Position numbers and translations under genes: made by a program. A stretch of 64,000 nucleotides of DNA from Balneolaceae bacterium. Its GTDB lineage: Bacteria > Bacteroidota > Rhodothermia > Balneolales > Balneolaceae. The stretch lies in assembly GCA_003561515.1 (NCBI GenBank), contig PWWL01000353.1, positions 1 through 64,000 of the forward strand, in the 5' to 3' direction. Shown here one piece after another: positions 1 through 64,000 of the stretch. Position 1 is the stretch's first letter, and the number at the start of each line of letters is the position of its first letter. The notes under the pieces are model-generated. The model had not been told where the DNA came from, did not search any database, and was given only the letters and a program-made list of their open reading frames with translations.

Positions 1-233
1 TGCTCTTCAAAGTACTTGGTAAATCGATATTCGTCCAAGAAAGTCAATTTTAATCATTAATACAGGCACACGCTTTAAAATAATCCCTTTAAATAATAAA
101 TCAATTCTGAGTGAACTTAATTGAGTATTTCAGAGATGTATAACATGATTTTAAAAGAAAGATGAACCAAAGAGTAACAAGTTTCTGTTATATTACCTTC
201 AAACAAAAGCATTCATAAAAATAGTAATACGCC

Positions 234-1562
234 ATGCCAAAAGTAGTTCAGAAGCTCGATGATTTTGTAAACCTGATCGATCCGGATCAGAACCAAATTT
301 TTAACATGACCCAGGAAGAAGCCGAGGTCATCGTAGCAACCGGCGATCCGGAGCAGGTGAGGAAGATTGAGGGCAGTTTTGCCATTGTGACCAAAAAAGA
401 CGAGCAGGTGTATATGGCCCGCTCAATCGGCCGGCCGATGCGCTACTTTATGGCCAAGCAGGTTGCCGGCCCGTTGCTGATTGTGGCCGACCGTATTGAT
501 GATATTCATGAGTACCTCAAAGAGCTTGGCCTAGAGGATCAGTTCAGGCCCGATTACACTCGCATGGCGCCTGCCCACTATGTTACGAGGCTGGATGTGA
601 TCGGCTGTCCGGATCCCAACCCTGTACACAAGCGATATTTTACCCCGGAGCGCAACACCCTGAATGCCGACCTGGACAAGATCGGTGAGGCGTATGTGGG
701 GGCCATGGCTAAGGAGTGTGAAAAATGGCTCGATTCCATCCCGAAGGAAGAGCCAATCGGTGTGCTCTTTTCCGGCGGTATCGACAGCGGATCGGTGTTT
801 CTGGCACTGTATGATCTGCTGCTGAAAAGGGGAGAATCTCCCGCCAGGCTAAAGGCATTTACGCTTTCAGTGAATAACGGCCCCGACGCACAGCAGGCGT
901 TTGAATTCCTGGATAGGCTCGGGCTGAGCATGTTTCTGGAAGTGATAGAAGGTGAACTTTCTGATCTTGATTACAAAGAAACCATTCGCGTGATCGAAGA
1001 TTACAAGGCGCGTGATGTAGAGGCCGCAACCATGGCTCTTGCGCTCTGCAAGAAGATCCGTGAGCGCTATCCCGACTGGAAATACCTGGCCGATGGCGAC
1101 GGCGGCGATGAAAACTTGAAATCATACCCGATTGAAGACAACCCCGAGCTGACAATACGAAGCGTACTCAGTAATCCGCTGCTCTACCACGAAGGTTGGG
1201 GCGTGGATAAAATCAAGCACTCGCTCACGTATTCGGGCGGTCAGAGCCGGGGACACGTTCGCGTTTATGCAACGGCGGGCCGATACGGTTTCAAAGGGTT
1301 CAGTCCCTACACACTGCCCAATGTGATTGAAGTTTCGGAGGGCATTCCCTTTATCCAGCTTACCGACTGGAAGCATGAAGAACTCTATGCCCTGAAAGGA
1401 GAGGTTGTTCAGTGCGGAGTGAAAGCGGTGACCGGTCTGGATATGCCGGTATTCCCCAAGCGTCGTATGCAGCACGGAACTGTGGATATGAAAGATTTTA
1501 AGAAGGTGTTTGCTGAGGATGAGATGGTGTATCGTCGGTATTTTCAGTCTCTTTATTTGTGA
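234..1562 (+). CDS. Asparagine synthetase-like protein (degenerate N-terminal class II glutaminase domain plus PP-loop synthetase domain)
   Basis: PP-loop motif GVLFSGGIDSGS and YLADGDGGDEN; the N-terminus MPKVVQKL lacks the Cys2 nucleophile of class II amidotransferases. Confidence 0.8.
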   Translation: MPKVVQKLDDFVNLIDPDQNQIFNMTQEEAEVIVATGDPEQVRKIEGSFAIVTKKDEQVYMARSIGRPMRYFMAKQVAGPLLIVADRIDDIHEYLKELGLEDQFRPDYTRMAPAHYVTRLDVIGCPDPNPVHKRYFTPERNTLNADLDKIGEAYVGAMAKECEKWLDSIPKEEPIGVLFSGGIDSGSVFLALYDLLLKRGESPARLKAFTLSVNNGPDAQQAFEFLDRLGLSMFLEVIEGELSDLDYKETIRVIEDYKARDVEAATMALALCKKIRERYPDWKYLADGDGGDENLKSYPIEDNPELTIRSVLSNPLLYHEGWGVDKIKHSLTYSGGQSRGHVRVYATAGRYGFKGFSPYTLPNVIEVSEGIPFIQLTDWKHEELYALKGEVVQCGVKAVTGLDMPVFPKRRMQHGTVDMKDFKKVFAEDEMVYRRYFQSLYL

Positions 1563-1614
1563 CCGCTGATTTCGCAGATTGCGCTGATGTAGAATTTGAT
1601 TTTGTTGATGGATT

Positions 1615-2550
1615 ATGGATAGTGGGATAAGTAATGAGGTAGTTGAGGAGCTCAGGGGGGCGAAGGCGGGGGTGGATCCGTTAAGGCCGAACCTGTGGCT
1701 GCATGAGCAGGAGGTGCAGGCCGGGGGAGAGGTGAAGAGTGTGAACACGATTTTTCTTACCAACCGGGAGTGTCCGTTTAAGTGTACGATGTGCGATCTC
1801 TGGCGGCACACGCTCGATGAGCCAACCCCGAAAGGTGCTATACCGGTACAGATTGAATTTGCACATAATCGACTGCCGGAGGCTGAAGTTGTAAAACTCT
1901 ACAACAGCGGCAATTTTTTCGATGGGAAGGCGATTCCGCGATCTGATTACCACGCCATTGCAGGGCTGCTCTCGGAATACGAACATGTGATTGTGGAGAA
2001 TCACCCGAAGCTGATCGGCAGTTTCATTCCTGAATTCCGAGATATGCTCAGAGGCAGTTTTGAAATCGCCATGGGTCTGGAGAGCATTCATACCGTGGTG
2101 ATGCCGAAGCTGAACAAACAGATCACCCGCGAAAACTATCGCAAAGCATCTGAGTACTTGGTATCGGAGGGAATTGATGTGCGGGCGTTCATTTTGCTGA
2201 ATCCGCCATTTTTGACGGATACCATTGAGAATATAGAGTGGTGCCTTAAAACCGTGGAGTTTGCGTTCGATTGCGGAGCATCGGCCTGTTCCATCATCCC
2301 CACACGGGACGGTAACGGCATCATGGAGAAGCTGCGGGAGCAGGGTGAGTATGTGCCGCCAACGTTGGGTTCATTTGAGGAAGTGTTTAATCGTGCACTG
2401 AAGCTTAACCGCGGAAGGGTGTTTGCCGATCTATGGGACCTGGAGAAATTTTCTGACTGCAGTGAGTGTTTTGAGGCGCGCAGGCAGCGAATGGAAGAGA
2501 TGAACCTTGGCCAGGTGGTTTTGCAGAGGGTTCATTGTGAGTGCCAATGA
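1615..2550 (+). CDS. Radical SAM protein, COG1244/Elp3-like family
   Basis: NRECPFKCTMCDLW (CxxxCxxC) cluster motif; conserved LYNSGNFFD, AMGLESIH and SIIPTRDGNG segments. Confidence 0.85.
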   Translation: MDSGISNEVVEELRGAKAGVDPLRPNLWLHEQEVQAGGEVKSVNTIFLTNRECPFKCTMCDLWRHTLDEPTPKGAIPVQIEFAHNRLPEAEVVKLYNSGNFFDGKAIPRSDYHAIAGLLSEYEHVIVENHPKLIGSFIPEFRDMLRGSFEIAMGLESIHTVVMPKLNKQITRENYRKASEYLVSEGIDVRAFILLNPPFLTDTIENIEWCLKTVEFAFDCGASACSIIPTRDGNGIMEKLREQGEYVPPTLGSFEEVFNRALKLNRGRVFADLWDLEKFSDCSECFEARRQRMEEMNLGQVVLQRVHCECQ

Positions 2551-2569
2551 TTGTTTTAGACAGATTTTT

Positions 2570-2785
2570 AAAATCCCCTCTTGCCTGTCCCGAGCGCTTC
2601 GGGGAGAGGGGAAAAGGAAACACGAAAACGCGATGCGTGATTCGTGTTTCCGAGGGGTGTGTATTCGGGTTATGATTCGATAAGAAAGAATGGAAGTATA
2701 CATTGAACCCGTGAACACACCCCTCGCTTGCCGAACAGCACTTTGTGCTTTCAGCTTCACATTTCCCCTCTCAAGAGGGGATTTT
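2570..2785. repeat. Nested inverted-repeat (BIME-like) intergenic element
   Basis: AAAATCCCCTCTT (2570-2582) pairs with AAGAGGGGATTTT (2773-2785); CGAGGGGTGTGTATTCGGGTT (2651-2671) pairs imperfectly with AACCCGTGAACACACCCCTCG (2706-2726). Confidence 0.8.
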
Positions 2786-2820
2786 CGTGCCGCCTGATTA
2801 TATAAGCAGATATTTACAGA

Positions 2821-4341
2821 ATGAAGAGATCAAAACAATATGATTTTCTGATTGTCGGTTCCGGTTTTGGAGGATCGATTATGGCGATGTGCCTGGCCAA
2901 ATCGGGGTACGAGGTTTGCCTGGTGGAAAAGGGGAGTCATCCCAGGTTTGCCATCGGTGAATCGTCGACTCCGGTTGCGGATATGATATTGAGGGACCTG
3001 GCTGACCAATATGACCTTCCTTTTCTGAATGAGATTTCGCGATACGGGGAGTGGCAGAAAAATCATCCAGAAGTAGTCTGTGGATTGAAGCGCGGATTCA
3101 GTTACTATCCTCACAAAAGCGGGGAACGGTTCAGCAGTGATGGTAATCACTCCAACGAGCTGCTTGTTGCGGCAAGCGTGGATGATGTAAATTCAGATAC
3201 CAATTGGCTTCGGAGCGATGTGGATCACTTTTTAGTGCAACAGGTTAAGCGACTTGGTATAGACTATTTCGATAACACCGAAATCAGCAGCCTCAAGCGT
3301 GAAGATCAAGTCTGGAAGGTGCAATGGAATCATGGAAAAGAAACCAGTGATCTGAGTATCCAGGCAAAGTGGATTATAGATGCCACGGGCTCACCGGCTT
3401 TTTCTGAAAAATTTTTCGGTACCGATTCTTCATCTTCAGGTTTTTATACAAATTCATCGGCCATCTATTCGCATTTTGAGGCTACAGAGAAATGGTTCGA
3501 TTATCTGCAGGAAAATGGATTCTACACTGATGATTATCCCTACAATCCCGATCATTCTGCGCTGCACCAACTGATTGATGAGGGCTGGATCTGGATGCTT
3601 CGATTCAATAATGACCTGCTCAGCGCGGGCATCGTATTTGATAATAATGATGGTGAGCCCGGTTGCGAATTAAACTCTGAGTCGGAATGGAACCGAATTC
3701 TTTCCAAATACCCATCTGTGCAAAAACTATTTGAATATTCAGTGATTTCAGAATCACCCGGCAAGCTGATTTACTCAGGAAGACTGCAGAGGCGGCTGAA
3801 CCGTACATTCGGGGACGGCTGGGTTGCACTAAACCATACGGCCGGATTTGTGGATCCGCTGCACAGTACAGGCATTGCCTTTACGCTGAGCGGTGTTGAA
3901 AGGCTTCTTCAGATTTTGAATGATTCAAAAGATGATGAAGACCGGATGCGATTGCTAAAGGTATTTGAAAGATCTTTATTTCGCGAATTGGAGCTGACAG
4001 ACAAGCTGGTATCGGCCTGTTACCTTTCACGAAGCCATTTCAGACCCTTTTCTGCATCTGTGATGCTCTACTTTGCAGCTACAATAAATTATGAGCAGAA
4101 AAGATTGTCCGGATATAAAACCCATTCTTTCCTATGTGCCGATGATGAAGAATTGACAGATATAGTCGAGGATTGTCATAAACAACTGCAGCACTGGAAC
4201 TGTTTAAGCGGCAGGGAAAAATCAAGACGTGCAGAAGAGCTCATTCAATTAATCAGAGAGCAAATTGTACCTTATAACAGTGCAGGCCTGATGGATAAAA
4301 ACAAGAAAAATATGTATTGGCACACAGCTGTGATGTTTTAA
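2821..4341 (+). CDS. FAD-dependent oxidoreductase, tryptophan-halogenase-like superfamily
   Basis: N-terminal GSGFGGS dinucleotide-binding motif, GESSTPVADMILRDL, and GDGWVALNHTAGFVDPLHSTGI; a WIWMLRF segment lies where halogenases have WxWxIP. Confidence 0.75.
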   Translation: MKRSKQYDFLIVGSGFGGSIMAMCLAKSGYEVCLVEKGSHPRFAIGESSTPVADMILRDLADQYDLPFLNEISRYGEWQKNHPEVVCGLKRGFSYYPHKSGERFSSDGNHSNELLVAASVDDVNSDTNWLRSDVDHFLVQQVKRLGIDYFDNTEISSLKREDQVWKVQWNHGKETSDLSIQAKWIIDATGSPAFSEKFFGTDSSSSGFYTNSSAIYSHFEATEKWFDYLQENGFYTDDYPYNPDHSALHQLIDEGWIWMLRFNNDLLSAGIVFDNNDGEPGCELNSESEWNRILSKYPSVQKLFEYSVISESPGKLIYSGRLQRRLNRTFGDGWVALNHTAGFVDPLHSTGIAFTLSGVERLLQILNDSKDDEDRMRLLKVFERSLFRELELTDKLVSACYLSRSHFRPFSASVMLYFAATINYEQKRLSGYKTHSFLCADDEELTDIVEDCHKQLQHWNCLSGREKSRRAEELIQLIREQIVPYNSAGLMDKNKKNMYWHTAVMF

Positions 4342-4383
4342 GGCAATTTGAAATAAAGTTGAAAAACCGGGAGCAAAAGTGTA

Positions 4384-4408
4384 ATTTGTCGTAAATATAA
4401 CGACAAAT
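4384..4408. promoter_or_regulatory. Putative operator of the RES/Xre module: perfect inverted repeat
   Basis: ATTTGTCGT-AAATATA-ACGACAAAT, a 9-bp perfect inverted repeat ending 9 bp before the antitoxin ATG at 4418. Confidence 0.65.
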
Positions 4409-4417
4409 GCGCTTCAA

Positions 4418-4855
4418 ATGAGTGAATATACAATAAAAGATATTGTTGAGGAGCCCGGAGTGGCTTATGCTGCATCATCATCAACCCCGGAAATGCAGCT
4501 TGTTGAGATGGCACGTAATGGCATTTCAAAAAAAGCATTGCTGCGCATTGCAGAAATGAGCAACCTGTCCGTTAGCGAACTCACCAAATTGCTGCCTGTA
4601 TCTCTGCGCACCATTCAGCGATACAGCGACGATGATTTGCTCGATCGTGCCGTATCAGAGCATGCGCTCAATATTGCCGAAGTTATCTCCCACGGCACCC
4701 GGGTTTTTGGCGATCTCGAAAGTTTTCAGCGATGGCTGCATTCGCCGCTTCCCGCCCTTGGCCATCAAACGCCCGTCAGCTTTCTCGATACCGGTTTTGG
4801 AGCCCGCATGGTCTCTAATCTGCTGGGCCGTATCGAGTACGGTGTCTATTCGTAA
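4418..4855 (+). CDS. Xre/MbcA/ParS-type (DUF2384) antitoxin
   Basis: HTH-like SKKALLRIAEMSNLSVSELTKLLPVSLRTIQRY, then a toxin-binding-domain-like C-terminus; directly upstream of a RES-domain protein. Confidence 0.85.
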   Translation: MSEYTIKDIVEEPGVAYAASSSTPEMQLVEMARNGISKKALLRIAEMSNLSVSELTKLLPVSLRTIQRYSDDDLLDRAVSEHALNIAEVISHGTRVFGDLESFQRWLHSPLPALGHQTPVSFLDTGFGARMVSNLLGRIEYGVYS

Positions 4856-4860
4856 AACTG

Positions 4861-5328
4861 ATGAATCTTTACAGAATCGCCAAACAAGCATTTGCGGATG
4901 ATCTCTCAGGAGAGGGAGCAAGGTTGTATGGCGGGAGATGGAACCGGCAGGGAGTTGCGGCGCTCTACACTTCGGAGAGCATCGCCCTGGCAGCAATGGA
5001 AGTTTTGGTTCATGTAGCAGCGGCGGACCTGCCCGACGATCTTCAGCTGGTTACTATACATGTGCCAGATGACGCTGCCATGAATGTTATCCAGCCGGAG
5101 GAACTGCCCGAAGGGTGGAGGCAGTATCCTCCGCCGGTAATAGTGAGTGAAATGGGTACTCAGTGGCTTGAAAAGAGAGAAAAACTGCTCCTGCGTATTC
5201 CTTCTGTGGTGATTCCACGCGAGTGGAATGTGCTTTTGAATCCGAAAAACCCGGAATTTACATCCGTGAAGATTCTCAGTGTCGAACCTTTCGGTTTTGA
5301 CAAACGGCTGAAAAAAGTATCAGGGTAA
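4861..5328 (+). CDS. RES-domain toxin
   Basis: LYGGRWNRQGVAALYTSESIALAAMEVLVH and RIPSVVIPREWNVLLNP are RES-family signatures; 5-bp gap from the antitoxin. Confidence 0.88.
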   Translation: MNLYRIAKQAFADDLSGEGARLYGGRWNRQGVAALYTSESIALAAMEVLVHVAAADLPDDLQLVTIHVPDDAAMNVIQPEELPEGWRQYPPPVIVSEMGTQWLEKREKLLLRIPSVVIPREWNVLLNPKNPEFTSVKILSVEPFGFDKRLKKVSG

Positions 5329-5351
5329 TAAGAGACCCGTCTCTTATTACC
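5324..5351. other. Strong hairpin overlapping the toxin stop codon
   Basis: GGTAATAAGAGA-CCCG-TCTCTTATTACC: 12-bp perfect stem, 4-nt loop, no following T-run. Confidence 0.6.
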
Positions 5352-5467
5352 GGGTCTGCATTAAATAGATTTTAAATTCTGATTACACTAATCATGTTGC
5401 TAATCCTATTTACACAGCATTATAGTTGCCATTTTTTAGAAATCATCCCATTAACAGCTTATTGTTT

Positions 5468-5659
5468 GTTCTTTTGTCTTGATACAAAAGAACGAAAAAA
5501 TCAAGGCGGTGAATTGCTTGGCGGCGGGTGCTGGCAAAGGACGGAAAAATTTCAAGGCCGATATAAACCGAGAACATTTAAGAAAATATAAGCGGCTGAT
5601 GAAATTTTTCAATTCGTCCTTCGCCAGTCACCCTTTTCCCGCCAATCAATTCAAGGCCA
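5468..5659. repeat. Large palindromic intergenic element
   Basis: GTTCTTTTGT-CTTGAT-ACAAAAGAAC perfect IR at 5468-5493, followed by a long imperfect IR with arms about 5501-5553 and 5601-5659. Confidence 0.7.
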
Positions 5660-5845
5660 AAGTATTCTCGAAATTATAGGTAATTGTAGCTTTTAATTAT
5701 TTATGGACTTAGCGTAATCAATGTGCAAAATATTCTTAGACCTTGACAATAAAATTGAAAGCAAATTTATAACTGTGAATGATTTTGAAGGATAAAATTA
5801 AACCAACGGTATGCCAGTGCGCGGGCTTTACCGGTCAATCGATAA

Positions 5846-7810
5846 CTACACCCCTTTCAGCCAGAGAATGCTGTAGGGCTCAATTTCGAGATGTTCATCG
5901 GCCTGCCTTACGTTGCCTGTAAGCAGATCATGGTACTTTACCGATTGAAGCTGGTCGGCAATCCAGCCGTTGTTGATGCTTCGCCGATGCTCACTGAAAT
6001 TCGCGATCACAAGAAGTTTGTTGGTACCGGTACCCCGAATGAACGTAAAAAGATGCGGATCAACCTGATTCGGAAAACGAGTGACCGATCCGCCGAAAAC
6101 AGGGTTGGATGCCCGTATTTGAGCCATTCTTTTAAAAAACTGTACAAGATTGTCTGCAGACTCATTATGCACCAGATTCGATTTGAGTCCCTTTCTGAGG
6201 TCAGGCCTGTGAACCCAGCGGCTGTCGTGGTTTTTTCCCGGATCATCTTTGTAGCTGTAATCGTTAAGTACAGCCCATTCATCACCCAGGTAGAGCAGCG
6301 GAATGCCGCCAATGCTGTAGGCTACTCCATACAGCATCTGAATCCGTTTAATGCTCAGATCGATTTCATTTTGATCGTTTTCATTCATTCCCTTTTCCAG
6401 CCCGGTCAGTGACGCAGCACTACCGCAGATTCGCATATCATCATTTGCAGGATTGTGCTGGAAGGGCACACCCCTTGAAAAACTTCCGGGAAATTTTCCG
6501 GAGTAGAATTGATTCAAAAAGTTTCGATGGTCATTGCCGTTGATGCCGAGTTCGGCGGCGTCTTCATCAGAGAAGGTCCACCCGATATCATCATGGCAGC
6601 GCACATAATTAACCCATGCGCACTTCTTATCGATCTGATACCGGTGTTTCATTGAATGGGAGAGAAGATTGGTTTCGCGCGTTGCGAGGCTTTCCCAGCT
6701 CAATGCCATCAGCAGCGGATTGTAGGATAGCTGACACTCGTCAAAATCGATGTACCTGTTTACCTCATCGGGATGAACAATGGCTTCCGACTTTAACAGA
6801 AGTCCCGGACAAACAATGGATGCAATGGCATTGAGTGCTTGTAGTAAGAAATGAGCCTCAGGCAGATTTTCACAATCCGTCCCCATTTTTTTCCATGTAA
6901 ATGCCACAGCGTCCATTCGAAGAACATCCACGCCCCGGTTGGCAAGCAGAAGCAGCTCTTCGGCCATGGCGTTGAATACGGCAGGATTACGGTAGTTCAG
7001 GTCCCACTGGTAGTTATGGAATGTGGTCCATACCCACCGGTCAATCTCTTCTCTCCACGAAAAATTACCATGACGTACTTCCGGGAAAATTGCCCGGAGC
7101 GTGTGATCGTACTGATCGGGCAGCGTCCTGTCGGGGAACATGTAGTAATGCTCCATATGCTCCTCATCACCCTCAAGGGCTTTTTTTGCCCAGATAAATT
7201 CGTCTGAAGTATGATTATTGATAAAATCGACCACAAGGTTGATTCCGTTCTCATGGAACTCACCTGCAAGTTTTTCAAGGTCTTTCATGGTACCGAGATC
7301 CTTGCGCACATCCCGGTAGCTGCTCACGGCATACCCGCCGTCATTCTCTTTTTCAGGACACTTAAAAAAGGGCATGAGATGCATGTAGGTAAGCCCCAAT
7401 TCACGGAAATAGGGGATTTTCTTCCGGAGCTTTTTCAGATCACCCGCATAAAGATCCACATAACAGATCCCCCCAATCATCTTTTCGGAAAGAAACCAGT
7501 CCGGATGTTTTTCTTTTTTCCTGTCGCGCTCTCTTAGTTCCAGCCTGCGTTTGGCATGGATTGCAGCCATTGTATGGAGAAGCTCTTCGAGGTGGAAGTA
7601 AAAATCGTACCGGTTACCGTAAAGATGATAAAGCGTTCTGAACAGGCGATTAAAATGTTTGTCGAGACGCTTAAAGAACAAATCTGCCTTTTTCCCGCCA
7701 CCGGCTTCACTTTTCGTAATGTTTGACACCAGCCTGTTATAGGTTTTTTCGGCTCTGCGGTCGATATCAGGCGGCAGCGGAATTTCAGGGGTTGTTTTAG
7801 GCTGATACAT
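5846..7810 (-). CDS. Amylosucrase (GH13)
   Basis: GGICYVDLYAGDLKKLRKKIPYFRELGLTYMHLMPFFKCPE, VVDFINNHTSDE, GVDVLRMDAVAF and LLKSEAIVHP match GH13 amylosucrase architecture. Confidence 0.88.
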   Translation of the reverse strand: MYQPKTTPEIPLPPDIDRRAEKTYNRLVSNITKSEAGGGKKADLFFKRLDKHFNRLFRTLYHLYGNRYDFYFHLEELLHTMAAIHAKRRLELRERDRKKEKHPDWFLSEKMIGGICYVDLYAGDLKKLRKKIPYFRELGLTYMHLMPFFKCPEKENDGGYAVSSYRDVRKDLGTMKDLEKLAGEFHENGINLVVDFINNHTSDEFIWAKKALEGDEEHMEHYYMFPDRTLPDQYDHTLRAIFPEVRHGNFSWREEIDRWVWTTFHNYQWDLNYRNPAVFNAMAEELLLLANRGVDVLRMDAVAFTWKKMGTDCENLPEAHFLLQALNAIASIVCPGLLLKSEAIVHPDEVNRYIDFDECQLSYNPLLMALSWESLATRETNLLSHSMKHRYQIDKKCAWVNYVRCHDDIGWTFSDEDAAELGINGNDHRNFLNQFYSGKFPGSFSRGVPFQHNPANDDMRICGSAASLTGLEKGMNENDQNEIDLSIKRIQMLYGVAYSIGGIPLLYLGDEWAVLNDYSYKDDPGKNHDSRWVHRPDLRKGLKSNLVHNESADNLVQFFKRMAQIRASNPVFGGSVTRFPNQVDPHLFTFIRGTGTNKLLVIANFSEHRRSINNGWIADQLQSVKYHDLLTGNVRQADEHLEIEPYSILWLKGV

Positions 7811-7897
7811 TGGTCGTTAATCGTTGATTCGTATAATTGATTTTTTGTCAGATAGGCCGGGGATTAAGCGGCTTCAGCTTACCCTGGATCATGAAAG

Positions 7898-8755
7898 TTA
7901 TGTGCTGATCTGATCCATCCCTGGCATGCCGCCTTTTTGGGAGGCGACCGCTGCTGCGTACCGGTTGGCTTTTCTAAGCAGGTTTTCACCTTCTTCACCC
8001 TTTAAAAGCAGGTGAGTGATGCATGCCAGGAATGCATCTCCGACGCCTACAAAATCACCCTCACCGGAGATCGGGTATGCCTGATGTTCGAAATATCCTT
8101 TTTTGGTAAAAAGGGCACTGCCATCCCCGCCCAGGGTAAGCAGGATTTTCTTGGCGGGATCGTGCCTGAGCAGGTATGCAGGCAGGTTTTCAACATCCAG
8201 CCAATCCGACACCATATCGAGTTCGTCTTTGTTGAATTTGACCACATTGGCTTTTTCGATGGTAGTGAGTATGATATCCTGGTTGGTAAACGGAGGCCTC
8301 AGGTTCAGGTCGAATACTTTCAGACAGTTTTCAGGAATCGTATCAAGAATGTTCTGAAGCGTATTTGCCGACTTCTCTTCCCGCTGTGAAAGCGATGCAA
8401 AGCAGATTGCGTCCGCATCAGTCATAGCGGATTTCAGCTCATCGGACATCTCAATGTAATCCCAGGCAGCAGGTTTGTGGATAGTGTAGGAGGGTTCGTC
8501 TCCGGAGAAATGAACCGTAACCGTTCCGGTAGGCTGACGTGCATCTTTTTGAACATACTGCGTGGAAAGACCCTTTTCGGATATGAATTTCAGCAGCTCT
8601 TCTCCATGTTTGTCTTCTCCAATCCGGCTTACCAGGTATGATTTGTTTCCCAGAACGTGCAGATGATAAGCGAGGTTTGCCGGGGAACCTCCCGGCTTTT
8701 TGTAGTCCGGAAAGATATCCCACAAAATTTCACCGAAACTGAAAATGACTGACAT
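7898..8755 (-). CDS. PfkB-family carbohydrate kinase, probable fructokinase
   Basis: GEILWDIFPDYKKPGGSPANLAYHLHVLG and GEGDFVGVGDAFLA (PfkB signatures); adjacent to amylosucrase. Confidence 0.85.
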   Translation of the reverse strand: MSVIFSFGEILWDIFPDYKKPGGSPANLAYHLHVLGNKSYLVSRIGEDKHGEELLKFISEKGLSTQYVQKDARQPTGTVTVHFSGDEPSYTIHKPAAWDYIEMSDELKSAMTDADAICFASLSQREEKSANTLQNILDTIPENCLKVFDLNLRPPFTNQDIILTTIEKANVVKFNKDELDMVSDWLDVENLPAYLLRHDPAKKILLTLGGDGSALFTKKGYFEHQAYPISGEGDFVGVGDAFLACITHLLLKGEEGENLLRKANRYAAAVASQKGGMPGMDQIST

Positions 8756-8859
8756 GAAGGTATCTGATAATGTCTATATGATTAAGAAACAGGTCGAACT
8801 GCTGCGATAACCCGAAAATGCACTCGTAACCATCGCAGCAGGGATCAACATTCATTTGT

Positions 8860-10461
8860 TTACCAGAACCAGATCACGAGAGCTGCTGTAATAATCAGAA
8901 TGATAACAGATTGTACGCGATAGTTCTTGTACCAGGGTTTTTCGGCCAGTTCTTTGGTTTCCTCATCATATGAATCTTTCGTCCAGAGAAAACCTTCAAT
9001 ATCCTCGCGCGATTGTTTGGTTTCTGTGACCAGTGAAATGATGATCATGAGCGAAACACTTACTACAAAGAGAATCGGAGCCACATAGAGAAAATGGATG
9101 TCAATTACTCCAAATACCATATTGGCGACAAAAAGCCCCGCAGAGGCAATGTGCCCGCCTAAAAGCCCCCAAAATGCAGCTTTACGATTGGCTCCGGCCC
9201 AGAAGATTCCCACCAGGAATGCGGCCACAAATGGCGGACTCTGATATGCCAGAATCGATTGCAGGTATTCCCAAAGCGACGGGAAGTTGGTAATCATTGG
9301 CGCCCAGGCAGCGGCGATAATCATGAATACGAACGTGGTAACGCGGCCGGCCATGAGAAGCTGCTTTTCACCCCATTCCGGCTTCAGTGGTTTGGCGAAG
9401 TCCATGGTAACAAGGGTGGATGCGGAGTTCAGCGTGGAGTCGATCGACGACATGATTGCCGCAATGAGGGCCACCAATATGAGTCCGCGCAGGCCAATTG
9501 GGAGCAGATCAAAAAGAAGTACCGGGAAAATGAGATCGGGTGTAAAGCCTTCCATTGTTGGCAGGTCAGGGTAGATCAGCAATGCAAAAATACCCGGAAG
9601 AACCATGATGAAAAGGATGGGGAGTTTCAGGAATCCGGCAAAAAGTGCGCCCCATCGTCCGTGATCGAGACTTTTTGCTCCCAGCACCCGCTGCACCATA
9701 AACTGATTGGTACACCAGAAATAAAAGCCAAGCAGCGGAACACCAAAGAGAAGACCCGGCCAGGGCAGGAAGGGGTCATCAGCTGGTTTCATAAGGTTCA
9801 GCATGCCATCATCCACTCCTGTGGTTACGGCTTCCCATGAACCAATTTGATTGAAGGCAAGGGCTGAAATAAGAAACGCTCCAAAGAGAAGTAGTACAGC
9901 CTGAATCGTATCGGTGTAAACAACGGCTTTGAGTCCGCCAAGAATGGTATAAGCGCCTGCAAGTATTGCTAAAATGATTACTGACAGCGCAAAGGGTACT
10001 TCCGGATAGAGAAGGAAAATCACAAGTGCACCGGCATACAGAGCTCCTGCAGTATCAATGAAGATATTTCCCATGATGGTGAATCCGGAGAAATAATACC
10101 GGGATCGGCGGTCGAAACGCCGCTCAAGAAATTCAGGCATTGTAAATACACCACTCTTCAGAAGCAGAGGCAGCAGGAAAATGGTAAAGAAGACAAGAAT
10201 AATGGCGGCCATCCATTCATAATTGAAAACGGATATACCCGTGCCATAGGCGCTGCCCGCCATCCCGATCAGGCTGGTGGATGACATATTGGAGGCAAGC
10301 AGGGAAAAACCGATCAGGTACCAGGTGAGGGAACGGCCGGCGAGAAAGTAATCTTCGGTGTCGTCGGTGTTTTTTGATACCCAGAAACCGATCCAGAGAA
10401 TCACCACGATGTAAACTGCAATCACGATGATGTCGATCAGGTGAAGCGAAAAATCAGGCAT
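8860..10461 (-). CDS. Sodium:solute symporter (SSS family)
   Basis: Multi-TM; DYFLAGRSLTWYLIGFSLLASNMSSTSLIGMAGSAY typical of the SSS/SGLT family. Confidence 0.88.
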   Translation of the reverse strand: MPDFSLHLIDIIVIAVYIVVILWIGFWVSKNTDDTEDYFLAGRSLTWYLIGFSLLASNMSSTSLIGMAGSAYGTGISVFNYEWMAAIILVFFTIFLLPLLLKSGVFTMPEFLERRFDRRSRYYFSGFTIMGNIFIDTAGALYAGALVIFLLYPEVPFALSVIILAILAGAYTILGGLKAVVYTDTIQAVLLLFGAFLISALAFNQIGSWEAVTTGVDDGMLNLMKPADDPFLPWPGLLFGVPLLGFYFWCTNQFMVQRVLGAKSLDHGRWGALFAGFLKLPILFIMVLPGIFALLIYPDLPTMEGFTPDLIFPVLLFDLLPIGLRGLILVALIAAIMSSIDSTLNSASTLVTMDFAKPLKPEWGEKQLLMAGRVTTFVFMIIAAAWAPMITNFPSLWEYLQSILAYQSPPFVAAFLVGIFWAGANRKAAFWGLLGGHIASAGLFVANMVFGVIDIHFLYVAPILFVVSVSLMIIISLVTETKQSREDIEGFLWTKDSYDEETKELAEKPWYKNYRVQSVIILIITAALVIWFW

Positions 10462-10726
10462 GGTGAATGATATTAAGATTTGTCGGCTGTGTTGCCTTGC
10501 ACATATTAACCTGCCTAATTAAAGGAAAAAAAAGTATTGCTGAAAATAGAATATGGACACCCTGGAAAATGTGATAAGCCACTGTCAGGTTAATGATTGA
10601 CGGGAGTTTACGAAACAGCAGAGCATTTCACCCAAAAAGGCTTTCAGCTCAAAGAGTGAATAAAAATTGGAAATACGCTTTCAATTGCCGGTAGAAGAAG
10701 GAGTGAAATCTTAGATAGATCTGATG

Positions 10727-11437
10727 TTAGAGTGCATGGATCAGAAATAGAGCAGGGATTTTCTGCAGATCGGGTGCCTCTGCATGCTTCCATTTTTGGA
10801 CCTCTTGATTTTTTAGATATTCATCAGGCTGAGTCAGGTTTGCTGCGATACAGAGCCGTGTTCCGGGCCTCAATGTTTCAAGCAGCTGTTTGAAGAGCAC
10901 TCCATTTCGATGAGGCGTTTCCATAAAGATCTGGGTCTGGTTGTTTCGCGATGACTCTTGTTCAAGCTCAGAGATTTGTTTAACCCTTTTATTATCATCG
11001 AGCGAGAGATACCCGTGGAAAGCAAATTTTTGTCCGTTCATACCAGATCCCATCAGAGCAAGTAAAATCGACGAAGGGCCAACCAGTGGCACTACGGAGA
11101 TACCATTTTCGTGTGCCAGTTTCACCAGCTTGGCTCCAGGATCCGCAACTGCAGGAGCCCCGGCTTCCGACATAAGGCCAACGTCCTGCTCATTCAAAAG
11201 CCGAAGAAAGCTGAATATCTCCTGGTCTGGTGTCTTTTTGTTGAGCACACGCATGGTTAATTGGTAAGCGGGCTCAGGGTGATCAATCCACTGCAAAAAA
11301 CCTTGAGCAGTTTGAGGCTTTTCTACAATGAAGCACTTCAGTGTATGAATTACATCGATGGTGTATTGGGGCAGAACCAAGTTCTCTTTACGTTTACCGA
11401 TGGGTGTCGGGATCAGAAATAATTTCCTGGTATTCAT
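10727..11437 (-). CDS. Tetrapyrrole methylase-fold SAM-dependent methyltransferase (RsmI-like)
   Basis: LFLIPTPIG, VGLMSEAGAPAVADPGAKLVKLAH and VVPLVGPSSILLALMGSG. Confidence 0.8.
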   Translation of the reverse strand: MNTRKLFLIPTPIGKRKENLVLPQYTIDVIHTLKCFIVEKPQTAQGFLQWIDHPEPAYQLTMRVLNKKTPDQEIFSFLRLLNEQDVGLMSEAGAPAVADPGAKLVKLAHENGISVVPLVGPSSILLALMGSGMNGQKFAFHGYLSLDDNKRVKQISELEQESSRNNQTQIFMETPHRNGVLFKQLLETLRPGTRLCIAANLTQPDEYLKNQEVQKWKHAEAPDLQKIPALFLIHAL

Positions 11438-11943
11438 TATGCGGGTTCCTTCACATCCTCCAAATCGACTCGTTCAAAAATCAGCGTTTCGTCCCCGTGT
11501 TTTATACGCCTCCGCGCATATCTTGAAGCGAACAAGGCAATTATTACAGTTACAACCAAACCGAAACCCGTAACACCTAGATTTACCCGCACCACCTTTT
11601 TTTGAAGTTCATAGGTTGGCATCATAACAATTGGATTGAATGAACTTTCCAGATAGCGGACGGGTATGAGTTCCGACTCCATGATTACCTGTGCCATTTG
11701 AACAGGAAGAGTTAACTTTCTTTCAACCACCTCTTCATCGATGGTAGAAAACTTCAAGACTACGTAGCCATTTGTCTGAGCAGCAATCTGTTTTACATCA
11801 AAGTCAACCACTTCTGCCATGTAGCTGCTTCCATTATCGTAGGTATTGCTGACGCCCTGAAGTGTAGCAAGCTGGTAGAATGCCTGAAAGAGAAAGTAGA
11901 GAGGAAGCAGCCAGATCAGATAGACAAAATAGTACTTATTCAT
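11437..11943 (-). CDS. Membrane protein, DUF3592-like
   Basis: N- and C-terminal TM segments around a beta-rich domain. Confidence 0.45.
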   Translation of the reverse strand: MNKYYFVYLIWLLPLYFLFQAFYQLATLQGVSNTYDNGSSYMAEVVDFDVKQIAAQTNGYVVLKFSTIDEEVVERKLTLPVQMAQVIMESELIPVRYLESSFNPIVMMPTYELQKKVVRVNLGVTGFGLVVTVIIALFASRYARRRIKHGDETLIFERVDLEDVKEPA

Positions 11944-11974
11944 GATTCAATTGCAGGATAGGTTTAAATGTATT

Positions 11975-13201
11975 TTACCGGTACTCAGAAACAACATTCT
12001 GTTCAAGGCTATGAACAATTTCTCTCAGCCGGTCGATCATTGCTGGATCAAAAATTAATCGCTGTTGAAAATCCTGATGCATGTGATTGCTCGACATGTG
12101 AAACCAGAAAGCGATGGGGAGACGATCAAAAAACACTGCCTGAACAGTTGTTTCACCGGTATATGCAGACGTTCCAAAATCGATTCCATTGAGCAATCCG
12201 AGGCGGTTATCGAACATAGCTCCGTAATCGCTGAAATCGCGTCGTACTTCGCGCTGCTGCTCAAGCGGCCAGCGCATCCAGTCTTTCATGAGACGTGAAG
12301 CTTCCTGGCTTACTGTTTCAGCCAGCCAAATGTTCTTCATGAGGCCGGCCATTTCACGTGCAGTTGTTTTGGGAAACAAGATCATTGCATTTCGTTCTTC
12401 AATAAAAGTGCCACCCAGCCGGTTTCGTTTCAGATATGTTGAAAACTGCTCACGTTTATCTGGTTTTTCTGCAAAGCTTCTTGAAAGTTCTATGACGTGA
12501 TCGCGCCATTGCTCACCACTTTCAGACTGCCAGCGCTGCACAATCTCATCGCCGCTCATTTCAGCTATGCCCGGAGCGATGGCGAGATACAGGCCTGAAA
12601 AAGGTAGAGGCGCGTCAGTTTGATTCAGATTTAGCTGTTCCAGTAATTTAGGCCAGTGATCCGGGCCAAGATGCCACCATAAGTAGTCGGAAATTGCCAG
12701 GTTATTGTACTGTGCAAGAAGCTTCAATGCGTGTGCAACAGAAATAGACTCTTCGACCATCCACCCGCGATTTTTCGCTGTTCTGTATGAGTTTTGGTGA
12801 ATAGAAGCTTCAACATCCGGCAGCTGAAACTGCGAGATGTCGGCCCATGAGAGCATCTTATCAGGTGATTCCTGACCGGATGCAATTTTCTCAGCCCAGG
12901 CCAGCAGCAGCAGATAATTCGTGGTTGTGCCCATTACACGGCGCACGTCGGGCTGGTACAGAATAAGTGAGTCGGGATGTTCCACGACTATGCTCGCAAT
13001 TGAAATGTTTTGAGGATTCTCGGCAATGAATTCACTGAGACCTCTGAGGGAGTAAGTTTTCTCAACCCATTCGCTGCCTTCGGCCATAGCTTCCCGATTT
13101 TCAATAAATGTGCTAAACGACTTCCAGTTTAAACCGAAGACAAATGCAAATATCAGTATCGCAGTGACGAAGAATGCGGCAAAAAACTTCAGAATTCTCA
13201 T
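11975..13201 (-). CDS. Serine hydrolase / beta-lactamase-like protein
   Basis: Signal/TM anchor; beta-lactamase-class-A-like layout (SISVAHALKLLAQYNNLAISDYLW). Confidence 0.5.
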   Translation of the reverse strand: MRILKFFAAFFVTAILIFAFVFGLNWKSFSTFIENREAMAEGSEWVEKTYSLRGLSEFIAENPQNISIASIVVEHPDSLILYQPDVRRVMGTTTNYLLLLAWAEKIASGQESPDKMLSWADISQFQLPDVEASIHQNSYRTAKNRGWMVEESISVAHALKLLAQYNNLAISDYLWWHLGPDHWPKLLEQLNLNQTDAPLPFSGLYLAIAPGIAEMSGDEIVQRWQSESGEQWRDHVIELSRSFAEKPDKREQFSTYLKRNRLGGTFIEERNAMILFPKTTAREMAGLMKNIWLAETVSQEASRLMKDWMRWPLEQQREVRRDFSDYGAMFDNRLGLLNGIDFGTSAYTGETTVQAVFFDRLPIAFWFHMSSNHMHQDFQQRLIFDPAMIDRLREIVHSLEQNVVSEYR

Positions 13202-13302
13202 GTGGAATGTTTATGAATCTGTTTTAGAAAAAAATGCAAAATGCCAATATAGATCGTTTTTGTGTATATGGAGTGAAAACGATTTGCATGGCCTAACAAT
13301 AT

Positions 13303-14637
13303 TTATGACCCGGCGAAAAAGTGATTCATCTGTAACAGCCTGTAAATGTTTCTGGTTGGATCCCGGAAATATACCAATGCATGGTACTCTTGCCGTGTAT
13401 TTCTGAAGAGATCATCGAATGCAAGATCGTTTACCCTGTTATCTTGTAACTTAACAAACTTATAGTGATACTGGCCCTGTTTTATAACTGCCGATCCCTG
13501 CCAGCGCCTGATATCCTCAAGGTATTGCATCCTCATCCCTGGATGGATCGCCCAGTTGTTGAAATCTCCGGTTACGTAGATAGCAGCATCAGTGCCTATC
13601 TCTTCGGCTGGGTCGAATCTAAAGTGTACATTGGCATATTCGGCCGTGAGTGATGTTTCGGGCCTTCCGGTTCGACCTGCGCCAGCAGGTAGCGCGATCA
13701 GTGAAAACCCTTCAGGGTCATCGATAAGTATAACCAAAGGGGGGATCTCAGTCGGGTCATAAGAATAAATCTGTGGATTTGTCTGGGAAAGCACCGATAG
13801 ATCCAGAAATCTGAACTCATAATCTCCAATAAAGCTCCGCCTGCTCCTGGTTTCGAATCCGGCTTCTACAGGTGATGAAAAGTCAAGTTCATCGGCTTCT
13901 AAAGCCCGCCCCCAGAACCTGTTTTGGACATAGTAGAATTTCAGATCAAATCGCGGATACTCAATGAAATCAGGATAAACGTATCTGCTTACGGTACGGT
14001 GGGTAATTCTGAGGTTATGCCTCGGAGCTAAGGTAGTTTCGACGGAAGAGCGGATTGTACCCCGGTTTTCATAAATAAAAAAAGGCATTGTAAACATCAG
14101 ATTTCCTGAATCTGAGTCTTCAACTCTGATCATGTAGTTCCCGCTGAAACGAAAGTCAAAATCGCGGTTGGGTAAATCGAACGTGAACCTTCTGTAGCAC
14201 GGCCTGCAGTTTGTGCTTAAGTCGCCGCCGCTAATGGTCTGTGTTTGAAAGCCAGTTATAAAAGCTTCAGGTGGAAGGGGCGACCTGCTCCAGTCGGGAT
14301 TGTGATGGGTAAACGAGACCCTGAACTGACGCGAATCCGATCCAAGCATTTCAAAGGCCAGGCGAAGTTTGTCATCTGATCCAAGTTCAAGAAAAGGAGA
14401 CGATAAAGGGTTCTCTATAGGGTGAAGGTGAATTGAATGGACATCTTCTCCTGCAATGAGTTGTGAGGGAGGGTTAAAAAGATTTTGAATCCCGGAAGGT
14501 GAGGTATAGGTGTCGCGGTGAGGCACGGATCCGGTGTCGAACAGGCCACATCCTGAAATGGTAAACAGTGCAAGCACCGAATACAAGAAAAAAGATAAAG
14601 AGCTTTTATCAAAAATGATATTGACCTTCAAAAACAA
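13303..14637 (-). CDS. DUF5103-family lipoprotein
   Basis: Lipobox-like ISGCGL; length and domain layout of Bacteroidota DUF5103 proteins. Confidence 0.7.
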   Translation of the reverse strand: MFLKVNIIFDKSSLSFFLYSVLALFTISGCGLFDTGSVPHRDTYTSPSGIQNLFNPPSQLIAGEDVHSIHLHPIENPLSSPFLELGSDDKLRLAFEMLGSDSRQFRVSFTHHNPDWSRSPLPPEAFITGFQTQTISGGDLSTNCRPCYRRFTFDLPNRDFDFRFSGNYMIRVEDSDSGNLMFTMPFFIYENRGTIRSSVETTLAPRHNLRITHRTVSRYVYPDFIEYPRFDLKFYYVQNRFWGRALEADELDFSSPVEAGFETRSRRSFIGDYEFRFLDLSVLSQTNPQIYSYDPTEIPPLVILIDDPEGFSLIALPAGAGRTGRPETSLTAEYANVHFRFDPAEEIGTDAAIYVTGDFNNWAIHPGMRMQYLEDIRRWQGSAVIKQGQYHYKFVKLQDNRVNDLAFDDLFRNTRQEYHALVYFRDPTRNIYRLLQMNHFFAGS

Positions 14638-15436
14638 ACGTTGCAGGGCCCTCGAGTTTAATGTTGGAATAGGTTTTCGTCTTCTTAAAAAACGAAAAAT
14701 AGGTCAAGAGATTTCCCCCTCTCACTTTAACATTATACTTGAAATCTCCATCACCTTTTTGCTGCAAATAGTGCCATGCAAGCGCTGAGGCTATTGCGCC
14801 TGTGCCGCAGGCGAGAGTTAAATTTTCAACTCCGCGCTCGTATGTTTGCAGGCAGAGATTGGTCGCATTTATACCCGCAATAAAGTTCACGTTGGTTCCT
14901 GCCGGCTTAAATTTCTCATGATAACGCAGGTAGCGCCCTTCCGACACGAGATTTGTTTCATCCTCAAGTTTATCAGTTGTACCTGGCCATACAATGTGCT
15001 CCGTATTTGTATAGACACTCATTACATGCTCGCCGCCTACCTGAATTTCTTTTACTTTTGTTTCGAGAGGAAAATGGATTACAACACTTTTTTTCTTCAC
15101 TTTGGCCCTGTAGATATTATCATGAACCCTGAACGTAAAGTTTTTTGGCGAACCAAGCGTAACTGCAAATGCTGCGAAACAACGGGCACCGTTACCGCAC
15201 ATTCCCGCATCACTTCCATCTGGGTTTTTATAATTCATGACTAAATCCGCCTCTTTTGTATCATCAAAGTTAAGGGCAATAATTCCGTCTCCGCCAATGC
15301 CGAACTTGCGATTACAAAGCATGGGCGCCAATTCCGTCAATCGCTCATTGCTCATTTTAAGGGTGCGATTGTCAAACAAGATGAAGTCGTTACCTGCACC
15401 CTGCATCTTAATAAATGAAAGCGTGTTTTCTGCCAT
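14609..15436 (-). CDS. dapF: Diaminopimelate epimerase
   Basis: FIKMQGAGNDFILFDNR, DGSDAGMCGNGARCFA and TLACGTGAIA. Confidence 0.95.
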   Translation of the reverse strand: MAENTLSFIKMQGAGNDFILFDNRTLKMSNERLTELAPMLCNRKFGIGGDGIIALNFDDTKEADLVMNYKNPDGSDAGMCGNGARCFAAFAVTLGSPKNFTFRVHDNIYRAKVKKKSVVIHFPLETKVKEIQVGGEHVMSVYTNTEHIVWPGTTDKLEDETNLVSEGRYLRYHEKFKPAGTNVNFIAGINATNLCLQTYERGVENLTLACGTGAIASALAWHYLQQKGDGDFKYNVKVRGGNLLTYFSFFKKTKTYSNIKLEGPATFVFEGQYHF

Positions 15437-15448
15437 AAGCGTATTCCT

Positions 15449-16648
15449 CTAGGATGTTATAGCAGGCATATGGCGCCATGTTTCATCGTTTTTAATAACT
15501 GGATCTGCGCCACGCATCAAGTGAGCATATCGCAGAGAAAGAGCGGTAAAAATGTATTTAAACTGTACGTTTTGATAAAGAAGCTTTTTTAGCTCATTTA
15601 AATGCTCAATCATTTCTTCAATCCGCGCGTCCCGCATGGTATCGCAAAATTTTCGTATTACTTCGATCTGGTCAATATTATTTACCAGATGTTCATTTCC
15701 CGATTCCCTGAAAATCAGGATATCCCGGAGAATCTGTTCGAGTGTATTGCAAAGTGCAATCTGATTCTCTGTGTTTAGGCTGCTATTCCAGTCTTTAATC
15801 ATTTTCAGCAGAACCGCTACATCCTGTGTGTAAGAATAGCGTAAAAAATCTATCACTTCGCTTCGTGTTTGCTGCATTGTGGGTACGTCATAAAAACGGG
15901 TTATGGCGTAGTTACCGTCCGATAAGCGTGCAAGATATGAGGCGTTTTCTTCAGATAAGCCATCATACTCCATGAGCCCCGACTTGATATCTTCCTCACC
16001 AAGCGGGCTCAATCGGATATGCTGGCAGCGCGAAATAATCGTAGGCAGCAGCTGATCAGTTTTGGAGGCGGTTAGTATGAATAAAACACTATCTGACGGC
16101 TCTTCAAGCAGTTTCAAAAAGGCGTTGGCTGATTCTTTTCGCATGGTGTCGATCCCTGTAATGATGATCACCGTTTTCCGGCCCTCATTGGGTTTGTACA
16201 CCGATTTCGGCCTTATTTCTCCGTGATAATATTCAATGGAGTAGAACGCGCGTCGATTTTTCGATGACTCCGTATCGGTGAGTGCCGGCCTGAGCGTGAA
16301 ATCAACTATTTCGTAAGGATCTTTTGACAGCAGTTCCAGCCTGGCCTGAAGTTCCGAAGCTCCAACCGTTGACGGCATTGGCAGAAAGAGATGAATATCC
16401 GGATGAGTGTACCAGCTAGATTTTTTTGATATCGCTGTGCCCTTTAAATCGGTTAAATGATCAACGCCGTTCACGATTTCGGCCAATGTTAGTGCAAATG
16501 CAGTTTTGCCGCTGCCGTCAGGTCCTGTAATCAAATAAGCATGACTCAGGCGCTCATTTAAAAGCATTTGTTGAGCTTGAGCACGGGCGTTTTTCTGTCC
16601 CACCAAGCGCCGGTCGCCAAAACGGATATGTTCGTTGATAAATTTCAT
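15449..16648 (-). CDS. holB: DNA polymerase III delta prime subunit
   Basis: AYLITGPDGSGKTAFALTLAEIVNG and ESANAFLKLLEEPSDSVLFILTASKTDQLLPTIISRCQ; likely start MKFINEH at 16648, ORF open to 16678. Confidence 0.88.
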   Translation of the reverse strand: MKFINEHIRFGDRRLVGQKNARAQAQQMLLNERLSHAYLITGPDGSGKTAFALTLAEIVNGVDHLTDLKGTAISKKSSWYTHPDIHLFLPMPSTVGASELQARLELLSKDPYEIVDFTLRPALTDTESSKNRRAFYSIEYYHGEIRPKSVYKPNEGRKTVIIITGIDTMRKESANAFLKLLEEPSDSVLFILTASKTDQLLPTIISRCQHIRLSPLGEEDIKSGLMEYDGLSEENASYLARLSDGNYAITRFYDVPTMQQTRSEVIDFLRYSYTQDVAVLLKMIKDWNSSLNTENQIALCNTLEQILRDILIFRESGNEHLVNNIDQIEVIRKFCDTMRDARIEEMIEHLNELKKLLYQNVQFKYIFTALSLRYAHLMRGADPVIKNDETWRHMPAITS

Positions 16649-16655
16649 GTTAGTG

Positions 16656-17318
16656 TCAGTCCTCCCATACATAGTCAAAAAGCATGATGCCTGCTGTAAT
16701 TGTGACGCCGCAATATCCGATCAGTGCAAACAGATCATTCAGCTCAGAGCCATCGGGTCCGTCAACGAGAGCAATTCTGGTAGTGCGTGTTAAAATGAGA
16801 AGCAGCGGAACCAGTAAGGGTATACAAAGTACGGAAAAAACCGCACCCTTTCGGTCGGCTTTTGCAATCATTGCGGATGTAAGCGTTGTTACCGAGGCAA
16901 TACCCGCAGCGCCAAAAAGGATGGAGGAAACAAGGTAGGCGGCATTTATAATCGGCAGATCCATCATCACCATGTAAAAGAAGAACGTAAATAGATGCAG
17001 AATCAGAAGAAACATGAAGTTATAGAGTAGTTTCCCTACGTATACATCGGTTGGCGCGGCGTTGAGCTGAAGCAAGTCCCAGGTTTTTTTTTCTGTTTCC
17101 TGAACGAACGAGCGCATCATGCCGGTCATCGCTGCAAAGAGTACGATAATCCAAACCAGGCCGCTTTTGGGTGTAGGGTCGAGTTGCTGTGCCCTGAGGG
17201 TAAATAAGACGAGAAGAAGTGCGGAACCGGTAAAAGCCAATAAAGTATTAATGGCATACTTTGTTCGAAGCTCTTGCGTGATCTCTTTTCGAAGTATGGT
17301 ATAGGAGGTGCGGATCAT
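16656..17318 (-). CDS. ccmB: Heme exporter membrane subunit CcmB
   Basis: RKEITQELRTKYAINTLLAFT; six-TM protein with GLVWIIVLFAAMTGMMRSFVQE. Confidence 0.85.
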   Translation of the reverse strand: MIRTSYTILRKEITQELRTKYAINTLLAFTGSALLLVLFTLRAQQLDPTPKSGLVWIIVLFAAMTGMMRSFVQETEKKTWDLLQLNAAPTDVYVGKLLYNFMFLLILHLFTFFFYMVMMDLPIINAAYLVSSILFGAAGIASVTTLTSAMIAKADRKGAVFSVLCIPLLVPLLLILTRTTRIALVDGPDGSELNDLFALIGYCGVTITAGIMLFDYVWED

Positions 17319-17457
17319 AAAATCAGGTTAAATCGTCGCATTTAAAGTACCAAAAAAAGCAGAGAGCTGAGGAAAGATTTAACCTTTTCTTTTTAAGAAA
17401 TTGCGAATAGCTCATTATATTGCACGATTGAGAAATACTGATTCTGAAAACCTATTT

Positions 17458-17928
17458 ATGAATATCTATTCACTCCTCGGCAGTTCAACCATTTTGGCAA
17501 ATCTAAAGGTTCAATCAAAAGATGAATTGCTTAATGAAATGATAGATTCTCTCGCCGATATGGTGAGCAGTGAGCAGCTCGATGAGATTAGAAAATCGGT
17601 TTTCGATCGGGAGGAGATAATGTCGACCGGGGTAGGCAAGAACCTGGCTATCCCTCATGGTAAAGTCAAATCAATTGAGCAGAACTATGCCAGTTTTGCA
17701 ATCTTAGACGAACCTATTGATTACGATTCGATTGACGGTGAGCCTGTTAAAATGGTTTTTTTGCTAGCCGGACCGGAGGCTAAAAACAGTACTCATATAA
17801 AACTTTTGAGCCGCATTTCGAGGCTTATGAACAGTACCGCATTCAGGGATGCACTTAATGAATGTGAAACAGCCGAACAGATTTACGAAGTGTTCCACAA
17901 AGAAGAGGAACGCTATTTCAGTAACTGA
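17458..17928 (+). CDS. PTS EIIA (fructose/nitrogen-type, PtsN-like)
   Basis: FDREEIMSTGVGKNLAIPHGKV (EIIA phospho-His region); ATG at 17458 preferred over the TTG at 17401. Confidence 0.85.
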   Translation: MNIYSLLGSSTILANLKVQSKDELLNEMIDSLADMVSSEQLDEIRKSVFDREEIMSTGVGKNLAIPHGKVKSIEQNYASFAILDEPIDYDSIDGEPVKMVFLLAGPEAKNSTHIKLLSRISRLMNSTAFRDALNECETAEQIYEVFHKEEERYFSN

Positions 17929-17939
17929 TCCCTTTCCAG

Positions 17940-19397
17940 ATGAAAATCCAATATGCAGTAAAACAGATACTCTGTGCCCTCTGCATTCTGCCTCTTTTTG
18001 CTGTTTGTGCCGAAGCTCAGGTATCATCGCAGATTGAACATGCCATCGAGAGCAGCCAGGCCCGCCATGCATTTTGGGCAGTCCAGGTTCGCGACAGCCT
18101 CGGAAATATTCTTGAGGACCTGAATGGCGACAAACTTGTAAGGCCGGCGTCGAACATGAAGCTGGTCAGCTCGGGTGCATTTCTTGAATATCTGGGCCCC
18201 GAATACACCTTTACAACCACATTATACGGCAGGGGTGAACAAGACGGTGACCGCTGGCGGGGTGACCTCATTATTAAAGGAAGCGGAGATCCATCCGTCA
18301 GTGGTGATTTTTTTGATGATCCTCTTTTTCTTTTTGAAAAGTGGTATCAGCTGTTCGATTCTCTGGGAATACGCCATATCGATGGCAATATCATTGCCTA
18401 CGAAGGCTTGTTTGATGATGTTCCGTATCCCCGAGGTTGGGAGTGGGACGACCTCTCATACTATTACGCTCCGGAAATTGGCGCGCTTTCATTTAACTCG
18501 AATGTGGTGAACCTGGAGGTAAGAGCCGATGGACCCGTGGGTTCCACTCCGTCAATCCAGTGGTTTCCGTTTAACACGCCTTACGTCGACTTTGTGAATG
18601 AGCAGGTGATAACACCCCGCACGGCCCGGTTTCATGAATCATATCGGCGCATTCTAGGCACAAACACAATTGTCTTAAGAAGTACGCTGCCTAGCGGTTA
18701 TTATGAAACGGAACCGCTATCAGTTATGGCTCCCGGACTCTATTTTATTGACACGTTCTCGCGATATCTTGCCAATGCAGGGATACAATTCAGGGGGCAG
18801 CTCCTCACCGAAGGCGACTTTTATGCATGGTCGGACCAAAATCTGCAGGTTTTGGATTCACACGTTTCCGGCCCACTTCATGAAATGGTAACCTGGTTAA
18901 ACCGGGAAAGCGACAATTTCGTGACTGAAATGCTTTCCAAGAAAATTGGCGCGGAACGCTACAATGTTCAGGGCACCACGGATCTCGGTCTTCAGATGAT
19001 TCGCGAGTTTATGCACTCTACCGGTTTCGATACGCTTGCCGTTACTTTGAGGGACGCATCCGGTATGGCACCGGCTACCCTGGTAAACGTATCAGATTTA
19101 AACAGATACCTTGTAAACATACAGGAGAAGCCGTGGTTCGATTATCTCTATAACTCACTATCGATCGGCGGAGTAAATGGAACCCTTGGTCACCGTTTCA
19201 GGGAAAGTTCGTTCAATGAGCGATTTTATGGTAAATCCGGTTTTGTATCGGGAGTGCGATCCTTAAGTGGCTATCTTGAAACTAAATCGGGGCAGCGACT
19301 TGCTGTCACCATTGTCACGAATAACTACGCTGTTCGGACTGCCAATGTAGACTGGGTGCACGAACGCATTCTTGAGTATGTATTCAACAGCTATTGA
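17940..19397 (+). CDS. dacB: D-alanyl-D-alanine carboxypeptidase/endopeptidase (PBP4 family)
   Basis: RPASNMKLVSSGAFLEYLG (SxxK), SDNFVTEML (SxN) and FYGKSGFVSGVRSLSGYL (KSG). Confidence 0.9.
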   Translation: MKIQYAVKQILCALCILPLFAVCAEAQVSSQIEHAIESSQARHAFWAVQVRDSLGNILEDLNGDKLVRPASNMKLVSSGAFLEYLGPEYTFTTTLYGRGEQDGDRWRGDLIIKGSGDPSVSGDFFDDPLFLFEKWYQLFDSLGIRHIDGNIIAYEGLFDDVPYPRGWEWDDLSYYYAPEIGALSFNSNVVNLEVRADGPVGSTPSIQWFPFNTPYVDFVNEQVITPRTARFHESYRRILGTNTIVLRSTLPSGYYETEPLSVMAPGLYFIDTFSRYLANAGIQFRGQLLTEGDFYAWSDQNLQVLDSHVSGPLHEMVTWLNRESDNFVTEMLSKKIGAERYNVQGTTDLGLQMIREFMHSTGFDTLAVTLRDASGMAPATLVNVSDLNRYLVNIQEKPWFDYLYNSLSIGGVNGTLGHRFRESSFNERFYGKSGFVSGVRSLSGYLETKSGQRLAVTIVTNNYAVRTANVDWVHERILEYVFNSY

Positions 19398-19409
19398 TAC
19401 CTGATAACC

Positions 19410-20780
19410 ATGCCTGAAAAGCCGCAGATATTGATTACAGATGATGAAAAGAGCATCCGCAATATTCTGCGCGACATACTTGAGTTCGAGAAGTATAGGG
19501 TGGTTGAGGCGGAGAATGGGGAAGAGGCACTCCAAATAACTGAAATCAAGGAGATTGACCTTGTTATTCTTGACATCAAAATGAAAGGGATGGACGGAAT
19601 TGAAGTTCTGGAAAAGCTGAAAGAGAGACAACCGGAGCTTCCTGTAATCATGATTTCGGGACACGGCACCATTCAAATCGCGGTAGATGCTACACGGAAA
19701 GGTGCCTATGATTTTATTGAGAAACCTCCGGATTTGAACCGCCTTCTTATCACCGTACGGAATGCGCTCAATTCGAGTGAGTTAATACGGGAGAATCGCC
19801 AGATGCGCACCGAGCTACACGGTGCTAAGGATATAATGGGGAATAGCCCGGTAATTACTCAAATTAAAAAAACGATTGATAAAATTGCCCCAAGCAGCAG
19901 CCGGGTATTGATTACAGGTGAAAACGGCACGGGAAAAGAGCTGGTTGCCCGATCTATCCATAATTTGAGTAAGCGTGCATCCAAACGTTTTGTGGACGTG
20001 AACTGCGCCGCGATACCATCTGAACTCCTTGAAAGTGAACTATTTGGACATGAGAAAGGAGCCTTTACCGGAGCATCGGAGCGCAGAATTGGCAAGTTTG
20101 AACTGGCTGATGGCGGTACCCTGTTCCTGGACGAGATTGGCGATATGAGCCACGACGCGCAGGCAAAAGTGCTTCGGGCCCTGCAGGAAAACCAAATTAT
20201 CCGGGTAGGAGGATCAGAAACCATTGATGTGGATGTAAGAATCATTTCTGCAACAAACAAAGATTTGCAGTCCGAAATTGATAAATCAAATTTCAGAGAA
20301 GACTTGTTTCACCGCTTGAGTGTGATTCCCATCCATCTGCCGCCGTTGCGTGAACGAAAGGAAGATATACCCGTACTGGCAAAAGCATTCCTGGAGCGGT
20401 TGGGAAAAAACGACATTGTTTTTGCCGGTAAAACATTTTCCGATGACGCCCTTAAACTATTATCAGAGCAGCAATGGACCGGTAATATCCGCGAACTTCA
20501 AAACGTGGTTGAACGTCTATCTCTGCTGTCACCCGGTGATGAAATTAAAGTTCGTGACGTAGAGCAGCTGGTGGTGAACCGCAAGTCATCAAAGAAAGTC
20601 ATGAACGAGCTGATTGATGAGATCGAAACCTTCCAGGAGTACAAAGAAGAAGCTGAACGTCTCTTTTTGCTGAAGAAACTCGAAAAGTACGACTGGAATG
20701 TATCAGCCACCGCCGACGCCATCGACATCCAGCGAAGCCACATCTATAACAAGATGAAGAAGTATGACATTGAAAGATAG
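19410..20780 (+). CDS. Sigma-54-dependent response regulator, NtrC family
   Basis: REC domain (ILITDDEKSIRNIL, LVILDIKMKGMDG), GENGTGKELVARSIH, GAFTGA, C-terminal Fis-type HTH. Confidence 0.95.
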   Translation: MPEKPQILITDDEKSIRNILRDILEFEKYRVVEAENGEEALQITEIKEIDLVILDIKMKGMDGIEVLEKLKERQPELPVIMISGHGTIQIAVDATRKGAYDFIEKPPDLNRLLITVRNALNSSELIRENRQMRTELHGAKDIMGNSPVITQIKKTIDKIAPSSSRVLITGENGTGKELVARSIHNLSKRASKRFVDVNCAAIPSELLESELFGHEKGAFTGASERRIGKFELADGGTLFLDEIGDMSHDAQAKVLRALQENQIIRVGGSETIDVDVRIISATNKDLQSEIDKSNFREDLFHRLSVIPIHLPPLRERKEDIPVLAKAFLERLGKNDIVFAGKTFSDDALKLLSEQQWTGNIRELQNVVERLSLLSPGDEIKVRDVEQLVVNRKSSKKVMNELIDEIETFQEYKEEAERLFLLKKLEKYDWNVSATADAIDIQRSHIYNKMKKYDIER

Positions 20781-20850
20781 ATTTATGATTTAGAAACTAT
20801 TAAATATAGATAAATATTTGATAAATATACACATGTGTTTAATTATTATT

Positions 20851-20897
20851 GCACCTTACACCTTACACCTTGCACCTTGAACCTTGAACCTGAAACC
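20851..20897. repeat. Degenerate heptanucleotide tandem repeat (RMACCTT) upstream of folD
   Basis: GCACCTT ACACCTT ACACCTT GCACCTT GAACCTT GAACCT GAAACC. Confidence 0.85.
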
Positions 20898-20902
20898 AGC
20901 AA

Positions 20903-21793
20903 ATGAGCGCACAGATTATAGATGGCAAAAAAGTAGCCGGTGAACTGAAATTACAGATCCGGGAGGATGTTGAGAATTGGGTGAAAGCCGGGAACCGGCG
21001 GCCTTTTCTGAAAGTACTGCAGGTGGGCACTGATCCGGCGTCAACGGCGTACATCGGTGCCAAGACACGATCTTGCAATGAAGTGGGAATTGACACGGAT
21101 ACCACTCACCTTCCTGACACGGTTTCTGCCAAAGAGTTAAAGTCCGTCATCAAATCATTTAATGAAAATGATGGTATCGACGGCATCCTGGTTCAGCTTC
21201 CGCTGCCATCTCATCTTTCATCCCATGACGTGATTGAAAGTATTGACCATCGAAAAGACGTTGATGGCTTTCACCCTATGAATGTGGGGAGGCTTGCGGT
21301 TGACCAGCCGACATTTAAATCATGCACGCCTGCAGGCATTTTTGAACTTTTCAAATACTACAGCATTCCCACCAAGGGGAAGCATGCTGTTGTTGTTGGA
21401 GCCAGTAATATCGTGGGTACACCAATGTCGGTAATGCTATCCCGTGAAAGTTCAACCGGGAAGGCAACTACCACCATATGCCACAAATATACTCGCGACA
21501 TTACCGTACACACCATTGCTGCCGATATTCTTGTTGTAGCTGCCGGACAGCCTAACCTGATCAAAGCAGAGATGGTGAAAGAGGGAGCTGTTGTGATTGA
21601 TGTTGGAATTAACCGCGTAGCGGACGAAACCAGAGAAAGGGGATATAAACTTGTGGGAGACTGTGATTTTGAGGGGCTCAAACAGAAAGTTAGCTGGATT
21701 ACCCCGGTTCCTGGCGGAGTGGGACCGATGACGGTTGCAATGCTGATGAAAAATACATTGCTTGCTGCCAAGAAATCGATCTATCCGGATTAA
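20903..21793 (+). CDS. folD: Methylenetetrahydrofolate dehydrogenase/cyclohydrolase
   Basis: IDGILVQLPLPSHL, DVDGFHPMNVGRL, VVGASNIVGTPM and TPVPGGVGPMTVAMLMKNT. Confidence 0.97.
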   Translation: MSAQIIDGKKVAGELKLQIREDVENWVKAGNRRPFLKVLQVGTDPASTAYIGAKTRSCNEVGIDTDTTHLPDTVSAKELKSVIKSFNENDGIDGILVQLPLPSHLSSHDVIESIDHRKDVDGFHPMNVGRLAVDQPTFKSCTPAGIFELFKYYSIPTKGKHAVVVGASNIVGTPMSVMLSRESSTGKATTTICHKYTRDITVHTIAADILVVAAGQPNLIKAEMVKEGAVVIDVGINRVADETRERGYKLVGDCDFEGLKQKVSWITPVPGGVGPMTVAMLMKNTLLAAKKSIYPD

Positions 21794-21819
21794 CAAGGCA
21801 ATTCAACTGAATTTGATTT

Positions 21820-22479
21820 ATGAAGTCTGTGCTGACATCTATACTGTTCCTGTTTATGATTGTCCTGGCGGATACAGGAAATGTAATGGCACAAAATGAT
21901 CCGGATCCTGCCGGCGCATTTATCCGGTCGCTTGCTGTACCCGGTTGGGGCCATTTTTACACGGGAAGCGATCATCGTACGAGGGGAGGAGTTCATCTGG
22001 GCACAGACCTTGTTCTTATTGGAACTCTCTTCGGTTTTAACGCTCGGGCCATAAACCTTAAGGAGCATTACACTACGCTATCAAATCTCAGGGCAGGGGT
22101 GGACATCAGCGGTCGCGATCGTTCGTTCCAACTGGCAGTTGGAGATTTCCTTTCACTTCAGGAGTACAACGATTTTCAGCTGCGAACCAGAAATTGGAAT
22201 CGCCTCATTGAAGATATTCCCCCGAATCGCTGGTCGTGGGACAGTAATGACGACAGGATTCGATATCGGCAGCTCAGATCCAGCCGTGATCGTATTCGAA
22301 ATCAGCTGCCTGCCATTGCTGCCCTTATGGCAGTGAATAGAGTGATTAGCGGTATCAGTGCATACAATAGGGCTGGAAACGAACAAAACAGAGCCGGTTT
22401 ATCGATGATAGGTATACTACCTGTGCAAAATGATTTCACCATAACCGGTTCTGTTGCAGTGGTTAGTATAAATTTTTAA
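21820..22479 (+). CDS. Secreted/membrane protein, DUF5683-like
   Basis: Signal peptide; RSLAVPGWGHFYTGS motif. Confidence 0.55.
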   Translation: MKSVLTSILFLFMIVLADTGNVMAQNDPDPAGAFIRSLAVPGWGHFYTGSDHRTRGGVHLGTDLVLIGTLFGFNARAINLKEHYTTLSNLRAGVDISGRDRSFQLAVGDFLSLQEYNDFQLRTRNWNRLIEDIPPNRWSWDSNDDRIRYRQLRSSRDRIRNQLPAIAALMAVNRVISGISAYNRAGNEQNRAGLSMIGILPVQNDFTITGSVAVVSINF

Positions 22480-22619
22480 GAAAATTTCTCTTCGAAACTC
22501 ACTTCGGTTTAGAATTCATTTAGTAGTGTACCTGTTTGCCAAAGGAATCATTTTGTGAGAAGGGGGAACTGTGAGACCTCCGATACTTGAATCAAATTCA
22601 CATACAGAGAGAAATCAGA

Positions 22620-24182
22620 TCAAAAGTGAAAGACCAAGCCCGACCAAGCCATACCTATGCCGGCACCGTTCTTTCGGGATGAAGCAGTTGTGGCAGCCCC
22701 GATACTAAACTCAAAGTTTCTCAATTCAATCCCTGTACCGACATGCCATGTGGTGCTGTAAAGTCCGCCGGTACGATACCCAGCCCGCAACGGAATACGG
22801 TTAAAAAATCTGTATTCTGTACCCATGGACAAGTGCGGCCTGAGGCTGTTTGTTCCCCGGCTATTCAATCCGATCCCAGCATCTGCGGCAACGGCAAACC
22901 TTCCAAGCTTTAATTGACTGCCGAGCCTCAGCATGGTTGGCAAACCGACCGAATGTCTGTTTTTAGTAACTGTTCTGAAATCGCCATAGATATCGCTCCC
23001 AATACTGTCTCTTAGCACCGACTCAAAATAATCACTCTCGTCACCATCGAACTGTTCGTCGATGATCTCACGGTCGTAGCTGAATCCCTGCCACTCGAGG
23101 ATATTATCGGCGGTAAATGTGCGTGCACGGTCAGAAAACATTAGTGATCCAAGGTCGGTAAGTGACAAGCCAACGGTGAGTGATTTTTTGCCGCGAAATA
23201 TGCCCAGATCTGATAAGGCTTTGTCACTGAATTCCATTTCCGCGTTTACCCCCAAATCTAAACCCAGAGAGAAGCCCCGAATACCCCTGAAGTCGTTTAC
23301 ATCGGGATCTAGGTAGTCATTCAAATCGGGTTCTAGGCCGGCCACGCGGTCGCGGTTATACTCCTCGAGCCGGGATGCGCGCTTGCCCGCTGTGTCAAGC
23401 CGATAGACAAAGTCGTGTATGATTTCACCGCCTCTTTCTTCTGTTGCACCTAAAATTGTTAAGTCTGACTGAAGCAAAAAGGAGGTGTAATCGTTTGAGA
23501 AAGTAAGTTTTGGTGCAGCTCCAACATAGATTCGGAGGTTCTTAGCAAACCCAAATAGACCGGTATTCTGATAAATGACGCGTGCATATCCAATCGACCA
23601 TTCATTCCATGCGTAGTATTCATTCAAGGTATTTACGGCCGCCGGTGTACTGAAATAGTCGGAGTCAAGTCCCCTGAAAAGGAGATCGGCAAATGCCCGT
23701 GAAACTTCGGCTTTACCGGCAACTCGAACCCTGTACGCAAAGCTCAGGGTCCAATTGTCGCCTCGATAGACTGATCCGAATGGAACAACTCCAACATCCA
23801 TGGCCACTGAACTTACGTTGGCGGGAGATGACCCAAACCATTCATTCATCAGACTTTCCCGTACATCACCCTCAATTACAAACCCGCTGGTGAGGTATTC
23901 ATTATAAGCGGAGATATTTACCAAACTGCCTCCGGTATGTGCATAAAGACCTCCTACAACTCCAATCGTAATTTTTGGCCTTGTATCATGATTGAGCATC
24001 AGGTTAGCAGGATTCACAAAATTGGCGTGATAGAGATCTTGATAGGCTGTACCGCCGCCGCCAAGTGCCCAATTCCAGGCAGTAAGATGAGATGACTGGG
24101 CAGAAAGTTTACAAACTGAGAGCACGAAAATGAACAGTATCATCACAGATGTTGAGGCGATATGCAGCAGAATCCTCTTCAT
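22620..24182 (-). CDS. DUF5723-like outer-membrane protein
   Basis: Signal peptide; ALGGGGTAYQDLYHANFVNPANL and a beta-rich FadL/PorV-like layout. Confidence 0.6.
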   Translation of the reverse strand: MKRILLHIASTSVMILFIFVLSVCKLSAQSSHLTAWNWALGGGGTAYQDLYHANFVNPANLMLNHDTRPKITIGVVGGLYAHTGGSLVNISAYNEYLTSGFVIEGDVRESLMNEWFGSSPANVSSVAMDVGVVPFGSVYRGDNWTLSFAYRVRVAGKAEVSRAFADLLFRGLDSDYFSTPAAVNTLNEYYAWNEWSIGYARVIYQNTGLFGFAKNLRIYVGAAPKLTFSNDYTSFLLQSDLTILGATEERGGEIIHDFVYRLDTAGKRASRLEEYNRDRVAGLEPDLNDYLDPDVNDFRGIRGFSLGLDLGVNAEMEFSDKALSDLGIFRGKKSLTVGLSLTDLGSLMFSDRARTFTADNILEWQGFSYDREIIDEQFDGDESDYFESVLRDSIGSDIYGDFRTVTKNRHSVGLPTMLRLGSQLKLGRFAVAADAGIGLNSRGTNSLRPHLSMGTEYRFFNRIPLRAGYRTGGLYSTTWHVGTGIELRNFEFSIGAATTASSRKNGAGIGMAWSGLVFHF

Positions 24183-24183
24183 G

Positions 24184-26439
24184 TCAGTTCACGCTGTTTA
24201 GAATTTTGAAGCTGCCATTAATGCTAATGGTCACATCATCAGTTTCACGAATCCTTACTTCACCAGCGGATGCCGACTGTATTCGGGCATTGATCCGGAT
24301 GTCACGCGTGAGGTAGAGGACGTCGAGCTGTGCCCTTGAAAGTTGTATCGCGGAGTTGCCAGCCGCAGTTTCTGCTGAGATTCCCGATTTATCAACACCA
24401 GCTGCACCGAAATTGAATTCAGGCTGGTCGGGGAGCGGCAATGTTGTTAGTGATGAACCTTCTTCATCTAGAAATTCGAGTTCGAGCGAAAATCCGAGTG
24501 GAATATTATTGAAGTACTGTATAATGAGCGATCCTTCTTCAATCAGCGCGTCATCATCGGGTGAGGGCAGATTGCCCAGATCTCTTGAGGTTGTATCGGT
24601 ATACGCAGCATTTTCTGCCTTGATAGCCAACGGTACATTTAATTCAATTTCGGGTTCGAAGTTGAAGGGAACGCGTACCGTGCCTTCTATCTGCTCATTA
24701 TTTACCACTGCAACCCCGATAAACCTTATTTCTACCGGCAGTCGGCTAAAAAACTCATTGATTCCTGAATTTTCACTGTCAAAGACCACCATGCCGAAGC
24801 TGTCGCGATTGATCCGGAATTTGATCAGATCATTCAGCGGTATCGGATCCCCGTCAATCCTGAGCACCTCGGCAGGCTGAAAATTGGTAACTGTTTTTTC
24901 ATTGAGACCCTGCAAAAAAAACCGGTTGCCATCGGCGTCGATACCCATAAATGCCGCTGTAATTTCAACCGGGATATCAATATTGGTGGTATAGTTAAGG
25001 TTTAGTGAGGCTCGCGTAAATTCGATACCGTTGATCCGGGAGGAAAGGTCGGCAAGGCCTTCAATCTCAATCAGTTCAGATTCATTCTCATTGGTCAGGT
25101 CAATAAACCCGGGAGTAGCACTGTCGTTGTTATTCAGGAACAGCTGCTGTCTTGCAGTTACACCAAAAGCTTCTGTAACCTGAAGATTTTCGATGGAAAT
25201 GGTTGCTTCTATACCATCGGTTTCACGAATAGTGCGGATGCTTCCCTCATCGGTTTGGGTGTTTTCAGAAACTGCAAAGATGTTGTAATCAATTCGATTA
25301 TCCAGTGCATAAAGCCTGGTGCCCGACAGGTTGATTATACTTGAAACGGGGGAGGATAGATTTCGAATAATGGCATTTTCATCGGAAAATTCAATGATCA
25401 GAGAATCACCCTCAGCGAACTCCGGACCCTGTCGAATGTCGGGAAATGAGAGTATAAAAGACACGATATCCACGTCTACAGTGCTGGTCAACACCTCAAT
25501 CGAAATGGTTCCAGAACCAAATTCCGTGTAGTGATCGTCAGTTAGGAAGCGAAATTCATCATCAGAAAAATCAAACGAGTTGCTCATCTCAAACTGTTGT
25601 GAAGGAATTTGTGCTATGATTTCGGAGGCAATCAGATTCCGGCCCTGCAGATCATTTACAACAAGGTTTCCGGCATCTCCCTGCATCTGTTGTTCCGGCC
25701 AGGAGATTTCAACACTCACGCTGAGGTTCTCAAGTACAACTTCGGGATCAGTGTTGGGATCCTCAACAATCACTATTTCACCGCTCCTCACTGTCTCTTG
25801 GTTGAAATCAAAAAACTGGAGACTGCCTACAAACGCTGTGCCGCTGAAAAGCTCAAGGTTCAGTTCATCGATATTGAACCCAAGTTCGTTCCGAAGGGAA
25901 ATTTCGATGCTTCCATCCCTGATGGTCGCAGATTCAAAGTAGTCGGTATCGAGGGGAATTGAGACCGGCGTTGGTGACTGTGCCGCCGGAATAGTCTCAC
26001 CGGGCTCAGGGGCAACTCCAACTCCAGTCAGATCATCAAAACCTGCCGAGCCAATATTGCCATCGGCATCCTGAGAAGAGAAGTCTTCGATTACGATTTC
26101 ACCAATCTCGGTTTCGAAGAAAACAGGATCAATTTGCAGATCGGGTACTACGTCATCGAGTTCATCGAATGTAAGAGACTCTTGTCTTACAATCGTTACT
26201 ACGCGGTCGGCGTCTGATGAGAATAGATTCTGAAGATCTTCCGAGGTTGTATCGATCAGTGCATTGCTTCCACCGAGAAACTGAAAATTGCTTTCTGCAA
26301 TTAAAGGAGCATCAATCTTGTGCGAGAGTGTAAAGTCAGGACTTTTGGGCAGCTCACACTGCGTCAAAACCAAAAGAGCTGCGAGTGCAAGGAGAGAGGT
26401 TGGTATAAGATTTTTTATTTCTGAGTGTAAAAACCACAT
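24184..26439 (-). CDS. Large hypothetical lipoprotein
   Basis: Lipobox-like LLVLTQC; repetitive beta-rich sequence; abuts the DUF5723-like ORF. Confidence 0.5.
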   Translation of the reverse strand: MWFLHSEIKNLIPTSLLALAALLVLTQCELPKSPDFTLSHKIDAPLIAESNFQFLGGSNALIDTTSEDLQNLFSSDADRVVTIVRQESLTFDELDDVVPDLQIDPVFFETEIGEIVIEDFSSQDADGNIGSAGFDDLTGVGVAPEPGETIPAAQSPTPVSIPLDTDYFESATIRDGSIEISLRNELGFNIDELNLELFSGTAFVGSLQFFDFNQETVRSGEIVIVEDPNTDPEVVLENLSVSVEISWPEQQMQGDAGNLVVNDLQGRNLIASEIIAQIPSQQFEMSNSFDFSDDEFRFLTDDHYTEFGSGTISIEVLTSTVDVDIVSFILSFPDIRQGPEFAEGDSLIIEFSDENAIIRNLSSPVSSIINLSGTRLYALDNRIDYNIFAVSENTQTDEGSIRTIRETDGIEATISIENLQVTEAFGVTARQQLFLNNNDSATPGFIDLTNENESELIEIEGLADLSSRINGIEFTRASLNLNYTTNIDIPVEITAAFMGIDADGNRFFLQGLNEKTVTNFQPAEVLRIDGDPIPLNDLIKFRINRDSFGMVVFDSENSGINEFFSRLPVEIRFIGVAVVNNEQIEGTVRVPFNFEPEIELNVPLAIKAENAAYTDTTSRDLGNLPSPDDDALIEEGSLIIQYFNNIPLGFSLELEFLDEEGSSLTTLPLPDQPEFNFGAAGVDKSGISAETAAGNSAIQLSRAQLDVLYLTRDIRINARIQSASAGEVRIRETDDVTISINGSFKILNSVN

Positions 26440-26544
26440 CGTGGGTTGATTCGTCTGAAGATTTGAACATCATCGATGATAGCGAAGTAGCTACCTAAAA
26501 GATACTTCGGTTATCGAAGCGTTACGCACAATTCTTTAGCAAAA

Positions 26545-27063
26545 TCACTCAAAATGTTTTTTTTCTTTTTGATAGTCTTCATCTGACAATAGACCCTGCT
26601 GCCAGAGTCCGGTCAGGTAATCAAGTTTATCAAGTGTAAGCGATGGTTTTTCTCTGTCAGGTTTAACTTCTTTTTCGATTGTTTTTATACGCTGTCGTTC
26701 TGACTCTGCAGCTTTCAGTATCATCTCAGCCAGCTGATTCGGCTGCTCCATTCCTGCCAGAGTAATAGCGCGATCCGGTGTTTTAAGCGTGAGGTTACCG
26801 ATTTTGAACTGCCTGTCGATCCATCTCTGGTTAACATCTACGCTTTCAATATTGGCAATATCAATTTTGGCGCTGGTTCGATGGTCTTTAGCGGTGATCG
26901 TTCTCTCAGCTATAATGTATTGAACCGGTTTATGAGCGGTGTAAAAGCGATAAATTAAATAGATGCCGATACCGAAAAGCGGGATCAGCAGCAGGCCAAG
27001 CATGTACCACCAAAAAAGGGATTTGTGTGAGGGAGAAAGCGTAATTTGTTTTCCTTCAGTCAT
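26545..27063 (-). CDS. PH-like membrane protein with a C-terminal SHOCT-like segment
   Basis: TM segment and IIAERTITAKDHRTSAKIDIANIESVDV; C-term LDYLTGLWQQGLLSDEDYQKEKKHF. Confidence 0.55.
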   Translation of the reverse strand: MTEGKQITLSPSHKSLFWWYMLGLLLIPLFGIGIYLIYRFYTAHKPVQYIIAERTITAKDHRTSAKIDIANIESVDVNQRWIDRQFKIGNLTLKTPDRAITLAGMEQPNQLAEMILKAAESERQRIKTIEKEVKPDREKPSLTLDKLDYLTGLWQQGLLSDEDYQKEKKHFE

Positions 27064-27246
27064 TTGTGAAATTGTTGATCGTTACGTGATTTACATTCAT
27101 TGTCATCAAGATTTTTGCCTGCAGAACGAGTTGGCTCAGGCCGGAAACCTTTGCGCCAGGCTTCACATACAATTCATATAAATCTCATTCATTTTGTGTA
27201 TCTTAAAGACTAAGCAAAAATCCCTTTTAAACCGTTTCTTTGCCAC

Positions 27247-27909
27247 TTGAAGCTCTGGAAGTATATCGTTGCCGTTTGGATGACACTCGTCATTATATTC
27301 GGCTTTTCCATCAAGATACCTGAGATTGCCATACTTGAGCAAACTGCCCGAAATTTGTTTCTGCATGTACCCATGTGGTTTACAATGATGATCGCCTTTG
27401 CTATGGCGTTTTATTACAGTATAAGGTACTTGAATGATGAAACTCTTAATTGGGACAGAAAGGCTGAGACAGCCACTGCAGTAGGGCTCGCTTTTGGCGT
27501 GTGCGGTTTATTAACCGGCTCGTTGTGGGCCCGATTTACGTGGGGTACATGGTGGACCTTCGCCGAACCGAGGATGAATCTCTCGGCATTGGCGATGATG
27601 ATTTTTGTAGCCTATTTTATTCTCAGAACCGCGTTTAATGATCCTGAAAAACGCGCAAAGACCTCAGCTGTATATAATATTTTTGGAGTAACAACAATCC
27701 CATTTTTGCTATACATCATCCCGAGGCAACTTCCCAGCCTGCACCCGGGCGCTGACGGCAATCCTGCTTTTAGTGATCTTACCGCACCGGAATTGAGATT
27801 GATTTTTTATCCGGCTGTAATTGGGTTTATCGGGTTGGCTTTCTGGATGATGGATATTGTAAATCGCTACAAGCGAGTAAAACATTTTACAGAAACCGGG
27901 TATGAGTAA
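27247..27909 (+). CDS. ccmC: Heme exporter/cytochrome c biogenesis protein CcmC
   Basis: HVPMWF, GLLTGSLWARFTWGTWWTFAEPRM (tryptophan-rich WWD-like motif); TTG start. Confidence 0.9.
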   Translation: MKLWKYIVAVWMTLVIIFGFSIKIPEIAILEQTARNLFLHVPMWFTMMIAFAMAFYYSIRYLNDETLNWDRKAETATAVGLAFGVCGLLTGSLWARFTWGTWWTFAEPRMNLSALAMMIFVAYFILRTAFNDPEKRAKTSAVYNIFGVTTIPFLLYIIPRQLPSLHPGADGNPAFSDLTAPELRLIFYPAVIGFIGLAFWMMDIVNRYKRVKHFTETGYE

Positions 27910-28171
27910 CGATTTTACACAAGAAGCCGGCTCTGTCGCCGTTGACACCCTAACTCAAATCTATTCAGATCGATGGGAAGGAGTAGAAGGAACCGAGCAG
28001 GCATCAGCCTTCATTCAGTTTATGGCTTCAAACGATCTGATTTATGTAGTGCTTGGCGTAAGTCTGATAATCTGGTTTGTGTTGCTATTTTTCATGGTAA
28101 GAGTTGATCGAAATGTTGCAAAGCTTGAAGAAACTCTTGATCAGGCAAGTAAAAAAACTAACGAATCATAA
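27902..28171 (+). CDS. CcmD-like small membrane protein
   Basis: Single TM; between ccmC and ccmE. Confidence 0.6.
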   Translation: MSNDFTQEAGSVAVDTLTQIYSDRWEGVEGTEQASAFIQFMASNDLIYVVLGVSLIIWFVLLFFMVRVDRNVAKLEETLDQASKKTNES

Positions 28172-28186
28172 CTAAGGACAGTAAAG

Positions 28187-28576
28187 ATGAAACCAAAACT
28201 GGTCGTAGGTGTCGTTTCTATCGTGGCATTCACATCACTGTTGATGTATAATTTCGGCAACAGCATCAGCTCATATGTTACATTCGAACAAGCTGCTGAA
28301 CGATCTAACTCTCATGTAGTTGGCACGTGGGACAGCTCACAAGCCTACGGGTTTTCCCGGGAAACGATGCAGTTCTCTTTTTATATGAAAGATCAGGATG
28401 GCATTGTAAGGCGGGTAGTTTATCCGCGCCCCAAACCGAATAACTTTGAAGAAGCCACACAACTTGTTGTAATCGGTGAAATGCGAAATAACGTGTTTCA
28501 TGCAAACGACATGCTCATGAAGTGTCCGTCGAAATACAATGACGGCAGTGAACTTCTGAACGCGCAGGAGAGCTGA
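28187..28576 (+). CDS. ccmE: Cytochrome c maturation protein CcmE
   Basis: N-terminal TM, SYVTFEQAAE, and VVIGEMRNNVFHANDMLMKCPSKY (heme-binding H and CPSKY). Confidence 0.9.
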   Translation: MKPKLVVGVVSIVAFTSLLMYNFGNSISSYVTFEQAAERSNSHVVGTWDSSQAYGFSRETMQFSFYMKDQDGIVRRVVYPRPKPNNFEEATQLVVIGEMRNNVFHANDMLMKCPSKYNDGSELLNAQES

Positions 28577-28583
28577 TAGTTAC

Positions 28584-31076
28584 ATGATTTCAACAATAGG
28601 CCAGCTTTTTCTCAGTGGCGCTTTCATCGCATCCATCGGTGCCATGGTGCTTTATGCCATGGCTGCTTACAAGGAAGACCTGAAACTGGAGAGCATCTCA
28701 CACTGGTTTTGGTATGCCAAAGGTATTTTTCTACTCATCGCCTCCGGGGCGCTGGTATACCTTATTATGACTCACCAGTTCCAGTACTACTATGTCTGGA
28801 ATTACACCAGTCTAGATCTTGAAACAAAGTATCTTTTCTCTGCATTTTATGGCGGTCAGGAAGGAAGTTTCATGCTCTGGATACTATGCGCGTTTGTTGT
28901 GGGCATTGGATTGATCCGCTGGACACGCAAGCCCTACAAGTCTCCGGTGATGTTTGTAATGACGTTGACTCAATTTTTCCTGCTGTCGATGGTAGTTGGG
29001 TGGGACCTGAATTTCACTCAAATAGGCGCAACCCCGTTTCGCACTATCGCACAGGAAATGCCAAACGCACCATTTATCCAGGCAAATCCTGATTTTGTGC
29101 CTGCCGACGGTTCAGGACTGAATGATCTGCTGAAAAGTCCATGGATGATGATTCATCCACCGATAATTTTTGTCGGATTTGCCATGATGACCGTACCATT
29201 TGCCTTTGCCATAGCCTCGCTTTGGACCAAGACCTATCATGAGTGGATTCGTCCCGCCTTACCCTGGACACTCGCTGCTAACCTGTCGCTTCTCACCGCA
29301 ATATTTCTTGGCGGATATTGGGCATACGAAACTCTCTCATTTGGAGGATATTGGGCGTGGGATCCAGTCGAAAATGCATCCCTTGTTCCATGGTTAATTG
29401 GTACAGCCGGTATCCATGCCATGATTATCCAAAGGAAAAGTTCAAGAGCTCATAAGGCATCTCTATTTTTTGCAATTTTGGCCTATGTGGGAATCGTCTA
29501 CCAAACGTTCCTAACGCGATCAGGTGTGCTTGCTGAACAGTCTGTTCACAGCTTTGTTGATCTGGGACTCTATGGACAGCTGCTGCTTTTTATACTCGTG
29601 ATGACCATAATGGGAATTGGCTTTTATCTCTACAGATACAGAGAAATCCCAAGCCCGGAAAAAGAGTCAACATTTTTGAGCAAAGAGTTTATGACCTTTA
29701 CCGGGTCTATACTTCTGTTCATTTTGGGTATTGTAATTATAGTGGGCACAAGTTCACCAATTATAGGGCGATTTTTTGTTGAGAATCCAACCCCGCCCGA
29801 AATCCAGTTCTATAACGACTGGAGCATGCCGATTGCCATTATCATGGCGTTGGCAACGGTTGTGGGGCAGTATCTTTTCTGGCAGAAACATACATGGGAG
29901 TCTCTGGCCGGTGTGCTTATTATGCCACTGCTTTTTACCTCAATTGCAACGGTGGCTTCTGTTGTACTTGGAGAAGTACGTAATCTCTATTACATGATTT
30001 ACATCTTCGCAGCATGGTTTACGGTGATTGGAAATGCTGCAGTCATGTTCCACCTAATAAGAAAAAACCCAAAGTTAATTGGCGGTACGCTTACTCACGT
30101 CGGTTTCGGCGCTCTTTTACTAGGCGTAATTGCATCTTCCGTTTACACAGAGCCATTGTTAGACAGAAATACGGCTGCCTTTAATGCCCGTATTGCTGCC
30201 GGTGAGGTGTATGATGAGGAAGGGTTTCCTGTAACCGATCGGAGAGACATGTTCATTCTTGATATTGACAGGCCAACACTTGTTAATGAAAAATACATGG
30301 TTACATACGTAGGGTACGAATTATCCGATTCTCCAAGACCCGGCCAGCAAACCTACAGGCTTCGTTTTGAGCCAATAGACGGCGGGAGAATCTTTTACAT
30401 GAATCCTGAAGTGTACCCGATGCTCACCACGTCATCGCGGGATAATATTGATTGGTCGGTCGATCCTCATGTTAGAACAGGCTGGTTTAGTGATTACTAT
30501 TTATACGTAGCAGGCAGCCGCTATGTAGAACGCAGGAATAACGAGCTGGAGCGACAAAACACAGTGCAAGGTATGGTGCCTGCAAGCGCAGTTGAAGAGG
30601 AGGAAATACGTTCTATTGAAATTATGCAGGGAGAAACCATCAACGCCGGACCATTTAGCTTTACCTTTTTAAACTATATGCCGGCAGCTGAAGCGGCTTT
30701 ACCAGAGAATACGCAGATCGGAATACGCTCTTTGATTCGTGTGGAACACGAGCCAAGCGGAAACGCTTACGAGGTTGAGCCACTTTTTGCGGTGTATACT
30801 GACGATGGTCAGAGTTACATTTATGCACCACCTCTTGAGATTGAGAGATGGGGGATGGAGGTTAGTTTTACACGAATACATCCGGAGTCTGATTCGATCG
30901 AGTTAACCGTTGAGGGGCTTGATACCGAATTTGAAGAAGACTGGGTGCTTATTGTGGCAGAAAAAAAGCCATTTGTTTCTGTAGTCTGGTTTGGTACGTT
31001 TCTGCTGATGGCCGGGTTCACAATCTCCATCTTCAGGCACTGGAACCGCGAAAAGAATACGGTAGAGAAGAGATAA
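28584..31076 (+). CDS. ccmF: Heme lyase CcmF
   Basis: GGYWAWDPVENASLVPWLIGTAGIHAMI; multi-TM. Confidence 0.93.
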   Translation: MISTIGQLFLSGAFIASIGAMVLYAMAAYKEDLKLESISHWFWYAKGIFLLIASGALVYLIMTHQFQYYYVWNYTSLDLETKYLFSAFYGGQEGSFMLWILCAFVVGIGLIRWTRKPYKSPVMFVMTLTQFFLLSMVVGWDLNFTQIGATPFRTIAQEMPNAPFIQANPDFVPADGSGLNDLLKSPWMMIHPPIIFVGFAMMTVPFAFAIASLWTKTYHEWIRPALPWTLAANLSLLTAIFLGGYWAYETLSFGGYWAWDPVENASLVPWLIGTAGIHAMIIQRKSSRAHKASLFFAILAYVGIVYQTFLTRSGVLAEQSVHSFVDLGLYGQLLLFILVMTIMGIGFYLYRYREIPSPEKESTFLSKEFMTFTGSILLFILGIVIIVGTSSPIIGRFFVENPTPPEIQFYNDWSMPIAIIMALATVVGQYLFWQKHTWESLAGVLIMPLLFTSIATVASVVLGEVRNLYYMIYIFAAWFTVIGNAAVMFHLIRKNPKLIGGTLTHVGFGALLLGVIASSVYTEPLLDRNTAAFNARIAAGEVYDEEGFPVTDRRDMFILDIDRPTLVNEKYMVTYVGYELSDSPRPGQQTYRLRFEPIDGGRIFYMNPEVYPMLTTSSRDNIDWSVDPHVRTGWFSDYYLYVAGSRYVERRNNELERQNTVQGMVPASAVEEEEIRSIEIMQGETINAGPFSFTFLNYMPAAEAALPENTQIGIRSLIRVEHEPSGNAYEVEPLFAVYTDDGQSYIYAPPLEIERWGMEVSFTRIHPESDSIELTVEGLDTEFEEDWVLIVAEKKPFVSVVWFGTFLLMAGFTISIFRHWNREKNTVEKR

Positions 31077-31144
31077 AGCTCGCTAGAGGTTAATCGTGTA
31101 TCTGCCAATTAGCAAATAGCCATTACACGATTATTGGAATCCAC

Positions 31145-31512
31145 AACAAGAGTGGTTGCCGGAAAACTCATCATCGATTCCGTAAATTTCGAAGCAGCAT
31201 TCTGGAAATTGCGGACAACTCTCCGGATTATGCTTCCGTTGTTTTTCGAAGATCGCGCCCGGAGATGGCAGGGTCGGGCACCGCTTGTGCTATCGACCAG
31301 ACGTTCCCTTCCATACCGTAGCTTCCATGGAAATAAGTCGATTCATGTGATTGCTCGTATTCTAATCATAGGTAATCGTCTGAGGCTGAAGACATGACAC
31401 AACACAGCCAGGGAGTAACGTCCCGGGTAAACGGTCTGAGTTGTCAAGCCCCGAATCTTGATCCTTATCAACGCCCAATATCAAGCCGAGGGGTTGATGG
31501 GAAAACCCATCT
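31145..31512. repeat. Degenerate copies of a modular intergenic repeat (module B about 31145-31345, module A about 31400-31512)
   Basis: Shares GGACAA..CTCCGGATTATG, ATCGACCAGACGTTCC and AAGCCGAGGGGTTGATGGGAAAACCC with 46650-46950 and 47180-47320. Confidence 0.6.
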
Positions 31513-31627
31513 AAGGTGTGCAGTTCCCTTTTAGTTTCGCTTCGACATTAAAAGGTGCAAAGTAATATCAAAAACATTATCGATACCGGTCCTTTTTTAA
31601 TTCAGGATGTTGATGTTCAAGTAAAAA

Positions 31628-31657
31628 AAAGCCCCGATAGGTTAATATCGGGGCTTT
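31628..31657 (-). terminator. Rho-independent terminator for the citrate synthase gene
   Basis: AAAGCCCCGAT-loop-ATCGGGGCTTT, followed on the minus strand by a T-run. Confidence 0.85.
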
Positions 31658-31701
31658 CAATATATAAATTAAATCTACCACGCAACGGTAGAATCAGGCC
31701 A

Positions 31702-32871
31702 TCATCGATCTTCGAGCGGCACCCAATCGAGATTTTTTTCGCCGATGTAGAGAGCTCTCGGTCGAATCAATCTGTTATTGGCAGCCTGCTCGATATAGTG
31801 AGCCGACCATCCAGAAACCCTGCTCATTGTGAAAATACAAGTGTACAGATCGGGCTTGATTCCAATGGAATAGTAGACGGTCGCTGAAAAGAAATCTACG
31901 TTTGGATCTATATTCTTTTCATTCTTCATGGTTTTTAGCATGGCTTCAGACCAGTCGTATAGTTTTTCCTGACCGGTTTCCTCAGACAGCTGTTTCGACA
32001 TTTTTTGAAGGTGAAAAGCGCGCGGATCAAAGGTTTTGTATACACGGTGTCCAAAGCCCATAATTTTTTCTTTTCTGGCAAGCTTTTCTTTTGTGAATGC
32101 TACAGGATCGGCTTTACCGTTCTGTTTTTGAAGTTCAAGAAGTGTATTCATTACGGCAGTGTTTGCACCCCCGTGAAGTGGTCCTTTAAGAGCTCCGATA
32201 GCGCCGGTCACAGCGGAGAACATATCAGACTCGGTTGCACAAATGGTACGTGCGGTAAAAGTGGAGGCATTCATGCCATGTTCGGCGTGCAGAATCAGGC
32301 AGAGATCCATCGTTTTCTCAGCTGCGGTTCCTGGTTTTTCACCATTCAGCATGTAGAGAAAGTTAAATGCCGTACTTCCTTCATTAAGTGGAGCAACAAT
32401 CTCCAGGCCATTTCGAGCTCTGTCGAAAGCCGCAATGATCGTCGGCATTTGAGCCGTCATTGCTACAGCATGCTTCAAATTTTCTTCTTCCGAACCTTTT
32501 CCCTTCACTGCTTGAAAATCGGCAAGCATAGATACTGCCGAGCGGAGAACCGACATGGGCTCGGCATCTTTATTCGTTGTTTTGATATACTCAAGAACAG
32601 GCGACGGCAGTTCGCGCTGAGCGATGAGATCACTTTTTAACTCTTCGAGCTCACTGCTGTTTGGCAGGCGGTCGTGCCATAAAAGAAAACATACTTCTTC
32701 GAATGTTGCGTTTTCAGCCAGTGTATCAATGTTATAACCCGAATAAATGAGCTCTCCTTTCTGGCCGTCGATAAAACTTTTTGTTGTCGAAAATGCGACG
32801 ATGCCATCAAGGCCTTTGTTTATATGTGGATACTCGCTTGTATCTACGTTTTCCAGATTGTGCTGCGCCAT
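31702..32871 (-). CDS. gltA: Citrate synthase
   Basis: GLDGIVAFSTTKSFIDGQKGELIYSGYNI, GPLHGGANTAVM and MGFGHRVYKTFDPRA. Confidence 0.95.
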   Translation of the reverse strand: MAQHNLENVDTSEYPHINKGLDGIVAFSTTKSFIDGQKGELIYSGYNIDTLAENATFEEVCFLLWHDRLPNSSELEELKSDLIAQRELPSPVLEYIKTTNKDAEPMSVLRSAVSMLADFQAVKGKGSEEENLKHAVAMTAQMPTIIAAFDRARNGLEIVAPLNEGSTAFNFLYMLNGEKPGTAAEKTMDLCLILHAEHGMNASTFTARTICATESDMFSAVTGAIGALKGPLHGGANTAVMNTLLELQKQNGKADPVAFTKEKLARKEKIMGFGHRVYKTFDPRAFHLQKMSKQLSEETGQEKLYDWSEAMLKTMKNEKNIDPNVDFFSATVYYSIGIKPDLYTCIFTMSRVSGWSAHYIEQAANNRLIRPRALYIGEKNLDWVPLEDR

Positions 32872-33301
32872 TCTTCTATTTATTCCTTTTAAATTTTATT
32901 CTATTTGGGATAACTGCGTGATTAGGTCATGTACCGGAAGGTGACCGCTGTCGGGTGAAGGAAAGGAATCTTCGGCCTTTCTGAGTATTAACAGCCAGCG
33001 TATCAATTTCAACTAACGCAGAATTCGCTTTTTGTACAGAATTAACAAAATACAAAACAACAGGCGTTTTTAGAAGCGGTTTCATAAGCTTATTCTGTAA
33101 AGAGTGGTAATAAAATATGCCTTAATTAGTACTCAGAAGTAGATATAAGGCAAAAGACTTTTTATTACCGCCGCATCATTTTTAGCCTTGAAGCATGAGC
33201 AAGCCGGAAGTATCATTTGGGGGCTCATATGTGCGGCAGACAGGGCTTAAGAAGCATCGTTGGCATGCGTTTTGAATAAGCAAGTCTTTTTTTCCATTTA
33301 C

Positions 33302-34075
33302 TTAATCACGCGTCTTGGTTTTTTTTGCTTCTTCCCAGAGCAAATCCATTTCAACGAGGGATGAGTCCACGACGGTTTTTCCCTGTTCGCCAAGCTCATT
33401 CTCTATATAACGAAACCTGTACTCAAATTTTCTATTGGCGGATCTGATTGATTCCTCAGCGTGCAGCCCCATAAGCCGGCCAACATTTACCAGGCTGAAC
33501 AATAAATCGCCAAATTCATCTTTTCTTTGTTCCATATCCTGAGACTGGACGGCTTCGCGCCATTCATCGATCTCTTCGTTCAGCTTCTCCCATGCGAGTT
33601 GCCATTCAGCCCAGTCGAAGCCCACATTGGCTGCCTTTTCCTGCATTCGCTGCGCACGTATCAGTCCGGGCAGATGTGCAGGTACACCATCCAGAATTGA
33701 CTTTTTACCTTCTTTCAGCTTAATAGCTTCCCAATTGGCGGCAACTTCCGACTCTTTACCGGCAACGGTATCTCCAAATACGTGCGGGTGACGCCGAATC
33801 AGCTTCTCCGATATGGAATAGATGACATCCTCAATGGTAAATGATTCCGTTTCGGTAGCCATTCGACTTTGAAAGATGACATGCAACAGCAGATCGCCAA
33901 GTTCTTTCTTCAGTTCCTCTAGATCGTTTTTTTCAATCGCTTCTACCGCTTCGTAAGCCTCTTCTATCAGATTATCTTTAATTGAGTGGTGAGTCTGCTT
34001 CATGTCCCACGGACACTTCTTCCTTAGTACAGAGATGAGTTCAACGAGATCTTTAAAATTCGACGATGGTTTCAT
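33302..34075 (-). CDS. mazG: Nucleoside triphosphate pyrophosphohydrolase MazG
   Basis: LRKKCPWDMKQTHHSIKDNLIEEAYEAVEAI and KKELGDLLLHVIFQS. Confidence 0.95.
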   Translation of the reverse strand: MKPSSNFKDLVELISVLRKKCPWDMKQTHHSIKDNLIEEAYEAVEAIEKNDLEELKKELGDLLLHVIFQSRMATETESFTIEDVIYSISEKLIRRHPHVFGDTVAGKESEVAANWEAIKLKEGKKSILDGVPAHLPGLIRAQRMQEKAANVGFDWAEWQLAWEKLNEEIDEWREAVQSQDMEQRKDEFGDLLFSLVNVGRLMGLHAEESIRSANRKFEYRFRYIENELGEQGKTVVDSSLVEMDLLWEEAKKTKTRD

Positions 34076-34248
34076 TTACTGATGCTCACTATCGGTTTGG
34101 TTTCGGGATATGGAGTAATACTACAGAGCCACAATTTTTGGTGTGGTGAGGGTGGTCAAAATATACAGCCTATTTACCTTAAGAATGGCAAAGTCTTCAT
34201 TTTAGCAAAGACGATCGTAAGCCTTGCTTACACGCAGAAAAAAACTGT

Positions 34249-35517
34249 TTACGTCTGCCTTTTCTTTTGTTCAGCTGCAGGGAAGAGGATATTGTTTAGA
34301 ATGAGGCGGTAACCGGGGCTGTTGGGATGCAGGCTAAGGTCGGTTGGCGGATCACCGACCCTGTGTGTGTAATCTTCGGGATCATGGCCGCCATAAAAGG
34401 TAAATGTACCCTGTCCGTGATTGCCGTGAAGATATTTCACATGGTCACGTCCAGGTGATTCTGCCAGTATAACCACACTGCTTTTGATGGTATTGCGATG
34501 AAATGCGGTTGCCTGACCATAGAAACCGCGAATACTGCTTACATGATTTTGTGTGAGCATGGTTGGCACCGGATCCCATTTAGCTGAAAAATCAAACAGG
34601 GTGAAATAGTCGAGGCTTTCACTGATTCGATTCAGGTCAACCTCAATATCGATCGTTGCGTGCTCATAAATATAAGGATCGTTGATCAGCTCGAAGTTTT
34701 CGAACGCAAAGGTATTGGTGAAATCAAGCCGGTTGTTTATATCGGGTGACAGTGGAGTACCGTCGATTTCAGGGGGTACGATATTCAGGCCCTTTGAGGC
34801 CAGCGCTATGTCGAATGTGTCGGTTGCCGAACACATCGCAAACATAAATCCGCCGTTGGCGACGAAGTCTCTGATTTCGAGAACTACGTCGAGTTTTAGC
34901 TCTCTGACAGTCTCATATCCAAATTCGCGGGCAATAGCTTCGAGATTCTTCACGCGATTGATATACCATGGAGCATTACGGTATATGGACCAGAACTTTC
35001 CAAATTGTCCGGTAAAATCTTCATGATGCAAGTGAAGCCAGTCGTAGTTTGAAAGTTCTCCCGTTAAAACCTCCTTGTCGTATACACGATCATAAGGTAT
35101 CTCGGCATAATCAAGGGCAAGAACCACAGCATCATCCCACGGCAAGGCACCAGGCGGTGTGTAGACAGCGATAGATGGAGCTGCTTCCAGGTTGACCGCT
35201 GCCATATTTACATTGGGACGCTCAACTTCCTGCACAATTTCCGCAGCCTCTATTTCTGAAATCACCTCCACGCGTACATTCCTGACCCGGGCTTTTCTTA
35301 CAATATCATGTTGGTTCGATGTGAGGAAACTGCCGCCTCGATAGTTCAAAAGCCACTGGCCTGTCTCGCCATCAACCAGGTGATTAAAGATGATGCCATA
35401 CGCTTTAAGATGATTGGTCTGGGAGCCGTCCATCGGTATTAGAACACGTTCTTGTGCATTCAGCGACAGTGTACCGAAAAAAACAAACACCAAAATGATT
35501 GATAACGAGTTCTTCAT
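34249..35517 (-). CDS. Secreted Bacteroidota family often labelled 'asparagine synthetase B' (true function unclear)
   Basis: Signal peptide; NHLKAYGIIFNHL, WLLNYRGGSFL, YDWLHLHHEDFTGQFGKFW and GGFMFAMCSATDTFDIALA. Confidence 0.7.
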   Translation of the reverse strand: MKNSLSIILVFVFFGTLSLNAQERVLIPMDGSQTNHLKAYGIIFNHLVDGETGQWLLNYRGGSFLTSNQHDIVRKARVRNVRVEVISEIEAAEIVQEVERPNVNMAAVNLEAAPSIAVYTPPGALPWDDAVVLALDYAEIPYDRVYDKEVLTGELSNYDWLHLHHEDFTGQFGKFWSIYRNAPWYINRVKNLEAIAREFGYETVRELKLDVVLEIRDFVANGGFMFAMCSATDTFDIALASKGLNIVPPEIDGTPLSPDINNRLDFTNTFAFENFELINDPYIYEHATIDIEVDLNRISESLDYFTLFDFSAKWDPVPTMLTQNHVSSIRGFYGQATAFHRNTIKSSVVILAESPGRDHVKYLHGNHGQGTFTFYGGHDPEDYTHRVGDPPTDLSLHPNSPGYRLILNNILFPAAEQKKRQT

Positions 35518-35535
35518 GCTGCTATGTGTCGTGGT

Positions 35536-37509
35536 TTACAGGTATGTTAATTCTGCTGACTTAAGTTTTTCACGCGCAAAAGATGCGTAAAAACCATCTG
35601 GAAACTGTAGTATAAGTTCTTCAAACAGATCTGAAACGAATTGGCGGTCTATTTGTACGGGTTGTGAACCTCTTCCAAAGAAGTGATCCTCATTCGACAG
35701 ATGAACTTCCAGTGTACTCTCGGCGTCCATAAAGCTAAAGATGTATGGCGACTCGCTGAGGTTATAAGACACGCCCTGCTGATACATCTGTTCGGCAATA
35801 ACAGCGCGATCCCACATCAATCTCTCAAGCAGGGGAGATTGTGATCCGGAATTAATCTGTCTTTCGATCAGATATAGAAGTATACTATGATATTCGGAGG
35901 GTAGGAGGCTTGCCAATTCTGCCGTTATATCGTCTGCAAATGGATTTCTGGGATTGGCAAGAATCGGTTCCAAAACCGGCAGCGCATCCTGATAATTGCC
36001 CGTGTGGATGGAAAAAAGCCCCTCACCAATCGCTTTCAGTACCGAGCCGGTGGTATCTGCTCGCTGTCCGTTACGTATCCACATTCTAAGTTTTATGGCA
36101 TCATTGGCATAGAATGATGTATGTCTGCGTTCCAGTGATCGGAGTTGTATTTCCGCGAAATCGTAGTCTCCGGCAAAAAAATCGGCCAGGCTTAAATAGT
36201 ACCTTGCCCTTTCAGATAGATTGGCGTTATCTGTGGCGCGGTCGGCCCGGGTCAGGGCTTGTCTTGCTGTAACATAATTCTTGCTAAAAAGAGCAAGTCG
36301 CCCCTCTGCGTAATAGGTATACGCTTTTTCTGCTGAAGGATGTTGGCTCATTGCCGTAAACCATTTTTCCGCTTTTTCAGAATTTTTAAAACGATCGAGC
36401 GAGAGATCAAGCAGCAGGGCGTAAACGCGGTTTGCACGATCGTAGGCGGGTGCCTGTTCAATGATAGCCTGTGCTGTTTCATAGGCCTGCAGATAAAGCT
36501 CTTGCCGGCGAAGTTCATTTTCGAGATTATGCAGGCCAAGGTACCGCGCCCACGAATTGTATGTTCGGGCCAGCTCTTCCATCGCTCTGTACTTATTCGC
36601 ACCCCGGCTGTTTTCAACGTAAAACCCAAATGCCTCAGCAGCATAGGGATACTGACCCGCAGAAAGCAGCTGATGCCCGAGTGACATCAGGGAAAATATG
36701 GTGTACGATGTTTCATTTTCGTAGTGACGGGCAAAATTGATTGCCCTCTGATATTCCTGCGTTTCGAGCAGGAGCCAGGTAAGCAGCTGGTAGAGTTGTG
36801 AGTATGCAGAATGTCCCATATCGAGATCAAATAGCATATCTTCGAGTTCGAAAGCCGCAATTTCATAAAGACGCTGATCACGCATTCGTAAGAACCGCTG
36901 CTGTACCATGCCCATTTGATCTGGCATCGCTATCACAAGTCTGTAAAACTCTTTTACCGACTCTTCGAAACGGCCCGCCTGCATGTAGGCATTGGCCAGT
37001 TCATTTAGAAAGAGAGTTGAATTGCCCATTCGATCGCGTGCAAGCTTGTACACATCGATCGCCTGATTATACTCGCGACGCTTTATCATAGATGAGGCAA
37101 CTGAGTAGTAGGTTTGCATATTTTCGCGGCCATCTTCCAGCGCTTGCTGCCATAAGTTTGCAGCTTCTTCTCTTTCTCGCATAAGATGCAGCACTTCTGC
37201 AAGTCGAAGCGTTGTTAGCAAGCGTGAGTGGTTGCGCTCAATTTGACGCCGTGCTGCCTGCTCTGCCTCATCAAGCATATCGAGGTTTATGAGGCATTCA
37301 ACATATCGGTCGAAAAAAATATGCGCGCCGGGATTGTTCTCGTGCAGATCTCGAAGAATAGGCAAGGCTTCATCATACTGTTGCTGCTGCATCATTCGAT
37401 TGGCAATCTGAAAGTCGGCACTCTGCGCTTGTAAACCGGATGATATCAACAGGATTGCAGAGATCGCTATCGAAATGATAAGGAGGAAATGTTTATGCAT
37501 CTGTCCCAA
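35536..37509 (-). CDS. Tetratricopeptide-repeat protein
   Basis: Signal peptide and many TPR-like helical repeats. Confidence 0.75.
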   Translation of the reverse strand: MGQMHKHFLLIISIAISAILLISSGLQAQSADFQIANRMMQQQQYDEALPILRDLHENNPGAHIFFDRYVECLINLDMLDEAEQAARRQIERNHSRLLTTLRLAEVLHLMREREEAANLWQQALEDGRENMQTYYSVASSMIKRREYNQAIDVYKLARDRMGNSTLFLNELANAYMQAGRFEESVKEFYRLVIAMPDQMGMVQQRFLRMRDQRLYEIAAFELEDMLFDLDMGHSAYSQLYQLLTWLLLETQEYQRAINFARHYENETSYTIFSLMSLGHQLLSAGQYPYAAEAFGFYVENSRGANKYRAMEELARTYNSWARYLGLHNLENELRRQELYLQAYETAQAIIEQAPAYDRANRVYALLLDLSLDRFKNSEKAEKWFTAMSQHPSAEKAYTYYAEGRLALFSKNYVTARQALTRADRATDNANLSERARYYLSLADFFAGDYDFAEIQLRSLERRHTSFYANDAIKLRMWIRNGQRADTTGSVLKAIGEGLFSIHTGNYQDALPVLEPILANPRNPFADDITAELASLLPSEYHSILLYLIERQINSGSQSPLLERLMWDRAVIAEQMYQQGVSYNLSESPYIFSFMDAESTLEVHLSNEDHFFGRGSQPVQIDRQFVSDLFEELILQFPDGFYASFAREKLKSAELTYL

Positions 37510-38107
37510 AGAATATCGTTTGATGTATGCCTGGCATTACCGCTCTCAGATTCTGATAAAAAGAGTTCATCGGAAACCCTACCACGTTGTAATAGTCGCC
37601 TGAAATTTTTTTCACAAAAAGTGCTCCGTAATCGTCTTGTATTCCATACGCCCCGGCTTTGTCGAGCGGACTTCCACCGGAAACATACGAATCGATTTCA
37701 CTTTGCGATAACGGTGAAAATGTAACTTTTGTTCTATCAGAAAATGAAAAAGAGATTTCAATTGCACCGGCATCATTTACAAAAGCTACCCAAACGCCGC
37801 TGTGAACGAAATGTGATCGTCCGCTTAGACGATTCAGCATGTCTGATGCATCTTCAGCGTTTGCCGGTTTTCCCAAAATCTGTTGATCCAAACACACAAT
37901 TGTATCTGCAGCCACTACAAGTGCATTCTTATGGCGTGAGGCTACATCCTCGCCTTTTAGTGAGGCAAGGCGTTTCACAAGCTTTTTTGGAGACAGTCCA
38001 TCATGGCCGTTTTCATCCACATCAGACGGATCAATTATAAATGTCAGGTTCATTTGCCTGAAAAGCTCCGCTCTTCGAGGGCTCGCCGATGCCAGGATTA
38101 TGTTCAT
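37493..38107 (-). CDS. maf: Maf-family nucleotide pyrophosphatase
   Basis: IILASASPRRAELFRQM, VVAADTIVCLD and YVSGGSPLDKAGAYGIQ. Confidence 0.92.
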   Translation of the reverse strand: MNIILASASPRRAELFRQMNLTFIIDPSDVDENGHDGLSPKKLVKRLASLKGEDVASRHKNALVVAADTIVCLDQQILGKPANAEDASDMLNRLSGRSHFVHSGVWVAFVNDAGAIEISFSFSDRTKVTFSPLSQSEIDSYVSGGSPLDKAGAYGIQDDYGALFVKKISGDYYNVVGFPMNSFYQNLRAVMPGIHQTIFFGTDA

Positions 38108-38264
38108 GAATTTGTGAAAGTAGATCCGGTTTTTTTGTTAACGCGTTTTGAATAACTTAACACTTCAATCGTCATCAATAAAGCAAATTGTAGTTCCGGT
38201 TAAAACGAACTCAATTTTTGAGGCGGCCATCAGCATAAACATTGAATAATCTCATTTTAGAGCA

Positions 38265-38546
38265 ATGAAAGCCCAGAAAAAACGAAGAAATAAAAAGAAG
38301 GAATCTAAACCTATGCTATTTTCCGCGCTCAATTATAAGCTGATGGGGTTGGGCGCTCTGCTTGTGCTTATTGGCTTTACGGCCATGAGGCTTGAAAACG
38401 AGGCGCATGGGTTTGTATCTCTTTACATATCTCCGGTGGTGATTATGAGCGGATACATTTTTGTGATTTATGCAATTCTGAAGCGGGATCACAAATTGGA
38501 GGATACGGCATCCGGCAAAGCAAACGAAAAGGCTTCAGCATCGTAA
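38265..38546 (+). CDS. DUF3098-like small membrane protein
   Basis: Two predicted TM helices; Lys/Arg-rich N-terminus. Confidence 0.65.
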   Translation: MKAQKKRRNKKKESKPMLFSALNYKLMGLGALLVLIGFTAMRLENEAHGFVSLYISPVVIMSGYIFVIYAILKRDHKLEDTASGKANEKASAS

Positions 38547-38556
38547 CCGATCTAAC

Positions 38557-39402
38557 TTGGACAGGCTTACCACTTATATTTTCGGGTTCATCGTCATCTT
38601 CCTGTTCATTCTGGAGGGAAAGGCCAATGACCATTTCATGATATTATCCGGAGTTGCACTCTCGGTTCCCGTTGCATACTCTGCCTTTCTTGCCGGATGG
38701 ATAACGCTCGATGCCACAAAATCGGCGATTATACTGGGTACGATAACTCTTGGTTTTGGCGGCTGGTGGCTTGCTTTTGCGCTCATCTTTTTTTTCGTCA
38801 GCAGCAGCTATTTATCCGTTCTGAGAAAAAGAAAAATTACGGATACACGGGAAACAGAAAGTTTATGGTACAAAAGCAGTGATGAACGCCGCGACGGTTT
38901 CCAGGTATGGTCGAACGGGTTCTGGCTTGCTTTCTTTCTCATCCTTTGGTTTATAACAGGCCAACAGGCCATGCTTTTGGCTGCATTTGCAGCCGTTGCC
39001 GTTGCCACTGCCGACACCTGGGCAACAGAACTTGGATCATTGGTGCCCGGGAAAACAAGAATAATTACGAATTTCAGCGTAGTGGAGCCAGGAACTGATG
39101 GCGGTGTAAGTTTGAAGGGAACGGCCGCTGCCTTCGCAGGCAGTTTTTTTGGGGCTCTTTTTTTGCTTCCCACAGACCTTTTTTCTCCGGGGTTGATTGC
39201 GACGGTTTTCTTTGCCGGAGTTATCGGTTCGTTTGCTGATTCGTATGCCGGAGCCTATCTTCAATCGTCAAACGTTGCCGCGGTTCGCCCGTACGGCTTT
39301 ACTAAAACATCACAGGCTTTTAAAAATAACTTTGTGAACTGGCTATCTACCGGAATTGGAGGATTAGTCGCATTTCTGGTTGCAAACTTTTTCTTCTTAT
39401 GA
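38557..39402 (+). CDS. DUF92-family membrane protein
   Basis: ATADTWATELGSLVPGKTRIITNFSVVEPGTDGGVSLKGT, SFADSYAGAYLQ; TTG start. Confidence 0.8.
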   Translation: MDRLTTYIFGFIVIFLFILEGKANDHFMILSGVALSVPVAYSAFLAGWITLDATKSAIILGTITLGFGGWWLAFALIFFFVSSSYLSVLRKRKITDTRETESLWYKSSDERRDGFQVWSNGFWLAFFLILWFITGQQAMLLAAFAAVAVATADTWATELGSLVPGKTRIITNFSVVEPGTDGGVSLKGTAAAFAGSFFGALFLLPTDLFSPGLIATVFFAGVIGSFADSYAGAYLQSSNVAAVRPYGFTKTSQAFKNNFVNWLSTGIGGLVAFLVANFFFL

Positions 39403-40715
39403 AATGGTATAAAAAATTACACTGGCAGATCATCATTGGATTAATCCTCGGACTCATCTGGGGCCTCATCTCGAGCGCTGTGGGACTGAATCAATTCACA
39501 AGCGACTTTATCCGGCCATTCGGTACCATATTTGTTGACCTGCTGAAACTGATAGCCATTCCTCTTGTTTTGGCATCGCTGGTGGTAGGCGTATCAAATC
39601 TGAACGATATGGCCAAGCTTTCGCGGATGGGCGGTAAAACGATTGGTATTTACATGATTACAACCACCCTTGCCATCGTGATCGGGCTAACTATCGTAAA
39701 CGTTATGCAGCCTGGCAAGGCACTTCCCGAAGAGACCCGTATGTCGCTTATGGAGAGTTACACCGAAGTTGTTGATGATCGTGACCAGGCAGCGCAGCAG
39801 GTGCTAGATCGAAGTCCGCTACAATTTCTTGTGGATATTGTTCCGGAAAACTTTTTTGAAGCCGCTTCCGACAATGCGAATATGCTTCAGGTTGTATTTA
39901 TAGCAATCATTCTGGGCCTTGGAATCATCAACATACCCGTTCAGAAAGGGAGGGCCTTAATCAACGTGTTCGAGGCACTGAATGATGTGATCATCAAAAT
40001 CGTGGATCTCATTATGAAGATGGCGCCCTACGGGGTTTTTGCTCTTATGGCGGTGGTAATCATCGACCTGGCAGGGGATGATCTGTCGCAAGCACTGAAT
40101 CTTCTTCGGGCGTTGGGATGGTACTGCCTGGCGGTGGCTATCGGGCTTTTATTACACGTGCTGATTGTTTACAGCAGCCTCTTCAAAATTTTTAGCAAGA
40201 TGAAGCTTCGCGATTTCTTTAAGGCCATACAGCCTGCCGTGCTTCTTGGATTCAGCACAAGTTCAAGCGCAGCTACACTGCCTGTAACCATGGAAAGGGT
40301 TGAAAAAAATCTTGGTGTCGAAGAAGAAGTTTCCAGTTTTGTACTTCCGGTCGGAGCCACCATCAACATGGACGGTACCAGTCTCTATCAGGCGGTCGCT
40401 GCTGTTTTCATAGCGCAGGCTCTTGGTATGGACCTGACCATAGCGCAGCAGCTTACAATTGTGCTGACGGCTACGCTGGCTTCGATTGGCGCTGCCGGAG
40501 TTCCGGGTGCCGGTATTATCATGCTTGTGATTGTTCTGCAGGCCATTCAAGTACCTGTAGAAGGTATCGCATTAATCCTCGGTGTTGACCGAATTCTGGA
40601 TATGTTGCGTACGGCAGTCAATATTACAGGGGATGCAGCCGTTTCCGTAGCAGTGGCACACACCGAAGGTAAACTCGGCAAGCTTCATTTCGACGACGAA
40701 TCAGACATTAATTGA
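39399..40715 (+). CDS. Dicarboxylate/amino acid:cation symporter (DAACS family)
   Basis: SSSAATLPVTMERVEKNLGV and VLPVGATINMDGTSLYQAVAAVFIAQ. Confidence 0.93.
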   Translation: MKWYKKLHWQIIIGLILGLIWGLISSAVGLNQFTSDFIRPFGTIFVDLLKLIAIPLVLASLVVGVSNLNDMAKLSRMGGKTIGIYMITTTLAIVIGLTIVNVMQPGKALPEETRMSLMESYTEVVDDRDQAAQQVLDRSPLQFLVDIVPENFFEAASDNANMLQVVFIAIILGLGIINIPVQKGRALINVFEALNDVIIKIVDLIMKMAPYGVFALMAVVIIDLAGDDLSQALNLLRALGWYCLAVAIGLLLHVLIVYSSLFKIFSKMKLRDFFKAIQPAVLLGFSTSSSAATLPVTMERVEKNLGVEEEVSSFVLPVGATINMDGTSLYQAVAAVFIAQALGMDLTIAQQLTIVLTATLASIGAAGVPGAGIIMLVIVLQAIQVPVEGIALILGVDRILDMLRTAVNITGDAAVSVAVAHTEGKLGKLHFDDESDIN

Positions 40716-40781
40716 AACTTGTTTCATTGAATAAGGTTAGATCATCTGCATAATTACAGCATTTATTAAATAATAAAACCC

Positions 40782-41711
40782 ATGGTATTTATTCTAACAG
40801 CGGCATTATCATTTCTGTTAGCCCAGCCACAGCCGGCTGCAGCAGGCGGTGCAGCATTTTCAGATTCGACTTCTGAAGTATCTGACGAATACGGTAAAAA
40901 ACTGGATAAGGGCGTAGATGCATTTTACCGGACAGACTGGGAGACAGCATCCGCTATATTTACAGAATTGAATATGCAAAATCCTGAAGATCCAATGCCG
41001 GTATTTTTCCAGTCGATGCTTCCTTTTTGGGAATATTTTTTCATTGACCAGAGATCGGAATCTGCAGAGCAATTTCTAAAAATATCAGAACAAGCGGTTT
41101 CCCTAAGCCGTGAGAGGCTCGAGAAATCTCCCGGTGATACCACGATGGTGCTGATGTTGAGCGGCTTGTATGGATACCGCAGCCTCGTTGCTGCCGGAGA
41201 GAGCAACTATCGCACTGCCATGCAAAACGGCGTTACCGGATTCAGCTACACACGCAGGCTCCTTTCATTAGGCAGCGACAGGCCGGATGCAAGAATAGGA
41301 CGTGGGATGTTTTATTACATGGTTGGCAGTATACCAAGCGGGATGCGATGGGCTACCAACATGGCAGGTCTGAGGGGAGATGTGGAGCAGGGTTTTTCTG
41401 AACTTAAAATTGCAGCCGAAAGTGACAGTTATGTCAGCAATGATGCAAAAATGATGCTGATGTACCTTTACGATAAGGAGGGCAGATTCATCGAAGCATT
41501 GACGTATGCCGAACTTCTAACTGCAAAATTTCCGGAGAATGTCATCTTCAAATTTAAAAAAGCACAGATTCATGAAAATGCCGGCAACATAGACCATGCC
41601 GCCGCGTTGTACAGCGAGATTATCAAAATGGATAACCCAAGCTTTAATCGTTTAACGCAGAACAGTAAAGAGCGAATGTCTGAGCTTGATAAAATCAGCC
41701 ATAAACATTAG
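40782..41711 (+). CDS. TPR-containing exported protein
   Basis: Signal peptide and TPR-like repeats. Confidence 0.5.
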   Translation: MVFILTAALSFLLAQPQPAAAGGAAFSDSTSEVSDEYGKKLDKGVDAFYRTDWETASAIFTELNMQNPEDPMPVFFQSMLPFWEYFFIDQRSESAEQFLKISEQAVSLSRERLEKSPGDTTMVLMLSGLYGYRSLVAAGESNYRTAMQNGVTGFSYTRRLLSLGSDRPDARIGRGMFYYMVGSIPSGMRWATNMAGLRGDVEQGFSELKIAAESDSYVSNDAKMMLMYLYDKEGRFIEALTYAELLTAKFPENVIFKFKKAQIHENAGNIDHAAALYSEIIKMDNPSFNRLTQNSKERMSELDKISHKH

Positions 41712-41788
41712 AAATATGCTTGAGCTGTGTTGTTTTATTCCGAACTTCATTAAATAACTAACGTACTTCAATACATGAAAAGCTGCCT

Positions 41789-44266
41789 ATGGGGGTAATG
41801 TTACCGTATAAGAAATTTATTGTTTCTTCTTTACTTGCGGTTATTACTGTGGGCTTTTCTTTCTATTCTGTCAACGCCCAGGTACCCATAACGGATAACA
41901 GCCGCTTCGATGTTACCTTCACTCTGGGAGAAACTGTAAAGGAAAAACAGTCTGTCGCACTATCGATCGGTGATTTGAAATTGCTTACAGGAGCAGATAC
42001 CGCTGTATCAATCCGGGACTGGAATGAACGTAACGATCATGGGTTTTTTGTGAACGATAACTCCGGGATGGTGGCCATTAATGGTCTTCGGCCCGGTTCT
42101 CAAAACGACGGTATATATGCCGTACTGCAGTTCATAAATGAGTCTCGCTCTGATTTCGATGCTTTTGAAATCGCATTTGATTTTCTCTACAAAAAAGAAC
42201 CGGACATTCGCGGTGAACTCAAACTCTACTACAGGGTAAATCAAAACGCCTGGAATGAACTTGCCGGTACTGCTGTATCAATGTCCTCATTACAGAGCAG
42301 CGGCACATCATGGAGCTCCTTCTCCATACAATCCCACATAGATGGGATCTACCTGAGGCACGGTGATATACTTGAGTTTGCCTGGATTCCTGATAATTTA
42401 TTGACCGAAGAGTCGTCTCATTTGCCCATCGCGCTTCAGCAGATCGAACTAAGACCGGCCGTAACACGTCCTGAACCACCGGCACGCGGAAGCATCATCA
42501 TAACCGAGATTTTAACGTCTGACCCACAAAGCAGCTTGCCTGAGTACATCGAGGTCTACAATCCTACCGGCGATGCGGTTCCGCTTAAGGGGATGGTAAT
42601 AGCAACCGGTTCAGGAGAAATTGTGGTGCAGGGGCAGAAGTATGTGGATCCATATTCATTCTTTGTACTTGCAACAACAGGCGGAGCAGAGTCAATTCCG
42701 TTTGATTACGATTACCGCTATCCAATAAAGCTGCTCGCACCCGGAAGCGCTTTTGTTGAACTGCGCTTCGGTGATACGGAAACCGCGAAAGCAACATACA
42801 ATCAGGCACAAGCAGGCGTTGCTCTCGAGCTCGATCAGGTATCCAATGCATTCGACGGATACACAAGCATGCAGCATTTCGCAAACTCGCCATTCGAGAT
42901 TGAGCGCGGTTTGCATGGTACACCGGGCAGGAGAGGCACCACATCCAGGATGTTTTCACACGCTATTCAATATCCCGGCTGGCATATAGTTTCGCTTCCC
43001 GGCATACATAACAGCAGGCTGAACCGAAACAGCGACCTTGACTACAGAGATCTTTCAGGCGATGAAATCGTACCCTCGGTTGACGATCTGCGTAAGCCAA
43101 TTCTTGTGTACGCGGATGAAGAGTCGCTATCTAAACCGTTATTCGTAGACGAAAACGGGAGCACGTCAGATCAGTTTATGCGCTCGGATTTTGGGCAAGA
43201 TGTGGGGTTTTCACTCATTTCACTGCCCGGCTACAACAGCATACGTCTTGGCAGCATTGCCAACGAAATGAATCTGCCCGTTACCCCTGCAGTACAGGTT
43301 TGGGATGCTTCTGAACAAGCTTTTCGGGTGAAATTCGGCAGTGATGCTGAATTAAACCCATGGAGCCCCATCATCATTAACAGCGAAGTACAAACGCCGG
43401 CACACGTGCTGGATGAATCGAGAATTTCATCTGCCGCAGAACTTGACAGATTTATCAGGATCAGACTTTTTGAAGAAGAGACGGGCAGAAGAGACGGATT
43501 AAAAGACGAGCTGGTTTTGGGTTTCTCGGATTCCCGCATGTTGAGAACCGATCGCAGGTTCGATCTGCCAAAGCTGTTTCCCATCCTGCATCCTGAAGAG
43601 GTACAAAATGAAATAACCCTTTTGTATGCTGGCAATACGCTGAGCCGACACAGGGCTAACAGCTTTACCCATCTGCCTCATGAACTTGATGACACTTATC
43701 AAATCGGTGTAGGTATAGCCACCTCAAAAAGTGTAATTCAGGGTGTGCTCGACTGGTCGGCAATGCAGGATATCCCGGATGAGTGGGTTTTGACACTTGA
43801 AGACCGAGTAACAGGGAACAGTATCGATATGAGGGAGCATGCCAACTACCGCTTCAGGTACACTTCCTCAGCTGAAATAGATCGCGAAGAGATAGCAGAG
43901 AACCCACTAACTCCCGTTACACCCCACCAAAACGAGCGGTTTGTAATTACGATAAAGCCATACAAGTCGGCACTTGATTCGTTTGGTGATAGTGTAAGGC
44001 CGGGAAGTGTTGAACTGAGACAGAATTTCCCGAATCCGTTCAATCCTGCCACAAACATTGTTTATTACCTGCCTGAAGAGACTCATGTGCGCATTGGCAT
44101 CTGGAATGTTGTTGGCCAGCAGGTAGCACTTCTTGTTGATGATACCATGAGAGCCGGAGAAAATTCTGTATCATGGAATGCTGCCGATATGCCGAGCGGC
44201 ATCTACATCGTGCAGCTAGAGACGGGGAACCGAATTTTTACGAGAAAAATAACATTGATAAAATAA
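41789..44266 (+). CDS. Secreted lamin-tail-domain protein with T9SS type A sorting domain
   Basis: GSIIITEILTSDPQSSLPEYIEVYNPT (LTD); C-term ELRQNFPNPFNPATNIVYYLPE...GIYIVQLETGNRIFTRKITLIK. Confidence 0.8.
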   Translation: MGVMLPYKKFIVSSLLAVITVGFSFYSVNAQVPITDNSRFDVTFTLGETVKEKQSVALSIGDLKLLTGADTAVSIRDWNERNDHGFFVNDNSGMVAINGLRPGSQNDGIYAVLQFINESRSDFDAFEIAFDFLYKKEPDIRGELKLYYRVNQNAWNELAGTAVSMSSLQSSGTSWSSFSIQSHIDGIYLRHGDILEFAWIPDNLLTEESSHLPIALQQIELRPAVTRPEPPARGSIIITEILTSDPQSSLPEYIEVYNPTGDAVPLKGMVIATGSGEIVVQGQKYVDPYSFFVLATTGGAESIPFDYDYRYPIKLLAPGSAFVELRFGDTETAKATYNQAQAGVALELDQVSNAFDGYTSMQHFANSPFEIERGLHGTPGRRGTTSRMFSHAIQYPGWHIVSLPGIHNSRLNRNSDLDYRDLSGDEIVPSVDDLRKPILVYADEESLSKPLFVDENGSTSDQFMRSDFGQDVGFSLISLPGYNSIRLGSIANEMNLPVTPAVQVWDASEQAFRVKFGSDAELNPWSPIIINSEVQTPAHVLDESRISSAAELDRFIRIRLFEEETGRRDGLKDELVLGFSDSRMLRTDRRFDLPKLFPILHPEEVQNEITLLYAGNTLSRHRANSFTHLPHELDDTYQIGVGIATSKSVIQGVLDWSAMQDIPDEWVLTLEDRVTGNSIDMREHANYRFRYTSSAEIDREEIAENPLTPVTPHQNERFVITIKPYKSALDSFGDSVRPGSVELRQNFPNPFNPATNIVYYLPEETHVRIGIWNVVGQQVALLVDDTMRAGENSVSWNAADMPSGIYIVQLETGNRIFTRKITLIK

Positions 44267-44393
44267 ATGTCAATGCGGCTTCACCCCGCTGATACTGCAG
44301 TAAATCTCAGTTACATGATTCTTTTGAAAGAAAAGGTCATTTCGATTCTCAATTTAGACTCAATAGTACGTTCAGAAAAACCCCAACACTTTT

Positions 44394-45212
44394 ATGCAGC
44401 ATAAATCGATCCAGGGAATTGATGTGCCGGAAATAGGACTTGGCACATACAAACTTTACGGCAAAGAGTGCATGAAAACGGTTACCGATGCCATTTCGAT
44501 GGGATACAGGCATATAGACACAGCCCAGATGTACAAAAATGAAAAAGAAATCGGAGACGCGATTTATGGATCGGGTATTGACCGTGAAGAATTTTTCATT
44601 ACAACAAAAATCTGGCATACCAATCTCGATCACGATGATGTGCTTCAAACCGTTGAAGACAGCCTCCGCGAACTTCGCTCTCCCTATGTTGATCTTTTGT
44701 TGATTCATTGGCCTAACAGTCAGTATCCTCTTGAGCAGACGCTTGAGGCCATGATGGTGCTGCGCGATCAGGGTAAGGCAGAATCCATCGGGATCAGCAA
44801 TTTCCCTCTTTCGATGACAAAATCCGTAATCGAAGACCTGCGTATCCCAATTCTCTGTAACCAGGTTGAATATCACCCTTACCTCGCACAGTTCGACCTT
44901 TTAGACTACTCGTACGACAACGAAATTCTAATTGGTGCTTACAGTCCTCTTGCTCAGGGTAAGGTTTTTCAGGACGAGGTACTTGCCCGGATAGGCAGTG
45001 AATATGGCAAAACTGCGGGGCAGGTTGCATTGCGCTGGCTCATAGAGCAAGAGAATGTTATAGCCATCCCAAAGGCCACATCTTCTGAACACCTTCGCGA
45101 AAATCTGGACATATTTGATTTTCAACTAAGCGACGAGCACTTCGAATCGATAGACACTCTCGCCAGAAATCTGCGGCTTGTGAGTCCTTCATTCGCTCCG
45201 GAATGGGAGTAA
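44394..45212 (+). CDS. Aldo/keto reductase
   Basis: IGLGTYKL, GYRHIDTAQMYKNEKEIGDAI and VDLLLIHWPN. Confidence 0.92.
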   Translation: MQHKSIQGIDVPEIGLGTYKLYGKECMKTVTDAISMGYRHIDTAQMYKNEKEIGDAIYGSGIDREEFFITTKIWHTNLDHDDVLQTVEDSLRELRSPYVDLLLIHWPNSQYPLEQTLEAMMVLRDQGKAESIGISNFPLSMTKSVIEDLRIPILCNQVEYHPYLAQFDLLDYSYDNEILIGAYSPLAQGKVFQDEVLARIGSEYGKTAGQVALRWLIEQENVIAIPKATSSEHLRENLDIFDFQLSDEHFESIDTLARNLRLVSPSFAPEWE

Positions 45213-45303
45213 TTCACTGCTACACAACAAGCTAAGGTGTCAGGGAACGAATCAGGCGTGAACATTCTTTTATTTGGTATACAGCTAACTAAAAACATGA
45301 TTC

Positions 45304-45480
45304 ATGCTTAAGACTTCCGATTACTTCATTCTATTTGCAGCTTTGATTTCCATGGCTCTCTCCATCTTCCTGTGGTTTAGCGGTGACACGGATGCAGGCC
45401 TGTTTGTAGGCATATGGGTTCCTTCAATACTTGGTTTTGGAGCATATTTCAAAATTATTAAATACAGGAGCCAGCTATGA
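45304..45480 (+). CDS. Short membrane protein, 58 aa
   Basis: Hand-translated: MLKTSDYFILFAALISMALSIFLWFSGDTDAGLFVGIWVPSILGFGAYFKIIKYRSQL; overlaps next ORF by ATGA. Confidence 0.55.
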   Translation: MLKTSDYFILFAALISMALSIFLWFSGDTDAGLFVGIWVPSILGFGAYFKIIKYRSQL

Positions 45481-45656
45481 GCGTCCCATTTATTTTCACG
45501 TCGGGGATTATTGTAGTCATACTTTTTCTCATCCGGCTGATATACACCATGAAAGAATTTAAAGACATGGAAAAAAATCCCGATGCGTATCGCCGTTCCA
45601 GATCTTCGGATCCTAAGATTGTGGGGAGGAGTAAGGAGTCCGACTCCAGTTCGTAA
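45477..45656 (+). CDS. Short membrane protein, 59 aa
   Basis: Hand-translated: MSVPFIFTSGIIVVILFLIRLIYTMKEFKDMEKNPDAYRRSRSSDPKIVGRSKESDSSS; ATGA overlap with upstream ORF. Confidence 0.5.
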   Translation: MSVPFIFTSGIIVVILFLIRLIYTMKEFKDMEKNPDAYRRSRSSDPKIVGRSKESDSSS

Positions 45657-46407
45657 TTGCCGCAGCTACAGGCTGATACCGGTCATTTTTAAAAAGTGTG
45701 TGGACAATCTTTAATCCATCCTCGGTTTCCGAATACTGCAGGGTTTGATAAATAGCATCACCAGCACCGCATTCGGCTATATATTGGATGTGTATCTTAT
45801 GGCAAGTGAGACCAGAAATTCGTTCTTCAGGTATATATCCTGTAAACCAATCAATGTATGTCACGTTATTTACATGATTGTTCATGTCCAGGTCATGGTA
45901 TCCTGACGTCGTAGTAAATTTTGCATTATCTGCCTGAAGTACCTTCAGAGATTTCGTGTCCGGCTCTATCACATGATTGTCACTGCTGAATCCAAGATTC
46001 AGAATCTCATCCGGAATGCGTACGGGACGCTTTGTTTTCGTGTTGAGAACCATCCACTGGCTTACAGCCGCAGCAAGCCGGTTTTCGTTGTTATCCAGCA
46101 ATTCGTAATCCCTGAATGCTCTTATACCATCGCCTGCTGAAGGTTTTGTTCGGACCAAAACTTTGTCCCATCGTTTCGGGTAGCGTTGAACCTTTACCTG
46201 CATTTTATAAAGCACCCACGTGAGACCCTTTTCCTGCAGTTGATTGATGTCGAAGTTTAGGTAATCGGCGTGAATTCCGGCAGCCTCCTGGAAGTAGTTG
46301 CAGATGTTAGACAGTGTAACGACGCCATTGGCGGTCACCTCGTACGAGCGTACGGTAAATGGTACAGTATATTCGGTGGATAAGGCAGACTTGGCTGTTT
46401 TCTTCAT
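45613..46407 (-). CDS. Acyl-ACP thioesterase (FatA/FatB-like)
   Basis: ANGVVTLSNICNYFQEAAGIHA, LTWVLYKMQVKVQRYPKRWD and DLDMNNHVNNVTYIDWFTGYIP. Confidence 0.88.
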   Translation of the reverse strand: MKKTAKSALSTEYTVPFTVRSYEVTANGVVTLSNICNYFQEAAGIHADYLNFDINQLQEKGLTWVLYKMQVKVQRYPKRWDKVLVRTKPSAGDGIRAFRDYELLDNNENRLAAAVSQWMVLNTKTKRPVRIPDEILNLGFSSDNHVIEPDTKSLKVLQADNAKFTTTSGYHDLDMNNHVNNVTYIDWFTGYIPEERISGLTCHKIHIQYIAECGAGDAIYQTLQYSETEDGLKIVHTLFKNDRYQPVAAAITNWSRTPYSSPQS

Positions 46408-46649
46408 ATTACATGCATGATAGTATATTTACCCAGGAAATTCAGGCCGATGTAATGATTTATGATGGTGTTAACGTTTAATCTTATCGTTAATAGTTAA
46501 TTGCGTTTTTCACAATACTGATAACGAGCCGGTGTAAGGTGCTTGACTAAGCAACTGACCAATTGCTCCGTCCGGAACGTATTCGCCATGAGAATCAGAA
46601 CGGTTTATGCATTTAGTTGTATTTAAAAATTCATTGGCAAAAAACCGAC

Positions 46650-46950
46650 GCTGAAGGCGTCAGATAACATCCCGAGAATTCGGGAGGGCAACGCCCCGGG
46701 TTAACGGATCAAGAATTTCAAACCCCGAGATGAGATGCAGATCATCGATGCGATTGCAACCGAGGGGTTGACGGGAAAGTCCGGCAACGGAAATGGGTAC
46801 CACGGATCCCATTCCGGAGATTGCGGACAAACCTCCGGATTATGATTTCATGGTTTTCCGCAGATCGCGGCTGGAGGTGGAGGCTTCGCGGTCCAAATCC
46901 CGGTGCTACCGACCAGTCGTTCCGTCCGGACCGCATTCGATACAATGGTT
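46650..46950. repeat. Most complete copy of the modular intergenic repeat (modules A+B)
   Basis: GGCAACGCCCCGGGTTAACGG...ACCGAGGGGTTGACGGGAAAGTCCGGCAACGG...CATTCCGGAGATTGCGG...ACCGACCAGTCGTTCC. Confidence 0.7.
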
Positions 46951-47179
46951 ACAGTTTAGCTAATTTATCAAATTGTCTTTTGTAAATGGCTTACCCAGTT
47001 ATCCAACAAATCGCACAGCTCCGGAGGAGCCACCGGGTTGTAGAAATTGAATTGAATACGAACCCATAAATCCTGAGTCCGTATATCGAACTATGACCGG
47101 AACTATATGGATTTCAACAAAATATTTCATCAGAGTTATTGAACACGTTTCAGAGAAACGTCTGGTCGGTAGCATTAAA

Positions 47180-47320
47180 ATGGATTCAATCCCCGAAACC
47201 CCGAGCCCATATTTTGATCAACGCCATGATTCAAGCCGAGGGGTTGACGGGAAAGCCCGGCAACGGGTATGGGGTACGTGGCTCCCATTCCGGAGATTTG
47301 GGACTGTTTGGTCCTGAATT
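47180..47320. repeat. 3'-truncated copy of the same repeat
   Basis: AAGCCGAGGGGTTGACGGGAAAGCCCGGCAACGGG...GGCTCCCATTCCGGAGATTTGGGAC. Confidence 0.7.
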
Positions 47321-47334
47321 AGCAGCTATACCAA

Positions 47335-47364
47335 TAAAAAACCCGGTATGGTAACACACCGGGC
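47335..47364 (-). terminator. Rho-independent terminator for pckA
   Basis: Minus-strand hairpin CCGGTGTGTTACCATACCGG followed by a T-run, 37 bp after the pckA stop. Confidence 0.75.
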
Positions 47365-47400
47365 TATAGGGTCAAACATATATCATATGTTGGAAAAAAA

Positions 47401-49005
47401 TCAGATAACCGGACCCGCTTCAACCAGTTCTTTGCTGGCCAGTTTCGAGAATTTTTCAAAATTGGAATTAAACATAGCTGCCAGCTCGGCGGCTTTTTTG
47501 TCGTAGGCGTTTTTGTCGCTCCAGGTATTTCTCGGATTCAATATGCTCGATGGCACACCTTCAACCGATTCCGGAATCTGCAGGCCGAACACCGGCTCTG
47601 TGAAATAGTTTGCATCATCCAGATTGCCGTCAATCGCTTCGTTGAGCATTTGCCGGGTGTGGGAAAGTTTCATCCGCTTGCCTTCCCCGTACATACCGCC
47701 GGTCCAGCCGGTATTAACCAGCCACACCTTTGAGTTATGTTTTCTGATTTTCTCAGCCAGAAGCTCTGCATATACGGTGGGATGAAGCGGCATGAACGGG
47801 GCCCCAAAACAGGCCGAAAATGTGGCCTGTGGCTCGGTTACTCCGCGCTCGGTACCAGCAACTTTCGCTGTATATCCACTGATGAAATGGTACATCGCCT
47901 GCTCAGGAGTCAGGCGTGAAATGGGAGGAAGAACGCCGAAAGCATCGGCGGTGAGAAAGATGATGTTTTCGGGATGGCCCCCAATGCCGGTGTCACTGGC
48001 GTTCGGTATGTACGAAATCGGGTAGGCACAACGGGTGTTTTGTGTGAGGGAGTCGTCATCAAAGTCGGGAACGCGGTCTTTATTCACAACCACATTCTCA
48101 AGGATGGTGCCGGGCATCTGGGTTGTGTCGAAAATTTCGGGTTCATGCTCCCTGCTCAGGTTGATGGTCTTCGCGTAACAACCTCCCTCAAAGTTAAAAA
48201 TACCGTCGTCGCTCCATCCGTGTTCGTCATCACCTATCAGTGTTTTGGATGAATCGGCAGACAGCGTTGTTTTGCCCGTTCCTGAAAGCCCGAAGAAAAC
48301 AGCCGTTTTACCTTCCTTGTCCATATTAGCCGAGCAGTGCATCGGCATTACATCTTTTTTGGGCAGCAGGTAATTGAGTACTCCGAAAATGCCTTTTTTC
48401 ACCTCACCCGAATAGAGTGTACCGCCTATCAAAATGATTTTCTTTTCGAGGCTGCAGAGAATAAATGTGTTTGTTCTTGTACCGTCAACTTCCGGATCAG
48501 CCTGAAACTTTGGTGCTGCAAGTACGGTAAATCCGGGCTCAATATTGAGCAAATCTTTGTCAGGGGGATTGATGAACATATTATGAGCAAAAAGTGCATG
48601 ATAGGCAGCTTCACTCACCACACGTACGTTGAGGCGGTAGGAGGGATCGGCACCTGCATAAAGATCCTTCACATAAATTTTTTTGTCTGCCAGGTAATCG
48701 ACCACTTTTTTGTGAAGATTCTCAAATATCTCTTTGGAAATTGGCTGGTTGAATCCACCCCAATCGATGTCATTTATACTCGATTCTTCTTCAACGGTAA
48801 ATTTATCTTTGGGGGACCGGCCTGTGTATTTGCCGGTATGCACGAGAAGCGCATGTTTGTCTGTAAGAATGGCTTCCTCATTGCAAATAGCCTGTTCGTA
48901 GAGTTCAGTCGGGTTCAGGTTCCAGAGAACATTTTCGCATTCTTTTAATCCAAGGTATTCGAGCCCGATTTTACTTGTTGGCTGATTGTCGTAGCTGTTT
49001 TTCAT
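47401..49005 (-). CDS. pckA: ATP-dependent phosphoenolpyruvate carboxykinase
   Basis: TGKYTGRSPKDKF, AVFFGLSGTGKTTLSAD, LIGDDEHGWSDDGIFNFEGGCYAK. Confidence 0.97.
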   Translation of the reverse strand: MKNSYDNQPTSKIGLEYLGLKECENVLWNLNPTELYEQAICNEEAILTDKHALLVHTGKYTGRSPKDKFTVEEESSINDIDWGGFNQPISKEIFENLHKKVVDYLADKKIYVKDLYAGADPSYRLNVRVVSEAAYHALFAHNMFINPPDKDLLNIEPGFTVLAAPKFQADPEVDGTRTNTFILCSLEKKIILIGGTLYSGEVKKGIFGVLNYLLPKKDVMPMHCSANMDKEGKTAVFFGLSGTGKTTLSADSSKTLIGDDEHGWSDDGIFNFEGGCYAKTINLSREHEPEIFDTTQMPGTILENVVVNKDRVPDFDDDSLTQNTRCAYPISYIPNASDTGIGGHPENIIFLTADAFGVLPPISRLTPEQAMYHFISGYTAKVAGTERGVTEPQATFSACFGAPFMPLHPTVYAELLAEKIRKHNSKVWLVNTGWTGGMYGEGKRMKLSHTRQMLNEAIDGNLDDANYFTEPVFGLQIPESVEGVPSSILNPRNTWSDKNAYDKKAAELAAMFNSNFEKFSKLASKELVEAGPVI

Positions 49006-49286
49006 GGCCTGATTTGTTCTGGAAAATTTTTAAATGAAAATGAAATGATTAAAACAAAAAATGGCAGAGAATTAGAACAACCCTATCTTACCGGATCAGC
49101 GAGCTGTTAGCTTTTCAATACATAAACAGTCAAAGTAGGGCTTTCCCCCATTTATTTGAAGAAAAAAGCGCTTTTTTGAAACAATTAACTGATTTCCACC
49201 TCCAGGGTTTAAATGGGATTCAGAATCAAATTGCTTACTTTGATTTCTTAAAAATTACCACCCAAAACCTTCAATTATCTCTGACT

Positions 49287-50135
49287 GTGAAATTTGCCGC
49301 CATTCAATTCGCCTGCTCAGAAAATATCAATGAAAACACCGAACGTGCAGAGCACCTTGTACAGTCGGCAGCTAAAGAGAGAGCAAATGTGATCGCACTG
49401 CAAGAGCTTTTTAACACCACCTATTTCTGCAAGGAAATAGATCAGAAGTTTTTCAGCTGGGCACAGCCTGTTCCGGGTCCGGTAACTGACCGTTTTTGTG
49501 CTCTGGCCAAAAAGCTGGGTGTAGTGATACTTCTTCCGCTGTTCGAGAAGAAGGCCGCCGGAGTTTACTTCAACACTATGGCCGTGATCGAAAAAGAAGG
49601 CAGTCTGGCCGGTATTTACAGAAAGATGCACATTCCCGACGATCCGGGATTTTACGAGAAATACTACTTCTCGCCGGGCGATCTCGGCTTTAAGGTGTTT
49701 GATACATCGGCAGGTAAAATCGGAACACTGATTTGCTGGGACCAGTGGTTTCCTGAAGCCGCCCGGCTCACGGCGATGGCCGGTGCCGATATCCTTGTGT
49801 ACCCGACCGCAATTGGCACACTGCCCGAGGAGAGCGATACCGACAAGAAAGAGTTCATGGACGCCTGGAAAACGATCCAGCGGAGCCACGCCATCGCCAA
49901 CGGCTGTTTTGTGGCCAGCATCAATCGAGTGGGCGTGGAAGGCGGGTCCAAATTCTGGGGCAATTCCTTCGTCTGCGGCCCATTCGGGCAAATTCTCGCA
50001 GAAGCAGGAGAGGGAGAAGAGATCATCCATGCGGAACTGGATCTGGCATCCATCGAAAACCACCGGCAGATCTGGCCGTTTTTCAGGGACAGGAGAGTGG
50101 ATGAATTTGGGGATGTGGTGAAGAGGTATTTGTGA
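49287..50135 (+). CDS. Carbon-nitrogen hydrolase (N-carbamoylputrescine amidase-like)
   Basis: ALQELFNTTYFCKE, YRKMHIPDDPGFYEKYYFSPGD, GTLICWDQWFPEAARL; GTG at 49287 (MKFAAIQFACS) preferred over ORF start 49176. Confidence 0.88.
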   Translation: MKFAAIQFACSENINENTERAEHLVQSAAKERANVIALQELFNTTYFCKEIDQKFFSWAQPVPGPVTDRFCALAKKLGVVILLPLFEKKAAGVYFNTMAVIEKEGSLAGIYRKMHIPDDPGFYEKYYFSPGDLGFKVFDTSAGKIGTLICWDQWFPEAARLTAMAGADILVYPTAIGTLPEESDTDKKEFMDAWKTIQRSHAIANGCFVASINRVGVEGGSKFWGNSFVCGPFGQILAEAGEGEEIIHAELDLASIENHRQIWPFFRDRRVDEFGDVVKRYL

Positions 50136-50137
50136 CG

Positions 50138-50315
50138 GACTCACCCCCTGTCCCCCTCTCTTCGAACCGCCGAAGGCGGATTCGAAAAGAGGGGGGACTC
50201 CTTAACTAAGATTTGGCTGTAAAACAATTTAGGAGTTCCCCCTCTTTTCCAAGGCGCGCATCCGCCGCACAGGCGGATAGGGCGTCTTGAAAGAGAGGGG
50301 GACAGGGGGTGAGTC
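50138..50315. repeat. BIME-like palindromic intergenic element with 23-bp perfect terminal inverted repeats
   Basis: GACTCACCCCCTGTCCCCCTCTC (50138-50160) / GAGAGGGGGACAGGGGGTGAGTC (50293-50315); inner GAAAAGAGGGGGGACTCCT / AGGAGTTCCCCCTCTTTTC. Confidence 0.9.
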
Positions 50316-50406
50316 GGGGGTGAGTCCCAAGCTTTTTTTCCCTATCTTTCCAAGCTGTCCAAACTATTTAATTTTAAATAAAACACCGCAGGCTGAAAGC
50401 ACGCTG

Positions 50407-52995
50407 ATGAGCATCTACAAACCTTCAGAAATTGAACCCCGTTGGCAGAAGTACTGGCTAGAGAAGAAAACGTTTAAAACCCCGGAAAACCACGACAGGC
50501 CTAAGTATTACATTCTCGATATGTTTCCCTACCCGAGCGGCTCGGGCCTGCATGTGGGGCACCCGGAAGGTTACACGGCTACAGATATTCTGGCTCGTTA
50601 CAAGAGGATGATGGGCTACAACGTGTTACACCCGATTGGGTGGGACGCTTTCGGCCTGCCTGCCGAGCAGTATGCGGTAAAAACAGGAACGCATCCGCGC
50701 ATTACCACGGAGAAGAATATCATACGCTTCAGGGAGCAGCTGCAGATGCTCGGCTTTTCGTACGACTGGGACCGAGAGGTGGACACTACCGACCCAAACT
50801 ACTACAAATGGACCCAGTGGATTTTCCTGAAACTGTTTGAGATGGGGCTGGCCTACGAAGACGAGCAGCCGGTGAACTGGTGCCCCGAACTGGGTACCGT
50901 ACTTGCCAACGAAGAGGTGATTGACGGAAAGAGCGAAGTTGGCGGTTATCCCGTGGTGCGGCGGCCTATGCGCCAGTGGGTGCTGAAAATCACCGCCTAT
51001 GCCGATCGATTGCTCGAGGATCTCGACGGACTGGAATGGCCTGAATCCACCAAAGAGATGCAGCGCAACTGGATCGGTAAATCGATCGGAGCGGAAATCG
51101 ATTTCCAGGTTCATCAGCACGATGAAAAGATCCGCGTATTCACTACACGGCCCGACACCATTTTCGGGGCCACCTACATGGTGCTCGCGCCCGAACATCA
51201 CCTGGTAGAGCAGATCACCACTGCCGAACAAAAAGCGGCTGTGGAAGCATACCGCGAAAAAGCCGCCCAGAAATCGGACCTGGAGCGGCAGGAACTCACC
51301 AAGGAGAAAACCGGGGTGTTTACGGGGGCTTACGCGATCAACCCGGCCAACAACAAGGCGATCCAGATCTGGATCGCCGACTATGTTCTCGCACACTACG
51401 GAACCGGGGCGATCATGGCCGTACCGGGCGAAGATGAGCGCGACTGGGAATTTGCCGAAATGTTTGATCTGCCCATTGTCCGCACGGTTCAGCCACCGGA
51501 TGATTTTGAGGGCAAAGCGTACACCGAAGACGGGCCGAGTATCAACAGTGACTTCCTGAACGGTCTGCATATCACAGAAGCCAAGCAGAAAATAATTGAA
51601 TGGCTTGAAAAGAACGGGGTTGGCAGCAAGAGCGTGAACTATAAGCTGCGCGACTGGCTCTTTTCACGGCAGCGCTATTGGGGGGAGCCGTTCCCCATCA
51701 TCCATGTGGATGGCAAGCCGAAGGCCGTACCCGAAAGCGAGCTGCCCGTCACCCTGCCCGAGGTGGACGATTTCCAGCCCACCAAAACCGGTGAACCGCC
51801 GCTTGCGCGTGCCGCAGAATGGATTGAAACCACCGATCCCGAAACCGGCAAGAAAGCCCTGCGCGAAACCAACACAATGCCGCAATGGGCCGGTTCGTGC
51901 TGGTACTACCTGCGCTATATCAGCCCCGATTTTGACGGCGGACCGGTGGATAAAGGCGAAGAGAAGTACTGGATGCCGGTGGACCTCTACGTGGGCGGCT
52001 CCGAGCATTCCGTTCTGCACCTGCTCTATGCGCGCTTCTGGCACAAGGTGCTTTACGACTGCGGCGTGGTCTCAACCAAAGAGCCGTTCCAGAAGCTTGT
52101 GCACCAGGGGATGATCCTGGGCGAGGTGGAGTACACCGCATATGAAAAAGACGGTAAGATCATCAGCGCGGAACAGGCCGATGGAGATGAGGGACTGAAG
52201 CGGGTTCCGCTGGCTGAGTCGGACGTGGAGAAAAAGGGCGAGCGTTTTGTGATGAAGGGCACAGAGATTGTTGTGGATGCGCGGGCTCACAAGATGTCGA
52301 AATCGCGAGGCAATGTGATCAACCCGGACGATGTGGTGAAGAAATACGGGGCCGACTCGCTGCGGCTCTACGAAATGTTTATGGGTCCGCTGGAGCAGGT
52401 GAAGCCCTGGAGCACCAAAGGGGTGGAGGGAGTAAACCGCTTCCTGAACCGAACCTGGAGGCTCTTTTTCGGTGATGGAGAAGAGGAAAGGCTGAACGTC
52501 TCGGAAGATGAGCCCACCCGCGACCAGTTCAGAGTGCTGCACGAGGCCATCAAAAAAGTGACCGATGACATTGACGGGATGCGGTTCAACACCGGCATAT
52601 CGGCTCTGATGATTTTTGTGAACGAAGCCAACCAGTGGAAGAGCGTGCCGAGAGCGGTTGCCGATCCGTTCGTACTGCTGCTGTCACCGTTTGCCCCGCA
52701 TATTGCCGAGGAAATCTGGAACAAGCTTGGCCATAAAGAAAGCCTTGCGTACGAGGAGTGGCCGCAATACAGTGAAGAGTACCTGAAGAGCGACATTGTG
52801 GAGTACCCCGTTCAGGTGAACGGCAAGGTGCGTGCCAACATCGAGGTTCCGGCGGATCAGGCAAAAAACAAAGACTTTGTGCTGGGGCTGGCCAAGCAGC
52901 AGAAGAACGTGCAAAAACACCTCGACGGAACCACCATCATCAAAGAGATTTTTGTGCCGGGTCGGATTGTGAATTTGGTGGTGAAGCCGGGGTAG
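50407..52995 (+). CDS. leuS: Leucyl-tRNA synthetase
   Basis: [32 protein letters not shown] and [13 protein letters not shown]; true start [13 protein letters not shown] at 50407, since the longer ORF begins inside the repeat. Confidence 0.97.
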
Positions 52996-53191
52996 GGAAT
53001 CCGCATCTCCGGTCAGGTTACAGACGGAATAATATTTATCGTGAGTTTCCAGACGGATTCCGATCGCATGGACTTATTTTGTGAGGATGACTATCTGTAT
53101 CGACATTAACAGATCTGTAAAGTCCTGAAGGGACATCCAGCAATAGCATAGGACGGAGTCCTATGTTTTAGAGATCTACCCCCTCAAAAAT

Positions 53192-53260
53192 AAGCCCTGA
53201 AAGGGCGTCAGCCTTGTTGCAAATAATCTCTTAGGCTAGCGCCCACTCAGGGCTTTTCTG
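53192..53260. other. Inverted repeat downstream of leuS, possible terminator
   Basis: AAGCCCTGA-AAGGGCG...GCGCCC-ACTCAGGGCTTTT. Confidence 0.5.
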
Positions 53261-53289
53261 ATTTGAGGCACTTTTATTCATAGGATCCC

Positions 53290-53570
53290 GTCGCCGCTCT
53301 GGTTTACAATCGCCGGCCTGACCCTGGCTTACATTCCCATGGCCTACCTGGCAGGCAAGCTTGCGCTTCGCGGAGTTGATCAGCAATGATTGAGATTTTA
53401 TACTGCCCAGTGCTTACACTTATTCGGAGAGAAGAGGAGTGCCGGTTTACAATCAATCAGGGAAACAGCACAACATTACAATAAACTTTGGGTTCTTGCC
53501 ATTTTGGTTGGTTTGGAATATTGTGTGAGGAGTGGAATTGAAGAGGTGCAGTCGTGCAATTATGTGTCAT
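53290..53570. repeat. Direct repeat copy 1 upstream of the S41 peptidase
   Basis: CTCTGGTTTAC..TCGCCGGCCTGACCCTGGCTTA...AATAAACTTTGGGTTCTTGCCATTTT; matches 55621-55905. Confidence 0.85.
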
Positions 53571-53647
53571 TTGGTATGCCAGCCTCTGAAATTGGCCGGT
53601 GATTTATGTTGATACCATTCTATTAAATCTGATTAAGTCACGGAGTA

Positions 53648-55558
53648 ATGAGAGCAGCAATAAAATATCTGTTGTTATTCATTTTGATGCTGTTGCCTTT
53701 CGGTGTGCAGTCTCAAGTAACTGATGAAATCTACCATGAACGTCTTTTTTACACGGCCAAATTATGGGGTCACGTCAAATATTTTCACTCAGCCATGGCG
53801 GGGTACATGGTAGATTGGGACGATGTGCTGCTGAATTCGCTGGATGACATACGCAACGCACCGGATAATGAATCATTTAATCAAGCCCTATTGGATATGA
53901 TTCATGAAGCCGGGCCTATGGAAACGGGCTCAACTCTCTTGCCGGATTTTCCGGATAGCCTGAACAACAACAACGATACATCTTGGTTTTACGCCTCTAA
54001 ACTTTCTGAAGATGTAAGCGCGGCTCTTGATACAATCAGGGTGCGTTTCAGACCACAAAACAATCGATATGTAAGCGAGCAGTGGAACAATGGCCCGCCT
54101 GCATTTTTAGTTGACTCGAAATATGAAAGTGTTGAAGGCCTGCCTGATGAAAACATGAGAATACTTGCACTGTTCAGGTATTGGAACATCATTCACTATT
54201 TCTTTCCCTACAAGTACATCATGGACCAGGATTGGGATGAAACCCTTGCTGAATTTATTCCAAAAATTGTGGAAGCTGAGGATGCTTTAACCTACCACCT
54301 GACCTTTAAAAAGCTGACCACAAGAATCAACGATTCGCACGCTTTTTTCAGCAGTCCGGTGTTTAATGCATGGCAGGGCTTTGCTTTCCCGCCATTTCTT
54401 GCAAGGTATATCGAAAATCAGATGGTCGTCACCCAGGTTTTACCCGAAGTGGATATTGCCCCGGGTGATGTGATTAAAAGAATTGATAACGAGGAGATTG
54501 ATGAGTTAAGAGGCCGTCTCAGAAAGTATGCGCATGGTTCAAACGATGAAATCATTGAAAGAACGATTAACGATTTTATTTTATGGGGTCAGGGCGGGGA
54601 ATTTTCCATAACGGTTTCTGACGGCAGTACCGAACGGACATTGAACCTAAACAGAAACTCGAGCAATTTTAACCTTTTAAATTTCGATGATAGCCCTGTT
54701 TGGTCCGAAACGTTTTCCGATGATGGGTGCCACTTTGGGATAGTTGATATGGGCAGGCTCGAAGTCAATCAGGTAGCATCCATGTTTAATGATTTATGGA
54801 ATACGGATGCGATCGTTTTTGATATAAGACACTATCCAAGGGGAACTCTGTGGACTATTGTAAACTATTTGTATCGATCCTCAATTAATAATGCAAATTT
54901 TACCCAACCTGATTCAAACTTTCCCGGCAGGTTAGTTTGGGTCTATTCTAATATCGGTGAAGGAACTTCCTCGCCTTATTCCGGAAAAGTGATCATTTTG
55001 TTTGATGAACGAACGCAAAGCCATGCTGAATACACCGTGATGGGGCTGGAACGCTATCATAGTTCCATAAAAATAGGAAGTACAACCGCCGCCGCTGACG
55101 GCAACATTGCACAAATTTCGCTGCCCGGCCAAATCCGCACTGCTGCAACATTTCTTGGTGTTTACTATCCTGATTATACACCAACGCAGAGAATTGGGAT
55201 TATACCCGATATTGAAGTGCGGCCAACCATCCAGGGAATCCGGAATTTGCAGGATGAGGTTATGAATCATGCTTTACAGTGTGATGTACTCATGCATACC
55301 AGTGATCCTGATGAGCGTGGCAGTATCTCGGTGTACCCGAATCCCGTTCATGGTGAAATAAACTATGAATTGTCCACAGAGTTTCCGGGGGCGTTTTCAA
55401 TTGATATCTATGACATTCTTGGGCGAAAGGTTTTAAGCGTTAATCAATCGACTTCTTCAGGCACCATTGACGTGTCGGGCCTGGCAAACGGAGTTTATTT
55501 TATCCAGGCCAGTTTTTTTGATATTACGCAGACAGGAAAATTTGTTAAGGTCGATTAA
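53648..55558 (+). CDS. S41-family (C-terminal processing-like) peptidase with T9SS sorting domain
   Basis: Signal peptide; KLWGHVKYFHSAMAGYMVDWDDVL, PDNFxx-like GDVIKRIDNEEI region; C-term SVYPNPVHGEINYELS...GVYFIQASFFDITQTGKFVKVD. Confidence 0.8.
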   Translation: MRAAIKYLLLFILMLLPFGVQSQVTDEIYHERLFYTAKLWGHVKYFHSAMAGYMVDWDDVLLNSLDDIRNAPDNESFNQALLDMIHEAGPMETGSTLLPDFPDSLNNNNDTSWFYASKLSEDVSAALDTIRVRFRPQNNRYVSEQWNNGPPAFLVDSKYESVEGLPDENMRILALFRYWNIIHYFFPYKYIMDQDWDETLAEFIPKIVEAEDALTYHLTFKKLTTRINDSHAFFSSPVFNAWQGFAFPPFLARYIENQMVVTQVLPEVDIAPGDVIKRIDNEEIDELRGRLRKYAHGSNDEIIERTINDFILWGQGGEFSITVSDGSTERTLNLNRNSSNFNLLNFDDSPVWSETFSDDGCHFGIVDMGRLEVNQVASMFNDLWNTDAIVFDIRHYPRGTLWTIVNYLYRSSINNANFTQPDSNFPGRLVWVYSNIGEGTSSPYSGKVIILFDERTQSHAEYTVMGLERYHSSIKIGSTTAAADGNIAQISLPGQIRTAATFLGVYYPDYTPTQRIGIIPDIEVRPTIQGIRNLQDEVMNHALQCDVLMHTSDPDERGSISVYPNPVHGEINYELSTEFPGAFSIDIYDILGRKVLSVNQSTSSGTIDVSGLANGVYFIQASFFDITQTGKFVKVD

Positions 55559-55620
55559 GTGTGATTGACACTAAAATTCGCTCGCAAATGCTATACTTGT
55601 TATCGGTTCCGGGAAGGAGA

Positions 55621-55905
55621 CGAACCACTCTGGTTTACCGTCGCCGGCCTGACCCTGGCTTAAATTCCCATGGCCTTCCTGGCAGGCAGGGTTGCACTTC
55701 GCGGAGTTGATCAGCATTGATTGAGTTTTGATTGTACCCGGTGCTTACACTTATTCGGAGGGGAGGCGAGTGGCTGGTTTACAAACAACCGGGAAACCAA
55801 ACAAAATTATAATAAACTTTGGGTTCTTGCCATTTTAGTGGTTTGGAATATTGTGCGGCAGATAAGGGTGATGGAGGTTTTGACGATCAATTATATGACA
55901 CAGGG
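55621..55905. repeat. Direct repeat copy 2 downstream of the S41 peptidase
   Basis: Aligned with 53290-53570; encodes a decayed copy of the same C-terminal peptide (in-frame TAA). Confidence 0.85.
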
Positions 55906-56043
55906 TGAATCAAGTTGCAATGAGCAATCCTTATTTTAGTGAAGTCATTAAATTGGAATAAAATCGAATTGCCATGAAAGCTAACTACTTAAAAATAATT
56001 GATCATTCTGAAATAAAGACTGCTTCTTATGGAAGTGCATAAT

Positions 56044-56319
56044 ATGATAATTACCTTGAAAGATCTGATTTCCGAGTTCCGTAAAAAGTCGGCTGATTTT
56101 ATAAAGTGTCTCAAAAAAGATAAACAACCGATCATTCTTACCCTGCACGGTAAAAGTGCGGCAGTTTTGGTGGATGTGTCCGTATATCAGCAAATGGTTA
56201 ACAAACTTGAACTGATGGAAGAGCTGCTTGAGGCGAAACAACAAATAGAAAGGGGTGCATTCGTTTCCCATGATGAAGCCAAAAAGCGGATTGAAGAACA
56301 CCTGGGCAAGTGGAAATAG
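56044..56319 (+). CDS. Phd/YefM-type antitoxin
   Basis: MIITLKDLISEFRKKSADFIKCLKKDKQPIILTLHGKSAAVLVDVSVYQQMV; likely start at 56044, ORF open from 56029. Confidence 0.8.
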   Translation: MIITLKDLISEFRKKSADFIKCLKKDKQPIILTLHGKSAAVLVDVSVYQQMVNKLELMEELLEAKQQIERGAFVSHDEAKKRIEEHLGKWK

Positions 56320-56354
56320 ACCGGGCCAATCAGGCTTTGAACAACCAGGCATGA
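56310..56354 (+). pseudogene. Possible stub of a ParE/RelE toxin
   Basis: GTG-initiated V-EIDRANQALNNQA-stop overlapping the antitoxin stop. Confidence 0.35.
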
Positions 56355-56530
56355 CATGAATTGAGCTTTTAAAAATCCGGATTTGTTAATTGGTTCATCC
56401 CGAGTAAATTCATTTCAGTCAGAATTCCGGCATGGAGGTTTAGGCGGTGAGCGTTTTGTGAGCTCCGTTCAAGACGGAAGTACATTTCACAAATCAAACT
56501 CTCAATTTTTTTCACTAAAAAAACCAAGCA

Positions 56531-56893
56531 ATGAAACCAATAAATACCGGCCGGCTGAACGAAGAAGACTGGATAAATCCCCCTTCACCGGACCCAATTT
56601 TGCTAGCTCAACTCTGAGCTGACCAGTTCCGGCACATTACAACCCTGGGCGTTGCAGGAGCTGGTGGTGTACTAATCCTTTTACAAGCCGAAATCATGTA
56701 CTTGCAGGATAACTGGCTGGCAGCTCTTGGTTGCTTCACGATTGCAGCTGTATTCGGCATGTATGGGCAGATTGCTGTGGTTGACGATGCATCTAGCGGC
56801 GAACCGCCGGGAAAAAAGGCCCGAACTCTGCGTGTAATGGCGCTCGCATAGTTGGGTGCGGCTGGAGGCGCCGCAATCGTATTCCTTTTTTAG
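56531..56893 (+). pseudogene. Small membrane-protein pseudogene with two in-frame stops
   Basis: MKPINTGRLNEEDWINPPSPDPILLAQL*ADQFRHITTLGVAGAGGVLILLQAEIMYLQDNWLAALGCFTIAAVFGMYGQIAVVDDASSGEPPGKKARTLRVMALA*LGAAGGAAIVFLF* (TGA 56615, TAG 56849). Confidence 0.75.
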
Positions 56894-57047
56894 CTCCAGT
56901 ACTTTCGCTGTACTTTCTTTAAAGCTGTCACTTCAGGCTCTTAAAATATAGAGGCTCATTAGCTATGGCTTTTCCGTTACATCACCAAATTCAAGGATCC
57001 TTTCTCGCCAGTCACAAACGATTCCGGGGACTTAGCTTAGGCCGGCA

Positions 57048-57653
57048 TCAATGTATCCCGCCCCTAATCTCATCACACAGCGGAGAAATCGACGGGCCGA
57101 AATAGTGGGTGAGTGTTCCCTGTTCATCAATCAGGTATTTCCCAAAGTTCCAGTCGGGGGTATGGTTGTTCCAGCCATTGAGGCTGCTGTCGGTAAGCCA
57201 TTCAAAAACGGGCTGCTGATCCTGCTTTTTTATCACTCGGCCTTTTGCCGCAACCGGAAAGGTAACTCCGTAGTTAATTCTGCAGAATTGGGCAATTTCG
57301 TCATCGCTGCCTTTTTCCTGGCCGGCAAAATCATTGGCAGGAAATGCGATGATCCGGAGCTTGTCCTTCAATCGCTCATGCAGAGACTGGAGTTCATCAT
57401 ACTGCCCTGTGTATCCGCAGTCTAATGCGGTATTCACCAGCATCACTTTCTTCCCCTTCAGCTCTGAAAAATCGAGACGCGTACCGTTGTTGAGCGTTAC
57501 CGAAAGGTCGTAAAACGAGGCGTTGGGAGATGTATCCTCTGTATTCTTTAGCACTGTTCCGTTCTTTCCCTGCTTGCCCATCTTCATCGCAATGGGGTAC
57601 ATCTTACGAAGCATTTTTTGTTTAAAGCTCTCTTTCATAGTTGAGGATGTCAT
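57048..57653 (-). CDS. Glutathione peroxidase-family protein
   Basis: KVMLVNTALDCGYTGQYDELQSLHERL, AFPANDFAGQEKGSDDEIAQFC and WNFGKYLIDEQG. Confidence 0.9.
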   Translation of the reverse strand: MTSSTMKESFKQKMLRKMYPIAMKMGKQGKNGTVLKNTEDTSPNASFYDLSVTLNNGTRLDFSELKGKKVMLVNTALDCGYTGQYDELQSLHERLKDKLRIIAFPANDFAGQEKGSDDEIAQFCRINYGVTFPVAAKGRVIKKQDQQPVFEWLTDSSLNGWNNHTPDWNFGKYLIDEQGTLTHYFGPSISPLCDEIRGGIH

Positions 57654-57863
57654 TATTTTATTACGTTTATGTGTTTCTTTTGCAGGGCGATATTAACCAT
57701 ACAAGAGTGATCGCTTCCGTTTCAAACATCAGGGAGGGGTAATTTCGTTTGGCGGGAATGAACAGCAGGTATGCGGATTAGCCGGAACCGGGAACATTGA
57801 AAATATTTCTGACTTAATTCAGTTTAGAATTAAATCGTTAAATCAAAATGACATAGCAGCAGG

Positions 57864-58898
57864 ATGAATCGAACAAAGATAGTTTTACTGTTCAGTGCAA
57901 GAATTCTCTTTTTTGCAGGTTGTGGAACTGAAAGCACACCAGAGCACGATTGGCAGGAAATGTTTATAAAGCATCCATCACCGGTTTGGGAAGGTAACTG
58001 GCTTGCCGGTGATCCTTCTGTTATCAAAGTGGATGACACGTACCTGATGTACTACACGTCACTGCTTATCACCGGAGACGGCGATGGCGACAATCCCGAG
58101 AACCTTCAGGTAGTAATTAGTGTGGCTGAATCGAGCGATGGAATCAACTGGGATCATGCTACACCGCTAACTTTTGGAGAAAGCGTTGCGCTGATGAATG
58201 ATAATGATTCGTGGGACCGTGTGCTGGAAACTGCATTTGTAGTGCGGCATGAAGACCGGTTTCGCATGTATTACACAGGGTACGAAGAAGGGGCCGATGG
58301 TGTGAATGTAATCGTATCCAGAGGCAGGATCGGATTGGCAGAATCTGAGGACGGACTTGAATTTACGAGATTTTCTGCCGAGCCTCTTATCGATACCGAT
58401 GAGCCTTTCGAAAGCGATGGCGTTTTCAGCCCGACCATCGTCCAAAGTGAGGGCCTTTACTATATGGTTTACACAGGATGGTCGCTGGATAAATTCGGGT
58501 ACGGTCTTTTTGGAGCAACGTCGGAGGATGGAATTACCTGGCAAAAACAGGGTGATTTACTCATTTCAGAAGAAGATGTCTCATGGTCTCTTGACAATCC
58601 GCGTGAGTCTGAACTCGTGAAAGGCCCTGACGGTATGTTCTATCTCTTCTTTACCAGTGATACAGATCAGAATATGTCGTCTATCGGGCTGGCACGTTCC
58701 CCCGAGCCTTTTGGACCCTGGGAGGTTTATCAGCAACCTTTGGTGTTCAAAACAAAATCGTGGGAAGAATCCGGGTTGATTGCACCAGCGGTTCTGATTG
58801 AAGACGGATCCATCAGGATTTGGTACATGGCCGAGACCGGTGGGTTCAGCAATTTTTATGTTGGGTACGCTGAGCTCGACTTTCCGCTGGATTGGTAA
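57864..58898 (+). CDS. Five-bladed beta-propeller glycoside hydrolase-like protein (GH32/43 superfamily type)
   Basis: Lipobox-like FFAGCG; GDPSVIKVDDTYLMYYT, FRMYYTGYEEG, GLYYMVYTGWS and IRIWYMAETGG blades. Confidence 0.7.
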   Translation: MNRTKIVLLFSARILFFAGCGTESTPEHDWQEMFIKHPSPVWEGNWLAGDPSVIKVDDTYLMYYTSLLITGDGDGDNPENLQVVISVAESSDGINWDHATPLTFGESVALMNDNDSWDRVLETAFVVRHEDRFRMYYTGYEEGADGVNVIVSRGRIGLAESEDGLEFTRFSAEPLIDTDEPFESDGVFSPTIVQSEGLYYMVYTGWSLDKFGYGLFGATSEDGITWQKQGDLLISEEDVSWSLDNPRESELVKGPDGMFYLFFTSDTDQNMSSIGLARSPEPFGPWEVYQQPLVFKTKSWEESGLIAPAVLIEDGSIRIWYMAETGGFSNFYVGYAELDFPLDW

Positions 58899-59176
58899 TT
58901 CCAGATTACAAAGGGAAAGTGAATCAGGTCATGAGATGAAGATGACTCCACACAGTGATACCATTAGCTCATCATTTGCAACTGACTTTTATATCAAAAT
59001 TTTCGGGACATGCGCGCTTTTTAATTGTCTTCGAAATCAAACTCAGCTAGAAAACCCGTTTCAAAAGTTTTATACTCTAACTTGCGTGAAGCTCAATCAC
59101 TTCTTATTTACTCGTAAACGAAGAGGGATCTTCAATAAGAATAATGGCCCAGATCCAAAATTTATTTAACTGACAG

Positions 59177-59677
59177 ATGGACGCATATTTGCTATATGCC
59201 GTAGGTATTCTCGGACTCATTGAATTTACACTGTCCGTGTTATGGACGGGGCCCTATTTCCGTTTTGGTATCCCTGTTTACAGGAGAAAGTTATCTGTCG
59301 GCCGGTTCAGGCCGGGTCTTGCCGATGAACTTGAAAGATATCAGGATTCAGGTGGGGCGCGTCCGTTGATATTCAGGGCACTCTCATCTGATGAAATAGC
59401 ATTTCGCGAAAAGGCATATGGTCTATACTGGGTTGATTATGCACCGGTTATGCGCGGACTCATTCACCGCTCAGCAAACAGGAGAGAAATGATGCTGACT
59501 GCAAAACTAAACTGGTATGTGATGATACTTCCCGTGGTTATGATTTTTCTGGTTCAGTCAGTGAGTGAATTTATGTTTGTACCACTGGTACTTCTGATAT
59601 TGTTTGCGATTTACAAGTTTCAAAGCTACAGATTTAACGCAGTGGCTGATTTATTGGAAAAAAGGGCAAAAGCCTGA
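59177..59677 (+). CDS. Hypothetical membrane protein
   Basis: TM segments at both ends of a 166-aa ORF. Confidence 0.5.
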   Translation: MDAYLLYAVGILGLIEFTLSVLWTGPYFRFGIPVYRRKLSVGRFRPGLADELERYQDSGGARPLIFRALSSDEIAFREKAYGLYWVDYAPVMRGLIHRSANRREMMLTAKLNWYVMILPVVMIFLVQSVSEFMFVPLVLLILFAIYKFQSYRFNAVADLLEKRAKA

Positions 59678-59769
59678 ACCCCGGATCTAGTGCGTAAGGT
59701 TGTTTTTATGGAAGATTCTGCTAATTTAAGGATGCACAATCTTCTGTAAATGGTCCCACTGCGGGCCGG

Positions 59770-61869
59770 GTGATTCTCATGAACGCTGCATCTTTGGTTC
59801 ATCTTCGTTTTTCGTATCCTTTTATGTCGAAGGCGATTCTGTATACGCTGATTCCGTTCTTCTCAATCACCATCAGCCTTTCTTATCCGGAGAATACAGC
59901 AGCGCAACGGCTTACTCAGACTGGTGAAACCAAAGCCGATACCTACCGGTCGGCTTCGGAGTTTCTCTTTACGGTTGCTTCCGAAGCGGATGAAGAAAAT
60001 TTTGCAGAGGCCACGCTGCGGTTTTTCTCCGCCCTTGAAAGGGATGATTTTTCGAAGAGGGATGCCGAATGGCTTAACGATGATTTCCTGTTACTTCTGC
60101 TCCTCAAAGAAACCGGATTGCCGGGTTCAGGTGCCCTTCAGCAAAACATGGAAGCGCAGGAGATTGCCGCTGAAATGCGGCGATTCTGGATCAGGAAAGA
60201 TCCGACACCGGGTATGATAGCCAACGAGCGGTTGATCGAGCACTTTGCAAGGGTGAACTACGCCAGAGAAAACTATCCATACGAAGGAGATGCGACAGGG
60301 CTGGATGTGCGCGGAAAAATCTACGTGCGATATGGCAGCCCCGACTTTACGTTCGATCAGCCCATACACATCACAAGGGCTGATCTCTACGAATTTGTAT
60401 CGGATATTGAATTTGTGCTCAGCGAAGCACCAACTACATACTCTGTTGGTATTTTTGGAGGTGGCGGTGATAGTGAAGGAGACTCAGAAAGCATGTCGGC
60501 CTCCAGGATTTCTGCCGGTACCGCATCGGTGGGGCGCACGTCAATTGAACAATCCAATGTAATTGCCGAACAGCTCGAACTTGCCATTGCATCGAATCCT
60601 TTTACCTCTTCACTTCAAATCTGGATTTATGAGCGGTTTGAGCCGGATGTTGAGAACAACCTGGTCTTCTATTTCAGGGAGGAGGAAAAGGACGTGTACA
60701 GCCTGCTGCCCTCACTCGATTATTGGATTCCCCGAAGCCTTTTTACACCCTCACGTTCTTTCAGGGGACTATACGCCCCCGCACTGGCTCTCCAGTTTAT
60801 TGTTTACCGGAAGCTGATGCACCTGGATGATCAGATCAGACGGGCTTACAGCCGGATGGAGCGCGATCTGTTTTATTCTTCCGTTCCTCGAAGCGAGTCA
60901 CAGATCGGCCAACTTGCCCTCAATCACCGCGTTCACAATCATCAGGAAACGTTTCTTGCAACCGTGAACGCACCGTCAGAACGATCGGAAGAGCAGCTGA
61001 AACTTGAAGAGATCCCGCTTGAGGTGTACCAGTACCGGCTGCTAAATGAAGATAACGAACCAGTTTTTGCCACGTTTATCGAAAGCCGGCCAGTAATAGG
61101 TTTGCTGCAGGATATGGCCAGGAATTATGACAGAATGAACCTGGGAGAGCTTGTTGCATCGGAGGAGATGGGCAACTGGTACAGGTTTGAGGTGGGTACC
61201 GAGCTGTACCGTGAGAATATGAAGCAGGCCGGGCGGCTGAGAACATTCCCGGAAGTGATGACCGATGAGTACCGGGATCTGCCTTCGGTGGTTTTGAAGG
61301 ATGTTCCCTGGCTGGGAGAGGGTGCCGTGCAGAAGTTTTATGCCTACCTGAAAAATGAGCATCCGGAATCGATCCAGTCGGATGAGAAATCGATATTCCC
61401 GAATGAGCTGAGAGCCACCGGAAGCAAAACTATCGAGCAACCCGCCCATTTCGAAAGCGTGGAAGGGCTGATTCTCAGCGACCTGCTGTTCGGCGCGGGA
61501 CGGCTGATTGAGGATGACGGCCTGCGATTTCCGTTTATGGTGAAGCACGACAGAGTCATTGGCCCGAATGATATCCCCGCAATTCATTTCGAGGTGTACG
61601 GACTTTCGCGCAGCGAGTCGGGATTTTCGGAGTTTGAAGTGGAGTACACGTTTGAGCCGGAAAGACGAACAAGCGGATTATTCAGGCGCAGCAACGGCAC
61701 GCAGTCGGGAATGCTGCACTTTAGCAGCGCCGGCAGCCGTTTTGCCGAGAGTGTGGAGATCGACAATCTGCGTCTGCGCGAAGGCGGGTACAGTCTCACC
61801 TGGAAAATCACCGACCTGAACAGTGGGGAGTCGGCAGAGCGAAGAATCGGGTTCAGGGTGGAGGAGTAG
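59770..61869 (+). CDS. GWxTD-domain-containing protein
   Basis: MRRFWIRKDPTPGMIANERLIEHFARVNYARENYPYEGDATGLDVRGKIYVRYGSPDF. Confidence 0.75.
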   Translation: MILMNAASLVHLRFSYPFMSKAILYTLIPFFSITISLSYPENTAAQRLTQTGETKADTYRSASEFLFTVASEADEENFAEATLRFFSALERDDFSKRDAEWLNDDFLLLLLLKETGLPGSGALQQNMEAQEIAAEMRRFWIRKDPTPGMIANERLIEHFARVNYARENYPYEGDATGLDVRGKIYVRYGSPDFTFDQPIHITRADLYEFVSDIEFVLSEAPTTYSVGIFGGGGDSEGDSESMSASRISAGTASVGRTSIEQSNVIAEQLELAIASNPFTSSLQIWIYERFEPDVENNLVFYFREEEKDVYSLLPSLDYWIPRSLFTPSRSFRGLYAPALALQFIVYRKLMHLDDQIRRAYSRMERDLFYSSVPRSESQIGQLALNHRVHNHQETFLATVNAPSERSEEQLKLEEIPLEVYQYRLLNEDNEPVFATFIESRPVIGLLQDMARNYDRMNLGELVASEEMGNWYRFEVGTELYRENMKQAGRLRTFPEVMTDEYRDLPSVVLKDVPWLGEGAVQKFYAYLKNEHPESIQSDEKSIFPNELRATGSKTIEQPAHFESVEGLILSDLLFGAGRLIEDDGLRFPFMVKHDRVIGPNDIPAIHFEVYGLSRSESGFSEFEVEYTFEPERRTSGLFRRSNGTQSGMLHFSSAGSRFAESVEIDNLRLREGGYSLTWKITDLNSGESAERRIGFRVEE

Positions 61870-62151
61870 TTTGTTTCTTGGGAAGGTAGCGGATAAAACC
61901 CGCAATGTTTTTTTATCAAGAACCTAATAATCTTTTTAATAACATCCATTTTCGAAAGGAAACATTGCGGGTTTTTGTACGGGCTTATATTCTATTCAGT
62001 GAATTTCACATTACGAATAAAACTTGCTCTGACAGCTTCAACCACCGCCGGCCCTCTCCCAAAGTCTCGGGATCAAAAGAGACTTGGAAAGGAGGGGAGA
62101 TATTTGCCTTTATTTAATTTCGAAGCATGCCATCAATAATCATCCACCACC

Positions 62152-63513
62152 TCACCCCACAAAGAAACTGAGGGTTAGGGCCAGCAGCAGGCCCATTACG
62201 GCGACGATGGTGGCCATTACGGTCCACGAGTTCAGGGTGTCTTTTTCGCTCATGCCGAAGTAGCGGTTTACCAGCCAGAAGCCGCTGTCGTTTACATGCG
62301 AGAGGATGGTGGCCCCGGCGGCAATGGAAAGAACAACCAGCGCCTTGTAGGGTTCGCTGAAGTCAAAGTTGATCATAATCGGGTAAACGATTCCCGCCGC
62401 GGTAATCATGGCCACGGTTGCCGAGCCCTGGGTGATCCGAACAGCCGCCGCAATGAGCCATGCCAGCACAATCACCGGCAGGCCGATTTCCGCCATGTTG
62501 GTGGCCAGCATTTCGCCCACACCGCTGTCTACCAGCACCTCCTTGAAAACCCCGCCTGCACCGGTAATGAGTATGATAACCCCGGCCGGTTTCATAGACT
62601 CCATGCTGATTTTTGATAACTGCTCCCTGGTTGCGCCTCTCCGCGTTCCTAGCCAGTAGAGCGCAATCAGAACGGCGATGGTGAGCGCAATAAACGGATG
62701 CCCGATGAACATAATGGCCGAAGAAAGAAAACCCGGTTGGATAGAGCCTTGGGCTACAAATGCAGCCGTCAGCGTATTTCCAAGAATGAGAATAAGCGGC
62801 ACGGAGATGATGCTGATTAGCAGCCAGAAGGGGGGCAGTGTATCATCATCGGGCTGATCACCTTCATCCAGCATCATGTATTCGGGCACAGGCACATGGA
62901 TTTTGCTGCCGATATACCTGCCGAACAGGGGACCTGCAACCACTGCAGTGGGTATGCCGATGATGAACCCGAACAGGATGATCCAACCGAGATCGGCGCC
63001 GAGGATGTCGGCCACTGCGATTGGTCCGGGCGTGGGAGGGATGAATGCGTGGGTTACGGCCAGCCCCGTAAGCAGCGGAATGCCGTAGTAGAGCAGCGAT
63101 CGGCCGGTATCGCGTCCCAGCGCATACACAAGCGGCACCAGGATGATGAAGGCCACATCAAAAAAGACGGGGATGGCGACGAAGAAACCCGTAATCACCA
63201 TCGCCCACGATGCATTTTTATTCCCGAACTTTTTGAGCATGGTTCTGGCAACCGCTTCGGCACCGCCCGAGTGCTGCAGGATCTGCCCGAAGATGGCACC
63301 GAGGCCAACCACGGTTGCCACAAATCCGAGTGTGCCGCCCATACCGGTCTGCATGCTGTCGATGATAGCATATGCCGGCATCCCAGCGGCAAGTCCCACA
63401 AAAATGCTGGCGATTAGCAGTGCGATAAAGGCATTCAGCTTCACTTTTGTAACCAAAAATAAAAGAAGAGCGATGCCGGCAAGTGTAGCTATGATAAGCT
63501 GAAGATCGTGCAT
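62152..63513 (-). CDS. gntP: GntP-family gluconate:H+ symporter
   Basis: AFIPPTPGPIAVADILGADLG and ITQGSATVAMITAAG; multi-TM. Confidence 0.92.
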   Translation of the reverse strand: MHDLQLIIATLAGIALLLFLVTKVKLNAFIALLIASIFVGLAAGMPAYAIIDSMQTGMGGTLGFVATVVGLGAIFGQILQHSGGAEAVARTMLKKFGNKNASWAMVITGFFVAIPVFFDVAFIILVPLVYALGRDTGRSLLYYGIPLLTGLAVTHAFIPPTPGPIAVADILGADLGWIILFGFIIGIPTAVVAGPLFGRYIGSKIHVPVPEYMMLDEGDQPDDDTLPPFWLLISIISVPLILILGNTLTAAFVAQGSIQPGFLSSAIMFIGHPFIALTIAVLIALYWLGTRRGATREQLSKISMESMKPAGVIILITGAGGVFKEVLVDSGVGEMLATNMAEIGLPVIVLAWLIAAAVRITQGSATVAMITAAGIVYPIMINFDFSEPYKALVVLSIAAGATILSHVNDSGFWLVNRYFGMSEKDTLNSWTVMATIVAVMGLLLALTLSFFVG

Positions 63514-63544
63514 ACGAAGTCAGGGGTTTATCTTCAGGCTGCGA

Positions 63545-64000
63545 TCATTCATCCATTTCTGTTTCATCAAAAAAACCGGAAGTATCCTTCTCTGATTCTG
63601 AAGCCACAGCCTCTTTCCACTGCAAATGTTGAACTTCGCCTGTGGAGTCATCCGCGAATTTGATACCGTGGGCACCAAAGTAATCACGCTGGGCTTGAAT
63701 AAGATTTGAAGGCAGTTTTGGGGATCTGAGAGTATCGTACTGCGCCAATGCCGAGGTTAACACGGGTACGGGAATGCCTGAAGAAATCGCCAATGAGGCT
63801 GTTTTACGCCATCCGCTCTGGAGTTTTCTGAACCGATTGGCATAAATTGGTGACTGCAGAAGGCTGGTGAGGTTGGATCCCTGCTCGTATGCAGCCACTA
63901 TATTGCGCAGCAGCTCCGATCGGATAATGCACCCTCCCTGCCAGATTCGCGCAACGGCAACAGGATCTATATTCCACTTTCTTTGCTCCGAGGTTTGGGT
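63545..64000 (-). CDS. gnd: 6-phosphogluconate dehydrogenase, C-terminal part, running off the window
   Basis: Reverse-strand reading TSEQRKWNIDPVAVARIWQGGCIIRSELLRNIVAAYEQGSN...IPVPVLTSALAQYDTLRSPKLPSNLIQAQRDYFGAHG, open to the window edge. Confidence 0.93.
   Translation of the reverse strand, partial: TQTSEQRKWNIDPVAVARIWQGGCIIRSELLRNIVAAYEQGSNLTSLLQSPIYANRFRKLQSGWRKTASLAISSGIPVPVLTSALAQYDTLRSPKLPSNLIQAQRDYFGAHGIKFADDSTGEVQHLQWKEAVASESEKDTSGFFDETEMDE

Follow-up and report, generated by a model that had tools for sequence, protein, structure and literature searches.

Three adjacent genes near the start of the window (the whole stretch of 64,000 nucleotides that was analysed) encode an AsnB-like ligase (ASNB), a radical SAM enzyme (RSAM) and a halogenase-like flavoprotein (HALO), and this trio is a real, conserved and uncharacterised three-enzyme module. 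The three genes are almost certainly functionally linked, and they may constitute a dedicated and self-sufficient pathway in which the enzymes act in sequence to modify a substrate, a reading to which we give a probability of roughly 0.45. Three co-oriented genes of these families, with a 270-bp gap carrying a repeat before the third, had been recognised by the sequence-only reading. Both observations hold: the open reading frames are intact and lie on the same strand, the profile and PDB matches agree with the families, and a palindromic element occupies most of the gap. The features are:

234..1562, + strand: ASNB, AsnB-like PP-loop ligase of 442 aa (Pfam Asn_synthase PF00733, E 1.5e-11; orthologues; alignment)
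771..791, + strand: ATP-pyrophosphatase (PP-loop) motif SGGIDSG of ASNB, residues 180-186 (aligned with SGGLDSS of E. coli AsnB)
1615..2550, + strand: RSAM, RaSEA/COG1244-like radical SAM enzyme of 311 aa (TIGR01210, E 3.7e-30; AF2 model)
1771..1794, + strand: CxxxCxxC radical SAM [4Fe-4S] motif of RSAM, C53, C57 and C60 (alignment)
2458..2544, + strand: CxxC...MNLxQ...CxC C-terminal region of RSAM, C282, C285, C308 and C310 (alignment)
2570..2785, no strand: MITE-like palindromic repeat of 216 bp with 14-nt perfect terminal inverted repeats
2821..4341, + strand: HALO, PltM/CtcP-type flavin-dependent halogenase-like enzyme of 506 aa (PDB matches; PF04820)
2857..2874, + strand: FAD-binding GxGxxG motif (GSGFGG) of HALO (alignment)
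3088..3090, + strand: Lys90 of HALO in CGLKRGF, aligned with the catalytic Lys87 of PltM (PDB match, alignment)

Orthologues of ASNB, RSAM and HALO were found in 17 of the 248 genomes sampled from the phylum of the window (GTDB Bacteroidota), and the 17 genomes were identical for the three families. For RSAM the weakest orthologue in this draw scored E 8.5e-99 and the next-best match E 1.6e-21. In Planctomycetota, ASNB and HALO orthologues likewise coincided in 10 of 246 genomes, the weakest HALO match being E 4.2e-139. RSAM was also found in each of these 10, a count that stems from these genomes and not from a full RSAM scan of the 246-genome draw. Three further Planctomycetota had distant HALO paralogues only (E 1e-54 to 1e-61) and gave no RSAM match. 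Genomes that carry one or two of the orthologues but not the full trio were essentially absent among the 248 and 246 sampled; the co-occurrence is obligate. It is also patchy, with an incidence of 7% in the phylum draw and 4% in Planctomycetota. The agreement of the gene sets is far beyond chance: for one pair of families, identical sets would arise independently with a probability of about 1e-26 by genome and 1e-12 by genus, figures that are indicative only, as the exact and permutation tests ignore shared ancestry. The divergence of the three families is correlated as well, their distance matrices over 37 genomes giving r values of 0.92, 0.90 and 0.88, with 0 of 999 permutations as high.

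Among 16 RSAM relatives identified by a scan of genome contigs, the order ASNB-RSAM-HALO occurs in most Balneolaceae and in both Phycisphaerae, the exceptions being contig ends or unlinked copies, and at many trio loci the genes overlap or lie no more than about 100 bp apart. HALO is distant from ASNB-RSAM in five genomes and on a different contig in a sixth, and ASNB is on a separate contig in two others; the trio is complete in all of these. In three planctomycetes (G250, G341 and G470) all three genes are separate, yet all are present. Because the three persist where they are unlinked, gene proximity does not fully explain their co-occurrence. The joint function first proposed from neighbourhood is therefore borne out by co-occurrence, essentially without exception in Bacteroidota (GTDB) and Planctomycetota, unlinked copies included. 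Nor do the genes map each to an unrelated characterised pathway: all three stay below the cut-offs of the characterised NCBIfam equivalogs.

The contig begins at base 1 of the window and so offers no sequence upstream of it; it belongs to a MAG of 408 contigs (84% complete), whose nearest named relatives are Balneolaceae MAGs. A look further upstream for missing partners had been suggested, and the flanks of relatives show no conserved upstream partner. Clustering of the trio flanks from about 13 lineages returned the trio itself, FG-GAP/UnbV_ASPIC proteins and a few pairs common to two lineages, and no other recurrent gene, carrier or precursor peptide was consistent among them. The annotated neighbours depend on the lineage (xylose isomerase/xylulokinase, Wzi, sugar kinases, PaaN, LigA, Hsp90, SMC and others), and those of unlinked copies are unrelated housekeeping genes. 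The trio looks self-sufficient. Because no other gene consistently travels with it, the compound on which it acts is probably one that is ubiquitous in cells, be it an amino acid, a cofactor, a lipid or a macromolecule, and the genes would not form a dedicated natural-product cluster. In the window the trio is followed by an Xre-ParS/RES toxin-antitoxin pair, beyond which genes resembling sugar metabolism lie on the opposite strand. No ASNB was found on plasmids or viral contigs. An RSAM match on Streptomyces plasmids was considered for a mobile origin and rejected, being distant (27%) and surrounded by the P450 and heptose genes of an unrelated cluster. The palindromic element between RSAM and HALO has a hairpin z-score of -10.5 and diverged matches in two relatives. 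In many relatives the gap is absent or short, and because RSAM and HALO there overlap or nearly touch, the element is probably a late insertion outside the pathway.

ASNB resembles AsnB in the synthetase half only. It aligns with E. coli AsnB along the synthetase core and shares with AsnB, beta-lactam and carbapenam synthetases a PP-loop synthetase domain that carries SGGxDS and GDGxDE-like motifs; S180, G181, G182, D184, S185 and G186 are invariant in 41 aligned sequences. Its orthologues are matched across phyla at E < 1e-190; the match to TIGR01536 is weak (39.7 bits against a cut-off of 267). In contrast to AsnB the N-terminal domain is shortened, and the alignment has no conserved Cys near the N-terminus that could be the nucleophile of a glutaminase domain, C125 being the sole invariant Cys. 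As the conserved N-terminal Cys is absent, the usual AsnB glutaminase is missing. To the eye, strands and a helix at about residues 48-98 of the predicted structure may correspond to the latter half of the N-terminal domain of AsnB, in a model of moderate confidence (pLDDT 67). The best Foldseek matches of this model include beta-lactam and carbapenam synthetases (1mc1, 1q15), at a global TM of only about 0.4.

RSAM matches the RaSEA model TIGR01210 over nearly its full length (residues 28-310 to model positions 2-295), but at 105.2 bits it stays under the cut-off of 212.15. The relation to RaSEA and COG1244 that had been noticed is accordingly real but distant. C53, C57 and C60 are all invariant in 45 aligned sequences. 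The C-terminal Cys region is found in most relatives and absent from some (e.g. Phycisphaerae), and may be a second metal site. The AF2 model (pLDDT 88) matches the radical SAM folds of Elp3, PFL-AE and lipoyl synthase.

Some 400 residues of HALO align with the phenol halogenase PltM (E 2.4e-42) and with CtcP, the tetracycline 7-halogenase (E 3.2e-41), and HALO matches Trp_halogenase PF04820 at E 3.5e-15. It has in common with both enzymes the FAD motif, the equivalent of the catalytic Lys, and the GWxW and DPLxSxG regions (PMC6424973). The GxGxxG motif is conserved among the aligned sequences apart from a few GASFSG variants, and Lys90 is invariant in all 45. Lys90 corresponds to PltM Lys87 once an offset of 20 residues in the numbering of the PDB chain is taken into account, and the context CGIKLGFSF agrees; the K87A mutant of PltM is inactive (PMC6424973). 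HALO differs from the phenolic halogenases in that it falls under every NCBIfam halogenase equivalog cut-off, the best being CmlS (70 against 900 bits), and from PltM and CtcP in lying outside any recognisable polyketide or peptide cluster. HALO could be a monooxygenase instead.

From these families we infer the reactions, their order and the substrate as follows. ASNB would adenylate a carboxylate with ATP and join a free amine to it as an amide; since the catalytic Cys of the AsnB glutaminase is absent, the amine is probably supplied by a free amino acid. The 5'-deoxyadenosyl radical generated by RSAM would then cleave or rearrange the attached unit so that the nitrogen stays on the product. 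Finally HALO, with FADH2, O2 and halide, would halogenate an electron-rich part of the product, with Lys90 handling the HOX; hydroxylation is less likely. The model for the first two steps is archaeal, where ArcS links lysine to the preQ0 of tRNA, RaSEA turns the adduct into archaeosine and the two enzymes form a complex (PMC11298593). The same attachment of an amino acid followed by radical cleavage is conceivable for ASNB and RSAM (PMC11298593). In both systems a radical enzyme with CxxxCxxC has a ligase-like partner, but ASNB is AsnB-like and unrelated to ArcS, and a third enzyme always accompanies ASNB-RSAM. The analogy with a lysine donor may therefore fail, RSAM being below the RaSEA cut-off and ASNB no homologue of ArcS. 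ASNB lacking the glutaminase could alternatively close a ring, form a peptide bond or use ammonia. As a whole this specific chemistry, drawn by analogy, is doubtful in its particulars.

A different kind of product is possible, although we consider it rather unlikely: the trio may belong to small-molecule secondary metabolism and convert primary metabolites, with no carrier protein involved, into a natural product that is a halogenated amide or resembles a halogenated peptide. The class of HALO, that of phenolic and tetracycline halogenases with the catalytic Lys kept, would suit such a role, as would the beta-lactam and carbapenam synthetases among the closest solved folds of ASNB and the patchy distribution (7% and 4% of the sampled genomes). 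Natural-product genes usually cluster with those for transport, resistance and regulation, whereas members of the trio may lie far apart and have no other consistently conserved neighbour. The conservation of ASNB is also unusually high for secondary metabolism, the median identity within Balneolaceae being 83% compared with 54% for HALO.

The trio might instead modify a protein or a RiPP, which seems improbable to us; candidate targets would be the large FG-GAP/UnbV_ASPIC proteins whose genes neighbour HALO in several lineages. Genes for these proteins adjoin HALO in four lineages (Phycisphaerae L016/L015, L059, L054 and L055), the domain occurs in 17 of 17 trio genomes, and the flavin maturases LodB, GoxB and QhpG are distantly related to HALO. 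That such genes adjoin HALO in 3 of 8 genera has a chance probability of about 1e-3, estimated roughly and post hoc. However, the domain is also present in 102 of the 231 genomes without the trio and is missing from the flanks of most trio lineages, the association by genus is weak (p 0.03), and no small ORF that might encode a precursor recurs across lineages, the recurrent ones being lineage-limited. The association with ASPIC/FG-GAP proteins is best regarded as a lead.

A modification of tRNA or of a nucleoside akin to archaeosine, made from preQ0 in bacteria, is very unlikely, even though RSAM is a distant relative of RaSEA and has the tRNA enzymes Elp3 and MiaB among its nearest matches in fold. 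QueC is required to make preQ0. No QueC was matched in at least six trio genomes that are 98-100% complete, although it is present in other trio genomes, and because several near-complete genomes are without it a role in archaeosine tRNA is unlikely. No ArcS was seen in the trio flanks examined and no RNA-binding domain was seen in the trio, and ASNB and RSAM of the window have a pI of about 5. Salvage of preQ0 or a nucleoside not derived from preQ0 may still provide a route for the trio. That there is no joint pathway at all, the enzymes being independent and found together because their hosts share a habitat or received a single operon by transfer, is hardly credible: most copies are linked, and transfer alone would explain their co-occurrence, but single or paired orthologues are essentially not found and the trio persists unlinked, including in the three genomes with all genes apart.

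No earlier description of the trio was found in the literature searched (COG1244; halogenase with radical SAM and asparagine synthetase). A paper on ammosamide that contains all three enzyme words concerns an unrelated cluster. If the trio is a sequential pathway as we propose, then across the phyla ASNB might take up the nitrogen of an amino acid, RSAM release it and HALO finish the product, so that Balneolaceae-related bacteria and planctomycetes would carry a halogenated or oxidised form of a ubiquitous molecule, a picture that we hold with low confidence. Such co-occurrence, with essentially no exceptions and in unlinked copies too, of three chemistries that are rarely combined points to a pathway missing from known biochemistry. 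The trio is experimentally tractable, consisting of three genes with no evident accessory factors, and its orthologues are present in genomes that seem complete. Through it a RaSEA-like radical enzyme could for the first time be given a function in bacteria, and a conserved halogenase a physiological role.

Among 41 aligned sequences of the AsnB-like ligase ASNB the sole invariant cysteine is C125, which belongs to a GCPDPNP motif placed between the two domains, in a low-confidence region of the predicted structure. In another genome (locus L002:6568-7896) an in-frame stop divides ASNB into two adjoining segments with a 3-base gap, which may represent either a sequencing error or a decaying copy. 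In several Balneolaceae ASNB and the radical SAM gene RSAM are separated by an oppositely oriented Wzi-like capsule gene; where ASNB lies elsewhere, this gene is found upstream of RSAM.

Window 603-623: GCPDPNP motif (ASNB residues 124-130), containing C125
L008:6338-7831, L009:6341-7858, L011:6342-7826, L006:6354-7820 and L010:802-2292, opposite strand: Wzi-like capsule gene

The gap between RSAM and the flavoprotein gene HALO carries a MITE-like palindromic repeat, which has diverged matches at L003:14165-14243 and L004:5712-5782. An Xre gene also comes after the trio in L003 and L006, as does a RES gene in L003. In four lineages HALO is adjoined by genes for large FG-GAP/UnbV_ASPIC proteins; the L016 (Phycisphaerae) and L059 proteins are closely homologous to each other (E 1e-126) and additionally contain TPR repeats.

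Window 2570-2785: MITE-like repeat bounded by terminal inverted repeats of 14 nt that match perfectly; its hairpin z-score is -10.5
Window 4418-5328: Xre-ParS/RES toxin-antitoxin pair, immediately 3' of the trio
L016:10068-13268, L059:2965-6504, L054:12826-16197 and L055:1577-4951: FG-GAP/UnbV_ASPIC protein genes adjoining HALO

A distant radical SAM gene (27% identical) is present on the Streptomyces plasmids pFRL5 and pFRL3, where it clusters with P450, SHMT-like, GT9, carbamoyltransferase and RfaE-like genes.

L114:13926-15041 and L115:13926-15041: plasmid radical SAM gene
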